From Gemmata massiliana (GTDB taxonomy: Bacteria; Planctomycetota; Planctomycetia; Gemmatales; Gemmataceae), in NCBI RefSeq assembly GCF_901538265.1, contig NZ_LR593886.1, forward strand, positions 1,984,001-2,048,000: 64,000 nt of DNA, in the 5' to 3' direction. Every line of letters starts with the position of its first letter. The first letter of the stretch is position 1. Under the pieces are notes generated by a model. The model did not search any database. It was given only the letters and a program-made list of their open reading frames with translations, and had not been told where the DNA came from. The translations under genes were made by a program, and so were the position numbers. Of the stretch, positions 1-64,000 are shown in pieces.

Positions 1-360
1 GTGTTCAAGAAGGGCGAGAACCCCGACAAACTGACCACGGTGGGCAGCGACGGGATGGTGACACAGGTCTGGTTCCAGCGGAACCTCAACGGCGGCGTCG
101 CGGACACACACACGGTCACCCTGCGCGACGTCGCGTTCGCGTTCCTGGTCACGCAAGCCGGGCAGAGCATGAGGGATTACGGGTTCGAGACGCAACCGAA
201 CTCGAACTTCACCCCGACTCCCGCCGGGCTGGGCCAGTACGCCTTCACGTCTGAGGAAAAGCGCTCGGCTGCGTTCGTCAAATTCGGCTGGTATCAGATG
301 AAGGAGAACCTGAAGCGCCCCGCGAAGGATCTCATCCTGCCGATCAAACCCGGCAAATGA
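1..360 (+). CDS. Unknown protein, 3' end only
   Basis: The frame is open from the first base of the window to a TGA at 358-360, so this is the C-terminal 119 residues of a longer protein whose start lies outside. I do not recognise the family. The visible part is soluble-looking, with a hydrophobic stretch near residues 40-50 (LRDVAFAFLVTQAG) and a Lys/Pro-rich end (KRPAKDLILPIKPGK). The GTG at base 1 need not be a start. A bidirectional hairpin terminator lies 20 bases after the stop. Confidence refers to the frame being coding, not to any function. Confidence 0.7.
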   Translation: MFKKGENPDKLTTVGSDGMVTQVWFQRNLNGGVADTHTVTLRDVAFAFLVTQAGQSMRDYGFETQPNSNFTPTPAGLGQYAFTSEEKRSAAFVKFGWYQMKENLKRPAKDLILPIKPGK

Positions 361-380
361 AAGTGATCCAAAGGCCAAGC

Positions 381-411
381 AAAACGGCCGCCTCGAATGG
401 GCGGCCGTTTT
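381..411. terminator. Bidirectional intrinsic terminator
   Basis: A perfect 12-bp stem (AAAACGGCCGCC at 381-392, complement at 400-411) with a 7-base loop, flanked by A and T tracts. It lies between two convergent genes and can serve both strands. Its right end touches the stop codon of the minus-strand gene. Confidence 0.9.
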
Positions 412-989
412 CATTTCCCGCGTAGCTCGGTACTCGACACATCGGCCCGGAAATCGGTCTCGGTCAACGGAACGAACAGGTCCGCGAACTCCGCGAGCAG
501 GAACCCGTCGTCCCACACGCGGAACGTGCCCGTCGCGTCCACCCGCCCGCCGACCACGAGTCGGCATCCGCGGGCCTGCAGTTTGCGGAGCGCCGCGTCG
601 CGTCCGTGTTCCCCGCCGTAATACTTCGGGTCGACCACGCGGACCGCGGTGTCCCACCCCAACACGAACGCGGCTCCCGGGAACAGGTCTGCTTTCTTCT
701 CAAACGCCGCCGCGCGCGTGACCCACACCGGTGCAACGCCCGCGAACTGTGACACCCGGCGCTCCACTTCTTCGCGCGGCAGTTCCGGCTTGTCCGCGTT
801 GGTGATCGACAACTCGAAATGAACTTCGATCCCGAGGCGCCGGGCCGCGACCGTGGCCAAACCAGTGTGCCCGTGGTGCAGCGGGTTAAATGACCCGGGC
901 ATGATCGCGAGCGGGCGCGGCTCCGCGCACACGGCGCTCGCCGATTCGACGCACACGATCGAACGCGATGTGAAGAGATCCCAAAACAT
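411..989 (-). CDS. Nucleotidyltransferase (HxGH) superfamily, NMN/nicotinate-nucleotide adenylyltransferase-like
   Basis: 192 residues from the ATG at 989, which is the first ATG that does not run into the upstream peptidase gene. The catalytic HxGH motif is at residues 38-41 in MPGSFNPLHHGH, and an SSTELR sequence near the C-terminus matches the second signature (ISSTxxR) of nucleotidyl and cytidylyl transferases. Both nucleotide-binding signatures are present, so the enzyme is probably active, joining a nucleotide to a phosphorylated cofactor precursor. The 29 residues before the first motif are longer than usual for NadD, so it may not be the housekeeping NadD. It lies 55 bases downstream of the S9 peptidase stop, in the same direction. 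Confidence 0.8.
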   Translation of the reverse strand: MFWDLFTSRSIVCVESASAVCAEPRPLAIMPGSFNPLHHGHTGLATVAARRLGIEVHFELSITNADKPELPREEVERRVSQFAGVAPVWVTRAAAFEKKADLFPGAAFVLGWDTAVRVVDPKYYGGEHGRDAALRKLQARGCRLVVGGRVDATGTFRVWDDGFLLAEFADLFVPLTETDFRADVSSTELRGK

Positions 990-1044
990 GACGAAGGCTG
1001 GTGAGTCGGCCGGTGCAGGGCACCGGCCCGGTAACGTCTGTCGT

Positions 1045-3219
1045 TTACTTGGTCCGCGGTTCGACGCCGAGCATGTTCCGCACGAAGAAGTCCATCCGGC
1101 GCCGGTTGCCGTAGGGCGATTCGGCCGCGCCGTGCCCAGCCCCCGGTACGATGAGCAGATCAAAGTCCTTGTCCGCCCGGATGAGCGCGTTGGCCACCTG
1201 CATCGTGCTCGACGGGTCCACGTTGCGGTCGAGTTCGCCGACGACGAGCATCAGCTTGCCCTTCAGCTTGTGCGCCTGCGTCACGTTCGACTGCTCCGCG
1301 TAGTGCGGGCCGATCGGCCACGACATCCACAACTCGTTCCACCAGATCTTGTCCATCCGATTGTCGTGGCACCCACAGTCGCTCACTGCGGCGGTGTAGA
1401 AATCCCCGAACGCGAGCACCGCCCGGGTGCTGCTCTGACCGCCCGCGGACCCGCCGAAGATCCCGACGCCCTTCGCGATGTCCATTTCCTTGTACTTCTC
1501 GGCCGCGGCCTTGATCCACAGGATGCGATCCGGGAACCCGCTGTCGCCCAGGTTCTTCCAGCACACGTCGTGGAACGCCTTCGAGCGCCAGTTGGTGCCC
1601 ATGCCATCGATTTTCACGACGATGAACCCGAGTTCGGCCATCCGCTGCTCGTAGGGCGAGGGCGTGAAGTTCTTGCGGACGTGGTGGTCGTGCGGCCCCG
1701 CGTAGATGTACTCGATGACGCGGTACGTCTTCTTCGGGTCGAAGTTCGAGGGCCGGACGATGTAACCGTGAATGTCGGTCTTCCCGTCCCGCGCCTTCGC
1801 CACGAAGCGCTCGGGGTAGCTCCACCCGGTCTTGAGCAGCGCGGTCGCGTCGGCCTTTTCTAGATCCAGCACCTTCTTGCCGTCGGCCGCGCTCCGCAGT
1901 TCGACGACCGGGGGCAAATCGACGCGCGAGTACGTGTCGATGAAGTACTTGCGGTCCGGGGCGTACTCGATGGTGTGCGTGCCGTCGCCGTCGGTGAGCT
2001 TTGTGAGTTCTGTGCCGTCGAGTTTGATGCGGGCGTAGTGGACGTGGTACGGGTCTTGGCCCTCGTGAATCCCCAGTGCCCGGAACCAGACCTCGCGGGC
2101 CTTCGCGTCCACGCGGTCGACGCCCCGCACCACCCACTCGCCCTTCGTGATGCTCTTCGCCTTGCCGGTCGCAAGATCGACGAGGTACAGGTGATTCCAG
2201 CCGTCGCGCTCGCTCATCCAGACCACTTCGTTGGTGTCATCGAGATAATTCACGTAGAGCTTGTTGGCGTAATCGAAAAACGTTTTGCACTCCTCGTTAA
2301 CGACGCTGGTCACTTTGCCGGTTTCGGTGTCGATGTCGAGCAGCCGCATGACCGTGTGGCCGCGCTGGTTGTACGTGAAGTAGAAGTGCTTCGAGTCCTT
2401 GCTCCAGTGCTCGTTCCCCACGGCCCACGGGTTCGGGAACAGCTCGTCCGAAACGGTCACTTCCTTCTTGTTCTCGACGTCGAACAGGTGCGGCTTCGGC
2501 AGCGGGATCGGGTCGCCCGGCTTGAGGTAGTCGTAGGTGGACGTGACCGGCTGGAGCTGGTTGCGCGGCGACGATTCGACGAGCGTCACTCTGCGGTCCC
2601 CGCCGGCCTTCGTCTTGAGCGCGATGAGCTTCTTCGAGTCCGGCGCCCAGTACGTGCGGCCGTAAGAGTCGTCGGCCTTGCCGTCCTTGCTGAGTTGCAC
2701 CTCTTCCTTCGACTTGGTGTCGCGCAGCCAGACGTTGTTCTCTTTGATGAACGCCGCCCACTTCCCGTCCGGTGATTCGCTCCCGCGCCGGGGTTGCGCC
2801 GCGAGAACGAACGTTTCGTCGTCCTCTGCCGACTCGTCCGAGAACCGCTTCTTCGGCGGAGCCACCGGCTTCGCGTCCTTCGGCAATTTGTCTTCGGCTA
2901 CGATCTCGCGCGTTCCCTTCACCACATCGACGAGCACGAACTCCTTCTTCCCACCGGACAGATTGTTCTGGTACCAGAACTTCTCGCCGTCGGGAGTCCA
3001 GTTCGGTTGATTGACCTTCCCGCCGATCACTTTTCCGGCGGTCCACTTGGAAACGCTGTTTGCTCGCTCGTAATCGTCTTTCGTGCCCTGTGCGGCAACA
3101 CTCGTGGTGAGCCAGAGGAGGGCGAAGAACCCCAGAAGGGGTGAAGGGGTGAAGGGGTGAAGGGGTGAGAAAACGCCCCGACCCGAGCACCGATGTACGC
3201 AACCAGCAGCGCAACTCAT
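1045..3219 (-). CDS. S9-family prolyl oligopeptidase / dipeptidyl peptidase IV-like, secreted
   Basis: 724 residues. An ATG at 3219 preceded by AGAGGA seven bases away is preferred over the GTG at 3243. The N-terminal half is a DPP-IV-type beta propeller, the C-terminal part an alpha/beta hydrolase. The nucleophile is in GGSAGG (Ser about 591), with Asp about 664 in GELDRNVD and His about 696 in GAGHG, so the triad is intact. A hydrophobic segment (LLGFFALLWLTTSVAAQ) looks like a signal peptide, but it is preceded by about 28 residues partly encoded by a GAAGGGGT octamer repeat, an odd N-region. It probably cleaves peptides after proline in the periplasm. Confidence 0.88.
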   Translation of the reverse strand: MSCAAGCVHRCSGRGVFSPLHPFTPSPLLGFFALLWLTTSVAAQGTKDDYERANSVSKWTAGKVIGGKVNQPNWTPDGEKFWYQNNLSGGKKEFVLVDVVKGTREIVAEDKLPKDAKPVAPPKKRFSDESAEDDETFVLAAQPRRGSESPDGKWAAFIKENNVWLRDTKSKEEVQLSKDGKADDSYGRTYWAPDSKKLIALKTKAGGDRRVTLVESSPRNQLQPVTSTYDYLKPGDPIPLPKPHLFDVENKKEVTVSDELFPNPWAVGNEHWSKDSKHFYFTYNQRGHTVMRLLDIDTETGKVTSVVNEECKTFFDYANKLYVNYLDDTNEVVWMSERDGWNHLYLVDLATGKAKSITKGEWVVRGVDRVDAKAREVWFRALGIHEGQDPYHVHYARIKLDGTELTKLTDGDGTHTIEYAPDRKYFIDTYSRVDLPPVVELRSAADGKKVLDLEKADATALLKTGWSYPERFVAKARDGKTDIHGYIVRPSNFDPKKTYRVIEYIYAGPHDHHVRKNFTPSPYEQRMAELGFIVVKIDGMGTNWRSKAFHDVCWKNLGDSGFPDRILWIKAAAEKYKEMDIAKGVGIFGGSAGGQSSTRAVLAFGDFYTAAVSDCGCHDNRMDKIWWNELWMSWPIGPHYAEQSNVTQAHKLKGKLMLVVGELDRNVDPSSTMQVANALIRADKDFDLLIVPGAGHGAAESPYGNRRRMDFFVRNMLGVEPRTK
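3135..3170. repeat. GAAGGGGT octamer tandem repeat, about 4 copies
   Basis: Four consecutive copies of GAAGGGGT lie inside the coding region of the S9 peptidase, encoding a Ser/Pro/Leu/His/Phe/Thr-rich stretch just before the hydrophobic core of its signal peptide. A degenerate, oppositely oriented CACCCCTTCACCC-type tract lies just upstream of the same gene at 3239-3276. Confidence 0.85.
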
Positions 3220-3238
3220 GTTCGTTCCTCTGTGTTTT

Positions 3239-3276
3239 TTCACCCCTTCACCCGCTCACCCCGTCGCCCCTTCATC
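3239..3276. repeat. Degenerate CACCCCTTCACC-type repeat between argG and the S9 peptidase
   Basis: The gap between the argG stop and the S9 peptidase start is filled by imperfect copies of the octamer TTCACCCC in the opposite orientation to the 3135-3170 tract, so the two tracts form an imperfect inverted repeat around the peptidase start codon. Confidence 0.7.
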
Positions 3277-3279
3277 CGT

Positions 3280-4539
3280 TTACACTTTCGCCCACGCGGG
3301 GGCGGTCACCTGACCGTTCGCGGCCAGCGCGCGGGCGCTGACCTGCAGCACGCGGAGGAACCCTTCGCTGTCCGCGTGGTCGAACGAGCCGATCGCTTCC
3401 ATGCTCGCGTTCGCTTCGGAGTACATCTGGTGCGGCACGTCCTCGGCCGCCTCGAACTCCGCGCGACCCTTGTAGAGCTTCAGCTTGATCGTGCCGGTCA
3501 CGAGGTTTGTGATCGGTGCGATCGCCCCGCGCGCCATGTGCGTCGCGAGGTCGAAGCCGTAGCCCTGGTAGATTTGCTTCGAGACGAACAGTGAGAGCTG
3601 GTCGAACAGTTCGCGCCCGCGGCGGTCGAGCACGAGTTGCAGCAGGAAGGCGTAGGCCGAACCGAGCAGTTCCATCCCCGGCGCCTCATACACGCCGCGG
3701 CTCTTGATCCCGACGAACCGGTTTTCGACCAGGTGCGTCGCGATCCCGACGGCGTGCTTCCCGCCGATCGTGTTCGCGGTCTGGATCGCCTGGAACGCGG
3801 TGGTCGCCTTCCCGTTGATCGCGACCGGGCGGCCCTTCTCGAACCGCACGCTGACGCTCTCCGGCGCGTCCGGTGCGTCCTTCGGCAGCACGCCCATCCC
3901 CGGGGTCACGAACCACGGCTCGGTCGTCAGGTGTTCGAGCTTCCCGGCCTCGTGCGTCAGCCCGAGCAGGTTCGCATCGGTGGAGTAGGGGGCGTTCTTG
4001 CTCGCCTTGATCGGCAACTTGTACGAGTTGCAGTAGTCGATCATTTCCGAGCGCCCGGGGAACTTCTTGAGGAACTCGCGGTCGCGCCACGGCGCGTACA
4101 CCGTCACTTCCGGGGCCAACATGTTCGTACACAACTGGAACCGCACCTGATCATTCCCGCGCCCGGTGGCCCCGTGGCTCAACACGGTGGCGCCGCGCTT
4201 CTTCATTTCTGGAATCATCCCGGCCACGATCACGTGCCGGCCGATCCCGGTCGTGTTCCAGTACGCCCCCTCGTAGCGGGCCTGGAACTGGATCACTTCG
4301 ATCCCGCTCTCCGCGATCATGTCGTGCAGCGGAATCGCGACGTAGTCGGCGGCGCCGCACGCGCGCATCCGCGTTTCGATTTCGTCGAAGTTGGACTCGT
4401 CCGGCTGCGCGATATCGGCGGTGAAGCAAACGACTTTGACGCCGTTTTCGGTGAGCCACTTGGTGACGGTGCAGGAGTCGAGCCCGCCGCTCGCGGCGAA
4501 CGCGACCGTTTGGCCCTTCAGGTCGGCTACGGTGGTCAT
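3280..4539 (-). CDS. argG: Argininosuccinate synthase
   Basis: 419 residues. It condenses citrulline and aspartate with ATP to argininosuccinate in arginine biosynthesis, in the cytoplasm. The P-loop of the ATP pyrophosphatase fold is near the N-terminus (FAASGGLDSCTVTKWL), and the family's substrate-binding SHGATGRGNDQVRF segment follows. Length and order match the family. The start is the ATG at 4539, with GAGGA eight bases upstream; a TTG four codons earlier (4551) is less likely. The S9 peptidase lies downstream in the same direction, but argG has no other arginine gene beside it here. Confidence 0.95.
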   Translation of the reverse strand: MTTVADLKGQTVAFAASGGLDSCTVTKWLTENGVKVVCFTADIAQPDESNFDEIETRMRACGAADYVAIPLHDMIAESGIEVIQFQARYEGAYWNTTGIGRHVIVAGMIPEMKKRGATVLSHGATGRGNDQVRFQLCTNMLAPEVTVYAPWRDREFLKKFPGRSEMIDYCNSYKLPIKASKNAPYSTDANLLGLTHEAGKLEHLTTEPWFVTPGMGVLPKDAPDAPESVSVRFEKGRPVAINGKATTAFQAIQTANTIGGKHAVGIATHLVENRFVGIKSRGVYEAPGMELLGSAYAFLLQLVLDRRGRELFDQLSLFVSKQIYQGYGFDLATHMARGAIAPITNLVTGTIKLKLYKGRAEFEAAEDVPHQMYSEANASMEAIGSFDHADSEGFLRVLQVSARALAANGQVTAPAWAKV

Positions 4540-4610
4540 GATGATCCTCAATGGTTTGCGATGAATAGGATTACGAAACGCGACCCGGGTTGCACACTCG
4601 CCGCACCATC

Positions 4611-5039
4611 ATGCCGCCATTCACAACGCTAACCGTCCCCGATTTGCTGCTCGAAGAGGTCGTCTCGCACGCTCGTGCGGATGTGCCGTTGGAGTGCTGT
4701 GGGCTACTCGCGGGCCACATCCGCGACGGTACCGGGTTCGTGACCGCGCGATTCGCGATCGAAAATGAGCTACGCAGCCCGACGGACTACCTGACGGACG
4801 CTCGGGCGATGTTCCTTGCGTTCCGCCACATGCGCGAACGCGGCCTGGAACTGCTCGCGATCTACCACTCGCACCCGACGTCCGCACCGGTCCCAAGTCG
4901 CCGCGACATCGAACACAACACTTACGGCGAGAGCGTCGTTCACCTGATTGTGGGGTTCGCCAATACAACGCCCGAGGTGCGCGGTTGGTGGCTCACAGAA
5001 ACGGAGAGCCGGGAGGCTCAACTCGACATTCGCGGATAA
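4611..5039 (+). CDS. JAMM/MPN (Mov34/PAD-1) metallopeptidase-like protein
   Basis: 142 residues from the ATG at 4611. The zinc-binding JAMM signature is complete: Glu28 in PLECCGLLAG, then HSHP at 86-89, Ser96 and Asp99 (H-x-H-P-x6-S-x2-D). Bacterial single-domain JAMM proteins of this length include sulfur-carrier-protein proteases (Mec+/CysM-associated) and deubiquitinase-like isopeptidases. No ThiS- or ubiquitin-like partner is adjacent, so the substrate is not deducible. It is divergent from argG, with starts only 71 bases apart, so the two share one promoter region. Confidence 0.85.
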   Translation: MPPFTTLTVPDLLLEEVVSHARADVPLECCGLLAGHIRDGTGFVTARFAIENELRSPTDYLTDARAMFLAFRHMRERGLELLAIYHSHPTSAPVPSRRDIEHNTYGESVVHLIVGFANTTPEVRGWWLTETESREAQLDIRG

Positions 5040-5160
5040 GGCCTGCATCCCGTCCCAGGGCCAACGCGTATTAAATTGCTGGAAATCCTAGCGCTTCGCG
5101 AATCCGATACCCCAAATTACGCTGTTTCCTGCGGTGCTTGTCGCTGAAAACCCTGGAAAT

Positions 5161-5898
5161 TCAAGTAAAACGAATACGCGGCGACTCTGATCCCGTCCAG
5201 AACCCATTTCCGAAGCGCTCCGCCAACTCACCGTAAGCGCCGGAACTGAGGATGGTGCCCGTGAGACGCAAGGACCAAAGGCGAGGAAACACGGTCGCTC
5301 GTGCCAGGAGCAAAGCTTCGCGGTCCGTAATCATCGGGCGCGGGTGGGGGTTAATCGCGTTCGGCCCCCAAGCGGTGATGTCTAGCTCCTGAAGCCCCCA
5401 TTCCCACTCGGTGGTGACCAGTCGCTCGATCACCACTGGGCTGGCGATTCCCGCGTTGATCCGAACGAGAGTGATCCGGGAAACGTGAGGGCTGCTCAGC
5501 AGCGTTCCGATATCACCGGCCTGAATTTGGGCGAGACGGACCTCGCACGCCGGGATCTGTGCCAGTAGTTTGTCGCCTCGCGCCACGAAGCCCTGGAAGT
5601 TCCGAAACGTAACGCGGTCCAGGAACCCGCGTCGGAATTGCCCGTAAGTGACGCCGTTCACTTGCGGCAATTCGGCTCGCCACTTACCTGAGTGGAGCTT
5701 GCGCAATTCTTCCATGCGAGCGTACCCCGCATCGAATTCCGCCGGCCGGCTCGGGTACGCGATCTGGAGCCGGATGAATTCCGCGCGTTCGGGATCACCG
5801 TTCTCTTCGAGCCAATCTGCGTACACTAATCGCACGGTATCATCGTCCGGGTTGTCGCAGATCGCCTTCAGAAACGGCTCGTAGCCCGGCGGTGGCAT
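5161..5898 (-). CDS. TIGR02996 repeat-companion domain protein
   Basis: 245 residues. The N-terminal 50 residues carry the Gemmata-type signature (DDDTVRLVYADWLEENGDP then AEFIRLQ). The remainder has LRR-like beta-strand spacing (SRITLVRIN, LQELDITAW, LWSLRLTGT) but no clean repeat. The ATG at 5898 has a GAGGAGGG Shine-Dalgarno, so it is preferred over ATGs farther upstream. The function of TIGR02996 proteins is unknown; in Gemmata the domain heads many leucine-rich-repeat or unknown proteins. The gene stands alone, divergent from the glycine-cleavage operon. Two relatives lie in this window (9049-9807 and 45520-46149). Confidence 0.8.
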   Translation of the reverse strand: MPPPGYEPFLKAICDNPDDDTVRLVYADWLEENGDPERAEFIRLQIAYPSRPAEFDAGYARMEELRKLHSGKWRAELPQVNGVTYGQFRRGFLDRVTFRNFQGFVARGDKLLAQIPACEVRLAQIQAGDIGTLLSSPHVSRITLVRINAGIASPVVIERLVTTEWEWGLQELDITAWGPNAINPHPRPMITDREALLLARATVFPRLWSLRLTGTILSSGAYGELAERFGNGFWTGSESPRIRFT

Positions 5899-6014
5899 CG
5901 CGCGTCCCTCCTCAATCCTCATGAGACACATTAACAAACTCGCGGGTTCGAGCGCTGTGATTGGTCCGCGCCGGTCTGGAATTCAGTCCACAGGGGGCTA
6001 CGATAATCTTGGCA

Positions 6015-6041
6015 GGGGCGGTTCCACGTCGGAGCCGCCCC
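6015..6041 (+). promoter_or_regulatory. Leader hairpin upstream of gcvT
   Basis: An 11-bp stem (GGGGCGGTTCC at 6015-6025, GGAGCCGCCCC at 6031-6041, one G-T wobble) with a 5-base loop, followed by GCGTCCGTTTGTT, ends 26 bases before the gcvT start. It could be an attenuator or a 5'-UTR structure. I see no glycine-riboswitch core around it. A GATAAT at 6003-6008 could be a -10 element, but no convincing -35 is visible. Confidence 0.4.
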
Positions 6042-6067
6042 GCGTCCGTTTGTTGGGACCAACTTCG

Positions 6068-7150
6068 ATGGCGAACCTCCGCACCCCACTGTACCAGTGG
6101 CACGCCGATCACAAGGCCCGCATGGTGCCGTTCGGGGGGTGGGAGATGCCGGTTCAGTACACCGGTATCGCGCCTGAGCATAAAGCCGTGCGGTCGGGCG
6201 CGGGGCTGTTCGACATCTCGCACATGGCCCGTGTGAACTTCGGCGGGGCCGGCGCACTCGCGTTTCTGGAGAAAGTGTTCACCAATTCCGTCGCAACGAT
6301 GAAAGACGGACAGGTGCGCTACGGTCTGGTCTGTAAGGACGACGGCGGCATCCTGGACGACATCCTCGTGTACCGCTGGCCCTACGGGTTCGCGGCCGTC
6401 ATCAACGCGAGCAACCGCGAGAAGATCCTCGCGTGGCTGGAGCAGCACCGAGCCGGCTTCGAGGTCGAGATCCAGGACCAGACGCTCAGCACCACGATGA
6501 TCGCGGTGCAGGGGCCGAAGTCGGTGGAACTGGTTCAGGGGATGTTCGCCGACGATGTGACGACGCTCAAGTACTACTACGCGACGCCGACGCGGTACAA
6601 GGACAAGCCCTGCGTGGTCAGCCGGACCGGGTACACCGGCGAGGACGGGTTCGAGGTGATGGTGCCGAACGCGCTCGGCGTTACGCTGTGGGAGGAATTC
6701 GTCGCGAAGGGCGCGGTTCCTTGCGGGTTGGGCGCACGCGACACGCTCCGGCTCGAAGCTGCGATGCCACTCTACGGCCACGAATTGAACGAGACGGTCG
6801 ACCCGATCCACGCGGGCCTCACTTGGGCGGTGAAGCTCGATAAGGGTGACTTCATCGGCCGCGACGCCATCCAGCAGGCGACTGCCGATACCCAGAAACC
6901 AGTCCGCGTGGGGTTGGAACTCTATGGCAAGCGCGCGGCACGCGAGGGGTGCGTGCTCACCAACGCGGACGGTGCGCCGGTTGGCACCGTGACGAGCGGC
7001 AGCCTGTGCCCCGGGCTCGATAAGTCACTGGCGATGGGATACGTGAACCCGCAATTCGCGTCCGTCGGTTCCGCTCTTGATGTGGATTTGCGCGGGACCA
7101 AAATCCCGGCGACCGTTGTGCCGCTGCCGTTCTACAAGCGGAAGAAATAA
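6068..7150 (+). CDS. gcvT: Glycine cleavage system T protein (aminomethyltransferase)
   Basis: 360 residues from the ATG at 6068 (MANLRTPLYQWH). It transfers the methylene group from the aminomethyl-lipoyl H protein to tetrahydrofolate and releases ammonia. The family signatures are GGWEMPVQY near the N-terminus, FDISHM, and the C-terminal barrel segment with GTVTSGSLCPGLDKSLAMGYV. Length is standard. It is the first gene of gcvT-gcvH-gcvPA-x-gcvPB, with gcvH 74 bases downstream. The frame is open for 49 more codons upstream, but those lack similarity and cross the leader hairpin. Confidence 0.95.
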   Translation: MANLRTPLYQWHADHKARMVPFGGWEMPVQYTGIAPEHKAVRSGAGLFDISHMARVNFGGAGALAFLEKVFTNSVATMKDGQVRYGLVCKDDGGILDDILVYRWPYGFAAVINASNREKILAWLEQHRAGFEVEIQDQTLSTTMIAVQGPKSVELVQGMFADDVTTLKYYYATPTRYKDKPCVVSRTGYTGEDGFEVMVPNALGVTLWEEFVAKGAVPCGLGARDTLRLEAAMPLYGHELNETVDPIHAGLTWAVKLDKGDFIGRDAIQQATADTQKPVRVGLELYGKRAAREGCVLTNADGAPVGTVTSGSLCPGLDKSLAMGYVNPQFASVGSALDVDLRGTKIPATVVPLPFYKRKK

Positions 7151-7224
7151 CCCCTGTTATCGCCACCGTCCGTTACCGGTTCATCGGGGGCTGATGCTCC
7201 CGCTCGCCAAGAGGAAGCGAAGCC

Positions 7225-7638
7225 ATGTCGAACCCGTCGAATTTGCGGTACGCCCCCACGCACGAGTGGGCCAAGCAAGACGGCGACGTCGTCACGATCG
7301 GCGTGACCGCGTTCGCCATCGAGCAGCTCACCGAACCGACCTACCTGGAGTTGCCCGCGGTCGGCGCGGAACTGAAGGCCGGCGACAAGTTCGGCATCAT
7401 CGAATCGTACAAGTCCACGTCAGACCTGTACTCCCCGGTGGCCGGCACCGTTATCGAGCGGAACGAGCCGCTCGTCGACGACGGCCCCACGAAGCGCAAG
7501 GGCGACCCGAAGCCCGTCAACGACGACGCCTTCGGCGCCGGGTGGATGGTAAAGATCAAGCTCGCGCCCGGTGCGACGCTCGACCACTTGCTCACTGCCG
7601 CGCAGTACGACCAACAACTCGCGTCCGAAGGGCACTAG
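7225..7638 (+). CDS. gcvH: Glycine cleavage system H protein
   Basis: 137 residues, the lipoyl carrier of the glycine cleavage complex. The lipoylated lysine is Lys63 in ESYKSTSDLYSP, matching the canonical ESVKAASDxYxP. The start is the ATG at 7225 after an AGAGGAAG Shine-Dalgarno. It contains the usual HEWAKQDGD N-terminal strand and PxNDDAFGAGWMVKI. It is slightly longer than the Escherichia coli protein, with an insertion after the lipoyl hairpin (GPTKRKGDPKP). It lies between gcvT and gcvPA. Confidence 0.95.
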   Translation: MSNPSNLRYAPTHEWAKQDGDVVTIGVTAFAIEQLTEPTYLELPAVGAELKAGDKFGIIESYKSTSDLYSPVAGTVIERNEPLVDDGPTKRKGDPKPVNDDAFGAGWMVKIKLAPGATLDHLLTAAQYDQQLASEGH

Positions 7639-7694
7639 GCACCCGGCGCTCGCATCTGTGTTGCCCGACCACGTTTCTTAGGAGGGTTGGCTCG

Positions 7695-9041
7695 GTGTCT
7701 TACGTCCTGAACACCCCGGAAGATCAGAAGGCGATGCTCGCCAAGATCGGGGTTTCGTCCGTCGAAGACCTGTTCGCAAACATCCCGACCGCACTGCGGC
7801 TCCAGCGCGACCTCGCGATCCCGAACGCGATGTCGGAAATGGAACTGCAATCGCACCTCTCCCGATTGTTGGGCAAGAACCAGTCCGCGAGCGACGCCGT
7901 GTGTTTCCTCGGCGGCGGCGCCTACGACCACTTCATCCCGAGCGTGATCGACGCGATCGCCGGGCGCAGCGAGTTCTACACCGCATACACGCCCTACCAG
8001 GCCGAAGCCTCGCAGGGCACGCTGCAAGCGATCTTTGAATACCAGACGCTGATGTGCGAGCTGACCGGGTTGGGGGTCGCCAACGCGAGCCTCTACGAAG
8101 GCGGTTCGAGCGTGACCGAAGCGGCCCTCATGGCGCTCGGCATCACGAAGCGGCCCGAGGTGCTGATCGCGGAGAGCGTTCACCCGGAGTACCGGCAGAC
8201 GCTCGAAACCTACGCCGCGAACCTGAACTGCCGCGTGCGCACGCTCCCCACTCCGGACGGGTTCCTGAACCCCGACGACGTGAAGAACGCGGTGAGCGAC
8301 GCGACCGCGTGCGTGATCGTGCAGTCGCCGAACTTCTTCGGCCACCTCGAAGAGATGCAGGCCATCGGCGACGCGGCCCGCAAGGTCGGCGCGCTGTTCG
8401 TCGCGAGCTTCGACCCGGTGTCCGTCGGCGTGCTCAAGCGCCCCGGCGACTACGGGGCCGACATCGCCGTGGCCGAGGGGCAGGGGTTGGGCGTGCCGCT
8501 CCAGTACGGCGGTCCGTACCTGGGCATCCTCGCGTGCCACGAAGACTCGCGCTTCTTGCGCAAGATCCCGGGCCGGCTCGTCGGCCAGACCACCGACCGC
8601 AACGGCAAGCGCTCGTGGGTGCTCACGCTCCAGCCGCGCGAACAGCACATCGCCCGCGCGAACGCGACGAGCAACATCTGCACGAACCAGGGGCTCCTCG
8701 CTCTCCGCGCCGCGGTGTACCTCACCGCAGTGGGGCCGCAAGGGCTGAAAGAGACCGCAGAACTTTGCGTCCGCAAGGCGCACTACGCCGCCGAGCAACT
8801 GACGAAGGTTCCCGGCGTGTCGCTGCGGTTCAAGACGCCGTTCGTGAAGGAGTTCGCGCTCCAGGTTCCGGGCGACGCGGCGGCTCTGCTCGCGAAACTC
8901 CGCACGGCTGGCTACCACGCGGGGCTGCCGCTCGGTCGGTGGTACCCGGCGCTGGCGAACTGCATCACGGTCGCGGTGACGGAAAAGCGCACGAAGGCCG
9001 AAATCGATGGCTTGGTGGAGGCGCTGAAGGCGAACGTGTGA
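7695..9041 (+). CDS. gcvPA: Glycine dehydrogenase (decarboxylating) subunit 1
   Basis: 448 residues, the alpha half of a split P protein. With subunit 2 it decarboxylates glycine and loads the aminomethyl group on GcvH. The start is a GTG at 7695 with AGGAGGG eight bases upstream; the long upstream open frame antisense to nothing and overlapping gcvH is not coding. The two-subunit arrangement (gcvPA plus gcvPB) is found in many bacteria, in contrast to the single-chain GcvP of E. coli. The catalytic PLP lysine belongs to the other subunit. Its stop is seven bases before an unrelated TIGR02996/SUKH gene. Confidence 0.95.
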   Translation: MSYVLNTPEDQKAMLAKIGVSSVEDLFANIPTALRLQRDLAIPNAMSEMELQSHLSRLLGKNQSASDAVCFLGGGAYDHFIPSVIDAIAGRSEFYTAYTPYQAEASQGTLQAIFEYQTLMCELTGLGVANASLYEGGSSVTEAALMALGITKRPEVLIAESVHPEYRQTLETYAANLNCRVRTLPTPDGFLNPDDVKNAVSDATACVIVQSPNFFGHLEEMQAIGDAARKVGALFVASFDPVSVGVLKRPGDYGADIAVAEGQGLGVPLQYGGPYLGILACHEDSRFLRKIPGRLVGQTTDRNGKRSWVLTLQPREQHIARANATSNICTNQGLLALRAAVYLTAVGPQGLKETAELCVRKAHYAAEQLTKVPGVSLRFKTPFVKEFALQVPGDAAALLAKLRTAGYHAGLPLGRWYPALANCITVAVTEKRTKAEIDGLVEALKANV

Positions 9042-9048
9042 GCCACAC

Positions 9049-9807
9049 ATGACCGAGGACGATGCCTTCATTCGCGCGATCGTAGATAACCCCGGCGACG
9101 ACACTCCGCGCCTCGTGTACGCGGACTGGCTCGACGACCGGGACGACCCACGCGGCCCATATCTACGCGCGGAACGTGACGCTGTGGAGACGGGCGACAT
9201 CGCGCGACTCCGCGAACTCGCAGTTGGCCTCGATTCGGTGTGGGTGGCTCGCGTCAGTCGTCCGCCGGTTGGGGTGTGCTGCGACCGCGTGCGGTTCAAT
9301 AGCCGCGGACGCACACTGTCAGCCGATGATATCGGGCACCTTGAGCGACAACTCGGCGGACAGTTCTGCGCTGGTTACCGGGCATTCCTCATGAATTACA
9401 ACGGTGGAGCGCCAGCACCAGCGTGCCTGTCGTACCCTGATCCGACTTGGGCGGACATGGATATAGACGTCGGCGAGTTTTATGCCGTAGGCGCTCCGTA
9501 TGAACCGGCACCGAATGAAAGCAGTGAGTGGTACGGCAACCTCAAACACGAGCGCGATTTTCTCCACGAACTTTACCAGATCAGTGGCGGCGAAGGCGAC
9601 AACCCGCTGATTACAGGGATGGTTCAATTCGCCGACACGCCAAACGACTTGGGTTACCTGCTGATAGGTATCGCGCCAGAGAATCGCGGGCGCATCTATC
9701 ACTTTCGCGATTATTGCCATTTCAGTAGAGACCCCGGCCACCTGTTCGATTACTGCGATACGTTCGCAGCTCTCCTGAATTGCATTCGCCCTGCCCGGAA
9801 TCCGTGA
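9049..9807 (+). CDS. TIGR02996 domain fused to SMI1/KNR4 (SUKH)-like domain
   Basis: 252 residues. Residues 1-45 are a TIGR02996 domain (DDTPRLVYADWLDDRDDP). From about residue 85 the chain looks like SMI1/KNR4 (SUKH): an amphipathic helix, then GGQFCAGYRAFLMNYNGGAPAP, a family hallmark (G-x-x-x-P/C-x-x-Y-x-x-F-L-x-x-x-N-G-G), and strands LGYLLIGIA and GRIYHF near the end. SUKH proteins are often immunity proteins against toxins, but no toxin is nearby. The gene sits seven bases after gcvPA and 24 bases before gcvPB, so it must be co-transcribed with the glycine cleavage genes. A role in that pathway is not evident. Confidence 0.78.
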   Translation: MTEDDAFIRAIVDNPGDDTPRLVYADWLDDRDDPRGPYLRAERDAVETGDIARLRELAVGLDSVWVARVSRPPVGVCCDRVRFNSRGRTLSADDIGHLERQLGGQFCAGYRAFLMNYNGGAPAPACLSYPDPTWADMDIDVGEFYAVGAPYEPAPNESSEWYGNLKHERDFLHELYQISGGEGDNPLITGMVQFADTPNDLGYLLIGIAPENRGRIYHFRDYCHFSRDPGHLFDYCDTFAALLNCIRPARNP

Positions 9808-9831
9808 CTCCCTTGCTCACAAATTGAATCC

Positions 9832-11295
9832 ATGAATAACACGCAATCGACGGAACTGATTTTCGAGTTGTCCAAGCCCGGGCGCCGGGCGCACCGGCTG
9901 CCGGCGTGCGACGTGCCCGCGTCGAAGTTGCTCGGCGAACTGATCCCGCAAGAGCACCTCGCCTCGAACCCGCTGCCGCTCCCGGAAGTGGGCGAGATCG
10001 ACCTGATCCGACACTACACGAACCTGTCCGCGCAGAACATGAGCATCGACACCAACTTCTACCCGTTGGGGTCGTGTACCATGAAGTACAACCCGAAGCG
10101 CCACGAGCGCCTCGCCGCGCTCCCCTCTTACGCCAACCTGCACCCGCTCCAGGACGACGACACGACCCAGGGGATGCTCGAGATCCTCTACGAGATGCAG
10201 CAGTTCCTCGCGGAGATTTCCGGGCTGCCCGCGGTGTCGCTGCAACCGGCGGCCGGGGCGCACGGGGAACTCACCGCGCTGTTCGTCGCCGCGGCGTACT
10301 TCCGCGATAAGGGCGAGACGCACCGCAAGAAGGTACTCGTGCCGGACTCCGCGCACGGCACGAACCCCGCCAGCGCCGCGCTCGCCGGGTTCGACACGAT
10401 CACCGTCAAGAGCGGGGCGAACGGCCTCGTCGACCTCGAAGACCTGAAGTCGAAACTCGGCGACGACACCGCCGTGTTCATGATTACCAACCCCAACACG
10501 CTGGGGCTGTTCGAGACGCAGATCAAGACCATCACGGACTTGCTGCACAGTAAAGGCGCGCTCGTGTACCTCGACGGCGCGAACATGAACGCGATCCTCG
10601 GCATCACCCGGCCGGGCGACTTCGGCGCGGACATGCAGCACTACAACGTCCACAAAACGTTTACCGGGCCGCACGGCGGCGGCGGTCCAGGCTCTGGGCC
10701 GATCGCGGTCCGCGACTTCCTCGCACCGTACCTGCCCGCGCCGGTCGTCGTCAAAGACGGCGCGCGCTTCAAACTCGACTTCGACATGCCGAAGTCGATC
10801 GGCCGCGTGCGGAGCTTCTTCGGCAACGTCGGCATCCTGTTCCGCGGGTACTGCTACATCCGCACGCTCGGGCCGGACGGGTTGAAGCAGGTCAGCGAGC
10901 AAGCGGTGCTGAACGCGAACTACCTGCGTGCGCGCGTTACCGAGGGGTTCGACGTCCCGCACCCGGGGCCGTGCATGCACGAATTCGTGGCGAGCGCACG
11001 GGCGCTCGTGCGCGAGCGCAAGATCACCGCGAAGGACGTGTGCAAGCGCCTCCTCGACTTCGGGTTCCACGCGCCCACGGTGTACTTCCCGATGGTCGTC
11101 GCGGAAGCGCTCATGATGGAGCCGACCGAAACCGAGAGCAAGGAAACGCTCGACGCCTTCGCCGACACGCTCCTGAAGATCAAGGCCGAAGACCCGGACG
11201 TGGTGAAGACCGCGCCGCACACGCACATCGTCAGCCGCCCGGACGAGGTGAAGGCCGCGAAGGAACTGAAACTGCGCTGGTCCCCGGCAAAATAA
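9832..11295 (+). CDS. gcvPB: Glycine dehydrogenase (decarboxylating) subunit 2
   Basis: 487 residues, the PLP-carrying half of the split P protein. The Schiff-base lysine is Lys275 in HYNVHKTFTGPHGGGGPG, the invariant motif of the family, and the glycine-rich loop follows. The N-terminal SIDTNFYPLGSCTMKYNP is also diagnostic. Length is normal. It is the last gcv gene and is followed by a 15-bp-arm hairpin. Confidence 0.95.
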   Translation: MNNTQSTELIFELSKPGRRAHRLPACDVPASKLLGELIPQEHLASNPLPLPEVGEIDLIRHYTNLSAQNMSIDTNFYPLGSCTMKYNPKRHERLAALPSYANLHPLQDDDTTQGMLEILYEMQQFLAEISGLPAVSLQPAAGAHGELTALFVAAAYFRDKGETHRKKVLVPDSAHGTNPASAALAGFDTITVKSGANGLVDLEDLKSKLGDDTAVFMITNPNTLGLFETQIKTITDLLHSKGALVYLDGANMNAILGITRPGDFGADMQHYNVHKTFTGPHGGGGPGSGPIAVRDFLAPYLPAPVVVKDGARFKLDFDMPKSIGRVRSFFGNVGILFRGYCYIRTLGPDGLKQVSEQAVLNANYLRARVTEGFDVPHPGPCMHEFVASARALVRERKITAKDVCKRLLDFGFHAPTVYFPMVVAEALMMEPTETESKETLDAFADTLLKIKAEDPDVVKTAPHTHIVSRPDEVKAAKELKLRWSPAK

Positions 11296-11305
11296 GGCCC
11301 TATTA

Positions 11306-11345
11306 CCAACGAATGAGAGGTATACAGTGCCCCCTCATTCGTTGG
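11306..11345 (+). terminator. Inverted repeat between gcvPB and the YbjQ-like gene
   Basis: Two 15-base arms (11306-11320 and 11331-11345; 14 of 15 pairs) around a 10-base loop. There is no T tract after it. The right arm ends in TTGG, which merges with the GGAG Shine-Dalgarno of the next gene, so it may act on translation of that gene as well as, or instead of, ending the gcv transcript. Confidence 0.6.
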
Positions 11346-11354
11346 AGATGTGCC

Positions 11355-11708
11355 GTGCCTGCTAATAACGCCCCGCGCCTGATCGTCACGACCACGCTCA
11401 CCGTGGAGGGTTACGAGGTAGCGGAGTATCTCGGCGTCGTGCGCGGGATCATCGTTCGTGCCCCGTCGATCACGCAGGGCATCCGAGGGGCGTTCAAGAG
11501 CTTCCTCGGCGGGAGCGTCGGAGCGTTCGAGGAGGTGTGCGAACAGGCCCGTTCGGACGCCTTCAAGAAGATGGCGCGCCAGGCCGTTGAAATCGGCGCG
11601 GACGCGATCATCGGAATGGCTTACGACGCGACCGAGTTCGCCCAGAACACGACCGAAGTGCTGGCCTACGGTACCGCCGTGAAGTTGCGCCCGAAGACCA
11701 GCGCGTAA
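11355..11708 (+). CDS. YbjQ/UPF0145 family protein
   Basis: 117 residues from a GTG at 11355, eight bases after GGAG. The family pattern is clear: TTLTVEGYEVAEYLGVVRG, then a helix, then ARSDAFKKMARQAVEIGADAIIGMAYDATE, and a final strand TEVLAYGTAVKL. Members form small pentameric rings; the biochemical role is not established, although some are annotated as heavy-metal-binding. The GADAIIGMAYD core is intact. The MOSC gene follows after 11 bases, so the two form an operon. Confidence 0.85.
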   Translation: MPANNAPRLIVTTTLTVEGYEVAEYLGVVRGIIVRAPSITQGIRGAFKSFLGGSVGAFEEVCEQARSDAFKKMARQAVEIGADAIIGMAYDATEFAQNTTEVLAYGTAVKLRPKTSA

Positions 11709-11719
11709 CGGAGGGGCGT

Positions 11720-12178
11720 ATGGCACACGTCGCGAGCATCGTGTACCGCCCGAAGAACACCGGGCGCCCGCAGGACCGCTACGAGCGCGTGCCGGCGGAC
11801 CGCGTCCGGTTGGTCGAATTTCGGGGAATCGAAGGCGACATGAAGGGCAGTTCCACGTCGCGTCAACTCAATGTGATGTGCGCGGAAACGCTGGCCGAAC
11901 TCGGTGCCGAAGGGTTTCAGGTCGCGCCGGGTGAAATGGGCGAGCAGATTGTGCTCGCGGGACTCGATCCCGCCGCGCTCGCCGAAGGTACTCACATCAA
12001 ACTCGGCGAATCGGTCATCAAAGTGGGTATCCTGCGAACCGGGTGCGCCCGCTTCGAGATGATTCAGGGCAAGGCTCGCGAACTGGCCAAGGGGCGGCTC
12101 GGGGTGCTTGCCACGGTCGTGGCCGGTGGTGAAGTAGCAGTGGGCGATATGGTCGAAGTGCTCGCTGCTACAACCTGA
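11720..12178 (+). CDS. MOSC domain protein
   Basis: 152 residues. The chain is one MOSC domain, the C-terminal domain of molybdenum-cofactor sulfurases, which binds sulfur or molybdopterin intermediates. Seen: RQLNVM followed by an ExGxxGE-type region (GFQVAPGEMGEQIVLAG), LxxGTHIKLGE and the conserved cysteine Cys109 in ILRTGCARF. Stand-alone MOSC proteins such as YiiM use this cysteine in N-hydroxylated compound reduction. It shares an operon with the YbjQ-like gene and ends in a hairpin between convergent genes. Confidence 0.8.
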   Translation: MAHVASIVYRPKNTGRPQDRYERVPADRVRLVEFRGIEGDMKGSSTSRQLNVMCAETLAELGAEGFQVAPGEMGEQIVLAGLDPAALAEGTHIKLGESVIKVGILRTGCARFEMIQGKARELAKGRLGVLATVVAGGEVAVGDMVEVLAATT

Positions 12179-12211
12179 CCCGCGGTCGGATCGATTTTCC
12201 GACCACGGGTC
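12177..12211. terminator. Terminator-like hairpin between convergent genes
   Basis: 14-base arms with one mismatch (GACCCGCGGTCGGA at 12177-12190, TCCGACCACGGGTC at 12198-12211) around a T-rich loop. It starts inside the MOSC stop codon and lies 22 bases past the end of the minus-strand lipoprotein gene. Confidence 0.7.
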
Positions 12212-12232
12212 AACTCGTCAATCGCCGGTCTG

Positions 12233-12604
12233 TTACTTCTCGTTTTCGATGGGTGGCGGTTCCTTGCCGTACTTGGCCCGGTACTTGGCCGCGAACTTCT
12301 CCTTCAGGGACGGATCGCAGACGAAGCACTGCGACTTCGCCCGGTCGTGCTTCTCGCACCAGTCGCCTTTTGCCTTACACGCTTTGGCGATCTTGGAGGA
12401 GCACATGCTGCACTCGTCTTCCGGGATACCGTGCTCGGCGCACCACCAATCGCTGTGGTCGTCGGTTTTCTTCACTGTGCCTTTGTCAGTTGCGGGCGTC
12501 TTGGATTGCTCGGTCGTCTGAGCACCCTGGCCGCACCCGATCAGAGCCATGAGTACCGGGACCATTAGGCACCCGGCCCACCACCGAAACGTTGCTGCTG
12601 TCAT
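12233..12604 (-). CDS. Cys/His-rich lipoprotein of the metal-efflux operon
   Basis: 123 residues with a signal peptide and lipobox (MALIGC, lipid on Cys24). After a Thr/Lys-rich linker come two copies of W-C-x2-H-x6-C-x2-C: Trp54-Cys55, His58, Cys65, Cys68; and Trp82-Cys83, His86, Cys93, Cys96. The same motif occurs twice in the RND adaptor two genes upstream. Each copy offers three Cys and one His, a plausible soft-metal site. The start ATG overlaps the RND pump stop by four bases (ATGA), so translation is coupled. I infer a periplasmic metal-binding accessory of the pump; I do not know a named family. Confidence 0.8.
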   Translation of the reverse strand: MTAATFRWWAGCLMVPVLMALIGCGQGAQTTEQSKTPATDKGTVKKTDDHSDWWCAEHGIPEDECSMCSSKIAKACKAKGDWCEKHDRAKSQCFVCDPSLKEKFAAKYRAKYGKEPPPIENEK

Positions 12605-15600
12605 CGAACCGTCTCCTGAAGGATGGAACTGTCACTCGGGACCGGCCCGCCCACCGAGGGCTTGTCTCCAGCCGGTTGTTCGTGTCGCCCGCGGATGGGC
12701 ACCTGGAACACGAGATACAACACCCGTAGCACCAACAACGACATCACCAGCGCCCCGATCACCCCGCCGATAACGACGGTGGCGAGAGGGCGCTGAACCT
12801 CGGCCCCGACACCGGTGCTGAACGCCATCGGCAGGAACCCGAGGCTCGCCACCAGTGCGGTCATCAGCACGGGCCGCAAACGGGTGGTCGCGGCTTGCTG
12901 CACCGCTTCGTCCAGCGAAAGCCCGCGTGCCCGGAGCTGGCGGACGCGGGAGACGAGGATCATGTCGTCCATTACGGCGACCCCGGAGAGGGCCACGAAC
13001 CCCACCGCGGCGGACACCGAGAATGGCATCCCGCGGAGCCACAGCGCGAAGAGGCCGCCCACCCAGGCGAACGGGACGCCGGTAAACACTCGAAGGGCGT
13101 CGATCACGCTCCCGTAGGTCGCGTAGAGTAGCCCGAAGATCAGCACGAACGCGACCGGCACGACGATCAGCAGCCGGTCGTTCGCGCGCTGGAAGTGCTC
13201 GAACTGCCCGCCCCACGCGACGTGATAGCGCCCCGGCGGGAGGGTCACGTCCTCAGCAACCTTGCGCTGCGCTTCGGCTACGAACCCGCCCAGGTCGCGG
13301 CCCCGCACGTTGCAGGTAACGGTGATCCGCCGCTGACCCCACTCGCGTGTAATCGTCGACGGTCCCTCGGTGACTTCGATAGCCGCTAACCGGGACAGCG
13401 GCACGCGCTCGCCGGACGGCGCGGTGATCAGCATGTTCCCGATGGCCCCGGGATCGGTCCGGTGTCGGTCCGGGAGCCGGACCGTGAGCGGGAAGCGTAA
13501 CTGCCCCTCCACCACTTCGCCCACAGGCTTCGACCCGATGGACTCGACGAGGTCGAGGACGGCTTGAGCCGGGACGCCGTAGCGGGCGATTTCGTCCTGT
13601 TTGACTCGAACTTGCAACACCGGCTGGCCCGTCACCTGTTCCACGGCGAGGTCGGCCGCGCCGGGAACCGCTCGCAGAACGCCTTCGATTTCTTTTGCCT
13701 TCGCCGTTAGCACGTTGAAGTCGTCGCCGTACAGTTTTACCCCCACGTCGGCCCGGACGCCCGAGGTCATTTCGTTCAGTCGCATTTCGATGGGCTGCAT
13801 GAACGCGAGCCGCTGGCCCATGTGGTTCTTCAACTCGCGCTCGATTCGGGCTGTGAGTTCGTCCTGGGTGCGGGCCTTGGTCCACAGGTTTCGGGGCTTG
13901 AACGTGACGAAGATATCGGTCAGCTCCACACCCATCGGGTCGGTAGCGACCTCGGCGGACCCGACCCGGCTCCAGACGTGTTGGACCTCGTCGGGGAAGG
14001 CGGCGAGGATCGCCTTTTCCATCTCCGTGTTCGACCGGATCGACTCATCCAGGTCGGTCCCCGCGAGCCGCACCACGTTAATCGCCACCGCGCCCTCGGA
14101 GAGTTTCGGGACGAACTCGGACCCGAGGTTCGGGGCGATCATCCCGAACGCGACCACGAGCACGCACACAGCGAACCCGATCACGGCCAGTTTGTGGTTC
14201 ACGCACAGTCGCAGGATCGGGGTGTGAACGGCGTGGGCCAACCGCATGAGCAGTGGCTCACGCTCTTCGATCTTCCTCGGCAACAGCAGGCTCGCAAGCA
14301 CCGGCATCAGTGTGAGCGACAGCACCATCGACCCGATTAGTGCAAAGATGACCGTCAGAGCCATCGGGCGAAACAGCTTACCCTCGATTCCCTCCAGCGT
14401 CAGGATCGGCAGATAAACGATCATGATGATGAGTTCCCCGAACAGCGTCGGTCTGCGGACCTCAAGAGCGGCATCCCGCACGATTTCCAATCGAGATTTC
14501 CGCTCGTCGCTATGAGCGACGTGCCGGACGCAGTTCTCCACCATCACCACACTGCTGTCCACCACCAGTCCGAAGTCGATGGCCCCGAGCGACAGCAAGC
14601 TGGCGGCGATCCCGAATCGGAGCATTCCGCAAAAGGCGAACAGCATGGAAAGCGGGATCGCGAGGGCGACGATGAATGCCGCACGCAGGTTGCCGAGGAA
14701 GGCGAACAGCACGGCGACGACGAGCAGCCCGCCTTCGAGCAAGTTGTTCTTCACCGTTCGGATAACGTGATCGACCAGTTCCGTCCGATCGTACACCGGT
14801 TTCGCTTCCACCCCGGGTGGTAACGCGGTCCGCACGTCGTCCAACTTGTGCTTCATCGCCCAGGTGACTTCGTGGGTGTTCTCACCCATCGTCATGAACC
14901 CGAGGCCCAGAACGACCTCACCCTTACCGTCCGCCGTGACCGCTCCGCGTCGGACCTCGTGACCCACTTCGACATCGGCCACGTCCCGCACCCGGACCGG
15001 GACTCCGTCGTGAGCCGTGACAACGATGTTCCGGATCTGCTCGACGTTCGCGGTTCGGCCCAACCCGTGGACGAGGAGCACGGTCCCCCCTCGACGCACG
15101 GTTCCGCCGCCGACGTTCCGGTTGTTCTTCTGGAGCGCCTCTACCACCTGATCGAAGGTCAGCGCATGTTTCACCAGTCGGTCGGGATCGATGCGGACCT
15201 GGTACTGCTTCTCGAATCCGCCCCACGTGTTGACTTCGGCGGTCCCCGGGACTGTGCGCATCTGCGGCTTGATGATCCAGTCGTGAACCGTGCGCAGCTC
15301 GGTCGCGTCGTCTCCCTTACCGGTAACGACGTAGTGAAAGACTTCACCCAGCCCGGTGCTGACCGGCCCCATTTTCGGGCGCTCGATCCCGATCGGCAGT
15401 TGGACGCTGCCGAGCCGTTCGTTTACTACCTGCCGCGCGAAATAGATGTCGGTGCCGTCCTCGAACACCAGCACCACCTGCGAGAACCCAAACTTGGACA
15501 CCGACCGGAGCGTTTTGAGTTTGGGTAGCCCGCTCAGCACTTGCTCAACGGGGAACGTGATCTGCTGCTCGACCTCTTCAGGACCGAGGGCCGGGGCAAC

Positions 15601-15753
15601 GGTGTTAATCTGCACCTGCACCGGGGTCGTATCGGGGAAGGCGTCGATGTCCAACCGCCGCATCGCCCCGGCGCCAACGACGGCGAACGCGACCGCGCCG
15701 AGGGCGACGGCGAGCCGGTGCCGGAGCGACGTTTCGATGATCCAATTCAACAC
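12601..15753 (-). CDS. Heavy-metal RND efflux pump, CzcA/CusA family
   Basis: 1050 residues, the inner-membrane proton-driven pump of a tripartite RND exporter. The N-terminal TM1 is followed by the porter region (DAFPDTTPVQVQI). TM4 holds DFGLVVDSSVVMVEN, with both Asp and Glu of the CzcA-type proton relay; the first Asp is typical of divalent-cation (Co/Zn/Cd) pumps rather than the Cu/Ag pump CusA, so divalent metals are likelier. The C-terminal half repeats the TM bundle. The start is GTG at 15753, nine bases after the adaptor stop. No outer-membrane factor is seen in the window. Confidence 0.92.
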   Translation of the reverse strand: MLNWIIETSLRHRLAVALGAVAFAVVGAGAMRRLDIDAFPDTTPVQVQINTVAPALGPEEVEQQITFPVEQVLSGLPKLKTLRSVSKFGFSQVVLVFEDGTDIYFARQVVNERLGSVQLPIGIERPKMGPVSTGLGEVFHYVVTGKGDDATELRTVHDWIIKPQMRTVPGTAEVNTWGGFEKQYQVRIDPDRLVKHALTFDQVVEALQKNNRNVGGGTVRRGGTVLLVHGLGRTANVEQIRNIVVTAHDGVPVRVRDVADVEVGHEVRRGAVTADGKGEVVLGLGFMTMGENTHEVTWAMKHKLDDVRTALPPGVEAKPVYDRTELVDHVIRTVKNNLLEGGLLVVAVLFAFLGNLRAAFIVALAIPLSMLFAFCGMLRFGIAASLLSLGAIDFGLVVDSSVVMVENCVRHVAHSDERKSRLEIVRDAALEVRRPTLFGELIIMIVYLPILTLEGIEGKLFRPMALTVIFALIGSMVLSLTLMPVLASLLLPRKIEEREPLLMRLAHAVHTPILRLCVNHKLAVIGFAVCVLVVAFGMIAPNLGSEFVPKLSEGAVAINVVRLAGTDLDESIRSNTEMEKAILAAFPDEVQHVWSRVGSAEVATDPMGVELTDIFVTFKPRNLWTKARTQDELTARIERELKNHMGQRLAFMQPIEMRLNEMTSGVRADVGVKLYGDDFNVLTAKAKEIEGVLRAVPGAADLAVEQVTGQPVLQVRVKQDEIARYGVPAQAVLDLVESIGSKPVGEVVEGQLRFPLTVRLPDRHRTDPGAIGNMLITAPSGERVPLSRLAAIEVTEGPSTITREWGQRRITVTCNVRGRDLGGFVAEAQRKVAEDVTLPPGRYHVAWGGQFEHFQRANDRLLIVVPVAFVLIFGLLYATYGSVIDALRVFTGVPFAWVGGLFALWLRGMPFSVSAAVGFVALSGVAVMDDMILVSRVRQLRARGLSLDEAVQQAATTRLRPVLMTALVASLGFLPMAFSTGVGAEVQRPLATVVIGGVIGALVMSLLVLRVLYLVFQVPIRGRHEQPAGDKPSVGGPVPSDSSILQETVR

Positions 15754-15762
15754 GGGCGGGCC

Positions 15763-17391
15763 TCACTTTTTGCAACAGTCACAGCCTTCGCCCAGGTTGT
15801 TTTTGAGCAACTCGGCACGCAGTGCCGCGCTACCCTTCATGGCTACGATTTCGCCCGGCAGAACTCCCGCGATGATCTCGGTGTGTATGTCGTTCTTAGC
15901 CCCGATCCGAACTGTGCGGATGTGGAACACTTTGGGCGAGCCGTCCTTCATGTAGTCCTTGTTCCGCACGAAGACGACGTGGCAGCAACCCTCCCAGTGG
16001 ACCGCTCCGTTGGGGACGACCACGACCTGTTTTTCGTCCCGCAAGATCACGCGCCCCGTGCCAAAGGTATTGGCTCGCAACCGCCCGTTCGCGTTGTCCA
16101 GAACAGCCCGGACCCGCACCGTGCGAGTCTTGTGATCGGCCTCACCGCTGATCCACGCGACCGTCCCGACCGTTTCCGTTTTGGCTCCGTCCGGCAGGAA
16201 CCGGACCTGTTGCCCGAGGGTGACCGACTTGGTGTCTTCCAGGCGCAAGTCGAGGTTCCCCCACATCGTCCGCGGGTCCACCACAACGAACAGCACCTTC
16301 GTCGTGTCCACGACCTCCCCGGCCACCACGTCCCGGGACGCGACCACGCCGTCGAACGGGGCGACGAGAGACAGTAGGTTCCCGGTGGTCGTTTTGACGT
16401 CGAACGTGTCGGTTAGCGCTTTCGGCAGCCCGAGAAAGTGAAGCTTGGAAGCGAGTTGATCTTCGGGTACTTGCGTCAAGTCTTCGGGGGTGACCGGCAT
16501 CCCCAGGTTCGTTAAGGCTTGTTGGCTCGTGGTCAGTCGAATGCGGGCTTCACTGACTGCGGCTTCAGCCTCGATCACGGCACGCCCCGGAACTGCCCCG
16601 GCGGACGATTTCTGCCCCTCCACGATACGGGTCTTGAGTCGAACCTGAACGAGCGCGTGAAGGAACTCGGCTTTCGCCCGCCCCACTTCCGCTGCGTCCA
16701 CTAGCCCGATCACTTCGCCCGCGCGCACGCGGTCGCCCACCTGCTTGTAGGCCCGGAACATCGTGCCCGGCACGCGGGTCGAAAGCCGGGCCGTGCGGGT
16801 CTGGTCGTAAACGATCTCACCGCTACCGCCGACGGCTTCGACCACCGGTTCCGTACTCACCGGATCGACGTCGATGCCGGCTTTTTTGACAGCTTCGTGC
16901 GAGGCGAACTGGATGCGGTGGGTGTGGAGGCGGCACTGTTTGGCGTTCTCGGGCCGGTCGGTGAACTCCAGCGACCGCTTGGCCCGGTCCAGGTCGGCGT
17001 CCGTCACCACCGCACGCTTGTCGACTTGCGCGACTTCGGGGTGGCAGAGCGGGCAGTCATGGACCCCGTGAACCTTGCACCAACCGAACGACTTTGGGCG
17101 CGGGAGCAGGTCCGGCCGGCACTCGATACAGACGGATTCGGGGACGTTGTGCTCGTCGCACCAGTCGCCCTTCACCACGGCCTTCTCTCCGGCGAGGGCG
17201 GAGAAAGAGGGAAGCGTCCAACCCGTTCGGTGGCCCCAAGCGAGTAGCAAGCCAAGGACCGAGAAGACGAGCAACGACGGAACGGCCCGCACAACCCATC
17301 GCAGCGCGCCGAGGATTTTGGACGGAGCGCGCAGAGTGGCTGCTATGGGCGCCTCATGGTGGGCGCGTGGTGGGTCGAATGTGTCAAGCAC
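15763..17391 (-). CDS. RND efflux periplasmic adaptor with N-terminal Cys/His motifs
   Basis: 542 residues, the membrane-fusion protein linking the pump to an outer-membrane channel. One TM near residues 38-53 is followed by two metal-type motifs, Trp77-Cys78-x2-His81...Cys88-x2-Cys91 and Trp104-Cys105-x2-His108...Cys113-x2-Cys116. The barrel-sandwich hybrid, helical hairpin and beta-barrel of the CusB/CzcB family follow (from about residue 180). The chain ends in GEGCDCCKK. CusB-type adaptors often carry an N-terminal metal-binding domain, but this duplicated motif is unlike the usual heavy-metal-binding domain. The start is a GTG at 17391. Confidence 0.88.
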   Translation of the reverse strand: MLDTFDPPRAHHEAPIAATLRAPSKILGALRWVVRAVPSLLVFSVLGLLLAWGHRTGWTLPSFSALAGEKAVVKGDWCDEHNVPESVCIECRPDLLPRPKSFGWCKVHGVHDCPLCHPEVAQVDKRAVVTDADLDRAKRSLEFTDRPENAKQCRLHTHRIQFASHEAVKKAGIDVDPVSTEPVVEAVGGSGEIVYDQTRTARLSTRVPGTMFRAYKQVGDRVRAGEVIGLVDAAEVGRAKAEFLHALVQVRLKTRIVEGQKSSAGAVPGRAVIEAEAAVSEARIRLTTSQQALTNLGMPVTPEDLTQVPEDQLASKLHFLGLPKALTDTFDVKTTTGNLLSLVAPFDGVVASRDVVAGEVVDTTKVLFVVVDPRTMWGNLDLRLEDTKSVTLGQQVRFLPDGAKTETVGTVAWISGEADHKTRTVRVRAVLDNANGRLRANTFGTGRVILRDEKQVVVVPNGAVHWEGCCHVVFVRNKDYMKDGSPKVFHIRTVRIGAKNDIHTEIIAGVLPGEIVAMKGSAALRAELLKNNLGEGCDCCKK

Positions 17392-17518
17392 CGGACGACC
17401 TCCCGGTCGGGTTTGAGTTCCACCGCGCGCGGCGGAACAGCAGGGAATCGCGGATGAAAATGACGGCGAGGTGCGCTACACGGCGCGCTGCCACCTAGGA
17501 ACGAGAAGGGCCGCGGGA

Positions 17519-17998
17519 TTAGATCAGGAACGTGCAGAACGAGACGTAGAGTGGTGGTCGCGTGTGTGCGAGGAGCGAGAAACGGTGCGGGATTGACTCG
17601 AAGGTAGCCGTGACCGGAGTGGGTGAGAACCCAACGAAGGCGACAACTTCCTCGCTCGGTTGCGGAGGCTCGGCGTGCGCGATCTTATCGAGCTTCGACT
17701 TGCAGAGCGCCGGACAGCACGGTTCTTGGGATAGTGGGGGAGCGTCGTCGCGAACGCGAAGATCAACCGAATCGGTATCACAATCCGCGACTTCTCGATC
17801 CTGATCGGCCCGTTCCCGGCACCCACATTTGCAACGCGGCGGGTGTTGCTCGTTGGCCCGGTCTACGTGAGCCGATGAAGTAATCGAGATCGCGGCCGGT
17901 GTGCGGAGGAGCCACCCTAAATGATCGAACTTGCGAAGACACACCCCTTGAGGGGTGAGCGTCGTCAAGGCGACAAGGATGGACAACGCGCGGAGCAT
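17519..17998 (-). CDS. Small Cys-rich secreted protein heading the metal-efflux operon
   Basis: 159 residues. A hydrophobic N-terminus (LRALSILVALTTLTPQG) suggests export. Cysteines cluster as CKCGC (56-60) and as CCPALC (94-99), with a further Cys at 73. I do not recognise a family. It lies 127 bases upstream of the adaptor gene on the same strand and has a well-formed promoter just ahead, so it probably leads the operon. A CAGGAAAG Shine-Dalgarno precedes the ATG at 17998. By position and cysteine pattern it may be a periplasmic metal sensor or scavenger; that is inference. Confidence 0.65.
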   Translation of the reverse strand: MLRALSILVALTTLTPQGVCLRKFDHLGWLLRTPAAISITSSAHVDRANEQHPPRCKCGCRERADQDREVADCDTDSVDLRVRDDAPPLSQEPCCPALCKSKLDKIAHAEPPQPSEEVVAFVGFSPTPVTATFESIPHRFSLLAHTRPPLYVSFCTFLI

Positions 17999-18415
17999 GG
18001 ACCACTTTCCTGTAGCACGACCGATCCGCGCTTAGCATACAGTCGGCCCGCCGTCGCCGTCAACTCGGCCACTTGACATCACCTGCGATCGGACGCGCCC
18101 ACAAGCGGTCGCCGTGACCACGAAGTTTGTGATTTTGTGGTCATGTCGTGCCCAGTTGTGGCTATTGATTATCCAGCAATCTCTCCGTCACTTCACGTTC
18201 GTGCTTCAGATCACACTCGAAAATCGCATTTCCGACTGGTACGTGAGCGTTTTGTCTAAGTGTAACTGCTGTCTCATTTTTGGCGCGGGAATTGCTATTG
18301 TGGCCGGCGCAAAGAATTGTGGTGCGGTCTGCTTCCTCTCCGGCTTCGCCGTGACCGACTGGTTACCGGCGCCAGCCGCCGTTCCCATTTCATCAGCGGA
18401 GTTTAAGGGGGCACT
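17999..18415. other. Divergent intergenic region, no gene seen
   Basis: 417 bases between the metal operon and the DUF1549 operon. It holds the minus-strand promoter listed separately. Bases 18100-18350 are less GC-rich than the surroundings. A 111-codon plus-strand reading frame here (18114-18449) lacks a Shine-Dalgarno and overlaps the DUF1549 start, so I do not call it. I see no clear plus-strand promoter. Confidence 0.6.
18034..18063 (-). promoter_or_regulatory. Sigma-70-type promoter of the metal-efflux operon
   Basis: On the minus strand, TTGACG (18063-18058) and TATGCT (18039-18034) are separated by 18 bases, close to consensus. The predicted transcript start is about 30 bases ahead of the ATG at 17998. 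No MerR-type dyad between the two boxes is obvious. Confidence 0.6.
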
Positions 18416-19933
18416 GTGCGCGTCGCGGTTCTTGTTATTTGTGTGTTGATCGACGGTGGAACGGCGAGCGCTGCACCACCCGATCCGGGCGCGCTTGCGG
18501 TACGAATCGACAAGCACTTGCAAGCGCGGTGGGACGCCGAGAAGGTGAAGCCCGCGGACCGGGCCGACGATGCCACATTCGTGCGCCGAGTACATCTCGA
18601 CCTCGTGGGACGCATCCCGACCGTAGCGGAAGTTCGCGCGTTCCTCGATGACAAGGACGTGGACAAGCGCGCGAAGCTTGTTGCCCAGCTGGTCGATTCC
18701 GCCGCGCACGCCCGACACGCGGCCACGTTCTGGCGCCGGCAGTGGGTGCCGCAAGCCGACGCCCCGCAGTTTGCCAACCTCGCCGACGATCTGGAAAGCT
18801 GGATCGCGTCGAGTCTCCGCACCGGTGCGGCTTACGATCGCGTTGTGCGCGACCTGCTGACCGCGTCGCGTGTCAAAACGGGACCGGGGGCGCCGACCAC
18901 GTTCCTGACCGCGAGCGAAGCGAAGCCCGAGAACCTCGCCGCGAACACGGCCCGCGCGTTTTTGGGGATCAACCTCGACTGCGCCCAGTGTCACGATCAC
19001 CCGTTCGCGCGCTGGACCCGCGACCAGTTCTGGCAAACGGCCGCCTTCTTTGTTCGCCCCACCGTACCCGATGGCACGACACCCGCTCGGCTCGAACTCG
19101 TTGTGCCCAGCACGAAAAAGCCGATCGGTCCGCGGCTCCTGAACGACAGTGAACCGAAATGGCCCGCGGTCCTGAAGGACGATACCGGTCGCGTGGTGCT
19201 CGCGGAGTGGGTAACGGCTCGAGATAACCCGTACTTCGCCCGGAACGCGGTGAACCGCGTGTGGGCCGAACTCTTTGGTACGGGGATCGTGGAACCGCTC
19301 GACGACCTGAGCGGCTCGAACCCGCCCGTACATCCAGAATTACTAGACGACCTCGCACAAGCGTTCACGGAAAGCAACTTCGACCTGAAGTACCTCACCA
19401 CGGCCCTCGTGCTCACGCGGGCGTACCAGCTCTCGGCGGTCGTCCCCGCAGGCGGAAGTTCCGACCCGCGGTGGTTCGCGTGCTCCGCGGTGCGCGGGCT
19501 GACCGGCGAGCAACTTTACGACAGCCTCCGCGTCGCGGCGGGGCTGCCCGCGGATCGCGAGGATCTCGATCCGACAATCGCCCCACGCGAACGGAAGCGC
19601 TTCGCGGAAAAGTTCCGCGTCGAACGGACCGGCAGCGCGCAGCGGTCCATTCTGCAATCACTTTCGCTGATGAACGGCAAGTTGACCACCGACTTGACGG
19701 ACGTCGCGAAGGCCCCCGCCCTGCGCGCGGTCGCCGGTGCCCCGTTCCTCGACACGAAGGGGAAAGTGGAAGCCCTTTACCTCGCGGTTCTGGGGCGCAA
19801 ACCGGCCGACGACGAGTCCGCGCCCTTTGTGAAGTACGTCGAGAACGGCGGGGCCGACCGCGACGCGAACAAGGCCCTCGCCGACGTTCTCTGGGCGCTA
19901 CTCAACAGCACCGAGTTCAACACTAACCATTGA
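18416..19933 (+). CDS. DUF1549/DUF1553 domain protein, secreted
   Basis: 505 residues from a GTG with AAGGGGG upstream. A signal peptide ([16 protein letters not shown]) is followed by DUF1549 ([28 protein letters not shown]) and DUF1553 ([18 protein letters not shown]-type sequence near residue 265). A cytochrome-like CAQCH is at residues 189-193, with [12 protein letters not shown] after it, the usual feature of the family. These proteins are expanded in planctomycetes and generally pair with a DUF1501 gene. Here the DUF1501 gene is the seventh gene of the same run. The molecular function is unknown. It lacks the long N-terminal cytochrome domain of larger family members. Confidence 0.85.
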
Positions 19934-19947
19934 AAGGAGCGCGCGAA

Positions 19948-20892
19948 ATGCGCCCCGCCTGCCCACGCCGCCACGCCTTCACCCTCATCGAACTACTGGT
20001 GGTGATCGCCATCATCGCCATTTTGATCGGGCTGCTGCTCCCCGCCGTCCAAAAGGTGCGGGCCGCTGCTGCGCGCCTCCAGTGCGCCAACAACCTCAAA
20101 CAGATCGGGCTCTCGGTTCACAACTACGCATCGGCCAACGACGACTGCTTCCCCAAGTACATCGGCCTCAACCGGATGGTCAGTTGGACGACACTGCTGC
20201 TCCCGTACTTGGAGCAGGACAATGTGTACAAGATGATCGACCAGAGCCAGAACTGGGCGGCATCGGTCAACGGCTGCCAGAACCGCGCCGCGGGGCAGGT
20301 CCGGATGAAGGGCTTCGTCTGCCCGGCGAACCCGGGCGCGCAGCGCACCGTGCTCGTCTCCGATCCGGAGAACGCCGGCGGGTCGTTCCCCGCGGCGCCG
20401 ACCGACTACACCGTGGCCGAGGGGTTCTACTACACCACCGTCGTCTCGACGAACCCGCCGAACTGGATCGAGGGGACCATCCGGTCGGTCAACGCGATCG
20501 GGAAGCGGCGGTTCACCGACGTGACCGACGGCATGTCCAACACACTCGTCATCTTCGAGAACGCGGACGTGCCCAACATCTGGATCAACGGCAAAAGGGT
20601 GACGGACAACACGAACACCGTGATGACGTTCAATCACAGTAATCACGGCGGGTGGGCGAACCCGAACAACAACAACGTGCGCGGCTGGGACGCGACCGGC
20701 ACCGTGCAGTTCGGGACGTATATCGTCAACAAGCGCAACGGGGCCGCGCTCTACGGGTTCCACACCAGCGGCGCGCACGCGCTCCTCGCCGACGGGTCGG
20801 TGCAGTTCTTCAGCGAGAACACGACCTCCGAAACCATCAAGCGGTTCATCAGTTTCAAGGACGGCGACATCGTTTCCGTGGGCGACCTGTGA
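19948..20892 (+). CDS. DUF1559 pseudopilin, copy 1
   Basis: 314 residues from the ATG at 19948, after AAAGGAG. The type IV prepilin signature is intact: basic leader, cleavage between Ala10 and Phe11, Glu15 at +5, then a hydrophobic helix ([18 protein letters not shown]). The C-terminus has the planctomycete H-x9-DG motif ([17 protein letters not shown]). Such proteins are very abundant in planctomycetes and are thought to be pseudopilins of a type II secretion or pilus-like machine. It is followed by a strong hairpin, then by a lipoprotein gene. Confidence 0.92.
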
Positions 20893-20922
20893 GTCGCTAA
20901 CTCTTATTTCGTCAAGTCAGTC

Positions 20923-20962
20923 GTCACCGCCCGGGCGCAGCAGTGCGCGCCCGGGCGGTGAC
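20923..20962 (+). terminator. Strong hairpin after DUF1559 copy 1
   Basis: A perfect 16-bp GC-rich stem (GTCACCGCCCGGGCGC at 20923-20938, complement at 20947-20962) with an 8-base loop and no T tract. It may attenuate transcription into the downstream lipoprotein gene, or protect the upstream transcript's 3' end. Confidence 0.7.
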
Positions 20963-21023
20963 CGGCTTACCGGTAATATTCCAACAAACGCGGAGCGCCG
21001 GCGCGCTTCCGACAGGAGCAAGC

Positions 21024-21470
21024 ATGCGGACGAAGGTGGCCCGCGGGTTCACCGCGGGTCTTTGTGTGGCCGTGTTGTGTCTGGCCAGCGGGTGCGGCAA
21101 GAAGAAGCGCCCGGGCGAGTTGCCCGTGTACTCGGTGAAGGGCCGCGTGACTCACAAGGGCGAACCGATGCCGTTCGCCGTGGTTACGTTCTGGCCGGCG
21201 AACCAGCAGTTCGTTCCGGCGATGAAGTCGCGCGCCACGGCCGACAAGGACGGCAACTACGAACTGACGACCTACGAACTCAACGACGGCGTGCCGGAGG
21301 GCGAATACGCGGTCATCCTGTACGTGCCGCTCAAGCAGCCGGACCCCTACGAACTGGAAGGGCCTAACCCACCGGACCGGCTCAACCACGCCTTTTACGA
21401 TCCGGCAAAATCGAAACTCCGGTTCACGGTGCGCCCGGAACCGAACACGATCGACATCAAGCTCCCCTAA
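21024..21470 (+). CDS. Lipoprotein with carboxypeptidase-regulatory-like fold, copy 1
   Basis: 148 residues. The start ATG has AGGAG five bases upstream. The lipobox is CLASGC, with lipid on Cys24. The mature part is a beta-sandwich type domain: VKGRVTHKGEPMPFAVVTFWP, then a strand, then TADKDGNYELTTY, the pattern of carboxypeptidase-regulatory-like or transthyretin-like domains. It is clearly paralogous to the lipoprotein at 23434-23889 (both have ELNDG/ASNDG, EGEYAV/TGEYRV, SKLRFTV/SKLRAVV, ENTID/NTID). Such lipoproteins are commonly found beside DUF1559 genes. Confidence 0.85.
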   Translation: MRTKVARGFTAGLCVAVLCLASGCGKKKRPGELPVYSVKGRVTHKGEPMPFAVVTFWPANQQFVPAMKSRATADKDGNYELTTYELNDGVPEGEYAVILYVPLKQPDPYELEGPNPPDRLNHAFYDPAKSKLRFTVRPEPNTIDIKLP

Positions 21471-21484
21471 CCACGAGGCCTGCC

Positions 21485-22405
21485 GTGAAGACGTCCCCGC
21501 GCCGCGGAGCGACCGCCATCGAGTTACTCGTGTTGGGCACGCTCGCTACTTTTGCCATCGGGCTAACGGTGCCCGCGATTCAAAAGGCCCGGGCCGCAAG
21601 TGCGCGCACGAAGTGTGCGGACAACCTCCGACTGCTCGGGACCGGATCGCGTGAATACGCTGCGGCCAACGACGACATGCTGCCGCGCAACAGCGGCCCC
21701 ACGCCCGCGGGGAGCTGGAACACGCAGATCCTCCCCTTCATTGGCGAAAAGGAACTGGCCCAGAAGTACACGGACGGGCGCGACTGGTGGGACGCGGGCG
21801 AGAACGGCAACCGGACGGTGGCTCAAGGTCGCGTGGCGGCGTTCGTGTGCCCGGCCGCGCCGAACCCGGACCGCTGGGTTCTGACGCGCGATCCGGACAA
21901 CGAGTCCAAGAGCTTCCGCGCCGCGCCCACGGACTACGTCGGGGCCGCGGGCGCGTACTACGAGAACAACGATCAGAAGAACCTGCACCCCGGCGCGATG
22001 CACACGCGCACGGTCACCCGGCGGTTGCGCACCTCGGACATCGCGGACGGCACCGCGCAAACGGTCCTCGTCGTGGAGATGGCCGACAAGCCGAATCACT
22101 GGCACGCGGGCAAACTGGGCGAAAACCGGCTGGAGAAGCCGCAGATGACGGCGCTCTCGGGCCAGTGGGCGGCGCCGAACTGGAACCACCTCCGCTCTCA
22201 CTCAACTGACGGAAAAACGCAGTTCGGGCCGTGTGCGGTGAATTGCAGCAACCAGGCTGCGATCTACGGCTTCCACGAGGGCGGTGCGAACGTGCTGTTC
22301 GTCGACGGCTCGGTGCGGTTCCTGAAGGCCGGGATGTCGCAAGAAATGCTGATCGCGCTCGTGAGCATCGCGGGCGGCGAAGTCCTGGCTCCGAACGACT
22401 TTTAA
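21485..22405 (+). CDS. DUF1559-type protein with degenerate prepilin leader, copy 2
   Basis: 306 residues from a GTG at 21485. The H-x9-DG C-terminal motif is intact ([17 protein letters not shown]) and the middle of the chain closely matches copy 3 ([31 protein letters not shown]). The leader is altered: [15 protein letters not shown], with Ala at +1 instead of Phe and a less hydrophobic helix. Glu13 (+5) and Gly8 (-1) remain, so cleavage is still possible. It lies 12 bases after the lipoprotein stop, in the same operon. Confidence 0.88.
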
Positions 22406-22425
22406 ATCACATCGAGACAATAATC

Positions 22426-23385
22426 ATGCCACGCCGTTTCGCCTTTACGCTGATCGAACTCCTGGTGGTGATTGCGATCATTGCGATTCTCATTGGTTTA
22501 CTCCTGCCCGCGGTCCAAAAGGTCCGTGAGGCCGCAGCCCGAATGCAGTGCAGTAACAACCTCAAACAGATCGGCCTCGCGTGCCACAATTACGCCAGCG
22601 CCAATAACGACCTGCTGCCCAACAACTTCAACATCCAGCCGGTCGCCGGGAGCAGTCCGCCCTCGAACAACATCATGACCCCGATCGGGAGCTGGAACAC
22701 GGTATTGCTCCCGTACATCGAGCAGAACAACGTCTACACGCAGTTCGATCTGAAGTACGACTGGTACGACAACACGAACTCGAACAACTGGAAGGCCGCG
22801 ACCGCCGTGATCCGCACCTACCTTTGTCCCAGTGCGCCCAAGAGCACGGGGCGCGTGGTGCAGAGCCTTCACAACGGGCAGCAGTTCGCGGCCGGGGCTA
22901 CCGACTACTGCGGGGTGCCCGCGGCGTACCTGAACAACACCCAGAACACCAACCTCTTTGCCGGGGCGATGAACACCCGGTTCGGGTCGTCCAAGATCCG
23001 TCTGACGGACATCACCGACGGGACGTCTAACACGCTGGTCGTGGTCGAGATGGGTGACAAGCCGAGCTCCTGGCGCGCGGGCAAGCAGATCACCGATAAC
23101 TCCGCGACCGTGTACACCGTCACCAACAGCACGATCGGCTCGGGGCAGTGGGCCGCGCCCAACTGGAACCACCTCCGGACGCACACCTTCGACGGGGTGA
23201 CGCAGTTCGGCGAGTGCGCCATCAACTGCAGCAACGGGGCGGCGATTTATTCGTTCCACACGGGCGGGGCCAACGTCGCGTTCTGCGACGGGTCGATTCG
23301 GTTCCTCAAACAATCCGGAACGCCCCAAGCGCTGATGGTGGCGATGGTCAGCATCGCGGGTTCGGAAGTGATCTCCGGCGACTGA
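22426..23385 (+). CDS. DUF1559 pseudopilin, copy 3
   Basis: 319 residues from the ATG at 22426, 20 bases after copy 2. The leader MPRRFA is followed by [20 protein letters not shown], a canonical prepilin signature (Glu11 at +5). H-x9-DG is [17 protein letters not shown]. It is nearest in sequence to copy 2 and probably arose with it by tandem duplication. A second lipoprotein gene follows after 48 bases. Confidence 0.92.
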
Positions 23386-23433
23386 ATCGCGTTCCAACTT
23401 GCGTGTTTTTGTTTCTCACCGGAGGGGGTATCG

Positions 23434-23889
23434 TTGAGCACTCGGGCGCGAACTATTGGGATCGTCGTTATCAGTGTTTCGGTTTTCGGACTCCTGAGTG
23501 GGTGCGGGAAGGAACCGACACTGGACGGTGCGCTGCCGGTCCACCCGGTGTCCGGAGCGCTGACGTTTAAGGGCGCCCCTATGCAAGGGGCGATTATTAC
23601 GTTCTACCCGCTCAACCCGAAGGGTAAGTACGACCCCGCACCGACTGGAAAGGTCGATGAGAACGGCCGATACACGCTGACCACTTACGCGAGCAACGAC
23701 GGTGCGCCGACCGGAGAGTACCGCGTGACCGTGTATTGGCCCGGTAAGCGGCGCGGGACGCCGAACGACGACGGCGACCTCCCGCCCGATCAGCTCAAAG
23801 AGGTCTTCGCGGATAAGAAAAGCTCGAAATTGCGGGCCGTTGTTGACGCGAAAGAGAACACAATCGATTTCGCGTTCCCGCAACTCTGA
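23434..23889 (+). CDS. Lipoprotein with carboxypeptidase-regulatory-like fold, copy 2
   Basis: 151 residues. The start is a TTG at 23434 with a strong GGAGGGGG upstream, which outweighs the rare codon. The lipobox is GLLSGC (Cys24). The mature domain matches copy 1 in order and spacing (VSGALTFKGAPMQGAIITFYP, VDENGRYTLTTY, PTGEYRVTVYW, ENTIDFAF). It is paired with DUF1559 copy 3 as copy 1 is with DUF1559 copy 1. The role is unknown. Confidence 0.83.
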   Translation: MSTRARTIGIVVISVSVFGLLSGCGKEPTLDGALPVHPVSGALTFKGAPMQGAIITFYPLNPKGKYDPAPTGKVDENGRYTLTTYASNDGAPTGEYRVTVYWPGKRRGTPNDDGDLPPDQLKEVFADKKSSKLRAVVDAKENTIDFAFPQL

Positions 23890-23960
23890 TTGAAACAGGC
23901 GGACCTGCCGGGACATCCCGGTTTGACTGTTCCCAAATTCCTTCGACCCCGAGAGGCGCA

Positions 23961-25250
23961 ATGACTCGTTCCCTCGAACTGACCCGCCGCGGGTGGCTCA
24001 AGTCCGCGGCGCTCGGTATCGGTGCCGCGACCGGCTCGATGTCCGGCTGGCTGCGCGCGCTCGCGTCCGAGGCGCCCAAGAAACCCGCTAAGTCCGTTAT
24101 CGTGCTGTGGCTCAACGGCGGCCCGGCGACCATCGACATGTGGGATCTGAAGCCGGGGCACGAGAACGGCGGGCCGTTCAAGGAGATCAACACAACAGCG
24201 CCGGGGCTGAAGATCGGCGAGCACCTGCCGAAGCTCGCGAAACATGGCAAAGAGCTGGCGCCTGTGCGCTCGATGAAGACGAAGGAGGGCGATCACGAGC
24301 GCGCGGCTTTCCTGCTCCGTACCGGGTACACGCCGCAAGGCGCGATCCAGTTCCCGGCGGTTGGCGCGACGCTCGCGAAGGAACTCGGTTCGGAGTCCGC
24401 AGACTTACCAAATTTCGTGAGCGTCGCACCGGCCCGGTACGCCACCGCTCTCGGTGGCGGGTTCCTCGGGCCGCACTTCGATCCGCTATTCGTTGGCGAT
24501 CAAACGGCCCCACAAGACGGACTCAAAGTGCCCGATCTGGCCCGCGTGCCCGGCGTTACTGATGCGGCTCAAAAGGCCCGGCTCGAACTGCTCGCCGGAG
24601 TGGAGAACAAGTTCGGCGCGGGGCGCAACAGTCCGGTTGCCGCGAGCGTGCAAGCCGCAACGTCGCGTGCGGTACGGCTGATGAAGCCCGAAGCCGCGGC
24701 CGCGTTCGATCTCGACCAGGAGAAGCAAAAGACGCGCGAAACCTATGGTCGCGGACTGTTCGGGCAGGGGTGCCTGCTCGCGCGCCGGCTGGTGGAGCGC
24801 GGGGTGCCGTTCGTGGAGGTCACACTCGACGGGTGGGACACGCACCAGAACAACTTCGACCGCGTGAAGGAGTTGTGCGGCACGCTCGACGCGGGGTTCG
24901 CCTCTCTGGTCGGCGATCTCAAGGACCGCGGGCTGCTCGATAGCACGCTCGTGGTGTGCCAGGGCGAGTTCGGGCGCACGCCGAAGATCAACGCACAGAC
25001 GGGCCGCGACCACTGGCCCGCGTCGTGGGCGGTCGCGCTGGCGGGTGGCGGACTCAAAACGGGCCAAGCGATCGGGAAGACGACGAAAGACGGCCTCGCG
25101 GTCGAGGAACAGCCCGTATCGGTGCCGGACCTGATCGCGACCGTGGCGAAGGCCGTTGGGATCGATCCGCAGAAGCAGAACATGTCCAACGTCGGGCGCC
25201 CGATCCGCGTGGCCGACCCGGATGCGAAGCCGATCAAGGAGTTACTGTGA
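23961..25250 (+). CDS. DUF1501 (sulfatase-like) protein with Tat signal
   Basis: 429 residues. A twin-arginine type leader (TRRGWLKSAALGIGAATG) precedes a DUF1501 domain. Seen: VIVLWLNGGPATIDMWDLKPG, the family's opening strand, and LDGWDTHQNNF and GEFGRTPKINAQTGRDHWP later, which carry the putative metal or phospho-site residues of the alkaline-phosphatase-like fold. DUF1501 and DUF1549/1553 proteins are typically encoded together in planctomycetes. Its stop overlaps the next GTG by four bases. Probably exported folded; activity unknown. Confidence 0.9.
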   Translation: MTRSLELTRRGWLKSAALGIGAATGSMSGWLRALASEAPKKPAKSVIVLWLNGGPATIDMWDLKPGHENGGPFKEINTTAPGLKIGEHLPKLAKHGKELAPVRSMKTKEGDHERAAFLLRTGYTPQGAIQFPAVGATLAKELGSESADLPNFVSVAPARYATALGGGFLGPHFDPLFVGDQTAPQDGLKVPDLARVPGVTDAAQKARLELLAGVENKFGAGRNSPVAASVQAATSRAVRLMKPEAAAAFDLDQEKQKTRETYGRGLFGQGCLLARRLVERGVPFVEVTLDGWDTHQNNFDRVKELCGTLDAGFASLVGDLKDRGLLDSTLVVCQGEFGRTPKINAQTGRDHWPASWAVALAGGGLKTGQAIGKTTKDGLAVEEQPVSVPDLIATVAKAVGIDPQKQNMSNVGRPIRVADPDAKPIKELL

Positions 25251-26788
25251 CCCGCACGTTCCTCGCTCTCGTTGCGTTTGTTGCTGCGATCGCTGTAGTT
25301 CCGGCCGCGGATGCGCCCAAAGTCAGTCCGCGTGCCGAGGCTCTTGATTTGCTCCTGATCGGCGGGGAGAAATCCACGCGGCTCGAACTGCGTGTCGAAA
25401 TCGACGAAAAGTCGATCCCCGCGATCTGGGACGAGACGTTCGCGAAGTTGTTCGCGTTCTACGACCGCAACGCAGACGGTGCGCTCGACAAAGCCGAGGC
25501 CGCGCGCCTTCCAGCCGCGTTCGCGCTGCGCCAGGTGCTTTGGGGGCAGATCGCCGCACTTGTAGGTGACGCCCCCGCCTGGGGTGATCTCGATTTGAAC
25601 AACGACGGAAAAGTGGGCGCGGACGAACTGGCCGATTTCTACCGTCGTGCGGGGTTGGGTGGCGTGCTGGTGGGTGTGGGCAAACCGCCTGCGACCGACC
25701 GGCTCACCGAGGCGCTCGTCAAGGCTCTTGACGCGAACAAGAACGGCAAGGTGGAGGAGGCCGAGTGGAAGGCCGCGCCGGACGTGTTACGCAAACTCGA
25801 CAAGAACGACGACGAACTGATCGGGCCGGGCGAACTGGTCGATCGCATCGCCTACCCCGGTGCGCTGGGCTCCGCGCTTCTGATGGCGCCGACCCCGAAC
25901 ACCAAGCCGGGCGCGGTGACGGACGCACTGCCATTCGTCGTACTCCCGCTCCGCACGGCCGACACGCAGTGGGCGAGCACGGTCGCGGTTCGGCGCGAAG
26001 TGGGCAAACGCCCTGCGATCCCCACGGACAAGTTACTCGCGCTGCGTGCGAACCCGGCCGCGACCGCATGGCACGCGAAGTTCGGGAAGGGGGCCGTCGT
26101 AGAACCCGTTGGTGGGAAGCCGCCAGCAAATGGGCGACTGGTTTTGGCGGAGGGCAACCTTCGTGTCGAACTGCGTGCCGATGGAGGGAAGCTCGCCGAA
26201 CAGGTCGTCACTGCACGCAAACGCTTCCTGACGGCGTTCGCCGAATGTGACGCCGATTCCGATGGCGCACTCGACGCGAAGGAACTCGGAGCGACCAAGG
26301 CCGCGCGGTTCCAGCCGTTGCTTTTCGCCGACCGAAATGGCGACGGGAAACTCGACCAGAACGAACTAACCGCCTGGCTCGACCTTCAGGAGCAAATCGC
26401 AAAAGGTCACGTGTTCCTCACGGTTTTGGACCACGGCGCGGGGCTGTACGAACTGCTCGACGCGGACCGCGACGGCTCACTCTCGGTGCGCGAGTTGCGA
26501 ACCGCGTGGGACCGGCTCAAGGCGTCCGGGGGCGTGACCGACGGCGCGTTCGACCGGGCAAAACTTCCGCGTCACCTGATCGCGACCGTGAGCCACGGGC
26601 ACCCGCAGCACGCGATCGGTAAGCCGGTCCGCGGGGGACCGGAGTGGTTCCAGGCGATGGACCGCAACGGCGACGGCGATGTGTCTCCGCGCGAGTTCAC
26701 GGGCACGCGCGAGGTGTTCGATAAACTCGATCTCGATAAGGACGGGTTACTGAGTGCGGAGGAAGCGGCCCGCGTCACGAGGTTTTAG
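25247..26788 (+). CDS. Secreted protein with nine EF-hand loops
   Basis: 513 residues from a GTG that overlaps the DUF1501 stop (GTGA), with AAGGAG five bases upstream. After a signal peptide (LALVAFVAAIAVVPAADA) there are nine calcium-loop segments: DRNADGALDKAE, DLNNDGKVGADE, DANKNGKVEEAE, DKNDDELIGPGE, DADSDGALDAKE, DRNGDGKLDQNE, DADRDGSLSVRE, DRNGDGDVSPRE and DLDKDGLLSAEE. Most have the D-x-D/N-x-D-G pattern of working sites; the fourth has Glu for Gly. It is likely a periplasmic calcium-binding protein working with the DUF1501 protein, to which it is translationally coupled. Confidence 0.88.
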   Translation: MTRTFLALVAFVAAIAVVPAADAPKVSPRAEALDLLLIGGEKSTRLELRVEIDEKSIPAIWDETFAKLFAFYDRNADGALDKAEAARLPAAFALRQVLWGQIAALVGDAPAWGDLDLNNDGKVGADELADFYRRAGLGGVLVGVGKPPATDRLTEALVKALDANKNGKVEEAEWKAAPDVLRKLDKNDDELIGPGELVDRIAYPGALGSALLMAPTPNTKPGAVTDALPFVVLPLRTADTQWASTVAVRREVGKRPAIPTDKLLALRANPAATAWHAKFGKGAVVEPVGGKPPANGRLVLAEGNLRVELRADGGKLAEQVVTARKRFLTAFAECDADSDGALDAKELGATKAARFQPLLFADRNGDGKLDQNELTAWLDLQEQIAKGHVFLTVLDHGAGLYELLDADRDGSLSVRELRTAWDRLKASGGVTDGAFDRAKLPRHLIATVSHGHPQHAIGKPVRGGPEWFQAMDRNGDGDVSPREFTGTREVFDKLDLDKDGLLSAEEAARVTRF

Positions 26789-26989
26789 TATGGTCGCGCA
26801 ATATCGTGTCATTAAGGTTCAGGGTGGCGCCTTGCTGTAATTTGAGAGAAGATTAAGAACAGTGTGTCGTCACCAATGTTCGAGGTCTGTGCTTTTCTGT
26901 TCGCTCGCGCGTTAATTTGTTGTGGATCAGCGGCGTCCGGGCGTTAGACTCGTTACGAGTTTACCCCGCGACGAACCGTGTGACCGCCC

Positions 26990-28234
26990 ATGCCGAAGCC
27001 CAATCTCGGTACCCGTTTGGCCCAGGAACTGATCGCTTGCCGAACCGAGGGCGGCGATCATTACCCCATCCGCCTGGACCACCTCGCTGCTCGACTTGAT
27101 CCGGCTCTGGAACCGGCTGCCGTCTTGAAAGCCGTCGACAGTACGGCATTCAAGAAGCAGGCCGTCGTAACTGCAGATAAGCGAATAGACGCCCGCGTCG
27201 CGTTGCGCGAAGACGCTTCCCTGTTCGCCGCCGATCCGCTCACTTTGGAAATGGCTTTTCGGACGAAGGGTGAAACGGGTACTCCGCCCTGGTCGCCCTC
27301 AGAACTCGCCAAAACAGTGCCGACATCTTGGAGGCCAGCTTTTTCAGAGATTCTTGCGCGGCAAATCGCGTCGGACGAACTTCCGGCGTTTGCTGTCCAA
27401 GTCAAGGCGGGGAAGGGCGTCAAACTTCACCACAAGGAGCAACCACCGCCTCCACCGCCGGAAGTACAGGACGCGGAGCGATTGGTCGACATGCTCCGTC
27501 GCCGACAACCCGGTGTGCCGCTGGCTGAATTAGAAACTGCCGCGGAACTGAAGCCGGCTGCTTTCAAGAAGGCAGTGAAACGACCTGAGTTTACCGCGGC
27601 GGTCGTGCAGGTGAAGATGACGTCGAAGGACGTTTTCGTGGTTCCGAACGGAGATGCGTTTGGGCGGTTCGTGACCGGGACGTTGCTCACGCATTTGCTC
27701 GGAAAGTGTAAGCGGCCGAACGCGCACGCATTTCCGGTCAACGAACTGGTTGCGCACGTGAGTAAGGCAGACCAATCACAGATTACTGGCTTGCTGAATC
27801 GCCCTGATCTGGCTGCCGAACTGCCGGCCGGGGTCGGGTGCGTTCTCCTCGGTGGTGGCAAGAGCGGTAGTCAGAATGCTTTCTTCTTGCTCGAACACCT
27901 CCGCACCGCACAACCGGTCGCACGAAGTGTTGCCGCGCTCAACCAGGCGCCACCTCCTCCACCGGCCGATTTCGTTGCCACTTTCGACGCGGCGTTCGCC
28001 CGGATCGACCGGGAACGCGGATCGAACAACTTCGTCAGTCTCGTAGACCTGCGAGCGGCGCTCCCGGCCGTCCCACGCGAGACGTTCGACACCTGCTTGC
28101 GTCAGTTGCGCCGCGATCGGCGGTACGTGCTCAGTTCGGACGAGCGGTACGACGGCATCACCCCGGAGCAGCAGGCCGCGGCCATCCGGGAAGAAGGTGA
28201 ATTCCTGCTCCACGTGTCCCGAGGTCGGCCATGA
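26990..28234 (+). CDS. Multi-module winged-helix-like protein of the HerA locus (gene A)
   Basis: 414 residues, family not recognised. It looks like four helical modules separated by two proline runs (PPPPPP near residues 145-151 and 320-326). The modules share a pattern of short helix, LxxL turn, helix and strand typical of winged helices; for example ELETAAELKPAAFKKAVKRPEF, and the C-terminal LRAALPAVPRETFDTCLRQLRRDRRYVLSS. No enzyme motif is visible. The stop overlaps the next start by four bases (ATGA), so it is coupled to the ATPase. A DNA-binding or scaffolding role is inference. The 200-base gap upstream has a TAGACT at 26945-26950, a weak -10 candidate. Confidence 0.7.
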   Translation: MPKPNLGTRLAQELIACRTEGGDHYPIRLDHLAARLDPALEPAAVLKAVDSTAFKKQAVVTADKRIDARVALREDASLFAADPLTLEMAFRTKGETGTPPWSPSELAKTVPTSWRPAFSEILARQIASDELPAFAVQVKAGKGVKLHHKEQPPPPPPEVQDAERLVDMLRRRQPGVPLAELETAAELKPAAFKKAVKRPEFTAAVVQVKMTSKDVFVVPNGDAFGRFVTGTLLTHLLGKCKRPNAHAFPVNELVAHVSKADQSQITGLLNRPDLAAELPAGVGCVLLGGGKSGSQNAFFLLEHLRTAQPVARSVAALNQAPPPPPADFVATFDAAFARIDRERGSNNFVSLVDLRAALPAVPRETFDTCLRQLRRDRRYVLSSDERYDGITPEQQAAAIREEGEFLLHVSRGRP

Positions 28235-30420
28235 CATCGCCCGCCAGTACGACGACTCCCGCGACCGAGGCCCGGTCGCATCCGGTCGATAAGTTCCTGA
28301 ACACGCTCGCGCGCACGAACCCGTTCAGCCACCACCGCGTGACCGCGACCGGTGACCGGCCGGTCGATGTGCCGAGCATTCATGAAACCGAGTTCCGCGC
28401 GCTGGTCGCGCTGGCGGAACGGGCACACGACCAGAACGAAGCGGTCGGGGCGGTGGTGTGGGGCGAGTCCGGTTCGGGCAAGAGTAACCTGTTGCGGCGG
28501 CTCGGTGAATGGGCCGCGGGCGGGCGGGCGATACTGGTCAACTTTCTCGAACTCCAGGCTGCTCCGGACCGGCTCCACCGGGCTGTGCTGAATGCCGTCG
28601 TTAGTGCGCTCACCAACGGCATGACGGCCCCGTGGCACCGTACCCCGCTTTACGCGCTGCTCGAAGAACTGATTCGCCCGGCCGTCACCACCGGTAAGAA
28701 GAAACTCTCGCCGGCGGAACTGGATGCGGCGTTCCGGAAGCAAGTGGCCGGTCCGGTCGCACTTGTTGGGGCGCAACCGGCCGTTCGTGCGGCGGGCGAA
28801 CTGCTGCGGTGCTTCTTGAAGACGGCGATGCTGGAGCGGTCGCGTCAAGGCGACGGCGAAGCGGCAGGTGCGGCCGTCCGTCGATTGAGTGGTGACGGGT
28901 TGGACGAAGACGAAGCAAAGGCCGTCGGGCAGCGCCCGGCCGACGTCGAGAACCCGCTCGACGCGGCCGACAGTGCCGGGGTACTGGCGCTGCTGGCTCA
29001 GATCGCCCGCGCCGAGGGCAAACCACTCGTCATCTGTTTCGACCAGATCAACAATCTGCCGCGGCAACAGATCGCGGACGTGTCCCGTCTGCTCCACGAC
29101 TTAAATGATCGCTTGCGGAACACGCTCCTGGTTCTCTCCGAAGTGCAAGGCGAACTCGTTAAGTTGACAGAGGCAGGAGTCATTTCGCAGGCGACCTGGG
29201 ATCGCTTGTCTGCGAATAAGGTGGAATTGCAGCGTGTGATCGTGCCAAAGTGTCGGCGCATTCTTGAAGCGAGGTTGGAACAGTTCCTCGTACCGTTCGA
29301 GGGTGAGGAGGAAGTGAAACGGCACTACACAGAAGACGGTCTGTTCCCGCTCGGAGAAAACTGGTTCCGTGATCGATTCGGCAAGTCCGTCGACGTGCGC
29401 CCGCGCCACATGATCGACGCGGCCCGCGAGCAGTGGGAGGAGCTTCAGAAGTCACTCGTTGCGACACCGGACAAACGGAAGTGGCTCGACCGGTGGCCGA
29501 ACGTGGACCGCACCGTTAAAGAGCCCCGCAAGGTCGAAGAACTGATCGACGAAGAGGTGGGGAAGGCCGTAAGCGGGCGGATCACGCGGCACACGGCGAC
29601 TTCCAATGCACTTCCACCGAACGCCGACAACTTGTGTGGACTGACAGAAGCTCTACTTGCCGCGAGTGGGGTCGGGCTAGCCGTCAGTCGACCGAAACAC
29701 GGCTCCCCTTACGATTTGCTCGTGCGCGCGTCGCGACCTGGGGGCGGAGAGACGACGACCGGTCTCGTCTTCGTGGCGACCGGCAGTTCAAATAGTGTCA
29801 CGAGTGCGCTCGCCCGGCTCCTCGGTGACAAGAACACGCCCAATCAGGTTATTCTCGTTACCGATCAGCGGCTGCCACTCGCCTTCGGTCGGGCGACAAA
29901 GGCTCAAGGGCGCAACCACTACACCGCGCTGAAGACCGTGCCCGGGTTCGAGCACCTCGAACTGCCACTCACTGAATACGCCGCCCTCGAAGCACTCGAC
30001 ACTGTTTCCCGACAGGCACGCGACCTGGAGATTCGCCAGCCCGACGGATCGGCACGGGCGCTTCAGCGAGACGAGGTGATAGCTTCATACCGGCGCACCG
30101 GGCGATTCAAGACGCACCCGCTGCTCAGTCGGTTCATCGGGGACGCGCTGCCACCCGTTAAGGTGACCATCACCGATGTTGAGGTGCGCACATTCATTGA
30201 CGGGCGGCTCGCGATCACGATGGGAACCGACACCCAGGAGCTGGCCCGGCAGTTTCTCAACCAGCTTCCGCCCGACCGCCGGGTCGGGCTGGATGTGGCT
30301 GGTTGCCGAACACGGATCGAAGCGGTTGCGAAGGTGATGTCCGAGTCCAAAGACATCGCCATGACGAAGCTCCCCGACGGCTTCTTCTTGCTCCCGAAGC
30401 GCCGGCCCGCGACGCGCTAG
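28231..30420 (+). CDS. P-loop ATPase of the HerA locus (gene B)
   Basis: 729 residues. Walker A is GESGSGKS at 78-85. Walker B is probably LVICFDQINN, with Asp271 followed by Gln rather than Glu. It is preceded by a VPSIHETEFRALVAL helix and followed by sensor-like VLSEVQGE, as in ORC/Cdc6- or STAND-like ATPases. Residues 460-600 form a separate alpha/beta domain (GVGLAVSRPKHGSPYDLLV, GLVFVATGSSN, QVILVTDQ) that resembles a restriction-endonuclease-like fold with no obvious D...E-x-K, so it could be a pseudo-nuclease. The C-terminal end is another small domain. Not a named family to me. It is joined to gene A by ATGA overlap and to gene C by a 19-base gap. Confidence 0.82.
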   Translation: MTSPASTTTPATEARSHPVDKFLNTLARTNPFSHHRVTATGDRPVDVPSIHETEFRALVALAERAHDQNEAVGAVVWGESGSGKSNLLRRLGEWAAGGRAILVNFLELQAAPDRLHRAVLNAVVSALTNGMTAPWHRTPLYALLEELIRPAVTTGKKKLSPAELDAAFRKQVAGPVALVGAQPAVRAAGELLRCFLKTAMLERSRQGDGEAAGAAVRRLSGDGLDEDEAKAVGQRPADVENPLDAADSAGVLALLAQIARAEGKPLVICFDQINNLPRQQIADVSRLLHDLNDRLRNTLLVLSEVQGELVKLTEAGVISQATWDRLSANKVELQRVIVPKCRRILEARLEQFLVPFEGEEEVKRHYTEDGLFPLGENWFRDRFGKSVDVRPRHMIDAAREQWEELQKSLVATPDKRKWLDRWPNVDRTVKEPRKVEELIDEEVGKAVSGRITRHTATSNALPPNADNLCGLTEALLAASGVGLAVSRPKHGSPYDLLVRASRPGGGETTTGLVFVATGSSNSVTSALARLLGDKNTPNQVILVTDQRLPLAFGRATKAQGRNHYTALKTVPGFEHLELPLTEYAALEALDTVSRQARDLEIRQPDGSARALQRDEVIASYRRTGRFKTHPLLSRFIGDALPPVKVTITDVEVRTFIDGRLAITMGTDTQELARQFLNQLPPDRRVGLDVAGCRTRIEAVAKVMSESKDIAMTKLPDGFFLLPKRRPATR

Positions 30421-30439
30421 ACTTCCGCCCAGGTGCCCG

Positions 30440-32668
30440 ATGCCGCCCGTTCGCTTCAGCGCGTCGCAGGTGTGCGTGGCCGCGGCCTGTCCGCGCATCC
30501 TCTACTTCGATGCCGCCCGCGCCAGAGCCGACAACGCGGCGCGGCCTGCGGTCACCCGCATCTGGCGCCCGGGCGACGACACGGTTGCGGCCGGGGCGCT
30601 GTTCCACGCGGCTGCCGATGCCTTTCACCGCGAACACCGCCGACTGTTTGCGGCCAAGGAACTCGCCGCTCTGCTCACATCGAACGTGAACCGCGACGCA
30701 CTGGCCACCGCGCTGCTTAACGCCTTCTACTGGGAGTGCGTCGACCGCGAGGCGCTGGCCGCGAAGGACGGGGAGCAGCAGCGGGCGTTCATGGACGTGT
30801 TGCGGAATTACACCACCGAACTGGCCGACGTGCTGGCCCACGCGCTCGGTAGCGGGCGCCCGCCGGCCGAGGTGCTCGACGAACTGTTCGCCGACACCCG
30901 GCGCCGGGTGGACGTGACGTTCCCGGTCGGGCCGGCCGGCGAACCGGTTCACGTTACTGGCGTGCTCGACTACGTGTTCCACGACTGGCGGTCGGGGCGC
31001 GACCGCGTCCTCGATTACAAGCTGCTCCCACCGGCCGCGGCCGACAAGTTCCAGGTCGGCATCTATGCCCTGATGCACCACGTTCAGCACGGCACCCAAC
31101 CGTCGGCCGGGGTACTCTACCTGCACCCGCGGCGCGAACTGCACGAACTCTCCTGGGATGAGGTTCGCGGGAGTCGCGCGACCGTGTTCAACCTGCTGGC
31201 GTCGATGCGGGAGTGGGTCAAGTTTGATGAATCGACCGGCCGGGGATTGAAGCCACCCGGCAGCCCGGACGTGTGTTCGCGGTGCCGGTGGCGGCACGAG
31301 TGCTCGCGGCGGCTCGGTCCGGTGAACGAAGGCACGCGACTGACTCACTGGACGGACGCGAGCGCGGACCCGGTGCGGCTGGAAGTGCGCCCGCCGGTGG
31401 AAGACCCAGCTCCGGCCCCGCTTCCTGGCGGGCTCTGGCTCGGCCAGGTCAACCCCGGTATCCCGGCTACGGTGCCGCTGACGGCGCTTCCGACACACGT
31501 CGCGGTGGTCGGTGCGGCCGGGAGCGGGAAGACGTGGTTGGCGAAGGCGGTTGCGGAAGAGGCGGTGCTGGCCGGAGTCGCGGTGCTGGCGATCGATCCA
31601 CAGGGGGATCTCGTGCAGTTCCTTCGTCCGGCAGATCCGGCGAAGTTGCAGCCCGCCGAAATCGAGCGGGCTAGCCGGTTCCGGCAAACTGCGGACGTGC
31701 GCATCCTGACCCCTGGAACAGATCACGGCACGCGGGTTAGCCTGAATCCGCTGAAACTGTCCGCGGGCAGCGGGGAGGACGCCGACGACTTGCTGGCGAC
31801 GACCGCCGCGCATCTGGTCACTTTGGCGAAGGCGACCGGGGAGGTGGAGTCGCAGAAGACGTTCGTGTTCCAGTTGCTGCGTGCGCTCACACGCGGACCG
31901 GCGCGCGAGCTGACGTTGGGGGAAGTGGCGACCGCTCTCCGCGACCCGACCGCGGCCGGGTTAGACGACCCGGACCGGTTCGTGAAGAAGGCCGAGCGGG
32001 AGCGGCTGGCCCGGCAACTCAACAATCTGGAGCACGGTCCGGCGGCTCGATTGTTTACCGGTGGGCAACCGCTCGACCTGGGCCGGCTGGCGACGCCACC
32101 GGTGGAAGGTCGTGTACCACTGAGCGTAGTGTACCTGAACGCGCTCGCGGACGACGCCGAGAAACAGGGCTTCGTGGCGGCTTTGGCGGTCGAAGTGTAC
32201 CGGTGGATGATCGCGTCGGGCGGCTCGGCCGGTCGGCCGCGTTTGCTGTTCTACCTGGACGAAGCCCGCGACTATCTGCCGGCCGGGACCGCTCAACCGC
32301 CGGCCAAGAAGCCATTACTGCGCCTGTTCGCACAGGGGCGGAAGTACGGGGTCGCGTGTCTGGTGTGTACGCAGAGTCCGCGCTCGGTGGATTACAACGT
32401 GTTCAGCAATTGCAGCACGAAGTTGATCGGCCGTCTGGAGAGCGCTCAGGACGTGGACCGGGTGCGGGAGTGGTTCGCACCGCAAGGACCGCCTCCGGGG
32501 TGGCTGGGCGGTCGCGTGGGGGCCGCGCCGGGATCGTTCGTTGGCCGCTGGCCAGGGCAGCCGAGCGATACCGACGGCGTGGGCTTCCAGAGTCGCAAAC
32601 TGCTGACCGCGCACGAGGGAGCGTGGGCGCCCGATCGCGTAGCGACGGAAGTCGCGGCTGCTAAATGA
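30440..32668 (+). CDS. Cas4-like Fe-S nuclease fused to HerA-type translocase (gene C)
   Basis: 742 residues. N-terminal 300: a RecB/Cas4-type PD-(D/E)XK nuclease. Asp177 (GVLDY), Asp192-Tyr-Lys194 and Gln205-x3-Tyr209 are the catalytic and QxxxY motifs. Cys12 (or Cys17) with Cys279-x2-Cys282-x5-Cys288 matches the four-cysteine Fe-S cluster of Cas4 and AddB. C-terminal 440: a HerA/VirB4-class ATPase with Walker A GAAGSGKT (358-365), Walker B LLFYLDEARD (Asp607-Glu608), CTQSPRS and a possible arginine finger (KLIGRLES). All key residues are present, so both activities look functional. HerA usually works with a separate NurA nuclease on DNA ends; here they are one chain. Confidence 0.88.
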   Translation: MPPVRFSASQVCVAAACPRILYFDAARARADNAARPAVTRIWRPGDDTVAAGALFHAAADAFHREHRRLFAAKELAALLTSNVNRDALATALLNAFYWECVDREALAAKDGEQQRAFMDVLRNYTTELADVLAHALGSGRPPAEVLDELFADTRRRVDVTFPVGPAGEPVHVTGVLDYVFHDWRSGRDRVLDYKLLPPAAADKFQVGIYALMHHVQHGTQPSAGVLYLHPRRELHELSWDEVRGSRATVFNLLASMREWVKFDESTGRGLKPPGSPDVCSRCRWRHECSRRLGPVNEGTRLTHWTDASADPVRLEVRPPVEDPAPAPLPGGLWLGQVNPGIPATVPLTALPTHVAVVGAAGSGKTWLAKAVAEEAVLAGVAVLAIDPQGDLVQFLRPADPAKLQPAEIERASRFRQTADVRILTPGTDHGTRVSLNPLKLSAGSGEDADDLLATTAAHLVTLAKATGEVESQKTFVFQLLRALTRGPARELTLGEVATALRDPTAAGLDDPDRFVKKAERERLARQLNNLEHGPAARLFTGGQPLDLGRLATPPVEGRVPLSVVYLNALADDAEKQGFVAALAVEVYRWMIASGGSAGRPRLLFYLDEARDYLPAGTAQPPAKKPLLRLFAQGRKYGVACLVCTQSPRSVDYNVFSNCSTKLIGRLESAQDVDRVREWFAPQGPPPGWLGGRVGAAPGSFVGRWPGQPSDTDGVGFQSRKLLTAHEGAWAPDRVATEVAAAK

Positions 32669-32824
32669 CAATGTGCGAGTTTGAGCCAGTTCGATGAACA
32701 GTGCGTGATGTACTGCTACAACGTTGCCATGTCTGGGGCCGCAGGAGCTACTCCGAACCCAACTCTTCCTACTTTTGTCTGTAATCACTGTCTTCTGATC
32801 TCTGTTCTCTGCTCGGGAGGTGGT

Positions 32825-33760
32825 ATGTCCGAGGTCCGCGCCGACAATCTTCCGCCGAATTTCCTGATCCCGGTCGGGTCGCAGGTGGTGCTGCGCTACG
32901 ACCGGCGCGTTCCCAGTACAGACGTCATGAAGCCGGCGGGTACCGTGGGGGAAGTGGTGGAGGCGCCGGAGTCGAACGACCGGCCGTACCTCGTGCGGTT
33001 CCTGGACGGCGCGTCGTTTCGGCTGAAGTTCGGTGAGTTGCTCGTTCGGCGCGGGGACCACACCGTCGAAGCGACCGCGACCGCCGGGCCGGACGTGTCC
33101 GCGTTCGTGGTGTACCGGGTAATGGTGGGATCGCGCGCGTTCGGGCTGGCGACCGAGTCCTCCGACGAGGACCGCCGCGGCGTGTTCCTGCCGCCCGCCG
33201 ACTGGCACTGGGCGCTCACCAAGCCGCCCGAGCAGGTCGAGTTCTTTACGGAGGGCGTTGAGGAGGTCGATTGGGAGGTCGAGAAATTCGTGCGGCTCGC
33301 ACTTCAAGCGAACCCGAACATTCTCGAGGTGCTCTGGTCGCCCGCCGTGCTGCACATTGATGAAACGGGAACGGAGCTGCGCGAAATGCGCACCGCGTTC
33401 CTGTCGCGGCACCTGTACCGCACGTATTCGGGCTACGTTCTGTCGCAGTTTCGATTGATGAAGCGCGGGTTCGACACGAACCGGCACTACAAGCCGAAGC
33501 ACGCGATGCACCTGATCCGCCTCCTGCACAGCGGCATTCACGCGCTCCGCGAGGGCGACATCCGGGTGGACGTGGGCGAACACCGCGACGAGCTGCTCGC
33601 TATTCGACGCGGCGAAGTGCCGTTCGAGGCGGTGGAGGCTCGCGCGCTGGAGTTGGATCGCGTGTTTCAGGAGGCGTTCGCGAGTTCCCGGCTCCCGGAG
33701 AAGCCCGACACGGAGAGCGCGAACCGGTTCTTGATCGCCGCCCGGCGCCGGCGGGTTTAG
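32825..33760 (+). CDS. RlaP-like nucleotidyltransferase (polymerase-beta superfamily) with N-terminal extension
   Basis: 311 residues from the ATG at 32825, after GGGAGGTGG. From about residue 95 it matches the RlaP/COG3541 type: VGSRAFGLATESSDEDRRGVFL, with the G-S-R fingerprint at 102-104 and metal-binding Asp114 and Asp116. The helical part (LSRHLYRTYSGYVLSQ, KHAMHLIRLLHSG) follows. The first 90 residues are an added small beta-barrel-like domain (GTVGEVVEAPESNDRPYLVRFLDG), SH3-like. RlaP is associated with RNA repair in bacteria. It lies 156 bases after the HerA locus, same strand; association with that locus is possible but not shown. Confidence 0.82.
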   Translation: MSEVRADNLPPNFLIPVGSQVVLRYDRRVPSTDVMKPAGTVGEVVEAPESNDRPYLVRFLDGASFRLKFGELLVRRGDHTVEATATAGPDVSAFVVYRVMVGSRAFGLATESSDEDRRGVFLPPADWHWALTKPPEQVEFFTEGVEEVDWEVEKFVRLALQANPNILEVLWSPAVLHIDETGTELREMRTAFLSRHLYRTYSGYVLSQFRLMKRGFDTNRHYKPKHAMHLIRLLHSGIHALREGDIRVDVGEHRDELLAIRRGEVPFEAVEARALELDRVFQEAFASSRLPEKPDTESANRFLIAARRRRV

Positions 33761-33773
33761 GAGCAGATGTAAG

Positions 33774-33804
33774 AACCGCGGATAACGCCGATAACGCGGA
33801 TCAG
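33774..33804. repeat. GCGGATAAC-type dispersed repeat
   Basis: Three near-copies of a 9-base unit (CGCGGATAA, CGCCGATAA, CGCGGATCA) just after the RlaP-like gene. This kind of short tandem unit occurs dispersed in many bacterial genomes. Its role is unknown. Confidence 0.5.
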
Positions 33805-33839
33805 GCAAAAGAGAGATTGATAGCCGCAGCGGTGCTTTA

Positions 33840-34385
33840 CTACGAAATTGGTTCGATCAACGATTGTGTTTTGACGACAGCGAATTCTTCAGGGAACGTG
33901 TGAAACGCATTCACGCTCAGACATTGGGGCAGGGCTTCGATGATCACCACGCCGATCGGTGACAGACCGATCCGGTTGTTCTCCGGGCTGTGGAAGACGA
34001 GCCCCTTTCGCGCGCCGTCGGCGAGCAGTTCCGCGTGGACGTGAACGAACTGTTCCGGCTTCAGCACCTCGATCTGGCCCGATACCTGGTACCGCACAGT
34101 GGGGAACGCACAATTCCCGCGGCGCCCGCCGTCGAACCGGTGTGCGAGACGCAGCCCCGTTTCGGGTAGGTCCGCCCCGGTGGTCGTAATTACCTCTTCT
34201 ATATGGGCACTGGGGCCGGCCCAGCTCAGGGCGTGGCCCGTGCGCGTGAGCCGGACCGTGAGTCGCGCACCAGCGTGCGCCACGGACCTCACGGCCACGA
34301 CGTCCAGTAATTCGGGGTGCAGCGGGCGGTCGTAGAGCCGGAACTCGAGTTCCGCGACCGTCGGCCGAACCAGGGGCTCGCCCAT
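33840..34385 (-). CDS. DUF2617-like protein
   Basis: 181 residues. The N-terminal ELEFRLYDRPLHPELLDVVAVRSV and the SPENNRIGLSPIGVVIIEALPQCLSVNAFHTFPEE C-terminus resemble DUF2617, a family of unknown function found in planctomycetes and actinobacteria; I give this from recollection of the pattern. The chain is mostly beta strand with no signal peptide, catalytic motif or membrane segment. It converges on the RlaP-like gene. A minus-strand terminator lies between its start and the Cys/His repeat gene upstream, so it is transcribed from its own promoter. Confidence 0.65.
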   Translation of the reverse strand: MGEPLVRPTVAELEFRLYDRPLHPELLDVVAVRSVAHAGARLTVRLTRTGHALSWAGPSAHIEEVITTTGADLPETGLRLAHRFDGGRRGNCAFPTVRYQVSGQIEVLKPEQFVHVHAELLADGARKGLVFHSPENNRIGLSPIGVVIIEALPQCLSVNAFHTFPEEFAVVKTQSLIEPIS

Positions 34386-34423
34386 TCAGATTCCTCCGAA
34401 TGTGGGAATTATAACCGCGCCCA

Positions 34424-34457
34424 CAAAAACAAAAACGGGAGCCTATTGGCTCCCGTT
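34424..34457 (-). terminator. Intrinsic terminator of the Cys/His/Gly repeat gene
   Basis: On the minus strand a perfect 10-bp stem (AACGGGAGCC, loop AATA, GGCTCCCGTT) is followed by TTTTTGTTTTTG. It is a textbook Rho-independent terminator 24 bases past the stop at 34482. It supports the minus strand as the coding strand there. Confidence 0.92.
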
Positions 34458-34481
34458 CGCGTACCCGGCTCGGGCAATTAC

Positions 34482-34922
34482 TTAGCTGCCGTGGCAGCTA
34501 CCGTGGCAGCCGCCCTTCTTGTTGAACAGGCCGCCGCTGCTGCGGAGCCCGAAGATCCCGCCGCCGTGGCAGCTCGAGCCGTGGCAGCCGGTGGAGGTGT
34601 AACCGGTGCAGCCGGTGCAGCCGGCCGGGGCCGCAACAACGGCCGGGGCCGCCGGGGTGTAGCCGGTGCAGCCGGTCGGGGTGCCGTGGCAGCTACCGTG
34701 GCAGCCGCCCTTCTTGCTGAACAGCCCGCCGCCGTTGCGGAGCCCGAAGATCCCGCTGCCGTGGCAGCTCGAGCCGTGGCAGCTCGTGCTCGCGACGGTG
34801 CCGGTGCAGCCGGTGCAGCCGGCGGTCACGACGGTGCCGTGGCACCCGGCCTTGTCTTTGCCACCGAAGCTCGCCATGTCCCCGCCGGAAGTAGCCGCGA
34901 CCATGAGAACGATGCTGTACAT
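34482..34922 (-). CDS. Cys/His/Gly-rich tandem-repeat protein
   Basis: 146 residues, almost entirely short repeats. Two long units share the order GCTGCTG-x-(T/S)-CHGSSCHG-x-GIFGLR-x2-GGLF-x-KKGGCHGSCHG. The N-terminus (MYSIVLMVAATSGG) resembles a short leader. About 25 cysteines and a dozen histidines suggest disulfide cross-linking or metal binding. No named family is known to me. The minus-strand promoter and terminator around it support this frame; the opposite strand also has an open frame, but it is Ala-rich low-complexity shadow. Confidence 0.75.
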   Translation of the reverse strand: MYSIVLMVAATSGGDMASFGGKDKAGCHGTVVTAGCTGCTGTVASTSCHGSSCHGSGIFGLRNGGGLFSKKGGCHGSCHGTPTGCTGYTPAAPAVVAAPAGCTGCTGYTSTGCHGSSCHGGGIFGLRSSGGLFNKKGGCHGSCHGS

Positions 34923-35317
34923 CCCGATGCCCTCTCGTCACCTGCCTCGTATGCGAACGGCCCCCGGTCGCGGCTCCGTGTCCGCAACTGAACGAGCGCC
35001 GGGTTCTTCGCGCCGAGTTATCGCTTTGTGGGGAAGCTTTAACCGTGTGAGGCAGGCGAATTCATGTAGTGAGGATGGTAGGTTGAGGCGAAATGGGAGT
35101 CAACGGTAAATTGGGGCATCTGGCTGGTTCTGGAGGTCCGAAAACAACGGTTGTACGGCCCTGTGTCGGACGCCCGGCTGAGGGGCTAAAATGCGGGTGG
35201 CGCGACCTCGACGGCGCGATACCAACGGGCACCCCGGAATCAGGGTTATGACTACCGGGAACACGCGCCGATTAAAGGAGCGTATTTTCACGCGCCGCAC
35301 CGTTGAACGAGGACGTC
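34923..35317. other. Divergent intergenic region, Cys/His repeat gene and membrane gene
   Basis: 395 bases. A minus-strand promoter (35075-35103) is listed separately. I see no plus-strand promoter for the 35318 gene, and no gene or repeat in the rest. Confidence 0.5.
35075..35103 (-). promoter_or_regulatory. Candidate promoter of the Cys/His/Gly repeat gene
   Basis: On the minus strand, TTGACT (35103-35098) and TACCAT (35080-35075) are 17 bases apart. The -35 is good, the -10 moderate. It implies a leader of about 145 bases before the ATG at 34922. Confidence 0.4.
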
Positions 35318-36640
35318 ATGGACCGGGACCTAGTACCCGCACAATCTATTGCAGAAGTCGTGCCGCCGTTTGAATGGGGTTCCGTTCGTAAGGTCGGGTC
35401 CGTCGGTTTGGGGCTGGTCGCGGGGGCGGCGGTTCTGGGCCTGGTGGCCACCGCACTGGGAACGCCCCCCTGGGGGCTGAACACCGCCCGGTTGTTCCTC
35501 GTGTTCATCGGGGCGATCACCACCGGCGCCGCCGTGTCGATGCGCCCGGACCTGTGGCAGGCGTGGGCGCTCGGGGCCGCGGCCGGGGCACTGGCCGTTA
35601 TCGGCACCCCTTCGCACTGGGACTCGTTCCGCTTGCTGTTCGGGGTGGCCGGTGCGGTCGCGGCTTCGTGGGCCGTGCTCCTGTTCGCCCCGGCCCAGTA
35701 TCGGCTGCCGGTGCTCAGCGTGGTGCTGGTGTTCCACTTCACCGGGATCTTCCTCGCCACGACCAGCCCGCCCTCGACGCCGTGGGTCACGGAGCAGGCG
35801 TTCATCCGCGTGTACAACCCGTACCTGCAGTTCCTGTACCTCCGGAACGCCTACCACTTCTACTCGCCCGAGCCGGGTCCGGCGAGCGTCATCGTGTGCT
35901 TGCTGAAGACCGAAACGGGCACCGACGCCCAGGGACGCCCGCAGTACGACACGTGGTGGGTCGCGCTGCCGAAGCGCCCGGCGGACGTGAAAGACCCGCT
36001 TGGCCTCACGTACTACCGCCGGCTCTCGATTACGGAGCAGATCGCGCGGGCCACGCCCGGGCTGGGTCAGACGACCGCCGAGAACAGCGAGATGCTCCCA
36101 CGCCGGAAGATGGTGCTGCGGTCCATCCCGCTTCACCCGGCCGACCCCGAGGCGACCCAGTACCGGCTCCCGCAACCGGAGGTCGCCCGGTTCGTGCTCC
36201 CGTCCTACGCCTCGCACATCATTCTGGAAAACACGGACGCGGCCCGCGCGGGCAAGACGACGGTGAAGATCTACCGCCTCGAGCACAAGACGCTGAGCGT
36301 GGAGGAGTTCGTCAACGCCTTCGACCGCGCCAACCTGATTGCCAGCCCGTACCACCCCTCCACGTACCGCCCGTTCTTCCTGGGCGAGTTCGGGTTCGTC
36401 CCGGACCCGGACAAGCCGGGATCGACGCGCATCGAACTGCTGAACCCCCAGGAGCCGATGCTCTACTGGCTCGTGCCCGTCGCCCCGCGCCCGGGCGGGC
36501 GCCCCCCGGGGGATACTAACACGCGCGAGTACATCGATTACATGTCGATCCACGCGCTCGACACGCTCAACCTGAGCGAGCGGGACGTGGACGACCCGGC
36601 GTACCGCGACAAAGTGTTCGACTGGAACCAGTTACGGTAA
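35318..36640 (+). CDS. Membrane protein partner of the HTTM gene
   Basis: 440 residues from the ATG at 35318 with GAGGA upstream; a TTG five codons earlier is less likely. Five TM helices lie in the first 165 residues (from VGSVGLGLVAGAAVLGLVATAL to PVLSVVLVFHFTGIFLATT), followed by a long soluble C-terminal domain from about residue 170. That domain contains YHFYSPEPGPASVIVCLLK and a YYRRLSITEQ segment. The family is not named to me. It lies 150 bases upstream of an HTTM protein on the same strand, and such soluble domains after TM bundles often accompany HTTM genes in planctomycetes. Function unknown. Confidence 0.75.
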   Translation: MDRDLVPAQSIAEVVPPFEWGSVRKVGSVGLGLVAGAAVLGLVATALGTPPWGLNTARLFLVFIGAITTGAAVSMRPDLWQAWALGAAAGALAVIGTPSHWDSFRLLFGVAGAVAASWAVLLFAPAQYRLPVLSVVLVFHFTGIFLATTSPPSTPWVTEQAFIRVYNPYLQFLYLRNAYHFYSPEPGPASVIVCLLKTETGTDAQGRPQYDTWWVALPKRPADVKDPLGLTYYRRLSITEQIARATPGLGQTTAENSEMLPRRKMVLRSIPLHPADPEATQYRLPQPEVARFVLPSYASHIILENTDAARAGKTTVKIYRLEHKTLSVEEFVNAFDRANLIASPYHPSTYRPFFLGEFGFVPDPDKPGSTRIELLNPQEPMLYWLVPVAPRPGGRPPGDTNTREYIDYMSIHALDTLNLSERDVDDPAYRDKVFDWNQLR

Positions 36641-36725
36641 GATCGCTCCGGCCGTGACTCTTGTGACGAAACGAAATCGAACGGATGGATCGAGGCGCCC
36701 GCGGGGCGCCAGTCAACGCGCGCCG

Positions 36726-36766
36726 GCCCCCTGCCTTTCGAGGGAGGGGGACCGGGGGTAGGTTCT
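36726..36766. repeat. Dispersed REP-like element (GGGGGTAGGTTCT family), copy 1
   Basis: It contains GGGAGGGGGACCGGGGGTA and GGTTCTT. It matches the arms of the inverted repeat at 46868-47000. It lies 25 bases upstream of the HTTM start. Confidence 0.75.
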
Positions 36767-36790
36767 TGGTAGTAAGAGTGAGATCCCGTC

Positions 36791-38707
36791 ATGGCCTCTG
36801 AGTTGACGCCCGACACCGCGCCCGAGCCCGTGTACCGGTCCCCGTGGCAGAAGTGGGTCGCGTTCTGGTTCCCGGCCGCGGACCCGACCACGCTCGGGTT
36901 CATCCGCCTCACGACCGGGCTGCTGGTGCTGTACACGCACCTCGCGTACAGCGTGGACCTGCAACAGTTCTTCGGCAAGCACGGGTGGTACTCGGCCGCG
37001 TACATCGAGCGCGAGCGGAAGGAGTACCCCTGGCAGGCGGCGCCGCTCCTGGACTGGAACCCGAAGGACGTGGTGCCCGCGAAGGTGCCGGACTTCCCGC
37101 ACCGGCGCAAGGCCGTCATCGACTTCATCCGCGGGCTGCCCGCGGACGAGGCCCAGCGCAAGCGCGCGCTCGAGTTCCTCCGCCGCATCAGCGCGAGCGA
37201 CAATTCGGATTACCAGCTCCAAGCGCTCGGCTGGTTCCAGGACATGCGGACGTTCCCGGAGCGCCGCGACCGGTACCTGAGCGTGCTCACGAGCGGCTCG
37301 GCCCCGGCCAAGGACGAACCGGCCCCGCCCGCGTTCCTCACGGCGCTCCCACCGGACGCGCGCCAGCAGGTGGCGGCGGACGTGCGCGCGTTCTGGGAGA
37401 TCCTGCCGAACAACCGCGCCGACAACAGCGCGCGGGCATACGTGCTCAACCACCTCGTCGAACTCGGGCCCGAGTACCGCGGGGCGTTTGTCAACTTCCT
37501 GTACACGCTCCCCGCCGACCCCGCGGAGCGCGCGAAGCGGATCGAGTACCTCGATTACTGGAACAACGAGCCGAACAAGGTGGTGCGGACCGGGCACAGC
37601 ATCTTCTCCATCTGGTTCCACGTCACGGACCCGACGCAGATGGCGCTGGTCCACGCGGCCGTGCTGGTCGCGATCCTGCTGTTCACCCTCGGGCTGTTCA
37701 CGCGGGTCACGTCGGTGCTCGTGTGGGTCGCGGTCGTCGGGTACATCCACCGGACGCAGCAGGTACTGTTCGGGATGGACACGATGATGAACATCCTGCT
37801 GTTCTACCTGATGATCGGGAACAGCGGGGCCGCGCTCTCGCTGGACCGCGTGATCGCCCGGTACCGTGCGGCCCGCGCGAGCCTCGCCCGCACGGGCACG
37901 ATCGACGCTCCGACGCGGGCGTTCCTGGCCGCCCCGTCGCCCTCGAAGGGGGCCGGGTTCGCGCTGCGGTTGATCCAGGTCCACTTCTGTTTCATCTACT
38001 TGGCGTCCGGGCTGTCCAAGCTCAAAGGGCCGGCGTGGTGGGACGGGCACGCGATCTGGGACGTGATGGTGAACCCGGAATTCACCCTGATGCAGTACGA
38101 GTGGTACGAGAGGGCTCTCCGCGCGGTGGCGCACATCAAGCCGCTGTACTACGCGGCGTTGGCGCTGAGTGCGTGGTCCACGTTGTTCACCGAGATCGCG
38201 GGGCCGTTCCTGCTCTGGACGCGGCTGCGGTGGCTCATCATCTTCCTCGCGAGCGCGATGCACGCGGGCATCGCCGTGCTGATGGGGCTGAACCTGTTCG
38301 AGTTGCTGATGATCGTGATGCTCCTCGCGTTCCTACCGGACCTCGTGATCCGCGACCGGCTGCGGGGCGGCGCGGGTTTGGCGAAGGTGACGTTCGCGTT
38401 CGATCCCGGTTCGGCGGTATCGCGCCGCGCCGCAGCACTCGCGCTTGCCGCGGACACCGAGGGGCAGGTGGCGCTGACCGCCGATTCCGGACTCGTCACG
38501 CCGGCCCTGACGGACGCGGGTGGTGCCCGGTACAGCGACGCACGCGGCGTCACGGCGCTGTTCCGGTCCTTGCGGGTGCTCTCGCCGGTAGCCTTCGTGC
38601 TGTGGATACCGGGCGTTCGGGGCGTGCTGGCGAAGCGCTTGTTCCCCGCACCCGCGGGCAGTGTTCCTCCGGCCCCGACCGCACCCACACCGGTGGGCGC
38701 GCGATAA
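36791..38707 (+). CDS. HTTM domain (vitamin K-dependent carboxylase-like) membrane protein
   Basis: 638 residues. An HTTM-type bundle: TM1 near residues 33-52 (LGFIRLTTGLLVLYTHLAY), then TM helices from about residue 285 on (MALVHAAVLVAILLFTLGLF, YLMIGNSGAALSL, LIQVHFCFIYLASGLSKL), the last with the conserved HFxxxYxxxGLSKLxGxxWWDG segment at 405-430. Between TM1 and TM2 lies a helical insertion of about 200 residues, which is not usual. The family includes VKD gamma-carboxylases, but a carboxylase activity cannot be assumed here. The gene ends with a strong hairpin. Confidence 0.85.
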   Translation: MASELTPDTAPEPVYRSPWQKWVAFWFPAADPTTLGFIRLTTGLLVLYTHLAYSVDLQQFFGKHGWYSAAYIERERKEYPWQAAPLLDWNPKDVVPAKVPDFPHRRKAVIDFIRGLPADEAQRKRALEFLRRISASDNSDYQLQALGWFQDMRTFPERRDRYLSVLTSGSAPAKDEPAPPAFLTALPPDARQQVAADVRAFWEILPNNRADNSARAYVLNHLVELGPEYRGAFVNFLYTLPADPAERAKRIEYLDYWNNEPNKVVRTGHSIFSIWFHVTDPTQMALVHAAVLVAILLFTLGLFTRVTSVLVWVAVVGYIHRTQQVLFGMDTMMNILLFYLMIGNSGAALSLDRVIARYRAARASLARTGTIDAPTRAFLAAPSPSKGAGFALRLIQVHFCFIYLASGLSKLKGPAWWDGHAIWDVMVNPEFTLMQYEWYERALRAVAHIKPLYYAALALSAWSTLFTEIAGPFLLWTRLRWLIIFLASAMHAGIAVLMGLNLFELLMIVMLLAFLPDLVIRDRLRGGAGLAKVTFAFDPGSAVSRRAAALALAADTEGQVALTADSGLVTPALTDAGGARYSDARGVTALFRSLRVLSPVAFVLWIPGVRGVLAKRLFPAPAGSVPPAPTAPTPVGAR

Positions 38708-38734
38708 CCGCTGAATTCTTTTCCGCGTGAAAGG

Positions 38735-38766
38735 CCACGGGCCAGGGAGTGTTCCCTGGCCCGTGG
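38735..38766 (+). terminator. Terminator hairpin of the HTTM gene
   Basis: A perfect 14-bp stem (CCACGGGCCAGGGA, loop GTGT, TCCCTGGCCCGTGG) followed by TGTTCTTGTGG. Confidence 0.82.
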
Positions 38767-38820
38767 TGTTCTTGTGGTGTCTACTTCCCGACCTGGGACG
38801 CGGAACGCTCACGGCACCGC

Positions 38821-38905
38821 CGAGCAGTTGCTGCGCATCTGCGCGGCGGCACGACGACCCGCGGCGTTGCTCCAGTTCGCCGCGCAGATGCGCAGCAACT
38901 GCTCG
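38821..38905. repeat. Perfect 28-bp inverted repeat with a 29-base loop
   Basis: Arms at 38821-38848 and 38878-38905 are exact reverse complements over all 28 bases. Flanking bases (38801-38820 and 38906-38930) also pair imperfectly, so the full structure is about 130 bases. It could be an RNA gene, a relict MITE or a hairpin repeat. No transposase is nearby. Confidence 0.88.
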
Positions 38906-39133
38906 AAAGCGGTGCTGGAACAGCGTTTCCCCGCGACGAGTGCGGTGGAGTGTGCTCGGACGACGCAACATCGTCCTGCTGCAGAGCAGCAAGCTAAACC
39001 AACCACGAGAACAAGACACAGCTTACACGAACCCGAACCCGGAACAAGCGGTCTGTCGAGGGCTGAGTAAACGATCTGGACCGCGGAGCGCGCACCAGCG
39101 CCGAGGCGGTCACGCTAAGTTGAGAGTTGGCCA

Positions 39134-39934
39134 ATGACAGAAGCAGAATGGCTGAGGTGTGACGACTCAACACCAATGCTGGAGGAACTTCGGAACCGGG
39201 CAGGGAACCGGAAATTACGACTGTTTGCGATTGCTTCGTGCAACCGCGTTAGCTCGCTGCTTCTTGATGAGCGAAGTCGCAGCGCTATTGTTACTGCGGA
39301 GTTATTCGCAGACGGAGAAACCGCCGAAGTGGAACTGATTGCCGCCCACGCGGGGGCGCTGGGGGCGCGAGAAGACGTCCGGCTGTGTCGCCCAGCAACC
39401 ATGTTTTATTACTGGGGCGAAGCGGCCGCAGAAGCCGCTGCTGCGTGTGCAGCTACTGCGTCTTTTCCGCCTGCTCATCCTGCACCGCAACACGAGTATT
39501 TCATAACTGCCAGGGGCGCGGCGGCGAACGCTGTAGCCGCGTATCGTATCCGGGAACTGGAAGAATCATTCCGACTCGATGAGCTTCCGGACGACGGAAC
39601 GTTTGATGATGCGAGACACGAACTCGATGATCAGGCGCATGATCTTTGGGACCGAACTAGGCGCGTCGAACGGGCTGTCCAGGCAGATCTGATTCACGAC
39701 ATCTTTGGTAACCCGTTCCGCCCCGTGTCCTTCTCATCCTTGTGGCGCACCTCTACCGCAGTCGCGCTGGCAGCACAGATGTACGAGTCGCGGGACTTCA
39801 GCGCGATGCCAGTTCTGGCCGATGCGCTCCAGGACGCCGGGTGTGACAACGCCGACATCCTGAACCACTGCCGCGGTGCCGGGGGGCACGTGCGCGGGTG
39901 CTGGGTCGTGGACCTCGTGCTCGGGAAGGAGTAG
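39134..39934 (+). CDS. Planctomycete-specific conserved protein
   Basis: 266 residues. It opens with MTEAEWLRCDDSTPMLEELR and ends with an ALQDAGCDNADILNHCRG segment and RGCWVVDLVLGKE, features I recall from a protein family abundant in Gemmata but with no assigned function. The middle is Ala-rich and helical, then ADLIHDIFGNPFRPV. Cys in the CDNADILNHC and GCWVVD segments are conserved in my recollection of the family. There is no signal peptide and no enzyme motif. It stands alone in the same direction as DUF3467. Confidence 0.7.
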   Translation: MTEAEWLRCDDSTPMLEELRNRAGNRKLRLFAIASCNRVSSLLLDERSRSAIVTAELFADGETAEVELIAAHAGALGAREDVRLCRPATMFYYWGEAAAEAAAACAATASFPPAHPAPQHEYFITARGAAANAVAAYRIRELEESFRLDELPDDGTFDDARHELDDQAHDLWDRTRRVERAVQADLIHDIFGNPFRPVSFSSLWRTSTAVALAAQMYESRDFSAMPVLADALQDAGCDNADILNHCRGAGGHVRGCWVVDLVLGKE

Positions 39935-40003
39935 TGCGGGTACTACTCACCTGTCACTTTCCGCGCTCATCCGGTATCAATCAACCCACGCGCCGAACTA
40001 TCA

Positions 40004-40065
40004 CACCACTCGATTTTCGCGGCGTTTTTCGTCGGTATACACGAGTGGTCAGTTTGTCCTATACT
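40004..40065 (+). promoter_or_regulatory. Candidate promoter/operator ahead of DUF3467
   Basis: TATACT at 40060-40065 with no clear -35. An 8-bp inverted repeat (ACCACTCG at 40004-40011, CGAGTGGT at 40042-40049) sits just upstream, where an activator or repressor could bind. Weak evidence. Confidence 0.35.
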
Positions 40066-40132
40066 GTGCCAATCCGCGACTGTACGTGACGACGGCGCGG
40101 AGCGCACACCAATCTCTCGAGGAGTCGCCAAA

Positions 40133-40486
40133 ATGTCCGAGGAAGTGAAGCCGGCGCCCGCACCCGCACAGAACCCGCAGCAACAGGTGCAGATCCCGGT
40201 GGACGTGACGAACCGGGAAACGGTGTACGCGAACTTCGTTCAGGCCCACTTGAACGCGGACGAAGTGTACCTGGAACTGGGCACGTTCTCCCAGGTGGTG
40301 ACGCCGGCCGGTCCCGACCCGATCACGCTGACCCACCGGGTCATCATGAACTTCGTGACCGCGAAGCGCCTCGCCGACCTGCTGAAGCGGGCGGTCGCGC
40401 AGCACGAGCAGATGTTCGGCGTGGTCGAACTCGACCCGAACCGCCGGCTCCGCGTGCCGCAGCAACAGCGCCCGAACGGAATGTGA
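40133..40486 (+). CDS. DUF3467 protein
   Basis: 117 residues; a CGAGGAG Shine-Dalgarno lies upstream. It matches DUF3467: PVDVTNRETVYANFVQAHLNADEVYLELG, then LTHRVIMNFVTAKRLADLLKRAVAQHEQMFG. The N-terminal 25 residues are Pro/Gln/Ala-rich and probably disordered. DUF3467 proteins are small cytoplasmic proteins of unknown function, common in planctomycetes. Upstream, TATACT at 40060-40065 is a good -10, and an inverted repeat ACCACTCG/CGAGTGGT (40004-40011 and 40042-40049) may be an operator. A strong terminator follows 20 bases past the stop. Confidence 0.85.
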   Translation: MSEEVKPAPAPAQNPQQQVQIPVDVTNRETVYANFVQAHLNADEVYLELGTFSQVVTPAGPDPITLTHRVIMNFVTAKRLADLLKRAVAQHEQMFGVVELDPNRRLRVPQQQRPNGM

Positions 40487-40506
40487 TTCGATCGATCGTA
40501 AATGCG

Positions 40507-40551
40507 AAAAGCCCGCGGCCCGGACTTGTTAAGTCCGGGCCGCGGGCTTTT
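40507..40551. terminator. Bidirectional terminator
   Basis: A very stable near-perfect hairpin: AAAAGCCCGCGGCCCGGACT on the left, a short GTT loop, and its complement ending in TTTT on the right. It serves the convergent DUF3467 and phosphatase genes. Confidence 0.93.
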
Positions 40552-40569
40552 GTAATAGTTTGCGTTCAA

Positions 40570-42381
40570 CTATTTCTTCACCGGGAGCACTTCCGGGGGG
40601 AACTGCGCCGCTTGTTTCGGAGCGGGAACGCCCAGTGCCCACGCCAGCGTCGGTGCGACCGACAGCGACGACACCTTCTCTGCCCGCTTGCCGAGTGCAG
40701 GAACGCCCGCACCGTACACCAGGAACGGGATGTGTGCGTCGTAGGGGTGCGGGCTGCCGTGACCCGTTCCGGTCGTGTACTTCGAGATCTGCACGCCGGC
40801 CTTGGGAATGATGATGACGTCGCCGCACCGGTCCGGGTGGTACGCGAGTGCGACGGCTTTCTTGAACGGTTGCTCCGGCGGGAACTTCCCGTCTTCGAGT
40901 TCTTTCCGCGTGAACGCCGTCTCGACATACCCGCGCCCGGCCGCGAAGTCGCGTGCGCGCTCGGCGACGTCCTCGACCTTTAGCTTGCGGGCCTCGATGG
41001 TCTTGTGATTCAGGTACAGCCACGGCCACACGTCGTCGTCGAAGACCTCGATCCATTTCGTCTTCACGTCGGACTTGCCGTACATCTCGGTGAGCGCCGC
41101 TTCGAGGCCGGCGGCCAGTTCCTCGGTCGTCGCGCGCTGCGCGGCCGGGTACTTGGCCTTCGTGGACGGGAGTTCCGGCAACGGGCACACGCCGTGGTCG
41201 GCCGCGATGACCATCGTGTACTTCCCCTTACCGACTTCCGTATCGAGGAAGGTCAGGAACTCGCCGACGAGCTTGTCGGCACGCAGGGTCACGTCCATCA
41301 CTTCCTGTGAGTCGGGGCCGTACTGGTGCCCGATGATGTCGTTCGAGGAGAAGCTGACGCACAGCAGATCGGGCACCGCGCCGCGCCCGAGTTTCTCCGC
41401 GGTGACAGCCTTTTTCACCAAGCCGAACAGCATCTCGTTGCCAGAAGGCGAGCACTCCAGGGCGGAGTAGTAACCCTTCGCGGGGGCGGTGAGCTTGCCC
41501 TTAAACGGGTGCGAGAACACGCGCCCCTGGCCGTTGTAGCCGACCGTTTCGCCCGGGGCGTCGTCCGGGCCGCTGAACTTTGCGTAGTCGATGTCGGTCC
41601 GCAACTTCTCCCACTTCTGCTCGAACCACGCATCAGCGGGCTTCGCGGCGTTGAACTCGGTGACCCACGGGTGCGGGGCGTCGCGGTAGAACGCGCCGGT
41701 GTGGAACAGCCCGTCGCGCGTATCGAAGCAGTACGCGCCGGTCGGCTTCTGCCCTCCCATCAGCACCGCGGTGCGGTCCTTGATGGAGAGCGAGAACACG
41801 CGTCCCTGGCCCTTCGTCGACTCGTTGAGCGAGTCGGCTACTGTTTGCGCGAGCAGGCGCTCGGGCGAGTAGCCGGTAGCCGCCCCACGTCCGGGTTTGC
41901 CCAGGCTCTCGGGCACCGGCGGAACGAGTTCATACGGGCGCTTCGGCTGGCAGCAGTACATTTGCGTGCCGGTCTTGCGATCGAACCACTCGTTCTCGAT
42001 GATCCCGTGAACGCTCGGCGGCGCGCCCGTCGAGAGCGAGGCGTGCCCGGGGCCGGTAGACGTGCAGGAGTAGGGGATGTAGCACTCGCTGAACCAGACG
42101 CCGTCCTTTTTGATGCGCTCGAACCCGTTGGGACCGTAGAGTTCGGCCCAGCGCGAGATGTAGTCGCCGCGCATCTGGTCGAACACCACCAGCACCACGA
42201 GCTTTGGCTGCTCGGTCGCGGGCTTGGGGTCGCTACCGGGCGGTGTGCCGGGATCGACCGGTGCGGGTTCGGGGCGCGCTTGGCGCTTCGGTTCGGGCGG
42301 GCGCAGCAGGAAATACCCACCGACCCCTGCGACGGTCGCGAATATCAGCAACGCGCCGAGAATGACCGGGATACGCGGCAT
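40570..42381 (-). CDS. Alkaline phosphatase-family protein, PafA-like
   Basis: 603 residues from the ATG at 42381 with CGGAG five bases ahead. An N-terminal TM or signal anchor (IPVILGALLIFATVAGVGGYFLL) and Pro-rich linker precede an alkaline-phosphatase-superfamily domain: LVVLVVFDQMRGDY (metal Asp68), then STGPGHASLSTGAPPSVHGI with the likely nucleophile Thr109, then AADHGVCPLPE and GTGHGSPHPYDAHIPFLVYG. This set is that of PafA-type phosphatases, which hydrolyse phosphomonoesters; diesterase relatives share the fold. Its active-site arginine/lysine set cannot be judged by eye. It is probably exported and tethered. Confidence 0.85.
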   Translation of the reverse strand: MPRIPVILGALLIFATVAGVGGYFLLRPPEPKRQARPEPAPVDPGTPPGSDPKPATEQPKLVVLVVFDQMRGDYISRWAELYGPNGFERIKKDGVWFSECYIPYSCTSTGPGHASLSTGAPPSVHGIIENEWFDRKTGTQMYCCQPKRPYELVPPVPESLGKPGRGAATGYSPERLLAQTVADSLNESTKGQGRVFSLSIKDRTAVLMGGQKPTGAYCFDTRDGLFHTGAFYRDAPHPWVTEFNAAKPADAWFEQKWEKLRTDIDYAKFSGPDDAPGETVGYNGQGRVFSHPFKGKLTAPAKGYYSALECSPSGNEMLFGLVKKAVTAEKLGRGAVPDLLCVSFSSNDIIGHQYGPDSQEVMDVTLRADKLVGEFLTFLDTEVGKGKYTMVIAADHGVCPLPELPSTKAKYPAAQRATTEELAAGLEAALTEMYGKSDVKTKWIEVFDDDVWPWLYLNHKTIEARKLKVEDVAERARDFAAGRGYVETAFTRKELEDGKFPPEQPFKKAVALAYHPDRCGDVIIIPKAGVQISKYTTGTGHGSPHPYDAHIPFLVYGAGVPALGKRAEKVSSLSVAPTLAWALGVPAPKQAAQFPPEVLPVKK

Positions 42382-42458
42382 ACGAACTCCGGGCGAAAGC
42401 GAAAAACCTGTGTTGAGTCCTCCTCTATTTGTTAGGGGAGGGGGAGCCGAACCGACCA

Positions 42459-42618
42459 GGTGAACCACGCCCGCAAGGGTGGTGGCTGCTGGTCGTGGTG
42501 AACCCCGCCCGCAAGGGCGGTGGGTGGTGACGGGCCAATACCCTTGTGACTGACGGATACCCGCTGCCCTTGCGGGCGGGGTTCACCGTGCCCTTGCGGG
42601 CGGGGGCACCACGACCAG
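42459..42618. repeat. REP-like palindrome cluster, GGTGAAC...GCCCGCAAGGGC
   Basis: Two direct copies of a 24-base unit (42459-42482 and 42498-42521) are followed by two inverted copies (42567-42587 and 42591-42618). The flank GTCGTGGTGAA on the left pairs with the flank after the last copy, so 42489-42518 and 42590-42618 form a near-perfect long stem. It fills most of the gap between the phosphatase and esterase genes. Confidence 0.85.
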
Positions 42619-42628
42619 TACCCGCCGA

Positions 42629-44647
42629 CTACTTCCCGTCGTTTTCGAGCAGTTCCCACTTCTCGCCGAAGAACCCGGCCCGTGTGACCTTGCCCGGGTA
42701 GCGCGAGTTAGGCGGGGTGGTGACGTCGATCACCGCGTAGTCCGGGAGCTTCGACACCTGCCGGGCGTTGTTGAGGTAGTCGTACTCACGGAACGTGAAC
42801 CCGCTATTAAGGACGACGTACTTCTTCGGGTTCAACGGGTTCGGGTAGATCAGCACCGGGACGTGTGTGCCGGCGTCGTAGGTGTCCTTGCCGACCACCA
42901 CGCCCTTATTGGTCCATTTGACCGGCAGCTTGTCCGCGATCTTCGCGAGTACCGCGTTACTGCTCGGGTCGCCCCAGAGGACGAGGTTGCTGTTCTTGAT
43001 GTCGGCGTCGGTAACTTCGGTGTCGTTCTTGACCGGGGCGCCGCCGCGGAACTGCTTCTGCCAGTGTTCGACCGCGTGCTTCATTTCTTTTGCGACCCAC
43101 GCGCCGATCTTTTCGTTCGCGGCCTTTCCCGTGGGCTTGACCATCACGAACGAGTCCATGAATGCGTCGTCGATCGGCCCCTGGAGGCCGGGGGCCTTCT
43201 TCAGTTCGTCGGGCAGGTTACCCGGTACGGCCCAGCGCCCGATGACTTTGACGAACCGTTTGACGCGCGGCTTGTCGGTCGGGATGCCCATCTCGGTGAG
43301 GACCGTCTTGCCGTCGATCTTCACCACGATGTCCCGTTCGTGGGTCGTGATGTTGAACGCGGAGACACCACGAGTGGTGAGTTCGTAGGTACCGTCGGCG
43401 GTCTTGCCCGTCACTTTGGCCTCGGACCAGTGCTTCTCCAGTCCGGTGATTTCGACCCAACCGCACTGGTTGTAGCGGAGCGTGTACGTGGTGAACTTGA
43501 TCTCGCTCGGTTTGGCCGGCTTGCCCTTCTCGACGAACGCATCGATCTGCTTGTTGACCTCGGCCTTCGCGCCCTTTTCGTAACTGTGACCGGTCTTCGG
43601 GCCGATGATGTGCGTAAGTTCCAGCCCGACCTTCTTCATCTCGCGCGCCATTACGTCGGCGGCTTGCTTCTGCGAATCGACTTCGCCGCTGTACGCGACC
43701 GTCGGCAGGTTGAAGATGTTTACCGCGGTGTCGGTGGCGTTGTACATGTGCCACAGCTTCTGCTCGTACCACGTCGGTTCGAGCTTCTCCTGTTGGAACA
43801 CCTTCAGGAATTCTGGCGTCTCGCTGAAGCCCGCGCCGGGTGCGTTTGCGGCCCACAGCGTCGGGTAGTGGACCGCGTACTGCCAGCACGCAGCCCCGCC
43901 CATGCTGAACCCGCGCGCCACGAGGCGCGATTCGTCGATGCAGTAGTGCTTTTTGGCGTGCTCCAGGCACTCGAACGTGTCGATCTCCCCCGCAAACTTG
44001 TTCGCGTTGCTGAAGCGCCCGAACGGGTGCAGGATGAGGGCGCCGGGGGCCGGGATGATCCCGCCCGTGCCGGGCGAGTTGGCCATGAACCCCGCTTCGA
44101 CGACGTTCTCGAACCGGCCGTGCCACCAGAAGTCGAGCCGGTGCTTGGTCTTCGCGGTGAAGTCGTAGTCCTTCGGGACGATGAGCCAGTACGGTTGCAC
44201 GCTGCCGTCGATCTTCGACGTGTACGCGCGGACCACGCTCCCGGTCTGCGTCGCCCACGGCGCCTGACCGCCCTTGAGTTGTTTCGCCCGTTCGAGGCCC
44301 GCCGCGAGTACCTTCTTCACGTTGGTGGCCGGCTTCGCGCCCTTGCCGTCGTAGATTTCCTTGTAGTCGAGCGCCCACCGCACCGCCTTCTCGTACACCT
44401 GCACGTCCGGCAGCAGGTCGTGCTTTCCGATGTCCTTGATGAGCTGCTGGAGTTCGGCCAGCCCTTTCTTGATCTCGTCCGCGTCGGCGTCCGGGATCGT
44501 GTTACCGACCGGCGGGACCGGGCGCACGTTGTCGGCGATGTTGTCCTTGGGACCGTCGGCACGGGACGCGCCCGCCGGGAATATGGCGAGGCTGGCAGTG
44601 GTCGTGGCGAACAGGGCCGCGGCGAGAATGCGTGGCAGCGCGAACAT
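42629..44647 (-). CDS. Secreted alpha/beta hydrolase (esterase/prolyl-oligopeptidase-like)
   Basis: 672 residues. A signal peptide (ILAAALFATTTASLAIFPAGASRA) precedes a helical region (60-125) and an alpha/beta hydrolase core. The nucleophile is Ser248 in ARGFSMGGAACW; the histidine is in GPKTGHSYEKGAK near residue 345 and the acid is probably Asp in the SGEVDSQ segment. After residue 370 a beta-rich domain follows. Prolyl-oligopeptidase-like or feruloyl-esterase-like hydrolases have this layout. The substrate is unknown. Upstream, an open gap holds no repeat; the divergent EF-P gene follows. Confidence 0.8.
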   Translation of the reverse strand: MFALPRILAAALFATTTASLAIFPAGASRADGPKDNIADNVRPVPPVGNTIPDADADEIKKGLAELQQLIKDIGKHDLLPDVQVYEKAVRWALDYKEIYDGKGAKPATNVKKVLAAGLERAKQLKGGQAPWATQTGSVVRAYTSKIDGSVQPYWLIVPKDYDFTAKTKHRLDFWWHGRFENVVEAGFMANSPGTGGIIPAPGALILHPFGRFSNANKFAGEIDTFECLEHAKKHYCIDESRLVARGFSMGGAACWQYAVHYPTLWAANAPGAGFSETPEFLKVFQQEKLEPTWYEQKLWHMYNATDTAVNIFNLPTVAYSGEVDSQKQAADVMAREMKKVGLELTHIIGPKTGHSYEKGAKAEVNKQIDAFVEKGKPAKPSEIKFTTYTLRYNQCGWVEITGLEKHWSEAKVTGKTADGTYELTTRGVSAFNITTHERDIVVKIDGKTVLTEMGIPTDKPRVKRFVKVIGRWAVPGNLPDELKKAPGLQGPIDDAFMDSFVMVKPTGKAANEKIGAWVAKEMKHAVEHWQKQFRGGAPVKNDTEVTDADIKNSNLVLWGDPSSNAVLAKIADKLPVKWTNKGVVVGKDTYDAGTHVPVLIYPNPLNPKKYVVLNSGFTFREYDYLNNARQVSKLPDYAVIDVTTPPNSRYPGKVTRAGFFGEKWELLENDGK

Positions 44648-44901
44648 CGGGGCACCTCCGGGGTGTCGTGGGTTACGGCAGTGTAAGCGGGCGGGCGCGC
44701 GGAGTCAGCCCCCGAAAGGCTGGTGTTCGATGTTTCGGGCGCGGAGGCGCGAACGGCTCTCGTGTTTACGGGAACGAAACACCGAACACGCGGGCCGCGT
44801 TCCCTTCTCCGCCCGGCGCGAGTCTGCTAGAACAACGGTTGAGCGTTTCACACACCGGGACCGCCCACACGGACGTGGGCTCCCTTAAACGGAGGCTTCC
44901 A

Positions 44902-45477
44902 GTGGCGGCGACGAAGATGATCGACATCCGGCGGGGTATGGTGCTGAACATGGAAGGCACCCTCTTCTACTGCCTCGATCGCGACCTCAACACGCCGGGG
45001 AACTGGCGCGCGATCCTGTACCTGAAGCTCAAGAACATGACCACCGGGGCCATCACCGACGAGCGGGTCCACCCCGACCACAAGGTGGACGTGGTGTACC
45101 TCGACACCAAGGACTACACGTACTCGTACAAGGACGGCGAAGACTTCGTGTTCGTGGACAAGGAGTCGTTCGAGCCGGTGACGCTGTCGGGCGACATGGT
45201 CGGCGACATGATGAAGTACCTGCGCGAGAACGACGACGTGAAGATCACGTTCTACGACGGCCGGGCACTGTCGATGGAACTGCCCCAGACCGTCACGCTG
45301 AAGGTGACCGAGACGGAACCGGGTATCAAGGGCGCGACCGCCGCGGCGCAGACCAAGGCCGCCACCCTGGAGACGGGGCTGGTGATCCAGGTGCCGTCGT
45401 TCATCGCCGAGGGCGAACTGGTCGTGGTGCAGACCGAAGACGGCAAGTACCTCCGCCGCTCGAAGGAAGGCAAGTAG
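44902..45477 (+). CDS. efp: Elongation factor P with atypical loop
   Basis: 191 residues from a GTG at 44902 with GGAGG seven bases upstream. It has the three-domain EF-P fold: N-terminal KOW-like barrel (IDIRRGMVLNMEGTLFYCLDRD), S1-like domains (VTLKVTETEPGIKGATAAAQ, TLETGLVIQVPSFIAEGE) and C-terminal end. EF-P relieves ribosome stalling at proline runs. The tip loop is TPGNWRAI where most EF-Ps have PGKGxAF, so the usually modified Lys/Arg 34 position is Asn, with Trp and Arg next to it. A Lys modification enzyme would have no target here. A second efp elsewhere in the genome is possible. Confidence 0.9.
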   Translation: MAATKMIDIRRGMVLNMEGTLFYCLDRDLNTPGNWRAILYLKLKNMTTGAITDERVHPDHKVDVVYLDTKDYTYSYKDGEDFVFVDKESFEPVTLSGDMVGDMMKYLRENDDVKITFYDGRALSMELPQTVTLKVTETEPGIKGATAAAQTKAATLETGLVIQVPSFIAEGELVVVQTEDGKYLRRSKEGK

Positions 45478-45495
45478 GCTGAGACACCACCGAAC

Positions 45496-45521
45496 GAGGC
45501 GAAAGGCGCGCCCTTCGCCTC
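45496..45521. terminator. Terminator-like hairpin between convergent genes
   Basis: Arms GAGGCGAAAGG and CCCTTCGCCTC, with one mismatch, around a CGCG loop. It begins 18 bases after the EF-P stop and its right end touches the stop of the minus-strand TIGR02996 gene. Confidence 0.6.
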
Positions 45522-46149
45522 AACTGCTTTGGTAGCCCGCCCCGGTGCTCGGCGACACGAACACGTTGGATTCCGGCAGCCATGACCGGAGCCATTCGAC
45601 CGTGACTCCGCCGCCGGAAGCGAGTTCGACGAACCGCAGCCCGCGGAGCGCGTCGAGATGCTCGTACCATGTGTCGCGGGCGGCCCGGTAGCAGTCCGTG
45701 AGCGCGACCTCGTGCACCGGCTGGCGGGCGCGGATCGCGACGCCGTGCCGGAGCCACTCCACCGCCGGGCACCGCACCTTCGAGACGAACCCCCGCTCCC
45801 ACGTCAGCCGGTAAGCGCCTTCGACCTGTGGCATCGCGAGTGACGGCCCCGCGCTTGCCGGCGGGGTCATGCGCACCAGCTCGGGGCACGTTTCCGCCGC
45901 CCAGAGCGGCCGGAAAAGGGATAGCGGCCCCAGGAACGCCCGTTCTTTCTTCCGCAACTCGTCGGCTTCGGGCGATTTCGCCGCGTCGCCCGCTTCGAGA
46001 CGCGCCAGTTCGCACTGAACACGGATGAACGCGGCGCGATCCGGGTCGCCGTTCTCCTCCAGGAAATCGGCCGCGACCAGGCGCACGGTGTCGTCGTCGG
46101 GGGCGGCCAAGATTGCCGCCATGAACGCCGACCAGTCGGGGTGCTCCAT
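45520..46149 (-). CDS. TIGR02996 repeat-companion domain protein
   Basis: 209 residues. The N-terminal MAAILAAPDDDTVRLVAADFLEENGDPDRAAFIRVQ is the TIGR02996 signature, as in the proteins at 5161 and 9049. The rest is soluble with alternating helix and strand (AMPQVEGAYRLTWERGFVSKVRC, LDALRGLRFVELAS) and may be a decayed leucine-rich-repeat domain. Function unknown. It lies 58 bases after the coiled-coil-LCCL gene in the same direction, so they may be co-transcribed. Confidence 0.8.
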   Translation of the reverse strand: MEHPDWSAFMAAILAAPDDDTVRLVAADFLEENGDPDRAAFIRVQCELARLEAGDAAKSPEADELRKKERAFLGPLSLFRPLWAAETCPELVRMTPPASAGPSLAMPQVEGAYRLTWERGFVSKVRCPAVEWLRHGVAIRARQPVHEVALTDCYRAARDTWYEHLDALRGLRFVELASGGGVTVEWLRSWLPESNVFVSPSTGAGYQSS

Positions 46150-46207
46150 ATCGGCTCCGGGTCACGTTCTCGGTGGAAAGGCGCGCCGGTTCCCGCCACC
46201 TGGAGCT

Positions 46208-46852
46208 TCAAACGCGCTCGACGCGGTACCCGATTGGGTAGGTCGCGTAGTCGAAGCTAATGATGTCGTTGCGGGCGCTGCCGGTGTAGCCGAGGTCCGC
46301 GCCGTCGAGGATCGTGACGCGGACCAGCCCGCGCTCGCCGGCCCGCACGACGCCGGCGTGGACCACGGCGGACGCGAGCCGCGAATCGGCCGTGTAGACG
46401 TCGGTGCCCCACACGTTGCCGTCGGTGCGCCCGGTCACTTCGATCAGGACCGTGCGCCCGATGTCGCTCGGGGTGAATTCGGTGAGCGTGCCCGGGTCGG
46501 GCCGCACGCCGAGCAAGTCACCTCGCAATTGCCGCACGCGGGCGCGGATCGCGAGCGCTTCGTCGAGTAATCCCTCGCGGGCGTACCGCTGCTGAAGCTC
46601 CCGGAGCTGGTCGAGCAGCCCGCGCACGAGCGGCGCGAGTTCGCGCGTGGTGGCGTGCTGCACCGCGGCGAGTTCCGCTTCGGCCCGGGCGCGGATCGCG
46701 TCGCACTCCCGCTCAGCCGCGGCGCGGATCTGGGCGGACTCGTAGTCCGCGCGCTCGCGCACCTCCGCGACCGCACGTTCGGCCGCGTCCACTGCGCTCC
46801 GGGCCTCGTCGGGCAGGTCGTCCAGACCGAGTAAGTCGCTGTCGTCACTCAT
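46208..46852 (-). CDS. Coiled coil plus LCCL domain protein
   Basis: 214 residues. Residues 15-110 are a charged Ala/Glu/Arg coiled coil with heptad spacing. From about residue 120 it has an LCCL-type domain: DIGRTVLIEVTGRTDGNVWGTDVYTADSRLASAVVHAGVV, then GLVRVTILDGADLGYTGSARNDIISFDY. LCCL domains are best known in secreted eukaryotic proteins such as Limulus factor C, and in planctomycete secreted proteins. This one has no signal peptide. The WGTDVYT motif and the DGADLGYTGS segment are good family matches, but the usual cysteines are missing. Function unknown. Confidence 0.75.
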   Translation of the reverse strand: MSDDSDLLGLDDLPDEARSAVDAAERAVAEVRERADYESAQIRAAAERECDAIRARAEAELAAVQHATTRELAPLVRGLLDQLRELQQRYAREGLLDEALAIRARVRQLRGDLLGVRPDPGTLTEFTPSDIGRTVLIEVTGRTDGNVWGTDVYTADSRLASAVVHAGVVRAGERGLVRVTILDGADLGYTGSARNDIISFDYATYPIGYRVERV

Positions 46853-46867
46853 CGTTTGAAGCCTAAA

Positions 46868-47000
46868 AGACCTACCCCCCGTCCCCCTCCCTAAAGGGAA
46901 GGGGAGCAGACTGTTTCAGTGGTAGGTATGCCTCTTATCATCGAAGACACCACGCGCCTTCACTCCTTCCCTTTAGGGAGGGGGACGGGGGGTAGGTTCT
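46868..47000. repeat. REP-like inverted repeat pair (ACCTACCCCCCGTCCCCC family)
   Basis: The left arm at 46868-46906 and the right arm at 46963-47000 are near-perfect reverse complements, with 56 bases between them. Each arm contains GGGAGGGGGACGGGGGG or its complement. A third single copy lies at 36726-36766. It sits between divergent genes. Confidence 0.85.
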
Positions 47001-47099
47001 CCGCTCCCCCGCCATCGTAGAAGCGCGGCGCGGATACCCACAAGACGCGATGCGCGCGACCGAGTAAAATTCCCGCATCTCCCCCCACCGAGTTGTGCG

Positions 47100-47933
47100 A
47101 TGAACACCCCGAACACCTTCCAGACGATCCCGGGCCAGGACGACTTGCACCAGATCGAGCGCGATTTGTCGTTCCACCCCTGCACCAACGCGAACCCGAA
47201 GGTGCTTACGCGCGAGCAGGTCGAGCACTTCAACCGCACCGGGTACATTCTGCCGCTGCGCATTTTCAGTGAGAGCGAGGTCGCGGGGCTACGAACATAC
47301 TTCGATAACCTGCTCGCGAAGTACATGTCGGAAGGCAAGGACAGTTACTCGATCAGCTCGGCGCACCTGCGCCACGGGCGCGTGTGGGACGTGCTTACGA
47401 ACCCGCGGATCGTCACGATCGTGTCTGACCTGCTCGGCGAGAGCGTGGTCGCGTGGGGCTCGCACTTCTTCTGCAAAATGCCCCGAGATGGCAAAACGGT
47501 GAGCTGGCACCAGGACGCGAGCTACTGGCCGCTCACGCCGAGCAAGGCAGTCACCGTATGGCTCGCGATCGACGACGCGGACCGCGGGAACGCCTGCATG
47601 AAGTACATCTCGGGAACACAGGGGTTGGGCCATCTCACGTACCAGTTGAGCGAAACGGACGAGAGCAACATCCTGAACCAGACCGTGCCCGAAGTGGAGA
47701 AGTACGGCGCGCCGGTGTTTGTGGAGCTGAAGGCCGGCGAAGCCTCGCTCCACTCCGACCTGCTGCTCCACGGGTCCGACGCGAACACCAGCGACCGCCG
47801 CCGGTGCGGGCTGACGCTCCGGTACACGCCCGGCGACGTGCGAGCGTACATGGGCTGGCACGACAAGGGCGTGGTCGTTCGCGGCGAAACTCCGGCGCAC
47901 TGGAACAACCGCGCCCGGCCGAACGAGGAGTAA
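47100..47933 (+). CDS. Phytanoyl-CoA dioxygenase-family (Fe(II)/2OG) enzyme
   Basis: 277 residues. It has the fold's facial triad: H-x-D in WHQDASYWPL and the distal His in LHSDLLLHGS, with Arg binding 2-oxoglutarate in RRRCGLTLRY. Substrate-binding segment TVWLAIDDADRGNACMKYISGTQG is characteristic of PhyH-type proteins, some of which hydroxylate or (when the Asp is Ala/Gly) halogenate. The Asp is present, so hydroxylation is the likely reaction. The substrate is unknown. The next gene starts one base after its stop. Confidence 0.88.
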   Translation: MNTPNTFQTIPGQDDLHQIERDLSFHPCTNANPKVLTREQVEHFNRTGYILPLRIFSESEVAGLRTYFDNLLAKYMSEGKDSYSISSAHLRHGRVWDVLTNPRIVTIVSDLLGESVVAWGSHFFCKMPRDGKTVSWHQDASYWPLTPSKAVTVWLAIDDADRGNACMKYISGTQGLGHLTYQLSETDESNILNQTVPEVEKYGAPVFVELKAGEASLHSDLLLHGSDANTSDRRRCGLTLRYTPGDVRAYMGWHDKGVVVRGETPAHWNNRARPNEE

Positions 47934-47934
47934 C

Positions 47935-48264
47935 GTGGACGGCCCCGTACTCCCGGACGAATCGAATGTGTTCGGTTCGCTGCACACGTCCCGGTCGCCG
48001 GAGTGGGTGGCGCGAGCGTTCGTGCGTTCCGGCTGGGACGTGCGGAAGTGCTCATGGACCGATTACGAGATTACGTGTGAGTTCGCGGAGCTGGTGATCG
48101 AGCGGTCTGCGGTGGAACCGGAGTACGTGTTGATTCACGGCTCCGTCGCAGACGTTCGCGCTAATTTACCGCGCGTCGCCGAACCACTCGCCGCGGCGGG
48201 TATCCCTTACTCTTTGGAGTGCTACAACGCGGAATGCGATCTGATTCACCACGCTCATGGGTGA
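47935..48264 (+). CDS. Unknown small protein after the dioxygenase
   Basis: 109 residues from a GTG at 47935, one base past the dioxygenase stop, so the two are translationally coupled. It is mostly alpha/beta: RAFVRSGWDVRKCSWTDYEITCEFAELVIER, then EYVLIHGSVADVRANLPRVAEPLAAAGIPYSLECYN. No motif or family recognised, no signal peptide. It may be a small accessory of the dioxygenase by position only. Confidence 0.65.
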   Translation: MDGPVLPDESNVFGSLHTSRSPEWVARAFVRSGWDVRKCSWTDYEITCEFAELVIERSAVEPEYVLIHGSVADVRANLPRVAEPLAAAGIPYSLECYNAECDLIHHAHG

Positions 48265-48283
48265 AACTAACGGAGCGCCATCG

Positions 48284-48883
48284 ATGGAGATTACGGCACA
48301 AGTTCTTACGGGGCGATGGGTCCGCCTGGAACCGCTCGCGGAGGAGCACCGTGAGGGGCTGCGCGGCGCGGCTGCCGACGACAGTATCTGGGAGCACATG
48401 ACCGTGCTCGGTAGCGGCGCGGGCTTCGACGGCGTGTTCAACGACGCCCTCGCGCTGCGCGCCGCCGGCAAGCGCGTCCCGTTTGCCGTTCGACTGCTTT
48501 CCAGTGGGGAACTGATCGGCTGCACGAGCTACCTGGACCCGGTTCCGCAACACAAGCGCGTCGAGATCGGGTGGACGTGGTACCGCCCCGATCAGTGGGC
48601 CAGCGCGGTGAACCCGGAGTGCAAGCTCCTCCTCCTCGCTCACGCATTCGACACGCTAGGGCTGAACCGCGTGCAGCTCCTCACCGACTTCCGGAACACG
48701 CGCTCGCAGGCCGCGATCGCCAAACTCGGGGCCACGCGCGAGGGCGTTCTGCGCTCGCACATGATTACGCGCGGCGGGCGCATCCGTGACAGCGTGCTGT
48801 TTGCGATCACTGTCGCGGACTGGCCGCGTGTGAAGGACGGGTTGCTCGCTCGGCTCGCGGCGTTCGAGAAGGGGTCGTCGTGA
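48284..48883 (+). CDS. GNAT-family N-acetyltransferase
   Basis: 199 residues from the ATG at 48284, with GGAG ten bases ahead; an ATG at 48257 overlaps the previous gene and lacks a Shine-Dalgarno. It is of the RimJ/RimL-like type: LTGRWVRLEPLAEEHREGL at the N-terminus, then IGCTSYLDPVPQHKRVEIGWTWY, and FDTLGLNRVQLLTDFRNTRSQAAIAKLGATREGVLRSH, whose RSQAAIAKLG part is acetyl-CoA-binding motif A. The usual Q/R-x-x-G-x-G/A loop is replaced by a QWASAVN sequence, common in this subfamily. The substrate is unknown. DUF1003 converges on it. Confidence 0.86.
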   Translation: MEITAQVLTGRWVRLEPLAEEHREGLRGAAADDSIWEHMTVLGSGAGFDGVFNDALALRAAGKRVPFAVRLLSSGELIGCTSYLDPVPQHKRVEIGWTWYRPDQWASAVNPECKLLLLAHAFDTLGLNRVQLLTDFRNTRSQAAIAKLGATREGVLRSHMITRGGRIRDSVLFAITVADWPRVKDGLLARLAAFEKGSS

Positions 48884-48885
48884 GC

Positions 48886-49350
48886 TTACTTTTCGGGCTT
48901 CCCGAGTTGCGCCCGCATCTCGCGCACTTCCTGCTGTAATTGTCGCAGGAGCACACTCTGAGCCTCCAGGTGCTCCAACACGACGCGGATCTCCTCCTCG
49001 GCCTTCAGGTTGATCTCATAATCGTTCTGGGCGCGCACGCGGTCCATTGCGGCGACGCGGTTCTGGCTCATCATAATCATCGGCGCCGTGTACGCGGCCT
49101 GGAGCGAGAGGAACAGATTCATCAGGATGAACGGGTACGGGTCCCAGTGTTCCATCCACGCGACCGCGTTCAGCGCCGCCCACGACAGGAGCAGTGCCGA
49201 CTGGGTGCCGATGAACCACCACGACCCGACCACGCCGGCCACGCGATCGGCGGCCCACGCGCCCCACGAAAGGTCCGCGGTGACGACCTCGTTCACGTTG
49301 CGCACGGGCGGGTGATCGTGCGCGTACCGGTCGGGGAACTGCGGTTGCAT
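48886..49350 (-). CDS. DUF1003 membrane protein
   Basis: 154 residues from the ATG at 49350. DUF1003 signature: ADRVAGVVGSWWFIGTQSALLLSWAALNAV, two TM helices, WMEHWDPYPFILMNLFLSLQAAYTAPMIMMSQNRVAAMDR, then a cytoplasmic coiled coil (EINLKAEEEIRVVLEHLEA). Function unknown; the family is widespread and sometimes linked to ion or stress response. It is separated by only two bases from the convergent GNAT stop. Confidence 0.87.
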   Translation of the reverse strand: MQPQFPDRYAHDHPPVRNVNEVVTADLSWGAWAADRVAGVVGSWWFIGTQSALLLSWAALNAVAWMEHWDPYPFILMNLFLSLQAAYTAPMIMMSQNRVAAMDRVRAQNDYEINLKAEEEIRVVLEHLEAQSVLLRQLQQEVREMRAQLGKPEK

Positions 49351-49621
49351 ATGGGGCCGGGGTTGGTGGTGCGGGTGCGGACACTGTAGGGAACGGGAGC
49401 GGATCGTTGAAGCCCGGTGCTGCTCCGATTGCCAGGGCGCGAAGCAATCGGATAGCGAAATTACCTCTGGCATCTCGATGGAGCCGCCCGAAGAGTTCCG
49501 CAAGGTCCGCGACCTGATCGGCGGAAAAGTGCGTGCGCTGTTGGGGGAACTGGGTGTAGACTCGCGCGTAGTGTAACCACTCCCGGCCCCAACCGCGGGC
49601 GCACCCGCGCGGATTTTCGCC

Positions 49622-50545
49622 ATGTCCCCTCCCAAGATTTGCGTTGTCGGTTCCGCGAACCTGGACCTGAACACCTACACGAACCGGCTCCCCGTGCCGG
49701 GAGAAACGCTCCACGCCCACCGGTTCACGATGGGGTACGGCGGCAAGGGCGCGAACCAGGCGGTGATGGCCGCGCGCCTCGGGGCGGACGTTGTGCTCGT
49801 TGCGCGCGTCGGGAACGATCTGTTCGGCCGCGACATGCTCGCGCACCTCCGCACCGAGGGCATTGATACCCGTCGCGTCACTTCAACGGACGGTGTTCCC
49901 ACCGGTACGGCCGTCATCACAGTCGACGACGCGGGGCGCAACACGATCGCCGTGACGCCCGGGGCCAACGGGCTGCTCGCCCCGGCCGATGTGGACGCGG
50001 CCCGTAGCGCGATCGAATCGGCCCGGGTACTCGTGTGTCAGCAGGAGGTGCCGATCGAAACGAACCTGGCCGCGATGCGGCTCGCGGTCGAGGCCGGTGT
50101 GCCCGTCGTGTTTAATCCGGCCCCGGCCAGCACGACGATACCCGCCGAGGCGTACCGGCTCTCGACGGTGTTTTGCCCCAACGAACACGAGGCGGCCGTT
50201 CTCACGGGTAAGCCCGTTGAATCACCGGAAGAAGCCGAAGCCGCTGCCCGGGAGCTGATGGCGCGCGGCGCGCACAATGTCGTCGTGACACTCGGCGCAC
50301 GCGGGTGCGTGGTCGTGACGGCCCGTGATGTCACCGCGCTCCCGGCGCCCGCGGTCGAAGCGGTGGACACCACCGGTGCCGGGGACGCCTTTATCGGCAG
50401 CCTCGCGTTTTTCCTGGCGCGAGGAGATGATCTGATGACCGCGGCGCAGCGCGCGAACCGGATCGCGGCAATCAGTGTGCAATCTCCAGGAACGCAGACG
50501 AGTTTCCCGCGTGCGGCAGATTTGCCCGCCGACCTGGTGGAATGA
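49622..50545 (+). CDS. rbsK: Ribokinase
   Basis: 307 residues. PfkB-family sugar kinase of the ribokinase type: VVGSANLDLNTYTNRLPVPGETL at the N-terminus, MGYGGKGANQAV (the first signature), and DTTGAGDAFIGSLAFFLARG (the second signature, with catalytic Asp). It phosphorylates ribose to ribose 5-phosphate. Length is standard. No ribose transporter or rbs operon is near, so the exact sugar is less certain. Confidence 0.92.
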   Translation: MSPPKICVVGSANLDLNTYTNRLPVPGETLHAHRFTMGYGGKGANQAVMAARLGADVVLVARVGNDLFGRDMLAHLRTEGIDTRRVTSTDGVPTGTAVITVDDAGRNTIAVTPGANGLLAPADVDAARSAIESARVLVCQQEVPIETNLAAMRLAVEAGVPVVFNPAPASTTIPAEAYRLSTVFCPNEHEAAVLTGKPVESPEEAEAAARELMARGAHNVVVTLGARGCVVVTARDVTALPAPAVEAVDTTGAGDAFIGSLAFFLARGDDLMTAAQRANRIAAISVQSPGTQTSFPRAADLPADLVE

Positions 50546-50630
50546 CGATTCGCCGACCCGCGCGTTCTTGCGCCACATTGGGGGCGGCGGGGCATTATCC
50601 TGGGAACCGTTCGCTGATCCCGGGGGACAC

Positions 50631-53600
50631 ATGTCTCAAATTGAGTTCCGGCAGGCCGCTGTGCGACTGCTGCGTGCGGACTTGCAACCGCCTCAACTCA
50701 CTGACGCGGAACTTCTTGCGCGGTTCGCGGCCACACGCGACGAGTATGCGTTTGCGGAGTTGGTCGCGCGGCACGGTGCGCTGGTTCGCGGGACCGTGCG
50801 CCGGTGCCTCCGCGACCCGCACACCGTGGAGGACGTGTGCCAGGCGACGTTCCTCGTTCTTGCGGGGAAGGCCGCGACAGTTCAATGGGGGCGCACTGTT
50901 GGGCCGTGGCTGCACGCGACCGCGGTGCGGCTCGCCCGCAAAGCGCTCCGGCGCACGCGATCGAACGGGTCGGCCGTTTCCGCGGATGTTCCTTCACGCG
51001 CCGGCGATCCCGCGGCCGCGGTCGCGTGGGACGAAGTGTGCCGCGCGCTCGACGACGAACTGGCCGCGCTACCCGACGCGCTCCGCGGGCCGCTCGTGCT
51101 CTGCTACCTCCAGGGGCGGACACGGGACGAAGCGGCCCACGCGCTCGGGTGCTCGCTCGCGATGCTGAAGCGCCGACTGGAGCGCGGGCGGAACCTGCTC
51201 CGCGACCGGCTCGCGCGGCGCGGGATCGCGCTCCCCGCCGCCGGTTTCGGGGTGCTCGCGACCGACCTCACGGGTACCGCGGCCATCGACTCCACGGTCC
51301 GGGCCGCGGTCGCGTTCGTTTCGCACGGAACGGCTTCACCCGCGGTCGCAGCACTCGTTAGTGCGTCGCGTGGGCTTCAACTGAAGGTCCGAACTCTCGT
51401 TGCAGTGGTAGTTGGGTTGGTCGCGTGCGGGTGGGCATTCGCCGCACTCATCACCCCGGTAAACGCGGAGGTCGAAATGTCCAGTGATCCACCCGCGGCC
51501 TCCCTCGCGTCGGACGAGAAGCCCCGTGCGGACGCTCCCGGCGATCCCCTTCCGCCCGCAGCGATCGCGCGCCTCGGGAGCACGCGGTTACGCGCTGGGG
51601 GCTGCGTCGAGCGGATGGCGTTCTCACCGGACGGGGCACAACTCGCGTCGTGGAGCGGGGAACTTCATATCAACGACTCACTGACCATTTGGGACACCAA
51701 AACGGGGCGGGCGCTGCGCCGGGTCGATTTGCCCGGGGCGCGGGTCGAGCAACTCGTGTGGCTCGCGGACGGGCGCGGGATCGCGCTGATTCGTGGCAGT
51801 TACGACGATCCGGTGCCGTTCGTTTGGGAGTTCACCGATGAAAAGGCCGAGAAGCCCAAACTCGCGCCGCGAGAAAGGATATCGCGCGTTGCGACCGTGA
51901 ACCCGAATCCGCAGGACAACGAGCACGACTCCTGTTTCGCTGTCAACCCGGACGGGATGACCGTAGCGATCGGCCGCGCCGGGGAACTCGATCGCGATCG
52001 CGAAGTGCGCCTCTGCGAACTGAAGACCGGCGTGAAAGTGGACGCGCTTAAGCCGCTCCGGGCCGTCGCTGTACACCCCGCGTCGTGTGGTAAAGTGCAT
52101 TTCACCCCGAACGCGAAGACGCTCGTCGTGCTCACGCGCCCCAAGCACCTCGGCAATGATAAGTTCGAGTCCGAGATATTGGTATCGGTTTGGGACACGG
52201 CCACCGGAGATTCCAAAGCCCAGTTCAAAGTCCCCACCCCATTCGGGAACGGTAACCGGACCGCGGTCGCCCTCTCGAATACGACTCTCGCGATCGGGCT
52301 GGAGAAGGGGGACACCAGTTTGTGGGCACTGACGACGGGTAAGGAACAGAAGTTGGCGACCGGGCACGAGAGCAAGAAGCCGGGGTACGGACACGGTACG
52401 TACTCCGTGGCGTTTTCGCCGGACGGCAAAACACTCGCTACCGGCGGGCACGACCAAGTTACGAAGGTCTGGGACGTCGCAACGGGTAAGCTCTTACACA
52501 CGCTCACGGGGAACCATACCTGGGTCGAGGCGCTGGCCGTGGCACCGGACGGCAAGACCTTCGCGTCTGCGGGGCAGAACGGGCTGATCCGATTGTGGAA
52601 CTTCGCAACCGGGGCCGATGCGTGCCCACAAGTCGGGCACAAAGACGCTGTTGGTGGCGTCGCCTTTGGTTCGGACGGTAAGACCGTGGTCACCGGTAGT
52701 CGGGACGGGACGGTTCGCTGGTGGGATTCCACAACGGGGGCGGAACGGCGCTCGATCGCCGCGCGCGAGGGCGTTTTGGGGACTGTTCTCAGCCCGGACG
52801 GGAAGGCCGTACTGGTTTCGACCTACGACGGGAAACTCCGAACGTGGGACGCCGTGACGGAGCGAGAGAACACGCCCACGAACCTACCGGGGGCGGCGAA
52901 ATTCGGTCCGCTTTCTTTCGCACCCGACGGAAAGTATCTGGTTGCTTCGTCCGGGCCGAACGTCACGGTCTGGGAGTGGCCCGGAATGGAACTCGCGCGA
53001 ACGATCGAACTCCCGAAACCAACAAGGGGCGTTCCTAAAGACCCGAAGATTCGTTGCGAGAGCGAGTGCCAAGTTGCGTCCGTTTCGCCCGACGGGAAGT
53101 GGCTCGTCACGGTATCCGCTCGCTACAGCTCGCGCGAACGGGACGGCCACACCTTCGGATCGATTTCGGACGGAGTCGTTGATTTGTGGGATTTTGCCAC
53201 GGGACAGCGCGTGCGTCGGCTGGTGACATCTCAAGTCGCGTACCGTTCGGGAGGGTTCACGGCCGACGGCCTGTTTCTGTTGACCGGTGCCGGGGGAACG
53301 ATTCAGCTCGCGGACGGGCGCGACGGAGAATCATTCACGGGCGAAATCAATCTCATCGACCCGATTGCCGGGCGCTGGGTGCGGGGATTCGACGGCCCGC
53401 CGGTGCCGAAAACAGTGTCGCACCGGTACATCTGTTCCTCGGCACTCGCTCCGGACGGCCGGACGCTCCACGTTTCCTACAACACGGGCGAGATCGTCGC
53501 GTTCGAGGTCGCGACAGGGCTCCTTCGGCGCACGCTGGCCGGGCGCCAGGGGGACATCCCCGCTTTGGCTGTCAGTGCGGACGGGAGCCGAATGCTTTCG

Positions 53601-54176
53601 GGCGGCCGTGACGGTACCGCGATTGTGTGGGGCACGACCCTGGCCGGCGCCGCGCCCAAACGAGGCCAACCGCTTACCGAGGGCGACGCCGAGAAACGCT
53701 GGGAGGTGATCGGCCAATCCAATACCGAGGTGTTCACCGCGCTGTGTGAACTGGCGGCGGCTCCTGATCGCGCGATGGCCCTGCTCCGGAAGCACCTGAA
53801 GCCCGCGCCGGTAGCCCCGAGCGACGCGGTTCTGGACCGCATTTTCACCGATCTCGGCAGCGAACAATTTGCTACGCGGGAACGCGCAACGAAGGAACTG
53901 GCCGAATACGGTGAATCGGCCGTGCCGGGCGTGCAGGCGCGGCTGGAAGGCAAGCCGACGGCGGAAGCTCGGGCGCGGGCACTCGTGTTCCTGAAGTCGT
54001 TCGAGAAGGGAACGCTCTCGGCGGCACGCCTCCGCCAGCTTCGGGCGGTGGAGCTGCTGGAAGGTTGGGGGACGCCCGCGGCGCGGAAGTTTTTAGCTGA
54101 ACTTGCTGCGGGTGCTTCTGGCGTGCCGCTCACCATTGACGCCGCCGCTGCACTGAAGCGTCTCGGGCAACCGTAG
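50631..54176 (+). CDS. ECF sigma factor fused to a TM segment and WD40 repeats
   Basis: 1181 residues from the ATG at 50631. Residues 25-195 are an ECF sigma factor: region 2 (TRDEYAFAELVARHGALVRG, TVEDVCQATFLVLAG) and region 4 (LPDALRGPLVLCYLQGRTRDEAAHALG). A TM helix follows (255-275), then a Pro/Ala linker. From about 320 to 1020 are WD40-type blades (VAFSPDGKTLATGGHDQVTKVWDVATG, LSPDGKAVLVSTYDGKLRTWD). The last about 130 residues are HEAT-like (FTDLGSEQFATRERATKELAEYG). This is a membrane-tied sigma factor with an external sensor domain, known only in planctomycetes. A hairpin terminator follows 30 bases past the stop. Confidence 0.9.
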   Translation: MSQIEFRQAAVRLLRADLQPPQLTDAELLARFAATRDEYAFAELVARHGALVRGTVRRCLRDPHTVEDVCQATFLVLAGKAATVQWGRTVGPWLHATAVRLARKALRRTRSNGSAVSADVPSRAGDPAAAVAWDEVCRALDDELAALPDALRGPLVLCYLQGRTRDEAAHALGCSLAMLKRRLERGRNLLRDRLARRGIALPAAGFGVLATDLTGTAAIDSTVRAAVAFVSHGTASPAVAALVSASRGLQLKVRTLVAVVVGLVACGWAFAALITPVNAEVEMSSDPPAASLASDEKPRADAPGDPLPPAAIARLGSTRLRAGGCVERMAFSPDGAQLASWSGELHINDSLTIWDTKTGRALRRVDLPGARVEQLVWLADGRGIALIRGSYDDPVPFVWEFTDEKAEKPKLAPRERISRVATVNPNPQDNEHDSCFAVNPDGMTVAIGRAGELDRDREVRLCELKTGVKVDALKPLRAVAVHPASCGKVHFTPNAKTLVVLTRPKHLGNDKFESEILVSVWDTATGDSKAQFKVPTPFGNGNRTAVALSNTTLAIGLEKGDTSLWALTTGKEQKLATGHESKKPGYGHGTYSVAFSPDGKTLATGGHDQVTKVWDVATGKLLHTLTGNHTWVEALAVAPDGKTFASAGQNGLIRLWNFATGADACPQVGHKDAVGGVAFGSDGKTVVTGSRDGTVRWWDSTTGAERRSIAAREGVLGTVLSPDGKAVLVSTYDGKLRTWDAVTERENTPTNLPGAAKFGPLSFAPDGKYLVASSGPNVTVWEWPGMELARTIELPKPTRGVPKDPKIRCESECQVASVSPDGKWLVTVSARYSSRERDGHTFGSISDGVVDLWDFATGQRVRRLVTSQVAYRSGGFTADGLFLLTGAGGTIQLADGRDGESFTGEINLIDPIAGRWVRGFDGPPVPKTVSHRYICSSALAPDGRTLHVSYNTGEIVAFEVATGLLRRTLAGRQGDIPALAVSADGSRMLSGGRDGTAIVWGTTLAGAAPKRGQPLTEGDAEKRWEVIGQSNTEVFTALCELAAAPDRAMALLRKHLKPAPVAPSDAVLDRIFTDLGSEQFATRERATKELAEYGESAVPGVQARLEGKPTAEARARALVFLKSFEKGTLSAARLRQLRAVELLEGWGTPAARKFLAELAAGASGVPLTIDAAAALKRLGQP

Positions 54177-54205
54177 CGGTAATTGTGACTGGTCGCGTAA
54201 TGATT

Positions 54206-54246
54206 CGAGGCTTCGTGCTGACGCTTTTGCGCGGCACGAAGCCTCG
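54206..54246 (+). terminator. Terminator of the ECF-WD40 gene
   Basis: A perfect 13-bp stem (CGAGGCTTCGTGC at 54206-54218, complement at 54234-54246) with a 15-base loop, followed by GTTTGTTG. Confidence 0.85.
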
Positions 54247-54275
54247 GTTTGTTGAATACACGTGCGACGGATTCG

Positions 54276-54587
54276 CTACCGCGACTTCCGTTCTTTGGGC
54301 GCGGGGGCCGGTTCCGCGACCCGCGGCTTGACCTGGTACTCGTACTCGCCGTACTCGGCGGCGAACTTCCCCTTCTCGGTCAGCGTGTAGGTCGCCTCGA
54401 ACGGATCGGCCTCGGTGCCGGTCGCGCGCTCGAGCAGTCCCTCTTCGACCAGATCGGTCAGGAACGAGCCGTCCTTGGTTTTGCGGTTCGGGACCAGGCG
54501 CAGGGTGCGTCCGACGGGCGGCTTCTTGCTCCGTTTGACGGTTCGGAGTACCTGCCAGTCGAAGTGCGAGGTGGGTCGGATGGGCAC
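54276..54587 (-). CDS. Small winged-helix-like protein
   Basis: 103 residues from a GTG at 54587 with GGAG eight bases upstream. It opens VPIRPTSHFDWQVLRTVKRSKKPPVG and continues DGSFLTDLVEEGLLERATG, then TYTLTEKGKFAAEYGEYEYQV, the helix-helix-wing order of a winged-helix or MarR-like protein, with a Pro/Ala/Arg-rich tail. It lacks a signal or membrane segment. It could be a regulator, but nothing shows its targets. No good terminator follows; the sigma-factor gene's terminator is just beyond its stop. Confidence 0.7.
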   Translation of the reverse strand: MPIRPTSHFDWQVLRTVKRSKKPPVGRTLRLVPNRKTKDGSFLTDLVEEGLLERATGTEADPFEATYTLTEKGKFAAEYGEYEYQVKPRVAEPAPAPKERKSR

Positions 54588-54965
54588 GAGTCGTTCTCCA
54601 AACGAGGCGAATGAGAAAGAAAAGATGGCGCGGCAATGCGGGGGCGGGTAATTACTAGTGAATCTAGCCGGACGACGTGCAAATTGCAATTATCTGTTCG
54701 TTCAGAGGGTTCGCTGTCGCTCCGGGGTACGTTTCCTGGCTCTCTCATGAGTCCGGATACGCGATCGATGCGAGTCACACCGGTGTAACAGACGGGCACG
54801 CGGAACGCCCGGGCGTTCCTTTCTTTACTACTCTAGTTCGTTTTGTTCCTTTCGTTGCGGAATTTTTGTACCAAAGAAATTCCCGGCGGGGGCGTTGTGC
54901 GGTTCACAACGCCCCCGCCGGGAATTCGGGTCCGCGAGTTCGGGGCAAATGGGCAGATGTTACGG
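54588..54965. other. Intergenic region with palindromes
   Basis: 378 bases between the winged-helix-like gene and the Gfo/Idh/MocA gene, both on the minus strand. It contains an 18-bp perfect palindrome GGAACGCCCGGGCGTTCC (54802-54819) followed by T-rich sequence on the plus strand, and the oxidoreductase terminator (54878-54926). No gene seen. Bases 54620-54800 show nothing. Confidence 0.6.
54878..54926 (-). terminator. Terminator of the Gfo/Idh/MocA gene
   Basis: A perfect 22-bp stem (54878-54899 and 54905-54926) with a 5-base loop, 40 bases past the stop at 54966; on the minus strand it is followed by TTCTTTGG. It is one of the longest perfect stems in the window. Confidence 0.88.
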
Positions 54966-56384
54966 TCAGCCCTGGGTCAGGAAGTCCCAGCCCTTGCGGT
55001 ACTCCTTGCTGACGAACTTCGTCGCCGCGTCCGAGTTCGTGAACCGCAACTTGGTCGCGTCCCATTCCAGTTTCGTGCCCGCGAACCGGACCGCGATGTT
55101 CCCGAGCAGCATCGTCTCGGTGAGCTGCCCGGCGAAGTCGAAGTTCGAGGACGCCAGCGCCGGCTTGCCGGCCTTGATCGCGTCCGCCCACTCCTTCTTC
55201 ATGTGCGGGTCTTCGCCCTTATCGACGCCCTCCGGGGTCTTCTCCGGGGTCGTCGTTTGCAGCCCCTCGAAGTCCTTTTCCGGGGTGAGCCGGAACCGGG
55301 CGCCGTAGTCGTTCGGGCTGAACAGCACGCCCTTGTCGCCCACCAGGATCGACCCGCTGTCGGAGAGCTTCTCGCCCTTCTTCAGCAGTTTCGCGAGCAG
55401 CTCCTCGGGCGGGAGCACGCGCTTCCCGTCGCGCGAGCCCTCGTACCAGTGGAGGGTGCAGGCCGGGGCGTCCCCGCGGGCCGCGAAGAGGTACTGGATG
55501 CGTGCCCACGCGGGGTACGTTTCGGGGTTGATCTCGCCCGCCTCGGCGACCACGGCGGTCGGGGCGCCGAGCTTCAGGGCGCGGAACGCCATGTTCGTGG
55601 TGTGGCACGCCATGTCGCCCAGCGCGCCGGTGCCGAAGTCCCAGTACCCGCGCCAGTCGTGCGGGTGGTACGCGGGGCGCGGGGAGAACGCCAGCGCGTA
55701 GGGGCGCATCGGCGCCGGCCCGATCCACTCGTCCCAGTGGACGGTCTTCGGGACCGGGGCTTCCTTCGGCCGGGCGGTGATGTCCGGGGACTGCTTCCAA
55801 TAGTGCGCCGGGCGGTTCGTCCAGACGTGGGCCTCGCGGATCGGGCCGAGGGTGCCTGCGTGGATCAGTTCCACCGCCCGGCGCAGCCCGTTGAGCGCGG
55901 ACCCCTGGTTCCCCATCTGTGTACACACCTTGTGCTTCGCGGCGACCTCGCGCATCAGGCGCGCCTCGAAGACCGTGTGCGTGAGCGGCTTCTGGCAGTA
56001 CACGTGCTTCCCGGCCCGCATCGCGAGCACCGCGGCCGGCGCGTGCGAGTGGTCCGCGGTCGAAACGGTGACGGCGTCGATGTCTTTGGCCATCTCGTCG
56101 AGGAGCTTGCGGTAATCGAAATACTTCTTCGCGTTCGGCCACATCGCGGCGCGGCTGTTCAGGCGCTCGTCGTCGATGTCGCAGAGCGCGATCACTTCCA
56201 TAAATTTCCCGGCCTGTTCAATATCTCCCGATCCTTTCCCGCCGACGCCGATCCCGGCGACGCGGATCTTCTCGTTGGCGCCGAACGCGCGCGCGACGGA
56301 ATAGGTGGGGCCGGTGAACAGGTAGCCGAGGGTACCGGCGGTTCCGATCTGGATCGCGCGGCGGCGAGTAACCTTTTGGGGCAC
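54966..56384 (-). CDS. Gfo/Idh/MocA-family oxidoreductase with Tat signal
   Basis: 472 residues. A twin-arginine leader (VTRRRAIQIGTAGTLGYLFTG) is followed by the Rossmann fold: IRVAGIGVGGKGSGD (dinucleotide loop), VIALCDIDDE, then KHVYCQKPLTHTVFEA, the catalytic Lys-Pro segment (QKPL), and the C-terminal domain with HDWRGYWDFGTGALGDMACHTTNMAF, typical of the subgroup with a DUF-type extension in planctomycetes. It probably oxidises or reduces a sugar or inositol-type substrate in the periplasm with NAD(P), which is odd for a cytoplasmic cofactor but the usual annotation of Tat-exported members. Substrate unknown. Confidence 0.87.
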   Translation of the reverse strand: MPQKVTRRRAIQIGTAGTLGYLFTGPTYSVARAFGANEKIRVAGIGVGGKGSGDIEQAGKFMEVIALCDIDDERLNSRAAMWPNAKKYFDYRKLLDEMAKDIDAVTVSTADHSHAPAAVLAMRAGKHVYCQKPLTHTVFEARLMREVAAKHKVCTQMGNQGSALNGLRRAVELIHAGTLGPIREAHVWTNRPAHYWKQSPDITARPKEAPVPKTVHWDEWIGPAPMRPYALAFSPRPAYHPHDWRGYWDFGTGALGDMACHTTNMAFRALKLGAPTAVVAEAGEINPETYPAWARIQYLFAARGDAPACTLHWYEGSRDGKRVLPPEELLAKLLKKGEKLSDSGSILVGDKGVLFSPNDYGARFRLTPEKDFEGLQTTTPEKTPEGVDKGEDPHMKKEWADAIKAGKPALASSNFDFAGQLTETMLLGNIAVRFAGTKLEWDATKLRFTNSDAATKFVSKEYRKGWDFLTQG

Positions 56385-56500
56385 TTTGCGGACTCCTTAA
56401 CAGGCGTGGGAAAGGGCAGGCGCCACTGAAGGTAGCCGCCCGGCGCGGAGGTGTCCACAGTGCGGTTCTGTGTTCGCGGGAGAAATGTGGGCGCTCAACG

Positions 56501-56533
56501 ACCCGACCCGCGGCGCCGGGCCGCGGGTCGGGT
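56501..56533 (-). terminator. Terminator-like hairpin after the ECF gene
   Basis: A perfect 13-bp stem (ACCCGACCCGCGG at 56501-56513, complement at 56521-56533) with a 7-base loop, 25 bases beyond the ECF gene stop. No T tract on the minus strand. Confidence 0.7.
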
Positions 56534-56557
56534 TGGGATCGGTAGCCTCTGTTCGAG

Positions 56558-58240
56558 TTACTTGCCCGGGTTAGCCGGGACGGGAGCGGGGAGGGGAACC
56601 GCGGGCAGCGCGGCGGCGGGAAGTGCGACGCCCACGACCCGCGGGGCGACCATGACGCCGCCCGCGCCGGCGCGGACGACCCCGGTGCTCGTACCCATCC
56701 ACGGGCGGTTGATCGTGTACTTGATCGGCTCGCCCGTCAGTTTCTTCCACGATTCCTTCTGCTCATCGGTCAGGATCGCCAGTGCCCGCTTCATCCCCTC
56801 GGCCCGTGCTTCCTTGGTGATCGAATCGACGTCGAACGAGGAAACCGCGGCAAAGTTCCCGAGCCCGACTTGGACCGGCTTCTGGAACGCCTGCTGGACC
56901 TCGTCCGCGGTCTGTTGGACGTTCGCGGCGAACTGTTCCTTTTGCTTCGGGCTCAGGTCGAGTGCCTTCGCGACAGAGGCCGTGGTGAACACGTCGTGCC
57001 CGCGGGACTGGAGGTCGATCTCACGGAGCCGGGCGCGCTGGGGGAGTGTGAGCATCTTCGTGACCACTTCCGCCGTGGCCTTGCGCATCTCCTTTTCGCC
57101 GGCCTCTTGTGCGTCCTTGAACATCTGGTTGATGGCCTCGGGGTTCACGTTCCCGCCGTTCGCGTTCACCTTGATCTGCACCATTGCTTCCTGGGTCTTC
57201 TTGCGCGACGCCAGGGTTCCGGCTTCAACGGCGTCCATGATGCGGTCGAGTTGGTCGATGTCGCACTTGATGTCCTTGAGCACCTTGCGGTTCAGGAGCA
57301 ACTGGCCGTCCACGTCGGCGAGCGCCTCGTTGAGCGCCTTCTCGTCGAGCGCGGGGCCCGCCGGGGTCTTGGGGACCGGGGCCGCCGCGTGGGTCGGGTC
57401 CGCGACCAGCCCGGTCAGCGCGAACGTGGCGCCGAGGGTGACGACGGCGGCGACGGTGACCGTTTGCAGTTTTTTCAGGAACATGCTCTTCAATACTCCT
57501 GTCGCGAGTTGGGCAACATTGGGGGACACGGTGGCTGACATCGGGGCCAGTGCGACCGGGACGGTCGCGCGGACCAGGGACTCGGCCAGTGCGACCTGGC
57601 GCTCGGTCAGGATGACGACGAGGGCGGCGCTGGAGAGCGAAACGCCGCGGCGCTTCAGGCGGTCGGCGAGCATGCGCCGGCCGCGCGTGAGGCGCGAGGA
57701 CAGGGTGCCCTCGGAGCACCCGAGGGTGACCGCGACCGCGGAGCGCAACTGCCCCTCCAGGTCGCACAGGACGATCGGGAGCCGGTAGAGCTCGGGGAGC
57801 GCCGCGAGTTCCTGGTCCAGGAGCGGCTCGGCGTCGGCGCGCGTGAGTTCGGGCGTCATGTCTTCGGCGCTCCGTGCGGGAACCCGCTTTTCCACCTCGG
57901 TGCGCCTCGCGGCGCGGTGCCGGGCCTTGAGTGCGGTCTTCTGGGCCACCCCGTGCAACCACGCCGCGAGGCGGTTCCGCGGCGACACCGACGCGGCCTT
58001 GTACGCGAGCACCAGGAACGTGGCCTGGAACGCGTCTTCCGCATCGTGCGTGTTCCGCAGGATTCGGCGGCACACGGCGAGCACCATCGGCCCGTGCCGG
58101 CGCACCAGCGCTTCAAACGCGGCCGCGTCGCGCGCGGTGATGAACCGGTCGAGCAGTTCGGCGTCGCTCGTGGCACCGGGGAGCGCGAGTGCGGTCGCCC
58201 GCAACCGGGGGATCACGCCGGCCAGCGATCCGATTGCCAT
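56558..58240 (-). CDS. ECF sigma factor with TM segment and Spy/CpxP-like helical tail
   Basis: 560 residues; AAGGAG precedes the ATG at 58240. The N-terminal 200 residues are an ECF sigma factor: DAAAFEALVRRHGPMVLAVCRRIL, DAEDAFQATFLVLAYKA, LPELYRLPIVLCDLEGQLRSAVAVTLG. Next comes a TM helix (VTVAAVVTLGATFALTGLVA, near 275-295), a Pro-rich linker, a helical region with coiled coil, then LSPKQKEQFAANVQQTADEVQQ and ILTDEQKESWKKLTGEPIKY, which resemble the LTxxQ repeats of Spy/CpxP periplasmic sensors. It ends in a Pro/Ala/Val tail. So the sigma factor is tethered to the membrane with an extracytoplasmic sensor. Confidence 0.85.
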   Translation of the reverse strand: MAIGSLAGVIPRLRATALALPGATSDAELLDRFITARDAAAFEALVRRHGPMVLAVCRRILRNTHDAEDAFQATFLVLAYKAASVSPRNRLAAWLHGVAQKTALKARHRAARRTEVEKRVPARSAEDMTPELTRADAEPLLDQELAALPELYRLPIVLCDLEGQLRSAVAVTLGCSEGTLSSRLTRGRRMLADRLKRRGVSLSSAALVVILTERQVALAESLVRATVPVALAPMSATVSPNVAQLATGVLKSMFLKKLQTVTVAAVVTLGATFALTGLVADPTHAAAPVPKTPAGPALDEKALNEALADVDGQLLLNRKVLKDIKCDIDQLDRIMDAVEAGTLASRKKTQEAMVQIKVNANGGNVNPEAINQMFKDAQEAGEKEMRKATAEVVTKMLTLPQRARLREIDLQSRGHDVFTTASVAKALDLSPKQKEQFAANVQQTADEVQQAFQKPVQVGLGNFAAVSSFDVDSITKEARAEGMKRALAILTDEQKESWKKLTGEPIKYTINRPWMGTSTGVVRAGAGGVMVAPRVVGVALPAAALPAVPLPAPVPANPGK

Positions 58241-58536
58241 ACGCGCTCCTTGGGGTCGAAGTACCGGACCGCCCGGTTCCGCTGCGTTTACTACCTGTGT
58301 ATTTCCCCGACGCGGCGAAAACCGTGCAAGAAAACTGTACCGGTGCCGGGAGAAGGGAGAGGAACTGCGTTTTCTTGGGCGAACAGTCGGGCGAACTCGT
58401 GCGGATCACTCAGTGCGAGCGCCCGGCACGGGAACCCAAAACACGCACAATAACAGGAACGCGGGAGACGTGCATAGACCGGAATGCGCGATCCGCAAGC
58501 CCGGAAGAAACCGGAACTTGCGGGTCGGGGTTTCGC
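58241..58536. other. Gap between the ECF gene and the TPR-like gene
   Basis: 296 bases upstream of the ECF gene and downstream of the TPR-like gene (both minus strand). It should contain the ECF promoter. I see no clear -35/-10 pair, gene or repeat. Confidence 0.4.
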
Positions 58537-61443
58537 TCAAGGAACCGGAACGCCTTTGGCGCCGAGGGCGGTGATTACTTTTTTCGCGTCCGCGTCCTTG
58601 CCCGCGAGGAGGAGGTTCCAGTACTCATCGAACGCGGTTCCGGCCGAGTACGGTGCGGTGGCGCGTGCGAGTTCACTCCGGGCACGCGCCAGTTCGTTCG
58701 CTTTCGCTTTTTCGCCCGCCTGGTTAGCGAGGCTCGAACCGATCGCCTTGAGAAACACCCACGCGTTCGCGGTGGCGCGGTCCGGCTCGCGGCGGAAATC
58801 GTCTTCGGCCATTACCGCGAGCCGCTTCACGTCCGCGTTTTGCAGGGCCTTCGCGCGGTGCGGCCCGTCTACCGTGAGTGAGTACCCGACCAGGCTGGTT
58901 GCGAACGATCGGTGCGTCCGCTTCGCCATCGCCGCGTAGCCCGCGTCGTCCCGGATCAGCGCGAGGTGCGCGCGGAGCGTCAGGGCCGTTTGTAGGGTCG
59001 ATTCCGCACCCGCCGACGGCGCCGCGGTGTGGGCTTCGTCCGCGAGTTTCACCAGCTCGTCGGCGTCTACGGGTTGGCCCAGGAGCCACGCCGCGCTCTT
59101 GGCCCGGACGTAGCGCCCGACGGCGACCGCGAACGTCCGCTTGTCGAGCGCGCGGGCCGCGGTGAGGGCTTCCGTGGTGCGGGTGACGTAGGCGCGGGAC
59201 TCTTCGATCTTTTTGGCCTCGTCCTTACCGGCCAGGTACTCCTGGTACTTGCGCACGTCGTCACCGAGGTCGAACTCGATCTTCGACGCGCGGGCCGCGA
59301 GGCTCTTCAGGGCGGCCACATCGTAGGTTTGCTCGAACAGCCCGGAGAGAACCTGATACGGGTCGTCGCGCTTGGGCGAGAGGACGAGCAACTTCTCGGC
59401 GTAGGCACGCGCTTTAACGAACCCGGGGTGCTTGGCGATCCGGTCGGCGACGGCCGCGCGCTCGGCCGGGGTGCGGTACAGGTACGCGACCACTTCCCAT
59501 GCGGGCGGGGACTTGAGCGCGCGGAAGTCGACCTCTTTACCGACCGTGTCGCGGGCCGCGCTGTCGGAGACCAAACTGGCCGCGTTCAGCAGCGAAACCG
59601 CGCTCGTCGGGTTCAGCGCAATGGAGCGGTCGAGTTTGTCCGCGCCGCGCGTGAACTCCGCGCGGTCGAGGGTGACGCGGAACAGCGCGAAGTGCGCGAG
59701 CGCGGAGTTGTTGAGCGTCGCGGAGTTGTCCGGCAGCTCGGAGTAGATCCGGACCGCCTGTCGGTAGTGGTCGGTGGCCGCGGCGTCGTTCCCGTCGCGC
59801 TCGGCCCGGTGCCCGCGCGCCTGGGCGAGCGAGGCCTGGATCTCGCGCGAGGTCGGGGCGCACCGACCCAGCCACAGGATCTCGTCGTCGAGGTCGGTGA
59901 ACTGCACGGCCCGCGAGTGGGCCGCTGCGTGCTTGAGCGCGCCGTCGACTTCCTGGTTGAATGCCTCCTCCGCGTACTTGCGCGCGGCGGTGGTGTCGCC
60001 CACCTCGCGCAGCACGTGGGCCACCATCAGCAGGTTCGCGGTCGTTTTGGCCCCGCGGAGGATCGCGTCGAAGAGCTTCTTGCCCTCGTCCGGGCGCCCG
60101 AGCCAGTAGTACACCTGACCGAGCGACAATCGGTACTCGTTATTCTCCCCGGCGAACCCGCGGACCGAAAGGAACGTCTTTTCGGCCGCTTCCAGTTCGG
60201 TTTTGCGGGCGGCAGGGTCGGCCATACCCTGGGCACGCTGGAGCTGGACCAACCCCAGATCGACCACGGCCCCGACCACCCCGCGCTCGGCCATCAGCTT
60301 TTGCCGCGCGCCGCGCAGACTCGCGTCGTCCTTCAACTGGTCATCGATATAGGCGCTAATCATTGTTTGTTGTTCGGCTTTCTGTGCCCGCTCGTACCGC
60401 CCGTAGTCGAACCCGGGGGCCTTCCCGCCCTTCAACGTGGCCACCACGCGGTCCTCGGCGGCACTGTACGCGGACTTGAAGGATTGCTCCGCTTCGCGCA
60501 GCGCCGGCAACCGGGCCGCGACGAAGGGCGCGAGCAGTTCGTGGGCCTTATCGAACCGCCCGGCCGCCGAGTGAATGCGCCCGAGGAGCGCGGCGCCGTC
60601 GAGCGTGCCGAGTCGGTTCTCGAACGGCGCGAGCAGCTTCTCGCACTTTTGTCGTTCGCCCTTTTCCTCATAGACGGTCGCGAGGCGCGAGGCGATTTTC
60701 GGGTCGTCCGGGTGTCGGGCGAGCAGCTTCTCCAACAGGTCGCCGCGGAGCGCGAGTTCGGCGGCCGGGTCCGGCGCGAACGCCGCGATTACTTCCAGTA
60801 GCGCGAGGGCCGCGGCCGGGTCGTCGGCTGCGTGCCGCGTGGCCAGCGCCGTACCCTTATCGAACAGGTCCGGGACCGGGCACCGGTTCTCGCGCTGGAG
60901 ATCGGCCGCAATTTGGTACACCGGGGCGGCTTCCGTCGGTGCCCCCGGCGGGTTCTCGATGAACCCGGCCAGTTTGGTCCTCCCCTCGTCCGCCTTCGAC
61001 GTTTTGGAGTCCATTACCTCGCGGCACAGACGCGCGGCTTCGCCCCCGTGACCCGCGGCGGCGGCTTCGTCGGCTTGTTTGAGCTTCTGGCCGGCGAGAT
61101 ACTCCGGTGAATGGGTGTGTGAGTTCCACCAGATATCCCCGATGGCCCCGACGACGATGAGTGCGAGAACGACGTTCCACACGCGGGCGAACGGCGAGAG
61201 CGGCACCTTGCCGAGACAGTACCATCCGCCGCCCTGAGCGTCCGCGACCCGGTACGCGCCCACCGCCAAAATGGGGATGAATAGTGCGCGGAAAACGTGA
61301 GTGACGACGTAGGTACCGGTTTCCGGGTCGTCGTCGCGCCGGCCGACGAGACCCATGCCGAACCCGTTTACGGTACTGAGGGAACCCGGGCGCTTGCCCG
61401 GTTGCAGGTCCGGGAAGCGCTCTTTGAGCGGATCATCACGCAT
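58537..61443 (-). CDS. TPR-like membrane-anchored protein
   Basis: 968 residues. Two hydrophobic stretches in the first 130 residues (VFRALFIPILAVGAYRVA, VWNVVLALIVVGAIG) are followed by long helix pairs with the TPR spacing: LARHPDDPKIASRLATVYEEKGERQKCEKLL, LGRIHSAAGRFDKAHELL, YRLSLGQVYYWLGRPDEGKKLF. TPR-like repeats appear to run to near residue 600, and the last third is helical too. The N-terminal MRDDPLKERFPDLQPGKRPG looks cytoplasmic. A protein-interaction role at the membrane is likely; no enzyme motif. The gene stands alone, with its start 212 bases before the divergent MarC gene. Confidence 0.8.
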   Translation of the reverse strand: MRDDPLKERFPDLQPGKRPGSLSTVNGFGMGLVGRRDDDPETGTYVVTHVFRALFIPILAVGAYRVADAQGGGWYCLGKVPLSPFARVWNVVLALIVVGAIGDIWWNSHTHSPEYLAGQKLKQADEAAAAGHGGEAARLCREVMDSKTSKADEGRTKLAGFIENPPGAPTEAAPVYQIAADLQRENRCPVPDLFDKGTALATRHAADDPAAALALLEVIAAFAPDPAAELALRGDLLEKLLARHPDDPKIASRLATVYEEKGERQKCEKLLAPFENRLGTLDGAALLGRIHSAAGRFDKAHELLAPFVAARLPALREAEQSFKSAYSAAEDRVVATLKGGKAPGFDYGRYERAQKAEQQTMISAYIDDQLKDDASLRGARQKLMAERGVVGAVVDLGLVQLQRAQGMADPAARKTELEAAEKTFLSVRGFAGENNEYRLSLGQVYYWLGRPDEGKKLFDAILRGAKTTANLLMVAHVLREVGDTTAARKYAEEAFNQEVDGALKHAAAHSRAVQFTDLDDEILWLGRCAPTSREIQASLAQARGHRAERDGNDAAATDHYRQAVRIYSELPDNSATLNNSALAHFALFRVTLDRAEFTRGADKLDRSIALNPTSAVSLLNAASLVSDSAARDTVGKEVDFRALKSPPAWEVVAYLYRTPAERAAVADRIAKHPGFVKARAYAEKLLVLSPKRDDPYQVLSGLFEQTYDVAALKSLAARASKIEFDLGDDVRKYQEYLAGKDEAKKIEESRAYVTRTTEALTAARALDKRTFAVAVGRYVRAKSAAWLLGQPVDADELVKLADEAHTAAPSAGAESTLQTALTLRAHLALIRDDAGYAAMAKRTHRSFATSLVGYSLTVDGPHRAKALQNADVKRLAVMAEDDFRREPDRATANAWVFLKAIGSSLANQAGEKAKANELARARSELARATAPYSAGTAFDEYWNLLLAGKDADAKKVITALGAKGVPVP

Positions 61444-61661
61444 GGGTGAATCCGTGATGGTGAAACGAGTACAGGACCAGCCTAAGAGGTCGGCGTGCGT
61501 GGCTCAAGGGCCGCCCGCGGATAGTTGGTTCGAGCCGTTCGCCCGGTGTCGAAGTTGCTAATAGAACGTGAAGCATCTTGCTGTTTGAGCATAGCCGAGA
61601 TTCGCAGCGCGTCGCAAATACGGGCGCGCGGGAGTTCCGCTACTGGAAGGAAAATGTGCCT

Positions 61662-62354
61662 ATGGCCGCGGCGGCAGTGCTGTTGTTCCTCGTCATGGAC
61701 CCGCTCGGGAACATCCCGTTTTTTCTCGCCGCGCTCAAACACGTGGACCCGGCGCGCCAGAGTCGCGTGATTCTCCGGGAACTGGTAATCGCGTACTTGG
61801 TGATGGTCGGGTTCCTGTTTACCGGTCAGTACGTGCTCGCCGCGATGCGAATTTCCGAGCCGGCGCTGTCCATTTCCGGCGGCGTGATCCTGTTTTTGAT
61901 CGCGATCAAGATGGTGTTCCCGACCCCGTCCCACAGCCTACACGAAGATGTAGACGGTGAACCGTTCATCGTGCCGCTCGCGATCCCGTATGTCGCGGGG
62001 CCGTCGGTGCTTGCGGTCGAATTGCTCCTGATGAGCCGCGAGCCGAATCGGTGGCTGGAGTGGCTCGGTGCGGTCACGGTCGCGTGGTTCGGTGTCGCGG
62101 TGATCGTGTTCCTCGGGGCGCGCCTGCGTTCGTATCTGGGGCAGAAGGGACTCACCGCACTGGAGCGCCTCATGGGGATGGTGCTCGTCGCGATCGCGGT
62201 TCAGATGTTCCTGACCGGTATCGAACGGTTCGTGGCCCAAATGCAGCCCGCACCGGCCGCGCTGCGCTCAACTCCCGCCGATGCGAACCCGCCCACGGGT
62301 GTCGCGTGTCGGTGTATCGTGGTCGTGGCGCGAAGCGGTTCATCCGCGAGCTGA
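61662..62354 (+). CDS. MarC-family membrane protein
   Basis: 230 residues from the ATG at 61662; a GTG six bases upstream (61656) is also possible, with GGAAGGA just ahead. Six TM helices: AAAVLLFLVMDPLGNIPFFLAAL, then LVIAYLVMVGFLFTGQYVLA, SGGVILFLIAIKMVF, PLAIPYVAGPSVLAVELLL, WLGAVTVAWFGVAVIVFLGA and MGMVLVAIAVQMFLTGI. The MDPLGNIP motif and AIPYVAGPS are the MarC signature. Despite the name, MarC is not proven to cause resistance; the transported substrate is unknown. A 44-residue tail (ALRSTPADANPPTGV...) is not typical of the family. Confidence 0.87.
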   Translation: MAAAAVLLFLVMDPLGNIPFFLAALKHVDPARQSRVILRELVIAYLVMVGFLFTGQYVLAAMRISEPALSISGGVILFLIAIKMVFPTPSHSLHEDVDGEPFIVPLAIPYVAGPSVLAVELLLMSREPNRWLEWLGAVTVAWFGVAVIVFLGARLRSYLGQKGLTALERLMGMVLVAIAVQMFLTGIERFVAQMQPAPAALRSTPADANPPTGVACRCIVVVARSGSSAS

Positions 62355-62738
62355 GGTCGGGATTCGCCGTCCTCATCTCGGCCAGCCGCGCGCTCGGTGG
62401 GGCGATAAATAAAGGCAGCGAAGAGTTTTCGACAGGATTAGCAGGATCAACAAGATCAGATTCCGAACGGACTGCGTTTTAGGCGAACGGCCGGCGTGAG
62501 CCGGCCGGTGGTTTGAGGTTCTGAATCCGGTCGATCCTGTGAATCCTGTCAAAAACTCTTCGCTGCTCTCACCGGCCGGCTTACGCCGGTCGTTCGCCTA
62601 AACGCAGACTGAGCGCCGACCACATCCGCCAATTTCCTCAAATGGGGTGAGCCGAACGCGAATTAGAGAAAGTCCCGTCTTCGTTTGGTCGAGCCACGCA
62701 GTTTTCTCCCATTCACTTCATACACGAGCGAGGCCGAA
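62355..62738. other. Intergenic region with interleaved inverted repeats
   Basis: 384 bases. The repeats at 62415-62606 occupy its first half. The rest, 62607-62738, contains AAAGTCCCG and AT-richer sequence up to the ATG at 62739 and may hold the promoter of the VIT-VWA gene. Confidence 0.6.
62415..62606. repeat. Two interleaved inverted repeats
   Basis: Arm A at 62415-62448 (GCAGCGAAGAGTTTT, then GACAGGATTAGCAGGATC) pairs with 62533-62566; about 31 of 34 bases match. Arm B at 62473-62510 (AGGCGAACGGCCGGC, then GCCGGCCGGTG) pairs with 62570-62606. The order is A, B, A', B', so the two stems cannot both form in one hairpin. GACAGGATnnnCAGGAT-type sequences are dispersed in many planctomycete genomes. 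Confidence 0.85.
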
Positions 62739-64000
62739 ATGCTGAATTCACGGATTTTTTATAATTCACGCCCGGACGGTTTCGGTGTTCTCGAAGTCGC
62801 GGACAATCCGTCGGAGCCAGACGCGCCGCGGAAGTTCGTTCCACTGATGCGCACCTCACTGACCGGTACTGTGACCGGGCCGCTCGCGACCCTTACGCTC
62901 GCACAAGCCTTTGCGCTACCGGACCGATCGACCGACGTTCTCGAAGCGCTGTACCGCTTCCTGCTACCGGGCGACGCGGCCGTGACTTGCGTTCGCGTGC
63001 GGTTCGGCGATGTCGAGATTCACGCCATTCAGAAAGAGCGCGAAACCGCCGAAACGGATTACAGGGAAGCCAAGCGCACAGGGCGGCAAGCGGCCCTCGT
63101 AACGCGGGAATCACCGGACGTGTTTACGCTCGCAGTGGCGGGTATTCGGGCCGGGCAAGATATCGTCGTTCAGACCGATTACGTGCAGGTCGCGAAGGTT
63201 GAAGGGGCAGGGTGGTCACTGCGCGTGCCGTTGACCACCGCGCCGCGCTACGTTCGCGCGGACGAGGCCAACTCGCGCCACGCGGACGGGCAACCGCTCG
63301 CCGTGTTACGCGATCCGGGGCACCGGTTCGCGCTCGATCTCGTCATCCGCGAAGCCGAACGCATTGCCAGCCCCACGCACGCACTGGCAGTGGAGGGGGA
63401 CCGCGTTCGATTGCGGGAAGAGGAAGTGATTCCGGACCGCGACTGTGTCATTTCGTGGGGCGCGAAGGCGGACGATTCGCAGCCCGCGCTGCGGACGTGG
63501 GTTCACACCGATCCCGCGACCGAGAAGGCGTACTTCCTGGCGCTGTGCGCGCCGCCGAAGTTCGCGAACGCGAAGAAGACCCCGCGCGAGGTCGTGCTTC
63601 TCGTGGACCTTTCCGGTTCGATGAGGGGAGCAAAGTGGGAGGGCGCGGATTGGGCCGTTGAACGCTTCCTGGCGGGGATGAGTGAGCACGATTCGTTCGC
63701 GCTGGGGCTGTTTCACAGCACGACGAAATGGTTCGCCGAGCGCCCGCGCAAAGCGACGCCGGACGCAGTACGCGAAGCCGTGGAGTTCTTGAAGGCTAAT
63801 CTGGATAGCGGCGGAACCGAACTCGGCGTGGCGCTGGAACAGGCGCTCGACCGGGCGCGGGTTGCGGACACGCCGTCACGTCACGTCCTCATCCTCACCG
63901 ATGCGGAAGTGACTCATACCAAATTCTGTGGGGACCGCGGGAACGAAATGCTCGCCCGGGTCTGCCGAGAGGACCGCGCGGCAGACGGGCCCGCGGTCCT
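62739..64000 (+). CDS. VIT-VWA domain protein, 3' end missing
   Basis: The frame from the ATG at 62739 stays open to the window end (420 codons), so the gene is cut off. Residues 35-140 match a VIT domain (MRTSLTGTVTGPLATLTLAQAFA, then LPGDAAVTCVRVRFGD). A VWA domain begins about residue 285 (EVVLLVDLSGSMRGAKW) with its MIDAS residues DLSGS, SGGTELG and LTDAEVT. VIT-VWA proteins in bacteria are mostly of unknown function and sometimes secreted; this one lacks a signal peptide. The MIDAS is complete, so metal-dependent ligand binding is likely. Confidence 0.88.
   Translation, partial: MLNSRIFYNSRPDGFGVLEVADNPSEPDAPRKFVPLMRTSLTGTVTGPLATLTLAQAFALPDRSTDVLEALYRFLLPGDAAVTCVRVRFGDVEIHAIQKERETAETDYREAKRTGRQAALVTRESPDVFTLAVAGIRAGQDIVVQTDYVQVAKVEGAGWSLRVPLTTAPRYVRADEANSRHADGQPLAVLRDPGHRFALDLVIREAERIASPTHALAVEGDRVRLREEEVIPDRDCVISWGAKADDSQPALRTWVHTDPATEKAYFLALCAPPKFANAKKTPREVVLLVDLSGSMRGAKWEGADWAVERFLAGMSEHDSFALGLFHSTTKWFAERPRKATPDAVREAVEFLKANLDSGGTELGVALEQALDRARVADTPSRHVLILTDAEVTHTKFCGDRGNEMLARVCREDRAADGPAV

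Follow-up and report, generated by a model that had tools for sequence, protein, structure and literature searches.

We have found in Gemmata massiliana a three-gene operon (genes A, B and C, located at 26990-32668 of the window, i.e., the whole 64,000 nucleotide stretch of DNA that was analyzed) in which a predicted chain of winged-helix-like units, an Orc1/Cdc6-like ATPase and a HerA motor with a Cas4-type nuclease on the same chain are encoded together, all on the forward strand and with their key motifs intact. We consider it moderately likely that these genes form an anti-invader DNA restriction machine working like the predicted HerA/FtsK capture systems, in their Orc/Cdc6 branch. The observations behind this reading are the architecture of the operon, the conservation of its motifs and gene order, its patchy and moving distribution and the fast evolution of gene A.

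The three genes and their products

Genes A (26990..28234, 414 aa) and B (28231..30420, 729 aa) have in common the ATGA at 28231-28234, where one ends and the other starts, and B is separated by 19 bases (30421-30439) from C (30440..32668, 742 aa). Of the 11 loci found, 10 keep the genes together and in this order (the other, L077, is a contig end that begins with C), and the three frames are therefore more than a chance arrangement. No modification gene is present within the operon.

The first part of C (30440..31339, residues 1-300) matched PDDEXK_1 of Pfam (1.7e-12) and Cas4 of PADLOC (2.5e-6). Its residues Cys17, Cys279, Cys282, Cys288, His56, Asp177, Asp192-x-Lys194, Gln205 and Tyr209 were invariant in the 10 aligned rows, and by these motifs it is an active-looking PD-(D/E)XK nuclease. 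The second part (31427..32665, residues 330-742) matched DUF87/HerA_C of Pfam and, in PADLOC, HerA and mad8 (the latter at 7e-18), with matches to solved HerA chains of up to 1e-10. Here the Walker A (G358-T365, including Lys364), the Walker B (D607-E608), Arg634 and Gln645 were again invariant in 10 of 10 rows; motif position makes Gln645 the putative sensor-1 Gln and Arg634 the putative arginine finger. The G006 copy, split over two contigs, was left out of this alignment, and its HerA part was included in the tree (labelled H).

The AAA+ module of B (28288..29505, residues 20-425), with Lys84 in its Walker A and D271-Q272 as Walker B, matched AAA_16, AAA_22 and BrxC_BrxD of Pfam (the last at 2.9e-7) and, as modelled, is of Orc1/Cdc6-type fold. 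When residues 25-425 were searched with VIA the best matches were to Orc1/Cdc6 (2qby_A, Z 11.3, with an rmsd of 19.4 over a longer range; 1w5s_B, Z 10.9, rmsd 4.5 over 248 aligned residues), followed by TnsC (Z 9.8) and BrxC (Z 8.9), on a model whose pLDDT drops to 55-75 in parts of this module. A Foldseek search of the whole of B against the PDB gave nothing at or below 1e-3, with myosins on top; a weak row for 8q3k_E (prob 0.87), which may be an RPB5-like chain and came with no aligned range, was set aside. Lys84 was invariant in both B alignments, which together cover 10 different loci. The Walker B of the aligned B rows shown has Gln where Glu is usual, so that ATP turnover may be slow and switch-like. 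The middle domain (29518..30150, residues 430-640) has in the model a helix-strand-strand-strand-helix-strand core at residues 465-545 and is a candidate inactive restriction-nuclease fold, with no E-x-K in the aligned rows shown, no nuclease match in Pfam and no independent fold match. A winged helix follows at the C-terminus (30166..30408, residues 646-726; 1cf7_B, Z 8.8, rmsd 2.6, 76 residues). The PADLOC matches of B, to mad3 (0.0021) and mad8 (0.012), were both weak.

For gene A, searches of Pfam, PADLOC and NCBIfam with E up to 1 gave no family match at all. From the helices and strands of its AF2 model (pLDDT 83.9, with a low-confidence linker at residues 306-322) we read it as five tandem winged-helix-like units (residues 1-72, 73-148, 157-219, 222-300 and 326-411), among which unit 1 resembles unit 3 and unit 2 resembles unit 4. 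Multi-winged-helix proteins were among the top matches of the fold search, at high rmsd. The A proteins of G073 and L076 are shorter and lack much of the first half.

Most of what the initial annotation had read from these genes stands. Its three co-directional genes with an ATGA overlap and a 19-base gap are borne out by the coordinates, and its Cas4-type nuclease and HerA motor are intact. The residues that it singled out (Asp177 and Lys364 of C, Lys84 of B) are invariant in the aligned rows. What it called a winged-helix-like protein is strengthened by the AF2 model to a chain of five such units, and its ORC/STAND-like ATPase with an extra alpha/beta domain is sharpened by VIA to the Orc1/Cdc6 type.

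Relation to HerA/FtsK capture and other systems

The main text of PMC10853773 (2024) describes a class named HerA/FtsK capture, predicted from genome comparison, one branch of which has an Orc/CDC6 AAA+ ATPase. According to that text, this ATPase carries an inactive restriction-nuclease domain inserted between the AAA+ module and a C-terminal winged helix, and is accompanied by an active nuclease (from two families, one of them also found in AbiJ) and by a HerA/FtsK ATPase with a sensor-1 Gln and an arginine finger before strand 4; a subset adds a fast-evolving protein with 2-4 winged helices, and related gene neighbourhoods are called mobile (PMC10853773). ABC resembles this class in several of its parts: the Orc/CDC6-family ATPase with its C-terminal winged helix and inserted alpha/beta domain corresponds to the modelled B, the active-looking nuclease with HerA to C, the sensor-1 Gln and arginine finger to Gln645 and Arg634 by motif position, and the separate fast-evolving multi-winged-helix protein to A, although A would have five units instead of 2-4. 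ABC differs in its nuclease, which is of Cas4 type, has four conserved cysteines and forms one chain with HerA. Neither Cas4 nor planctomycet occurs as a word in the main text of PMC10853773. The operon thus fits the Orc/Cdc6 branch of HerA/FtsK capture, as set out in that text, with a different nuclease. The domain reading of the initial annotation holds, and its statement that no described system has this combination was wrong at the level of the class, since the layout matches the one in PMC10853773. What is new here is the fusion of Cas4 with HerA, along with a sister operon of planctomycetes whose nuclease is of DUF559 type.

This sister operon (X-A'-BC') is commoner than ABC in planctomycetes and is similar in design, with a small A' gene before the Orc-type ATPase and HerA. 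In contrast to ABC, ATPase and HerA are joined in a single fusion protein of some 1040-1115 aa that has no Cas4 part, and the nuclease is a separate gene X, of DUF559 type in 12 of the 12 X proteins scanned. The Walker B is Asp-Gln in all five sister-operon fusions aligned, and the fifth unit of A (27965..28222) resembles the end of the A' in L068 (34% over 114, E 1.8e-5). In the tree the HerA of C has a nearer neighbour than that of the sister operon, and the middle domain of B had no sequence match, and no significant profile match, to the equivalent region of the sister fusion.

We have compared ABC with other systems as well. DndFGH (DptFGH) also has, in the main text of PMC10853773, a multi-winged-helix subunit and a nuclease with HerA in one chain. 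DndH, unlike C, has ~1700 aa and includes inactive helicase and methylase domains, and a search of PADLOC and NCBIfam with E allowed up to 1 gave no Dnd/Dpt match for A, B or C. Weak DndH matches came from other HerA proteins, not from C. MADS is an eight-gene system that includes methylases; here there are three genes, of which C matches mad8, B weakly mad3 and mad8, and A none of the PADLOC families. BREX type 2 (PglZ, PglX, BrxC beside BrxD ATPase) was rejected, PglZ and methylase being unmatched among the ten window neighbours scanned, and so was a CRISPR Cas4, with no Cas1 or Cas2 among the window flank proteins scanned. Cas4 and AddB are marked by cysteines together with His/Asp/Asp-x-Lys motifs. 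C has these in common with them, as it has the motor plus RecB-family nuclease of HerA-NurA and AddAB, but is fused in one chain, accessory and linked to A and B.

Distribution, neighbourhood and divergence

Universal, single-copy presence, always beside housekeeping genes, which the initial annotation had held to count against a defence role, is not what we found, although the neighbours in the window are ordinary (ten proteins scanned, four without any match). Six of the 99 genomes searched carry the operon, and within the genus 4 of 19 (both counts include G. massiliana itself). The genome scan, with two short peptide patterns, gave 8 loci as a lower bound; in the total of 11, L072-L074 and L052-L054, being the same three loci, count once, and the nearly identical L075 and L076 were counted as two. 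In the tree the Zavarzinella copy (G028) and that of G005 pair at 100/97 inside the Gemmata C rows. One Chromatiales bin also carries the operon; this copy, from a bin, falls within the planctomycete rows with weak support (84/79). In G007 solely a fossil of C is left. Synteny with the nearest carrier (G009) breaks just past C, at 32696..32804, where homology with the G009 operon contig stops and resumes on another G009 contig. This break, the nesting of Zavarzinella among Gemmata copies and the fossil indicate that the operon is an accessory, gained-and-lost, horizontally moving unit. A simple empty insertion site could not be demonstrated because the two flanks, both conserved in the ABC-free G002 (the left one to 26745-26766; the right one from 32788-32837, also in the ABC-free G012, G016 and G001), are megabases apart there.

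A pattern scan for C in 2.9 million viral contigs gave 103 pattern hits and none was confirmed, no copy of B was found in 50,697 phage records, and plasmids gave no near-full-length match to C. Other HerA matches in relatives and in the phylum are different proteins, not a housekeeping version of C. At E <= 1e-60, 17 of 392 phylum genomes matched C, the Cas4 part being matched as well solely in the G. massiliana genome; in 12 of 14 phylum regions examined the match was a HerA-first protein of 711-968 aa, and the other two were low-GC regions without a gene call. Four HerA-first regions adjoin genes that resemble, by eye, a cytochrome-oxidase cluster.

No integrase, transposase or other mobile-element family was matched among the ten window proteins scanned. 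Clear defence genes, among the matches listed, lie beside the operon at at least two of the eight flanked loci: Cas4-Cas1g and a HerA in G005, with the Cas4-Cas1 gene ~6 kb from A and no CRISPR array between them and ABC (L053:4097-7150), and a PDC-S37 helicase in G006 (9e-136). The families compared were the best 25 of 53 for the flanks and the best 25 of 26 for the controls. The flank set comprised 76 of 77 listed proteins, all but a short one from L052, whose flanks are in part homologous to those of the window; the controls were 71 of 101 proteins, from 7 of 10 loci. PADLOC models were matched in the control flanks too (RtcR-type regulator, 2.2e-98; MkoA, 6.3e-34; kinases). Kinases, mad3 and mad6, matched in both sets, were excluded from the defence count, as was an L079 neighbour that matched mad2 only at 3e-5. 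The excess over the controls was not significant, and the defence neighbours are suggestive only.

By sequence comparison, A is the fastest-evolving of the three genes. Identities to G009, G005 and G028 were 84, 60 and 45% for A, 97, 72 and 57% for B, and 96, 84 and 76% for C. Against G009, B and C are under strong purifying selection (dN/dS 0.07 and 0.09), and unit 5 of A has no amino acid change, while identity falls to 67% at 27200-27399, when most 200-base steps along B are 94-98% identical. The hypervariable unit 2 of A (27206..27433) had in this single genome pair a dS of 1.489, versus 0.168 in B, 0.227 in C and 0.091-0.326 in five control genes, and by this excess over the control genes it looks as if a recognition module had been exchanged. 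Of 1000 shuffles within A, 17 reached the observed max-chi2 value; the operon-wide peak lies outside A, in C (31490). Unit 2 has probably been exchanged by recombination between close relatives.

Proposed function and its alternatives

For the biochemistry, the target and the role in defence we infer the following. The variable units 1-4 of A would bind features of DNA that is foreign or being transferred, and the constant fifth unit would tie A into the complex. B, Orc1/Cdc6-like in its modelled fold, would assemble on DNA beside A, its ATP state loading or licensing C. As a HerA ring, C would pump duplex DNA that the fused Cas4-type Fe-S exonuclease, suggested by its motifs, would degrade, acting like HerA-NurA or AddAB in one chain. 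Since the operon lacks a modification gene, it is presumably through what A and B recognize that the cell's own DNA is spared. The leaning towards mobile elements as targets fits the operon's patchy distribution and its relocation, the fast evolution of A with its apparent exchange, and the two defence-associated neighbourhoods.

HerA and a RecB-family nuclease are also a resection toolkit, and the cell itself might use ABC to resect DNA ends or for repair, in the manner of HerA-NurA or AddAB; B would load C at broken ends and C would resect them. The intact catalytic motifs of C in 10 of 10 rows, the purifying selection on B and C and the ordinary window neighbours agree with this. However, the operon was not found in 93 of the 99 genomes, it relocates, decays and crosses genera, and the evolution of A is too quick and too uneven for such a module; given the patchy presence, relocation and decay we have set this aside as the main reading and deem it quite unlikely. 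A conflict system of the abortive-infection kind, whose nuclease, activated after sensing, would destroy host and invader DNA alike, seems unlikely too: the ATPase, possibly switch-like given the Gln of Walker B in the aligned rows shown, and the lack of a modification gene in the operon would suit it, but a nuclease joined to its own motor should better fit directional degradation of the invader, and no small-molecule sensor domain was recognized.

Distinctly improbable, in our opinion, is that ABC is the machinery of a mobile element, domesticated or active, in which the Orc/TnsC-like ATPase, the winged-helix protein and HerA would work in the transfer or maintenance of DNA and not in its restriction. 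The unit does move, B resembles TnsC too and the main text of PMC10853773 terms related neighbourhoods mobile, but C has kept a degradative nuclease, the searches gave no viral and no near-full-length plasmid copy, and no mobile-element family appeared among the window proteins scanned.

Within the preferred reading of ABC as an anti-invader restriction machine, a more tentative possibility is that it works free of modification, its target set by exchangeable winged-helix modules of A in the manner of the HsdS target-recognition domains. Relatives would exchange units of A among themselves, chiefly unit 2, over a constant unit 5, B and C, and the Orc-type loader would thereby put the Cas4-HerA shredder on different invaders.

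Our literature searches found no experimental test of the HerA/FtsK capture class. ABC offers the design in compact form, as three genes with motor and nuclease on one chain and every recognized catalytic motif intact, which makes it a practical subject for asking if DNA is restricted by "HerA capture" systems. How a target may be chosen without a methylase is, in turn, given a directly testable answer by the exchange of modules that A appears to have undergone.

Gene layout and predicted proteins

The three reading frames proposed in the initial annotation were all found as given, on the + strand: gene A at 26990-28234 (frame confirmed), gene B at 28231-30420, which shares an ATGA overlap with A, and gene C at 30440-32668, 19 bases downstream of B (together, ABC). 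The source genome is a single contig of 10.1 Mb, of which the window represents positions 1,984,001-2,048,000, and the closest carrier of ABC found was Gemmata sp. IIL30 (G009).

Protein A gave no family match in Pfam, PADLOC and NCBIfam searches (E up to 1). Its predicted model (pLDDT 83.9) can be read as five tandem winged-helix-like units (residues 1-72, 73-148, 157-219, 222-300 and 326-411), and its best fold matches, at high rmsd, were likewise to proteins built of several winged helices (SelB, ScpB, RepE and subunits of Pol III and of the UFM1 ligase). By hhalign, units 1 and 3 resembled each other (probability 96, E 3.5e-9), as did units 2 and 4 (probability 92, E 5.5e-7), therefore one pair originated by duplication; unit 5 was separate from the others.

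Protein B matched the Pfam families AAA_16, AAA_22 and BrxC_BrxD. In comparisons of its predicted structure (pLDDT 76.9), residues 25-425 fell on the Orc1/Cdc6 fold (1w5s_B, Z 10.9, rmsd 4.5, 248 aligned; 2qby_A, Z 11.3) and a winged helix was recognised at residues 646-726 (1cf7_B, Z 8.8, rmsd 2.6). Between them, residues 465-545 follow in the model the helix and strand order of a restriction nuclease, with no E-x-K motif and no fold match. The Walker B motif was Asp-Gln in the rows from 10 loci. Protein C joins a Cas4/RecB-type nuclease to a HerA motor, both intact-looking by their motifs: the nuclease residues Cys17/279/282/288, His56, Asp177, Asp192-x-Lys194, Gln205 and Tyr209 and the motor residues Lys364, Asp607-Glu608, Arg634 and Gln645 were invariant in 10/10 rows.

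Distribution of the module and variation of gene A

The C gene was found in six of 99 genomes, our own included (4/19 within the genus). Identity was 96% in G009, 84% in the genome G005 and 76% in Zavarzinella formosa (G028); in G073 the gene is in two pieces (53% and 43%) and in G006 it is divided between two contigs. Some match to C was present in 66 of the 99 genomes, the non-carriers among them matching parts of it, mostly the HerA region. B was detected in 17 genomes at E <= 1e-3, including all six C carriers; three others (G060, G053 and G054) have B-like ATPases with neither A nor C in the stretch examined. At L058:10184-12169, L061:9895-11958, L062:9861-12218 and L066:9639-10589 (partial) the stretch contains a B-like Orc ATPase and neither HerA nor Cas4, those of L058 and L066 adjoining genes with a nearly identical start that look reductase-like by eye. 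A fossil of C persists in G007 (L141:6815-7066), two short pieces within ~0.25 kb at 74-80% DNA identity with the middle missing, and neither A nor B was found on its 12.7-kb contig.

A pattern scan of an 84,980-species collection retrieved eight loci, five of them new (L075-L079) and one in a Chromatiales bin. The order A-B-C held at 10 of 11 loci, as far as contigs reach; the eleventh, L077, lies at a contig end and begins with C. In the HerA-domain tree, where joins between groups are unsafe due to long branches, the C rows clustered at 100/99, G028 paired with G005 (100/97) within the Gemmata C rows and the Chromatiales copy paired with a planctomycete (84/79). ABC is a real, conserved, accessory gene set.

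Window positions 24006-32696 aligned continuously with G009 at 91.8% identity; homology ends just past C and resumes at 32804 on a different G009 contig. The left flank in the ABC-free genome G002 ends at 26745-26766 and the right flank in the ABC-free G012, G016, G002 and G001 begins at 32788-32837, therefore the variable unit is hardly more than the three genes. Against G009, dS was 0.168 for B, 0.227 for C and 0.091-0.326 for five control genes. Within A it reached 1.489 in unit 2 and 0.626 in unit 3, and was 0.123 in unit 5, which had zero amino-acid changes; DNA identity was 67% at 27200-27399 and 97% at 28000-28199. The excess of synonymous differences in unit 2 over B gave 5e-16 in an approximate Fisher test (site numbers estimated). 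Within A, the maximum chi-square (peak at 27095) was matched by 17 of 1000 shuffles; operon-wide it was matched by none of 500 mismatch shuffles, with its peak at 31490, in C and not in A. Because the synonymous divergence is high, this one genome pair points to a divergent segment that was probably imported into A rather than selected in place. No unit of the G009 A was nearer to its counterpart in G005, G006 or G028 than to that of the window.

A sister operon and the gene neighbours

The search with C also revealed proteins of ~1040-1115 aa in which an Orc-type ATPase is fused to HerA, lacking the Cas4 part. Their ATPase matched B by profile (probability 98.5-99.6), and its Walker B was also Asp-Gln in five of five aligned fusions. 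A small gene, A', precedes the fusion gene, and gene X precedes A'. The end of A' at locus L068 matched unit 5 of A (34%, E 1.8e-5); the remaining A' proteins gave no blast match to A. X adjoins 18 of 20 fusions examined (L059, L063, L067, L070, L071, L127-L137, L139 and L140; absent at L068 and L138) and ends in a DUF559-type nuclease domain in 12/12 proteins scanned; the operon is widespread in planctomycetes. ABC would thus be one form of an arrangement common among planctomycetes, in which the separate DUF559 nuclease has been lost, a Cas4-type nuclease is fused to a HerA from another branch and the ATPase is a protein by itself. In G002 (L131:7556-11994) the fusion gene is in two pieces with ~1.2 kb between, interrupted or decayed. 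On a single contig (G256:C180), L098 and L099, each 17 kb long, have gene calls that are mirror images, owing either to a large inverted repeat or to an artefact of assembly.

The neighbours in the window are ordinary. A Pfam scan covered ten proteins, namely the products of nine of the 15 flank genes called and of an EF-hand ORF, giving DUF1549/1553, DUF1559, DUF1501, EF-hand, RlaP and DUF2617, with four proteins matchless. The EF-hand-rich ORF (24956-26788), as listed, starts before the DUF1501 gene has ended, and its sequence is conserved at DNA level in both G002 and G009. Clear defence genes were found at two of eight loci with flanks: in G005 a Cas4-Cas1g gene lies ~6 kb and a 675-aa HerA ~3 kb from A (type I-G Cas genes are also found ~6 kb away from the sister operon of this genome), and in G006 a DUF4011 helicase immediately follows C (PADLOC PDC-S37, 9e-136). 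At seven control loci PADLOC found kinases, mad3/mad6, an RtcR-type regulator (2.2e-98) and an MkoA match (6.3e-34), which we judged generic; the contrast with the ABC loci is suggestive and not significant. A HerA-like ATPase of ~670 aa lies by type I-G CRISPR adaptation genes at G000:C1:3355093-3357051 (L123:9094-11052, source genome), L126, L125, L053 and L071, in four Gemmata genomes (G005 twice), with Cas4-Cas1 at 5/5 and Cas2 at 4/5; its G012 homologue (L124) had no such neighbour within the 19 kb examined.

Relation to the HerA/FtsK capture class

There is a prior prediction of a similar arrangement. In the HerA/FtsK capture systems predicted in PMC10853773, an Orc/CDC6 ATPase that has an inactive nuclease domain ahead of its C-terminal winged helix is found together with an active nuclease, HerA/FtsK and sometimes a fast-evolving protein with 2-4 winged helices; the theme is restated in PMC12839542. 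In the literature listings searched, neither the class nor ABC was seen to have been tested by experiment. Of the features of the class, ABC has the Orc/CDC6 ATPase, its C-terminal winged helix, the HerA ATPase and the fast-evolving winged-helix protein; its inserted domain is a candidate inactive nuclease, its neighbourhood may be mobile, and its active-looking nuclease is of the Cas4 type, which may differ from the families of the class. ABC is a new variant within this predicted class, and most likely a system for the degradation of invader DNA.
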